Part shown: in pieces, positions 1-10,378 of the stretch
Layout: each line of letters starts with the position of its first letter
Position numbering within the stretch: position 1 is the first letter of the stretch
Assembly: GCA_016793415.1 (NCBI GenBank)
Contig: JAEUMC010000336.1
Coordinates: 1-10,378 of the forward strand
Reading direction: 5' to 3'
DNA from: Devosia sp.
GTDB lineage: Bacteria; Pseudomonadota; Alphaproteobacteria; Rhizobiales; Devosiaceae
Length of the DNA stretch: 10,378 nt
Made by a program: the position numbers and the translations under genes
The notes under the pieces: generated by a model
Seen by the model: the letters and a program-made list of their open reading frames with translations, nothing else
What the model was told of the DNA's origin: nothing
The model's database searches: none

Positions 1-1
1 C

Positions 2-805
2 GTTTACCTGGAGCATGGCGTCGTTTCCTACCATGCCGATGCCTGCAGCATCGAAAGCAACTTCATCGCCGAATGCGGCAACTGCATCGAGCTCAGGGGC
101 ATGGGGCAGGCGTCGCGGATCGCCAACAACCTGATCGGGGCCGGCTATGATGGGCATTCAATCTATGCCGAGAATTTTGGTGGTCTGCTCGTCTCGGGCA
201 ACAATGTGTTCCCGCGCGGGCGGAGCAGCATCGCGCTGTCTGGCGTGGTCCGCTCGTCGGTCACCGGCAACCGGCTGCACTCGTTCTATCCGGGGATGCT
301 GGTGCTCTCGGGCAACTGCTCGGAGAACCTCATCGCGTCCAACCACTTCTTCCGCGACCGCGAGCCGTGGGCGCCGATGACCCGTTACGACAACGGGCTC
401 GACGACCAGTTCGGGCTGTTGCATCTCAACGGCGACAACAACTCGGTGATGGCGAACCACATCTCGGAGTCGATCGACACCCGGTACCTGAAACCGGCCG
501 ACGAGAAGCCGGTGATCATCCGGATCGTCTCGGGCACGGGCAACTATGTGGCGAACAACCACATCGTGGCGACAACCGAGAGCGCACACGCGAGCGACGC
601 GCCGAACAGCGATTGTTTCGCGACACAGGTGGAGGCGATCCTCGCCACGAGGAACCTCGCGGCGCTCGCGGTGATCGCGGTCAAGATCGAGCCAGAGGCC
701 AGTCACAACACGGTGCTCGACTCGGGCAGCGATGCCGAGGTGCTGCTGGACCGCTCGGTGAATGCGTTTCGCGGCACGCCGGTGCCAGGGAGCCTCACGC
801 GGTGA
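2..805 (+). CDS. GH91 inulin fructotransferase / difructose-anhydride enzyme, C-terminal part (5' end off window)
   Basis: The frame is open from base 2 to the TGA at 803-805 (267 residues), so the gene starts upstream of the window. The sequence reads as a right-handed parallel beta-helix typical of GH91, rich in N-N and G-N turns (IANNLIGAGY, SVTGNRLHSF, NNSVMANH, GNYVANNH). The segments AECGNCIELRGMGQAS, FPRGRSSIALSGVVRSSVTG and HSFYPGMLVLSGNCSENLI match inulin fructotransferases as I remember them. These enzymes cut inulin by intramolecular fructosyl transfer, releasing difructose anhydride I or III. As I recall, the Bacillus enzyme uses Asp233 and Glu244; here an Asp (codon 38-40) and a Glu (codon 71-73) have the same 11-residue spacing, so the active site appears intact. 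GH91 also contains difructose-anhydride III hydrolases, and the visible part does not separate the two activities. The missing N-terminus would show whether it is secreted. The stop overlaps the next gene's GTG, implying translational coupling. Confidence 0.88.
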   Translation, partial: VYLEHGVVSYHADACSIESNFIAECGNCIELRGMGQASRIANNLIGAGYDGHSIYAENFGGLLVSGNNVFPRGRSSIALSGVVRSSVTGNRLHSFYPGMLVLSGNCSENLIASNHFFRDREPWAPMTRYDNGLDDQFGLLHLNGDNNSVMANHISESIDTRYLKPADEKPVIIRIVSGTGNYVANNHIVATTESAHASDAPNSDCFATQVEAILATRNLAALAVIAVKIEPEASHNTVLDSGSDAEVLLDRSVNAFRGTPVPGSLTR

Positions 806-2484
806 GCCGGGCATCCATCAGTCTTTCCGCCGGCTATGTGCTCGAGTTCTGGGCGCGCGGGCCGGGTTCTATCCGGATCTCGCAAGGCGATGCGCTGCTC
901 TGGCAGGTGCCGGCATTCTCCGAGCACGTGGACTTCTTCAGGTACCACCACTCCCGGTCGGGCGGCGTCTCGGTGGAGTGGGACCGATCCGAGGCCGTGC
1001 TGTTCGCCTATGGCTACGATCCGGCGGCCGTGGCCGAGGTCGGGATCACCATCTGGGATTTCGGGGGTGAAGCACTGACGCTTCGTACCGGGGCGGAAGT
1101 CGATGCCTGGATGCGATCCGACGCCATGCGCCCGGTGCTGCATTTCTCGCCGGTCCGACAGTGGATGAACGATCCGAACGGTCTCTCGAAGCGCGGCGAC
1201 AGCTGGCACCTGTTCTATCAGTTCAACCCGGCCAGCACCGAATGGGGACCGATGCACTGGGGCCATGCGCTCAGCACGGACATGTTCAACTGGGTGCATC
1301 AGCCGGTGTTCCTCCACCCCGAACAGAACCTCTGGCGCCTGGGCGCCACCGGCGGCGCCTTCTCGGGCAATGCGTTCGAAGACCGGGATGGCAGCCGGAT
1401 GTTTTTCTATACCGAGCGGCTGCCAGCTTACGACCTGGTCAAGGGGTACCGCGAGGTGCAGAAGCTGGCGCGGCCGGATCCGGGGAGCCTCGGCGCTGCG
1501 GGCATCGAAACGGTCATCGCCACGCGCCCCGAGCACGAGGGGGTCGAGCACGATTTCCGCGACCCCAAGGTGTGGTGGGACGAGGCGGCGGGCGCCTACC
1601 GGATGGTGCTCGGCGCGGCGCTGCATGGCGACCCGGCAGTGCTGCTTTATGGTTCAGCCAACCTCCACGACTGGAGCTATCTGGGCCCGCTCTATCGGGC
1701 GCCGGCGCGTTACCGGGAGCATGGCGCCCGGGCCGTGGAATGCCCCGATTTCTTCCTGCTCGACGGCAAATGGGTGATGGTGATGAGCTTTGTCGGCTAC
1801 ACCGAGCCGGCGAGCGGCCGCCATAATCTCTTGTACGCACTGGTCGGGGAGTTCCGCGACGACAGGTTCATCCCCGACAGCGATAACCTGCAACTGCTGG
1901 ATTTCGGCACGGATTTTTACGCCATGCAGAGCTTTGCGGCCGACGGGCGGCAGCTCGCCCTCGCCTGGCTGTTCAACTGGGAGGATCGGAAACCGGCCGG
2001 CTCGCCCTATTCAGGCGAAATGTCGCTGCCGCGCGAGCTCCGACTGGATGGTGCGGGGCGACTTTGCATGTTGCCAGTGGCGGAACTGGATGCGGCATGG
2101 CCGGCCATGCCGTTGTCGAGCGAGGCGGATGGCGGATTTGCGTTGGGTGGCGCCCCGTTCGAGCTGCGTCTCAGCGGTAGCCTCGAGGGCACGCGCATTG
2201 TCGCCAGCCAGCAGGGCGCACCGTCGTTCGAGGTGCAGGTCTCGGCGGGTCGCCTTACAATCCGGCTACCGCAGGACGATGGGAAGATCCGCTACGAGGC
2301 GGAGCTGGGCACGGCGACAGACCTGCGCCTCGTTCACGATCGGGGGATCATCGAAGTGTTTGCCGACCATGGCGCCGTCTGCGGTACGCGTCGCAGTTAC
2401 CGCAATGTGGCGCCCGATCGGGTCGAGGTGATCTCGGCCGCGCAGTTCACTGTGTCGGAGCGGAGCGCGCCAAAGCGGGTATGA
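802..2484 (+). CDS. GH32 beta-fructosidase (exo-inulinase/levanase/invertase-like) with N-terminal extension
   Basis: This glycoside hydrolase has 560 residues and probably cleaves beta-fructosidic bonds of fructans, fructo-oligosaccharides, sucrose or difructose anhydrides. The GH32 triad is visible: nucleophile Asp124 in WMNDPNG, transition-state stabiliser Asp254 in FRDPKVW, and acid/base Glu313 in VECPDFF. Other family signatures are WHLFYQFNP, WGPMHWGHA, and GTDFYAMQSF near residue 370. A five-bladed propeller (about 115-430) is followed by the usual C-terminal beta-sandwich, ending with IIEVFADHG. The GTG at 802 overlaps the preceding stop as GTGA. The frame stays open upstream to 367, but that stretch lies inside the GH91 gene. 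No signal peptide is seen, so the enzyme is probably cytoplasmic and acts on imported products. About 115 residues before the catalytic domain are beta-rich and not recognised. The exact substrate cannot be read from sequence; coupling to GH91 suggests inulin-derived products. Confidence 0.93.
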   Translation: MSRASISLSAGYVLEFWARGPGSIRISQGDALLWQVPAFSEHVDFFRYHHSRSGGVSVEWDRSEAVLFAYGYDPAAVAEVGITIWDFGGEALTLRTGAEVDAWMRSDAMRPVLHFSPVRQWMNDPNGLSKRGDSWHLFYQFNPASTEWGPMHWGHALSTDMFNWVHQPVFLHPEQNLWRLGATGGAFSGNAFEDRDGSRMFFYTERLPAYDLVKGYREVQKLARPDPGSLGAAGIETVIATRPEHEGVEHDFRDPKVWWDEAAGAYRMVLGAALHGDPAVLLYGSANLHDWSYLGPLYRAPARYREHGARAVECPDFFLLDGKWVMVMSFVGYTEPASGRHNLLYALVGEFRDDRFIPDSDNLQLLDFGTDFYAMQSFAADGRQLALAWLFNWEDRKPAGSPYSGEMSLPRELRLDGAGRLCMLPVAELDAAWPAMPLSSEADGGFALGGAPFELRLSGSLEGTRIVASQQGAPSFEVQVSAGRLTIRLPQDDGKIRYEAELGTATDLRLVHDRGIIEVFADHGAVCGTRRSYRNVAPDRVEVISAAQFTVSERSAPKRV

Positions 2485-2501
2485 ACGTGAACCGCCCCTC
2501 A

Positions 2502-2517
2502 CCCTCTCCACAGAGGG
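2502..2517. terminator. Short hairpin between convergent genes, possible terminator
   Basis: The 54-bp gap between the convergent GH32 and GH66 genes contains CCCTCT-CCAC-AGAGGG, a perfect 6-bp stem with a 4-nt loop. It is usable from both strands and lies in the expected place. There is no T-run on either side, so it is not a classical intrinsic terminator, and the role is inferred from position only. Confidence 0.35.
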
Positions 2518-2538
2518 CACGCAGTCACCCAGGTCGCT

Positions 2539-4122
2539 TCAGTTCTCGACCACCACGACTTGCCACACCGCCGGGGCGGGCAGGTCGGCCGTCGCGAAAT
2601 CCCCGTCGACCGCCACCGGCAGCTCGACCAGGCGCCCCAAACCATCCGGGTCGGCGACGCGTACGCGCGGCACCCGCGTTCCCGACAGCCGGAAGCGCAG
2701 CGTTGCTGGGCCGGGATCGGCGGGGGCGGCCCGGGCGGCGTCCCACAGCGTATCGGTTTGCCCCACGAGATTGATCAGGTGGAGGATCAGGCGGTCGCCG
2801 TCGGCGACGATGCGGCGCCAGACCTTGCCGGCAGTCGCGGTCTCGCTGTGCTCGGCCCTCGCATAGCTGACGTCGATCTCGTTGTTGTAGGGGCCGGCGT
2901 ATGAGTTGGTGACGTCGGTCAGTTCCGGCGGCATCAGCAGTTCGTCATGGGCGACGAGGAAGTCGTACCAGCGCTTCAGCAGCGCTGCGGTCGAGGCTTC
3001 CATCCGGTGGTTGCGGACATAATAGGGGTCGCAGAGCAGACGGTCGGCCTCTCCGGTCAATAGTTGCGTGGCACCGTGCGAGTGGAGGGTGGCCATGGTC
3101 AGCGCCGTGGCCCGGTCAGCGGCATCGGCAGGGGCGCTGTCGTAGATGTGCTGGTAGGCGGCAAGCACCACCGGCTTGCCGTCGCCAAAGGCGCGGGCCC
3201 GGGTGACGGTGTCGGCGAGATGCTGCAGAGTCAGCTGCGGCGCCCAGGGCTCGATGTAGACGGCGTCCTGCCGGGTGGCTGCCGCCCGGCGGGTGGGGAA
3301 GTCGTTGACGTTGTTGAACACCAGATGCGCCTTGGGCAAGGCGTCGCGCACTGCTTCGATGAGTGTGACGAAGGAGGCGCCGACATCGACCGCCACACCG
3401 TCAGCGCGCTGGGCGCGTTTGGGGTAGCCGTACTGGTCGAGGTGGTAGCCATCGAAGCCGAGCGCGGCGGTGGCGGCCGCGAGGTCGGCGGTAAAGTGCT
3501 CGAGCCAATCCGGCGCCGCCGGGTCGAGGATGAAGAGGAAATCGCCAAGCCCGTAGGGAGCGCCGGTGGCGGTGAGCAGGGCCTGGTGCTGCCAGCCGTC
3601 CCACTCCTTGGGGCCGATGGCGTAGACGGCGGCGTAACCGAGAGCCCGCGCGCCGGTCTGCTGCACCGCGCCGACCAGGGCACGGACCGTGGCCAGTGCA
3701 ATCGGCTGGTCCAGCGCGTCGCGATAGCTCTCGCCGCCGCCCATGAGGTCGGCATGGCGATAGGCCCAGTCATAGAACTGCACGCCGCTCAGGTGCAGTC
3801 GCCGCACCGTATCGGTGAGCCCGGCGATGTCCTTGTCGGGGGCGTAGCTGGCGACGAAGCCGTAGCGCAGCCGCCGGCGCGGCTCGGCCGCGACTTCGAT
3901 GGCGGTGGTGAGATCGCCCACCTCGACGCTGTAGCCGCCCTCCGGCAGAACGGGCAGCAGCAGGTCGTCGCTACGCCAGTCGATCTCGGCGACGACTTCG
4001 CCCAGATGAAACACCCGCGCTAGCCCCGGCGCGACGTCGCCGCGGACCTCGATGGCGATGTTCTTGCCCGGGCGGAACGAGGCACGGCGCGGCAGCAGCT
4101 CGCGCGAAGGGTAGATCGACAT
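2539..4122 (-). CDS. GH66 family glycosidase (dextranase / cycloisomaltooligosaccharide glucanotransferase-like), no signal peptide
   Basis: This 527-residue protein is assigned to GH66, whose members cleave or cyclise alpha-1,6-glucans. The key motif GFDGYHLDQYG (222-232) carries the likely nucleophile Asp229. AVYIEPW (287-293) carries the likely acid/base Glu291, in the same order and approximate spacing as in GH66 dextranases. The layout fits: an N-terminal beta-sandwich (about 1-85), a (beta/alpha)8 barrel from RLRYGFVASY (about 85-400), and a C-terminal beta domain (about 410-527). It is shorter than most characterised GH66 enzymes and lacks their binding-module insertions. The N-terminus (MSIYPSRELLPRR) is not a signal peptide, unlike secreted dextranases, so a cytoplasmic location is inferred. 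It is the last gene of the importer operon, with its ATG 6 nt after the permease stop and an AAGGGA ribosome-binding site inside the permease's end. Likely substrate: imported isomaltooligosaccharides or cyclic isomaltooligosaccharides. Family assignment is firm; hydrolase versus transferase is open. Confidence 0.85.
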   Translation of the reverse strand: MSIYPSRELLPRRASFRPGKNIAIEVRGDVAPGLARVFHLGEVVAEIDWRSDDLLLPVLPEGGYSVEVGDLTTAIEVAAEPRRRLRYGFVASYAPDKDIAGLTDTVRRLHLSGVQFYDWAYRHADLMGGGESYRDALDQPIALATVRALVGAVQQTGARALGYAAVYAIGPKEWDGWQHQALLTATGAPYGLGDFLFILDPAAPDWLEHFTADLAAATAALGFDGYHLDQYGYPKRAQRADGVAVDVGASFVTLIEAVRDALPKAHLVFNNVNDFPTRRAAATRQDAVYIEPWAPQLTLQHLADTVTRARAFGDGKPVVLAAYQHIYDSAPADAADRATALTMATLHSHGATQLLTGEADRLLCDPYYVRNHRMEASTAALLKRWYDFLVAHDELLMPPELTDVTNSYAGPYNNEIDVSYARAEHSETATAGKVWRRIVADGDRLILHLINLVGQTDTLWDAARAAPADPGPATLRFRLSGTRVPRVRVADPDGLGRLVELPVAVDGDFATADLPAPAVWQVVVVEN

Positions 4123-4128
4123 AACGGG

Positions 4129-4950
4129 TTATCCCTTGACGGAGCCGGCGGTGAGGCCCTGGACGAAGTGGCGCTGGAAGGTGAGGAACACCGCGATGAC
4201 AGGCAGGATGGCGATGATCGAAGCGGCGAACACCAGCCCCCATTGCGTGCCCTTGGGCCCCAGCAGCAGGGCGATGGCGATGGGCAGGGTCTGGTTCTCG
4301 GGCGTGGTGATGATGGTGAGCGCCCAGGCGAACTCGTCCCAGGTGGCGAGGAAGGTGAAGATGGTGGCGGTGGCCAGGGCCGGCCGGGCCAGCGGCAGCG
4401 CCAGGCTCCAGAACCGCCGCCAGTGGCCGGCGCCGTCGATCTGCATCGCCTGGTCGAGCTCGCCCGGCAGCGCTTCGAAGAAACCGCGCAAGAGGAAGGT
4501 GTTGAGCGCCAGGTTGCCGGCCACATAGAAAATGATCAGTCCGGGCAGGCTGTCGAGCACGCCGAACCACTTGGCGAGGAGGAATTGCGGCACGATCAGC
4601 ATCATCGCCGGGATCATCAGCCCAAGCAGCAGCAGGCGGAACAGCAGCTCGCGACCGGGAAAGCGGTAGCGGGCGAAGCCATAGGCCATCATGGCGCTGA
4701 GCAGCACGGCGAGGGCGGTCGAGGTCACCGCGACGAGCAGCGAATTGACGAAGTAATGGCCGAAATCGCCGCGCAGCAGGATGCGCTCGTAGTTCGACAG
4801 CGTCGGTGGATCGGGGATGAACTGCGGCGGCAGCTTCAGCACATATTGCTGCCCCTTGAAGCTGGTCGACAGCATGTAGAGAAACGGCGTCACCATCAGC
4901 AGCGCGCCGAAGGCGAGGGCGACCAGCCGCAGGCTGCGGGCGGGGCTCAT
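4129..4950 (-). CDS. ABC sugar transporter permease, MalG type (CUT1)
   Basis: This 273-residue inner-membrane protein is one of the two permeases of a CUT1 carbohydrate importer. About six hydrophobic segments are visible, the first at residues 8-28 (LVALAFGALLMVTPFLYML). The cytoplasmic EAA loop (about 159-190) reads EALPGELDQAMQIDGAG and ends in ALPLARP; it would dock onto the ATPase. The C-terminus is the usual MalG type (FQRHFVQGLTAGSVKG). The ATG at 4948-4950 overlaps the TGA of the preceding permease as ATGA, so the two are probably translated in a coupled, equimolar way. The frame is open further upstream inside the other permease, but that extension has no homology-like character. 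Substrate specificity lies mainly in the binding protein; the downstream GH66 suggests an alpha-1,6-gluco-oligosaccharide. Confidence 0.93.
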   Translation of the reverse strand: MSPARSLRLVALAFGALLMVTPFLYMLSTSFKGQQYVLKLPPQFIPDPPTLSNYERILLRGDFGHYFVNSLLVAVTSTALAVLLSAMMAYGFARYRFPGRELLFRLLLLGLMIPAMMLIVPQFLLAKWFGVLDSLPGLIIFYVAGNLALNTFLLRGFFEALPGELDQAMQIDGAGHWRRFWSLALPLARPALATATIFTFLATWDEFAWALTIITTPENQTLPIAIALLLGPKGTQWGLVFAASIIAILPVIAVFLTFQRHFVQGLTAGSVKG

Positions 4951-5849
4951 CGAACCGCCCGGCGCGCTGACGGCGTCGCCTCCGGGTTGCGGAACAGTGT
5001 CAGCTGCAGCGCCGAGAGGGCGAAGACGATCAGCGTCAGGATCACCGCCAGGGCCGAGCCATAGCCGAAATCGAGGAACTCGAAGGCCTGCCGGTACATG
5101 TAGGTGAGCAGCACTTCGGTGGCGCCGCCAGGGCCGCCATTGGTCATCACCAGCACCGAGGCGAAGACGTTGAAGCCGCCGATCACCAGCATGATGGTGA
5201 CGAAAATGGTCGCCGGCCAGATTGCGGGCACTGTGACGGCGAGAAAACGCTGCCAGCGGTTGGCCCCGTCGATGACGGCCGCCTCCTCGAGTTCTTTCGG
5301 CACTCCCTGCAGCGCCGCAAGGAAGATCATCATCGACCAGCCGATGCCTTTCCACACACCCAGCGCACAGATGGCGACCAGCGCGGTCCAGCGGTCGGCC
5401 AGCCAGGAGATCTTGTCGGTGGCGCCCAGGAGATCATCGAGGGCGAAGTTGATCAGGCCGCGATCGGCGAACAGGTATTTGAACAGCAGCGATACCACCA
5501 CCCAGCTGGTCACCACCGGCAGGTAGTAGAGCACCCGGAACAGGGGTTGGGCCGGGCTCTTGTCCTTGAGCAGCAGCGCCACGCCGAGCCCGAGGATGAT
5601 CTGCGGCGGCACGGTGAAGGCCATGTAGATGCCGCTGTTGCTGAGCGCCAGCCAGAAGCGCGGGTCGTTGAAGGCCCGGATGTAATTGTCGAACCCGAGG
5701 AAGTTGCTGGTGGCGCCGGCGACCAGCTTCCAGTCGAACAAGCTCATCTGAGCCGCCTGCAGCATCGGGTAGACGATGCAGACGAGGAAGATGAGGAACC
5801 CCGGCGCAATGAACAGCGCCGGAGGCAACCAGGTCCGCCAGAGTTTCAT
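4947..5849 (-). CDS. ABC sugar transporter permease, MalF type (CUT1)
   Basis: This 300-residue inner-membrane permease pairs with the MalG-type protein encoded next. The first membrane segment (PPALFIAPGFLIFLVCIVYP, residues 9-28) starts right after a short basic N-terminus. The EAA loop (about 183-209) contains ELEEAAVIDGANRWQRF and ends in VTVP. The TNGGPGGAT motif (236-244) is typical of MalF/UgpA-type proteins. I chose the ATG at 5847-5849 because a strong Shine-Dalgarno (GGGAGGGG) lies about 3 nt upstream and the protein then begins as family members do. An in-frame ATG at 5928-5930 overlaps the binding-protein stop (TGATG) and would add 27 residues, but it has no visible ribosome-binding site, and the added stretch is coded largely by the hairpin at 5862-5894. 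Confidence 0.9.
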   Translation of the reverse strand: MKLWRTWLPPALFIAPGFLIFLVCIVYPMLQAAQMSLFDWKLVAGATSNFLGFDNYIRAFNDPRFWLALSNSGIYMAFTVPPQIILGLGVALLLKDKSPAQPLFRVLYYLPVVTSWVVVSLLFKYLFADRGLINFALDDLLGATDKISWLADRWTALVAICALGVWKGIGWSMMIFLAALQGVPKELEEAAVIDGANRWQRFLAVTVPAIWPATIFVTIMLVIGGFNVFASVLVMTNGGPGGATEVLLTYMYRQAFEFLDFGYGSALAVILTLIVFALSALQLTLFRNPEATPSARRAVR

Positions 5850-5861
5850 CGCCCCTCCCGC

Positions 5862-5894
5862 CTGGCGCGACACCCTTTGCGGGTGCCGCGCCAG
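5862..5894 (-). promoter_or_regulatory. Stable intercistronic hairpin between binding-protein and permease genes
   Basis: Read on the - strand, CTGGCGCGGCACCC, a 5-nt loop GCAAA, and GGGTGTCGCGCCAG form a 14-bp stem with a single G-U pair. It starts about 35 nt after the binding-protein stop and ends just before the permease's Shine-Dalgarno. No U-run follows, so a full terminator is unlikely. In several CUT1 operons (malE-malF is the known example) such a structure protects the upstream binding-protein mRNA and/or lowers expression of the permeases. That role here is inferred; the structure is seen directly. Confidence 0.7.
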
Positions 5895-5929
5895 TTTGGG
5901 GCCGGAGGCGTCGCGGACCAAGTCCGTCA

Positions 5930-7192
5930 TCAGAGGGCGCCTGACAGCAGCGGATCGATCTGCGCAGCAGCGTTGGTCAGGGCTTCCTGCACGCTGACCT
6001 TGCCCTCGAAGGCGGGCACCAGTTCAGCGTTGAGGATACCGTCGACCTTGGACGAGCCAGGGATGGCGAGGCGCGATTTCGCAGTCTTCAGCTGTTCGGC
6101 GAAGGGCGCGAGGAACGGCAGGATTTCCGCCTGCTTGTCGGCAAAGGCGGGGATCACCGTCATCTGGCCGGTCTTCGCCATCTCGATCTGGAATTGCTCG
6201 GACTGAGTGAAGCGGATGAACTCGAGCGCTGCTTCCTGGTTCTTGCTGGCAGTGGTGAGGACGATATCCTCGCCGCCGACGACGCTGACCGAACCGCCCG
6301 GACCTGCCGGCACCGGCGCGTAGACCGGGGTGAAATCGGGGTATTGCTCCGCCCAGATGCCGGCCATCCACGGACCATCGAGGATGGTGGCATAGTTCTC
6401 CGACGGCAGCCCGTCCGAGGTGCCGGTGGCGCCCTGATTGCCGATGATCAGGTTGGGGATCTGCCCCGCGGCATAGAGATCGACCAGCATCTGCACGGCG
6501 GCGACGCTTTCGGGGCTGTCGAGGTAACCCGAGGCCTTGGTCAACTCGGCGTCGGTGACATTGCCGCCGCCCGACCAGATCCACGGAAAGAGGTTCCAGC
6601 CGCCGAGCCCGCCATCGGCGAACACCTGGATATCGGTGCCCTTCAGTTTTTCGGCCAGCGCCTTCAGCTCGTCGAAGCTGGCGGGCGGCGCGCTGACACC
6701 GGCCTGGTCGAGCGCGGCCTGGTTGACCACCAGCACGCGGGTATTGGTGTCGAGCGGCAGACCGTAATATTTGCCCTTGTAGAGGTTGGTGGCGAGCGTG
6801 CCCGGATAGGTCGCGTCGGCAAAGGTCTGGAAATCCGGCATGGCGTCGCTCAGCGCCACCAGCACGCCGAGATCGGCGAATTGCGGTACCCAGCCGAGGT
6901 CGGCGCGCACCAGGTCGGGCAGCTCGCCGCCGGCGGCACTGGTGGTCAGTTTCTGCAGCAGCGAGTCATAGGGCACGTCGACATACTTGATCTTGATGCC
7001 GGGATGCGCCGCCTCGAAGGCCGGGATCAGCGTGCTGTTCAGCGCATCCTGCTGGGTCGAGTTGCCGCCATTGCCGTAGGCGCCCCAGAAGGTGACGGTG
7101 ACGTCTTCGGCAAGCGCCGGGAGCGCCGCAAACAGCGCCGCGCCGGCGACCAGCGACAGCAACGCGCCGCGGCGCGTCGGATAAATGGTCAT
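5930..7192 (-). CDS. Extracellular solute-binding protein family 1, ABC sugar transporter
   Basis: This 420-residue periplasmic protein should capture the sugar for the importer. Residues 1-28 form a signal peptide: TRR, then the hydrophobic run ALLSLVAGAALFAALPALA, with likely cleavage after ALA and before EDVTVTFWGAYG. The TRRGALL stretch has a twin arginine but lacks the usual Phe of a Tat motif, so Sec export is as likely. The mature part shows typical family-1 elements: early IPAFEAAHPGIKIKYVDVPY, then VRADLGWVPQFADLGVLVAL, then YYGLPLDTNTRVLVVN, and late VVGGEDIVLTTASKNQEAAL, where the domain hinge and sugar pocket usually lie. The ATG at 7190-7192 is preceded by GAGGAGG (7201-7207) at 8-nt spacing. 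It is the first gene of the importer operon, divergent from a ROK regulator. Ligand is not readable from sequence; alpha-1,6-gluco-oligosaccharides are inferred from the GH66 partner, with fructo-oligosaccharides or difructose anhydride as alternatives because of the neighbouring GH91 and GH32 genes. Confidence 0.93.
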   Translation of the reverse strand: MTIYPTRRGALLSLVAGAALFAALPALAEDVTVTFWGAYGNGGNSTQQDALNSTLIPAFEAAHPGIKIKYVDVPYDSLLQKLTTSAAGGELPDLVRADLGWVPQFADLGVLVALSDAMPDFQTFADATYPGTLATNLYKGKYYGLPLDTNTRVLVVNQAALDQAGVSAPPASFDELKALAEKLKGTDIQVFADGGLGGWNLFPWIWSGGGNVTDAELTKASGYLDSPESVAAVQMLVDLYAAGQIPNLIIGNQGATGTSDGLPSENYATILDGPWMAGIWAEQYPDFTPVYAPVPAGPGGSVSVVGGEDIVLTTASKNQEAALEFIRFTQSEQFQIEMAKTGQMTVIPAFADKQAEILPFLAPFAEQLKTAKSRLAIPGSSKVDGILNAELVPAFEGKVSVQEALTNAAAQIDPLLSGAL

Positions 7193-7200
7193 GGTGATTT

Positions 7201-7207
7201 CCTCCTC
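7201..7207 (-). promoter_or_regulatory. Shine-Dalgarno of the binding-protein gene
   Basis: GAGGAGG on the - strand, 8 nt before the ATG at 7192. It is close to the ideal 16S complement and fits the high expression expected for a periplasmic binding protein. Confidence 0.8.
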
Positions 7208-7211
7208 AGCG

Positions 7212-7231
7212 ACGAGCCTTGGCTGGCTCGT
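7212..7231. repeat. Perfect inverted repeat in the importer 5' UTR
   Basis: ACGAGCC-N6-GGCTCGT, perfect 7-bp arms. It lies just after the inferred transcription start of the importer operon and 4 nt before the Shine-Dalgarno. It could be a second operator for a repressor or an mRNA hairpin next to the ribosome-binding site; the sequence alone does not decide. Confidence 0.55.
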
Positions 7232-7234
7232 TCA

Positions 7235-7258
7235 AATTGTTTTATGGCGGAAATAATT
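7235..7258. promoter_or_regulatory. AT-rich palindrome over the importer promoter, candidate ROK operator
   Basis: AATTGTTT-N8-AAATAATT has 7 of 8 arm positions symmetric. AT-rich arms around a GC-richer centre resemble NagC/Mlc-type operators of ROK repressors. It covers the -10 and most of the spacer of the promoter at 7241-7268, so a bound protein would block polymerase. The divergent ROK gene is the natural candidate to bind it. A half-site-like stretch (TTGGCAAAATAAAT, 7307-7320) lies near the start of the ROK gene. Confidence 0.5.
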
Positions 7259-7268
7259 ATGCTGTCAA
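7241..7268 (-). promoter_or_regulatory. Sigma70-type promoter of the importer-GH66 operon
   Basis: On the - strand a perfect -35 TTGACA (7263-7268) is followed after 16 nt by CATAAA (7241-7246), a 4-of-6 match to the -10. Transcription would start near 7233, giving a leader of about 40 nt that contains the inverted repeat at 7212-7231 and the Shine-Dalgarno. Confidence 0.6.
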
Positions 7269-7272
7269 CGGT

Positions 7273-7288
7273 GACGAATGACCTCGTC
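7273..7288. repeat. Inverted repeat between the divergent promoters
   Basis: GACGA-N6-TCGTC, perfect 5-bp arms. It lies upstream of the importer -35 and close to the possible ROK-gene -35 (TTGTCT at 7291). It is short enough to be chance, but its place midway between divergent genes makes an operator possible. Confidence 0.3.
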
Positions 7289-7290
7289 CG

Positions 7291-7319
7291 TTGTCTCATA
7301 TGTTCCTTGGCAAAATAAA
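7291..7319 (+). promoter_or_regulatory. Possible weak promoter of the ROK gene
   Basis: TTGTCT (7291-7296), a 17-nt spacer, and AATAAA (7314-7319) give 4-of-6 matches to each sigma70 box. It is suitably placed about 35 nt before the start codon at 7356. The match is weak and mainly positional. Confidence 0.3.
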
Positions 7320-7355
7320 TCCGATGCGCTAAGCGGGCTGTCGAGGAGAGTTTTC

Positions 7356-8513
7356 ATGCGGATCACCACGCCCCGATGGATGCCCGGCAACGGTGCGATG
7401 CGCGCCGTGGCGCTCGAGGTGCTGATCCACGGTCCGCTGTCGCGCAGCGAGGTGGCGCGCCGGCTCGACCTGTCGCCCGGCTCGCTCACCCGTTTGTCGA
7501 CGCCGCTGCTCGAATCCGGCCTCCTGGTCGAGGCCGGCGAGCAGGTCGACGGCCGGGTCGGTAGGCCGTCACAACTGCTCGACGTGGTGCCGGCGTCGCG
7601 CCGCTTCATCGGCATGAAGCTGATGGCCGACGAGGTGGTGGGGGTGACGACGGATCTGCGCGCCAACGTGCTGTCGAGCGAAGCCCGAAGCTTGGCGGAC
7701 CGGGCCCCCGATGCAGTGGCTGACGTGATCGCCGATCTCACCCGTTCATTGGCGCGTGGCACGCCCGAGGTGATGGCGCTCGGCATCGGCATAGGCGGGT
7801 TTCTGGGCGAACATGGGCACGTGCTGAGCGCACCATTCCTCGGCTGGGAGGATGTGCAGCTCGGCGCCATGATCGAGGCGCGCACCGGCATCCCGACGCT
7901 GGTCGAGAACGATCTCGTGGCCTTCACCGAATACGAGCATTGGTTCGGCGCCGGCCGCGGGCTCGACCGCTTTGCGGTGGTGACGCTGGGGGCAGGGGTC
8001 GGCTACGGCCTCGTCATCCACGACGAGATCGTGCGCAATGACGAGTTCGGCATTGGGCTGGTCGGCCATTGGCCGCTCGATCCTTTCGGGCCGGTCTGCT
8101 CGGAGGGCCACCGCGGCTGCGCCAAGGCGGTCCTCACCGACACCGCGATCGTGCAGGCGGTAACGCAGGCGCTCGGCCGCAGCGTCAGCTATGGCGAGGC
8201 GCTCGATCTCGCGGTTGCGGGTGAGCCGGCGGCGCGGCGGGTCATCGACGATGCCGGGCGTGGACTCGGGCGGTTGCTCGCCGCTGTCGCCAACCTCACC
8301 ATGCCGCAAACCGTGATCCTCGGTGGGGAAGGGGTGCGGCTTGCCGAGGTGGCGGGCGACGCGATCAACACCGGGATCGCTGGTGATCGCGATCCTCGGA
8401 CCAAGCCGATCCCGCTGACCATCCGCTCGGGCGAGAATATCGAGTGGTGCCGCGGCGCGGCGTGCGTGGCGGTGCAGGCGTTCGTGCTGGGACGGCGGAG
8501 TGCGGAGGGGTGA
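7356..8513 (+). CDS. ROK-family transcriptional repressor
   Basis: This 385-residue protein has an N-terminal winged helix-turn-helix (about 12-60, LSRSEVARRLDLSPGSLTRL) and a ROK sugar-kinase-like domain from about 83 on (GIGIGGFL 143-150, LVENDLVAF 182-190 with END, LGAGVGYGLV 211-220, TVILGGEGV 319-327). It probably represses the divergent importer operon and responds to a sugar. The N-terminal ATP motif (DxGGT) is not present, arguing for a regulator rather than a kinase. The ROK zinc site is altered: His238, Cys248 and Cys255 are kept, but the middle Cys of the usual CxC is Glu250. The ATG at 7356 was chosen because GAGGAG (7343-7348) lies 7 nt upstream; an in-frame ATG at 7278 would add 26 residues and reach into the control region without a good ribosome-binding site. 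NagC/Mlc/XylR-type proteins are the nearest known relatives by architecture. Confidence 0.9.
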   Translation: MRITTPRWMPGNGAMRAVALEVLIHGPLSRSEVARRLDLSPGSLTRLSTPLLESGLLVEAGEQVDGRVGRPSQLLDVVPASRRFIGMKLMADEVVGVTTDLRANVLSSEARSLADRAPDAVADVIADLTRSLARGTPEVMALGIGIGGFLGEHGHVLSAPFLGWEDVQLGAMIEARTGIPTLVENDLVAFTEYEHWFGAGRGLDRFAVVTLGAGVGYGLVIHDEIVRNDEFGIGLVGHWPLDPFGPVCSEGHRGCAKAVLTDTAIVQAVTQALGRSVSYGEALDLAVAGEPAARRVIDDAGRGLGRLLAAVANLTMPQTVILGGEGVRLAEVAGDAINTGIAGDRDPRTKPIPLTIRSGENIEWCRGAACVAVQAFVLGRRSAEG

Positions 8514-8519
8514 GAGCGA

Positions 8520-8535
8520 GCTTAGGGCCTTAAGC
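8520..8535. repeat. Near-perfect palindrome just after the ROK gene
   Basis: GCTTAGGGCCTTAAGC is self-complementary with a single G-T pair and begins 7 nt after the ROK stop. With no loop it cannot fold well as RNA, so it looks more like a protein site than a terminator. Function unknown; chance is possible. Confidence 0.3.
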
Positions 8536-8542
8536 GCTGAGC

Positions 8543-8580
8543 GGCACCTCCCCCCTTGTGGGGGAGGATGGGAGGGGGGG
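8543..8580. repeat. C/G-rich palindromic intergenic repeat, copy 1
   Basis: The unit reads GGCACCTCCCCCCTTGTG and continues GGGGAGGATGGGAGGGGG. It contains an 8-bp stem (8547-8554 with 8560-8567) around a CTTGT loop. It is an inverted near-copy of 8651-8690. Elements of this look (CCTCCCC...GGGGAGG followed by a G-run) recur between genes in many Rhizobiales genomes, to my knowledge. It may also act as a terminator for the ROK gene. Confidence 0.7.
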
Positions 8581-8650
8581 GCGACAAACACCAACCTCGC
8601 AAAGTAACCTCGGTGCGAACTCGCCCCACACTCTCGACGCGCCTGTGGCT

Positions 8651-8690
8651 CCACCCCCTCCCAGCCTCCCCCATCAAGGGGGAGGTGCCC
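8651..8690. repeat. C/G-rich palindromic intergenic repeat, copy 2 (inverted)
   Basis: The reverse complement reads GGGCACCTCCCCCTTGATGG and continues into GGGAGGCTGGGAGGGGGTGG, almost the same as copy 1. The 8-bp stem is 8665-8672 with 8678-8685, loop ATCAA. The two copies face each other across about 70 bp and could also pair as one long stem. The 70 bp between them (8582-8650) show no ORF or recognisable motif. Confidence 0.7.
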
Positions 8691-8721
8691 CTGCGGTGGA
8701 TTGGGTGGGATCGAGTTTCAG

Positions 8722-9594
8722 CTACACCCGCTTGGTCGACAGCACGTCGAACGTCCGCTCGATGGTCGACACGGCACGGTCGTAATCTGCCAGCGCCAGG
8801 GCGGCGATCAGGGCGTCGATGATGGCGAGCTGGGCGATGCGGCTGGTCATCGCTTCGGTGCGGAACTGGGTTTCGCGGGCGAGCGTGTTGAGCACGACAT
8901 CGGCGTGGCTGAGGATCGGCGACTTGCCGAAATTGGTGACGACGATGGTGGTGGCGCCAGCCTCCTTGGCGAGGCGGGTGGCGGTGAGGGTTTCGATGGT
9001 CGAGCCCGAATGCGAGATGGTGAGCACCGCGACATCGGGGGTGGACAGCGCCGCAGTGATCGCCTGCACATGGCTGTCGACGGTGGCGCGCGAATTGATG
9101 CCGATGCGCAGGAGTCGGTAGTTGGCATCCTCGGCGATGGTGGCGGCGCTGCCGATGCCGAACACTTCGACCCGGCTCGCCTTGCGGATGGCGGCGACGG
9201 CCCGGCTCAGCTGGCCGAGGTCGAGCGCCTTCTGGGTGTCGTGCAGCGCCTGCAGGTCGGAGCGGAAGATCTTGTCGACGACGGTCGCCAGATCGTCGTT
9301 GGGTTCGAGATCCTCGTGGATGAACTGCACCGGCTGCACCAGGTCGCGGGCGATGGCGATCTTGACCTGCTGGAAGCCGCGCGCCCCGAGCTGCTGGCAG
9401 AGGCTGATGACGCTGCCTTCGCTGGAGCCGGAGCGCTCCGCCACTTCGGTCACCGACATATGGACGACGTCGGCGGCATTGGCGGTGATGAAATCGGCGA
9501 TGCGGCCGGCAGTGGGCGGCAGGTTCGGCCTCAGCGCCGCGATGCGGTCGAGGATGCCGGAGAGCTGGCCCGGTTCGGTGCGCTCGGTGCTCAT
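8722..9594 (-). CDS. RpiR/MurR-family transcriptional regulator with SIS domain
   Basis: This 290-residue regulator has an N-terminal HTH-6 domain (about 8-85, with MSVTEVAERSGSSEGSVISL at 46-65) and a C-terminal SIS domain (about 128-260). The SIS domain contains FGIGSA (145-150) and the sugar-phosphate loop ISHSGST (193-199), which binds phosphorylated sugars or amino sugars in relatives. It probably senses a sugar phosphate and controls its own operon or a nearby catabolic set. The ATG at 9592-9594 overlaps the stop of the preceding HAD gene as ATGA, implying coupled translation. The frame is open far upstream to the window edge, but that part lies antiparallel in phase within the HAD gene and looks like an arginine-rich shadow. 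The gene ends at a TAG (8722-8724) before the palindromic repeats. Family assignment is firm; effector and targets are not visible. Confidence 0.92.
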   Translation of the reverse strand: MSTERTEPGQLSGILDRIAALRPNLPPTAGRIADFITANAADVVHMSVTEVAERSGSSEGSVISLCQQLGARGFQQVKIAIARDLVQPVQFIHEDLEPNDDLATVVDKIFRSDLQALHDTQKALDLGQLSRAVAAIRKASRVEVFGIGSAATIAEDANYRLLRIGINSRATVDSHVQAITAALSTPDVAVLTISHSGSTIETLTATRLAKEAGATTIVVTNFGKSPILSHADVVLNTLARETQFRTEAMTSRIAQLAIIDALIAALALADYDRAVSTIERTFDVLSTKRV

Positions 9595-10322
9595 GCGGGA
9601 GTGAGCTCGCGCAACGCCTCGTTCAAGCCACCCGGCACCGCTTGCCAGAACGTCATGCCCAGCGCCCGGGCGCCGGCGCCGTCGGTCAGGGGGTTGTCGC
9701 CGATCATCACGCCTTCCTCCGGCTCGATGCCGAGCCGCTCGCAGCCCAGCCGGAACAGTGCCGGCTCGGGCTTGCCGATCACCGTATGCGGTACCGGACC
9801 GGCACAGGCAAGCACGGCGGCCGCCAGGGCTCCGGCTTCGGGCACCGGCTGGCCGCTGGGGCCCGGATGGGTGGTGTCCGGGCAGGCGACGTAGAGTTCG
9901 GCGCCGCGGGCCATCGCCTCGGCGGCGGCGGCAAGCTTGCCGTAGTTGAAGCGCCGGTCGCGCGCCACCAGCACCACATCGGTTTCCGGCTGATCGACAT
10001 CGAGGCCAAGCCGCCGCGCATAGGCGCGGAGCGGGGTCGAGCCGATCACCATCACCCGGGCACGCGGGTGGCGCCGGGCAATGGTCTCGAGGGCGCAGGT
10101 GCCGGCAAGGATGATGCGGTCGGCCGGGATGGCGATGCCGAGGTCGGCAAAGCGGCTCATCAGCTGCAGCGGTGTATGCTCGGAATCGTTGGAGACGATG
10201 ACGAAGCGGCCCTCGAGCCGGCTCAGCAGCTCGCGCGCGCCCGGCAACAGGTGCCGGCCGCTCATCAAGGTCCCGTCGAGATCGATGAGGTAGCCGCGTG
10301 CGGAATGCACATTGGGCAGCAA
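9591..10322 (-). CDS. HAD superfamily phosphatase, NagD-like (subfamily IIA)
   Basis: This 243-residue cytoplasmic phosphatase shows all four HAD motifs: DLDGT with nucleophile Asp14 and Asp16, Ser44 in VIVSND, Lys184 in VIGKPEP, and Asp209 in MIGDNPLTD. The cap domain between motifs II and III (about 50-180) and the GKPEP motif are typical of NagD/AraL-type enzymes, which dephosphorylate sugar phosphates, nucleotides or related small molecules with low specificity. The start is taken as TTG at 10320-10322 because GGGAG lies 7 nt upstream and the HAD core begins soon after; a GTG at codon 5 is the alternative. It is the first gene of a two-gene unit with the RpiR regulator. A role in clearing a sugar phosphate sensed by that regulator is a reasonable inference, but no substrate can be named. 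Confidence 0.88.
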   Translation of the reverse strand: MLPNVHSARGYLIDLDGTLMSGRHLLPGARELLSRLEGRFVIVSNDSEHTPLQLMSRFADLGIAIPADRIILAGTCALETIARRHPRARVMVIGSTPLRAYARRLGLDVDQPETDVVLVARDRRFNYGKLAAAAEAMARGAELYVACPDTTHPGPSGQPVPEAGALAAAVLACAGPVPHTVIGKPEPALFRLGCERLGIEPEEGVMIGDNPLTDGAGARALGMTFWQAVPGGLNEALRELTPA

Positions 10323-10348
10323 GGCGAAACTCCCTGATTTGCAAGTCG

Positions 10349-10377
10349 AATCTGAACTGAGCTTGTCTCAGTGTCAA
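10349..10377 (-). promoter_or_regulatory. Promoter-like sequence of the HAD-RpiR operon
   Basis: On the - strand a perfect -35 TTGACA (10372-10377) is followed after 17 nt by CAGATT (10349-10354), a weak -10 with 3 of 6 matches. The start codon is about 27 nt further on. The -35 and spacing are good; the -10 is poor, as often in alphaproteobacteria. Confidence 0.45.
10356..10372. promoter_or_regulatory. Palindrome between -35 and -10, candidate operator
   Basis: ACTGAG-ACAAG-CTCAGT (- strand reading), a perfect 6-bp inverted repeat with a 5-nt spacer. It fills the promoter spacer almost exactly, the place where a repressor would act. The RpiR protein encoded in the same operon is the obvious candidate for autoregulation; this is inferred from position. 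Confidence 0.5.
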
Positions 10378-10378
10378 G

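Follow-up and report, generated by a model that had tools for sequence, protein, structure and literature searches.

An importer operon that ends in a GH66 gene

The window, by which we mean the whole 10,378-nucleotide stretch of Devosia sp. DNA analysed here, carries an operon transcribed from the minus strand in the order solute-binding protein (SBP), permease, permease and GH66 enzyme (Table 1). The SBP gene overlaps the adjoining permease gene by 1 nt, the two permease genes overlap by 4 nt, and 6 nt lie between the second of them and the GH66 gene. An earlier analysis made from the letters alone (the sequence-only reading) had described a CUT1 importer operon ending in GH66, and this layout is confirmed at the coordinates of Table 1, with Pfam support for all four genes (SBP_bac_1, 141.6 bits; BPD_transp_1, 69.8 and 73.3 bits; Glyco_hydro_66, 270.2 bits against a cut-off of 23.7, covering profile positions 3-546 of 546). 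The operon holds no ATPase gene, and 16 MalK-type OB domains above cut-off elsewhere in the genome are candidates for this role; the predicted CUT1 importer would thus consist of an SBP and two permeases, with MalK-type ATPases encoded outside the operon.

Table 1. Features of the window, with positions, strands and grounds for assignment.
Feature	Position	Strand	Remarks
GH91 protein, C-terminal part, cut by contig end	2-805	+	closest to DFA-IIIase (5zks, 327 bits)
GH32 enzyme	about 802-2484	+	after GH91, convergent with GH66
GH66 enzyme (527 aa) lacking a signal-like N-terminus and a CBM35 insertion	2539-4122	-	D229/E291 at catalytic positions
CUT1-type permease (MalG/UgpE type)	4129-4950	-	start ATG read at 4950
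CUT1-type permease (MalF/UgpA type)	4947-5930	-	profile match
SBP (SBP_bac_1), N-terminal signal peptide by eye	5930-7192	-	closest solved relative TdCIBP
NagC/Mlc-like operator candidate TTATTTCCGCCATAAAACAA	7237-7256	-	between ROK and SBP genes
ROK-family regulator, divergent	7356-8513	+	reading frame open from 7278, with 7356 the probable start by homology
RpiR-type regulator	8722-9594	-	profile match
HAD-IIA phosphatase	9591-10322	-	profile match

The GH91 and GH32 genes are likely a pair for the use of difructose anhydride III or inulin. A link between this pair and the operon was considered and dropped, as tblastn found GH91 or GH32 in none of the related loci L002-L065 (available flanks, many ended by contig ends); the DFA-IIIase-like and GH32 neighbours lie outside the conserved operon. 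Neither the RpiR-type regulator nor the HAD-IIA phosphatase was found in loci L002-L065 by tblastn.

A GH66 enzyme with catalytic residues and no signal peptide

Residues D229 and E291 of the window GH66, which the sequence-only reading had picked out as catalytic, align with Asp293 and Glu355 of FjGH66 (chain positions with an offset of 10), the pair named as catalytic in the available text of PMC10316084. Neither varies across the 22 aligned sequences, namely the window and 21 picked from 120 homologues among the matches listed. The open frame comprises 529 codons and the Pfam domain begins at residue 13, leaving no signal-like N-terminus as judged by eye from hydropathy and position, which bears out the claim of a signal-less enzyme.

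In the 527 residues of the window GH66, Pfam finds Glyco_hydro_66 as the sole domain and no CBM35 insertion. Since a CBM35 inserted in the GH66 barrel is described as specific to CITases (PMC10316084, in the text available), the enzyme looks like a hydrolase rather than a ring former; the assignment as a CITase was accordingly left unsupported. The NCBIfam endo-dextranase model (BT3087-type) gives 157 bits on this protein, below its cut-off of 730. One apparent long GH66 fusion among the relatives (L008, 1254 codons) proved to be an artefact, a run of N followed by a spurious frame.

The solute-binding protein and its pocket

Among solved SBPs, the closest kin of the window SBP is TdCIBP (288 bits), followed by a maltose-binding protein (124 bits). 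TdCIBP binds the cyclic isomaltooligosaccharides (CIs) CI7-CI9 at 0.045-0.11 uM; for linear IG4-IG7 the values are 0.32-1.1 uM (PMC13084667, available text). Of its 15 sugar-contacting positions, 8 are kept in the window SBP (Y94, R115, D117, N168, W217, W290, E322, R389) and 7 are changed (T61A, S63G, D64S, E66Q, R91D, W275S, D403N), with the alignment being uncertain in the Thr61-Glu66 loop. The available text of PMC13084667 gives nine residues as conserved in four CITase-linked CIBPs (Glu66, Arg91, Arg115, Asp117, Asn168, Trp217, Trp275, Trp290 and Arg389), 6 of which are kept in the window SBP, the exceptions being Glu66 (Gln), Arg91 (Asp) and Trp275 (Ser).

Across 42 orthologous SBPs, R115, D117, N168, W217, W290 and R389 are kept in all and E322 in 41, while none has Trp at TdCIBP position 275. 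Specificity can be claimed for few of these, because three distant SBPs in that alignment share D117, N168, W290, E322 and R389, and a maltose SBP also has R115. W217 thus appears to be the more telling of the kept residues. Overall, the inner two-glucose site looks the same as in TdCIBP and the outer platform different, a combination compatible with an alpha-1,6-glucan ligand that differs in size or shape from those of TdCIBP. With 7 of 15 contact positions changed, the ligand of the window SBP may differ from CI7-9.

The four-gene order is conserved across related loci

We compared the window with 58 related loci drawn from named genome records, mostly of Actinomycetota (L002-L007 mostly duplicate places among L008-L053 and lie outside these counts). 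The SBP, both permeases and GH66 occur in the same order with orthologue-level scores in 42 of the 58, which indicates that the arrangement in the window is not due to chance. Each of these 42 loci has a ROK gene, not divergent in all of them. Among the loci with an orthologous operon is L009, from Devosia sp. ZB163. A further 5 loci are broken by contig ends and otherwise agree with the four-gene order. At 5 others (L048, L051 and L062-L064) the CUT1 importer is plainly of another kind. For the remaining 6, scoring picked up no neighbouring importer; L040, L057 and L059 are at the edges of contigs, L065 is the fourth, and L046 and L047 have an importer of a different type upstream on the far side of ROK. 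A GH66 start could be read in 55 of the 58 loci, and by eye no N-terminus among them resembles a signal; the most hydrophobic one (L051, 2.3) falls inside the first strand of the domain itself.

At L046, L047, L048 and L051, members of the signal-less GH66 clade have a non-orthologous CUT1 importer nearby (27-33% identity), which suggests an exchange of importer with the GH66 retained. GH31 is present at L046 and L047. At L062, L063 and L064, from Spirochaetales and Aeriscardovia, a distant GH66 (28-32%) with no signal-like N-terminus adjoins CUT1 permeases, pointing to a possible repeated origin of the GH66 and CUT1 layout. Thermotoga maritima, included as a control genome, was also positive for GH66.

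A GH13 protein accompanies the operon in most relatives. Scores of at least 250 bits against the Devosia 66-14 protein were obtained at 43 of the 58 loci, all with the motif GFRMDV, in which the Val after the nucleophile is a mark of 1,6-specificity; 6 loci have a weaker GH13 and 9 have none. Structure comparison was made for the Devosia 66-14 query alone among the 43, and this protein is closest to a glucan 1,6-alpha-glucosidase (4aie, 646 bits).

A second, secreted-type GH66 in some genomes

The search for additional GH66 genes covered 48 of the 58 loci (all but L038-L040, L057-L059 and L062-L065). In 9 of these 48 genomes, a further GH66 above the cut-off lies near the signal-less one; these include L047, with its different type of importer. 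Three of the 9 hold a third match elsewhere, one with internal stops. All 9 second enzymes have a signal-type N-terminus by eye, and 8 contain a CBM35/CBM6-like module within GH66, the architecture of ring-forming, CITase-like enzymes, though the module is weak in L047 (30 bits) and CBM6 is the best call for L014 and L030. A ricin-B domain forms the end of six of the 8. The second GH66 of Arthrobacter terricola (L061:8808-11057), next to the operon, has an RR-type (Tat-like) N-terminus and no CBM35 insertion, and by its domain content is a dextranase-like rather than a CITase-like partner. No second GH66 above the cut-off was found in the other 39 of the 48 genomes, one of which has a sub-threshold match; the GH66-bearing Devosia genomes searched belong to these 39.

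Distribution within Devosia and probable transfer between phyla

The system is co-inherited within the genus. GH66 is present in 7 of 19 genomes, and exactly those 7 carry an SBP orthologue (77-100%), and in the remaining 12 no SBP match goes below E 4e-34. The GH13 (72-100%) occurs in 5 of the 7 GH66-bearing genomes and in 0 of the 12 others. This dedicated GH13 was not found in the window genome (82.5% complete) or in genome G015 (99% complete); the window genome has two other GH13 proteins, with 39 and 36% identity. A search for GH49 dextranases gave matches in 0 of the 19 genomes, with the control equally silent, a result that does not amount to absence.

At higher ranks, 8 of 136 genomes of the family have GH66, as does 1 of 297 in a sample of the order, this one being the window's own genome. 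In a GH66 tree of 52 rows (the window and 51 of the 58 loci, all but L029, L031, L038-L040, L058 and L065), the 8 alphaproteobacterial rows group as a single clade (100/98) set among Actinomycetota. Support is moderate for the forks that place it there (80/90, 88/82, 84/79 and 91/93) and the tree is midpoint-rooted, making a transfer from Actinomycetota likely but unproven. Devosiaceae thus probably acquired the operon across phyla. In the same tree L050, titled Xylanimonas cellulosilytica, groups with Schaalia and Actinomyces, and its organism label may be wrong.

A ROK regulator and a candidate operator

A TTGACA hexamer lies ahead of the SBP gene (7263-7268), with the operator candidate, a palindrome, just downstream of it. 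The scan for such sites applied a NagC/Mlc-like consensus to 34 ROK-SBP regions (the window and 33 loci) with 100 mononucleotide shuffles each. The site score was reached by at most 5 of 100 shuffles in 26 of the 34 regions, and by 0 of 100 in the window; in the other 8, four of them from Cellulomonas, the site does not attain that level. The operon is probably under the control of the divergent ROK regulator.

A proposed route for alpha-1,6-linked gluco-oligosaccharides

Gene content and order, catalytic residues, protein kinships and co-inheritance are matters of observation, and we consider it likely that they describe an uptake-and-cut system for alpha-1,6-linked gluco-oligosaccharides. 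For its ligand, localisation, direction of flow and regulation, we infer the following route. CIs released by other bacteria, linear isomaltooligosaccharides, or both would enter the periplasm, be bound there by the SBP and pass through the permease pair, powered by a MalK-type ATPase whose gene lies outside the operon. The signal-less GH66 would then open or cut them in the cytoplasm by endo-cleavage, and the GH13 oligo-1,6-glucosidase whose gene lies close to the operon in most relatives would trim the fragments to glucose, a part presumably taken by another alpha-glucosidase in the window genome. The sugar would also relieve ROK repression. The central proposal of the sequence-only reading, uptake of intact alpha-1,6-gluco-oligosaccharides with intracellular cleavage, is well supported by the kinship to TdCIBP, the GH13 partner, the CITase-like neighbours in some relatives and the co-inheritance. 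Since only one GH66, and no ring former, was found in the window genome at 82.5% completeness, this bacterium probably uses the operon for scavenging.

The natural ligands might be linear isomaltooligosaccharides only, produced by the dextranases of other organisms, with cyclic sugars playing no part. The absence of Trp275 from all 42 orthologues, the 39 of 48 genomes with no second GH66 above cut-off and the binding of linear IG4-IG7 by TdCIBP itself are consistent with this. We nonetheless lean against it, as the second GH66, where present, is of the inserted, ring-forming type in 8 of 9 cases, and an endo enzyme would be needed to open rings and not for short chains, which GH13 alone could presumably trim.

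A ligand of another kind, whether an unrelated or branched glucan fragment (e.g. from alternan or pullulan) or a fructose dianhydride, with a shifted GH66 specificity, would suit the DFA-IIIase-like GH91 and the GH32 beside GH66 in the window. That pair was not found in the flanks available for loci L002-L065, many of them ended by contig ends, and the kinships of the SBP, GH13 and GH66 all indicate an alpha-1,6-glucan, making such a ligand very unlikely. Least probable of all, to a degree that we would barely entertain, is export of the GH66 without a classical signal, followed by action in the periplasm or outside the cell. Surface-bound GH66 enzymes have indeed been characterised, FjGH66 having a type II signal peptide (PMC10316084, available text), but the GH66 gene here sits in an importer operon, and its clade has no signal-like N-terminus whereas the nearby second GH66 has one in 9 of 9 cases.

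Within the uptake-and-cut reading, a more specific scenario is possible, if rather doubtful. The operon would represent a separate, cross-phylum class of CI or isomaltooligosaccharide importers for a smaller ring (e.g. CI4) or a short chain, with an in-operon cytoplasmic GH66. Devosiaceae would have taken the whole operon from Actinomycetota and would scavenge the rings of neighbouring actinobacteria, turning a private good into a shared one.

Comparison with known systems

Paenibacillus sp. 598K reportedly has an intracellular CI-degrading dextranase, said to have been described by Mizushima in 2019 and to belong to GH66. The sequence-only reading knew of no described system of this kind, but both CI uptake with an intracellular dextranase and a CI-binding ABC importer protein have been published for Bacillota (PMC13084667), and with these in print the pathway idea is not new. 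According to the available text of that paper, Paenibacillus sp. 598K imports CIs and breaks them down with an inducible intracellular dextranase, which by description is the same use of an intracellular dextranase on imported CIs as that proposed here. Tepidibacillus decaturensis carries genes for an intracellular dextranase, as the window genome appears to, and according to the paper substrate translocation has yet to be demonstrated directly in T. decaturensis (PMC13084667, available text). The TdCIBP system shares with the window the SBP family, an alpha-1,6-glucan ligand (putative here), inner-site residues and an operon without an ATPase gene. Its cluster includes a CITase and the GH15 enzyme 46GT, whereas no CITase was found in the window genome, and nothing in the available text of PMC13084667 assigns the intracellular dextranase to the importer operon; in the window, the importer operon ends in the signal-less GH66. 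The window SBP further differs from TdCIBP at Trp275 and in the Thr61-Glu66 loop.

Other known systems are more distant. FjGH66, an endodextranase of a Bacteroidota dextran locus, is a predicted outer-membrane lipoprotein in a SusC/D locus (PMC10316084, available text). CMMBP-type uptake of cyclic alpha-glucans (CMMBP being named in the available text of PMC13084667) involves binding and import of intact rings, as proposed here. These systems handle alpha-1,4 or mixed linkages with another SBP subfamily, and the window SBP scores 102 bits against 7bvt, the CMMBP comparison, versus 288 against TdCIBP. Agreia and Microbacterium reportedly have GH66-CBM35-CBM13 enzymes that form cycloisomaltotetraose (CI4), with a gene cluster nearby. 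Their domain order recurs in 6 of the 9 second GH66s found here, within the same broad actinobacterial group, while the window genome has no such partner.

Among the titles and abstracts matched, with subscription literature mostly outside their reach, no published description covers the in-operon GH66, the altered pocket or the occurrence in Pseudomonadota. If Devosia scavenges the rings of others, CIs would be no private store. The altered SBP pocket provides a natural comparison for what determines ring versus chain preference, and a compact operon of importer, cutter and regulator, present or absent between congeners, is a clean test object for substrate translocation. What sets it apart from the published systems is the GH66 inside the importer operon, the absence of Trp275 in 42 of 42 orthologues and the fact that most genomes have no ring-forming partner.
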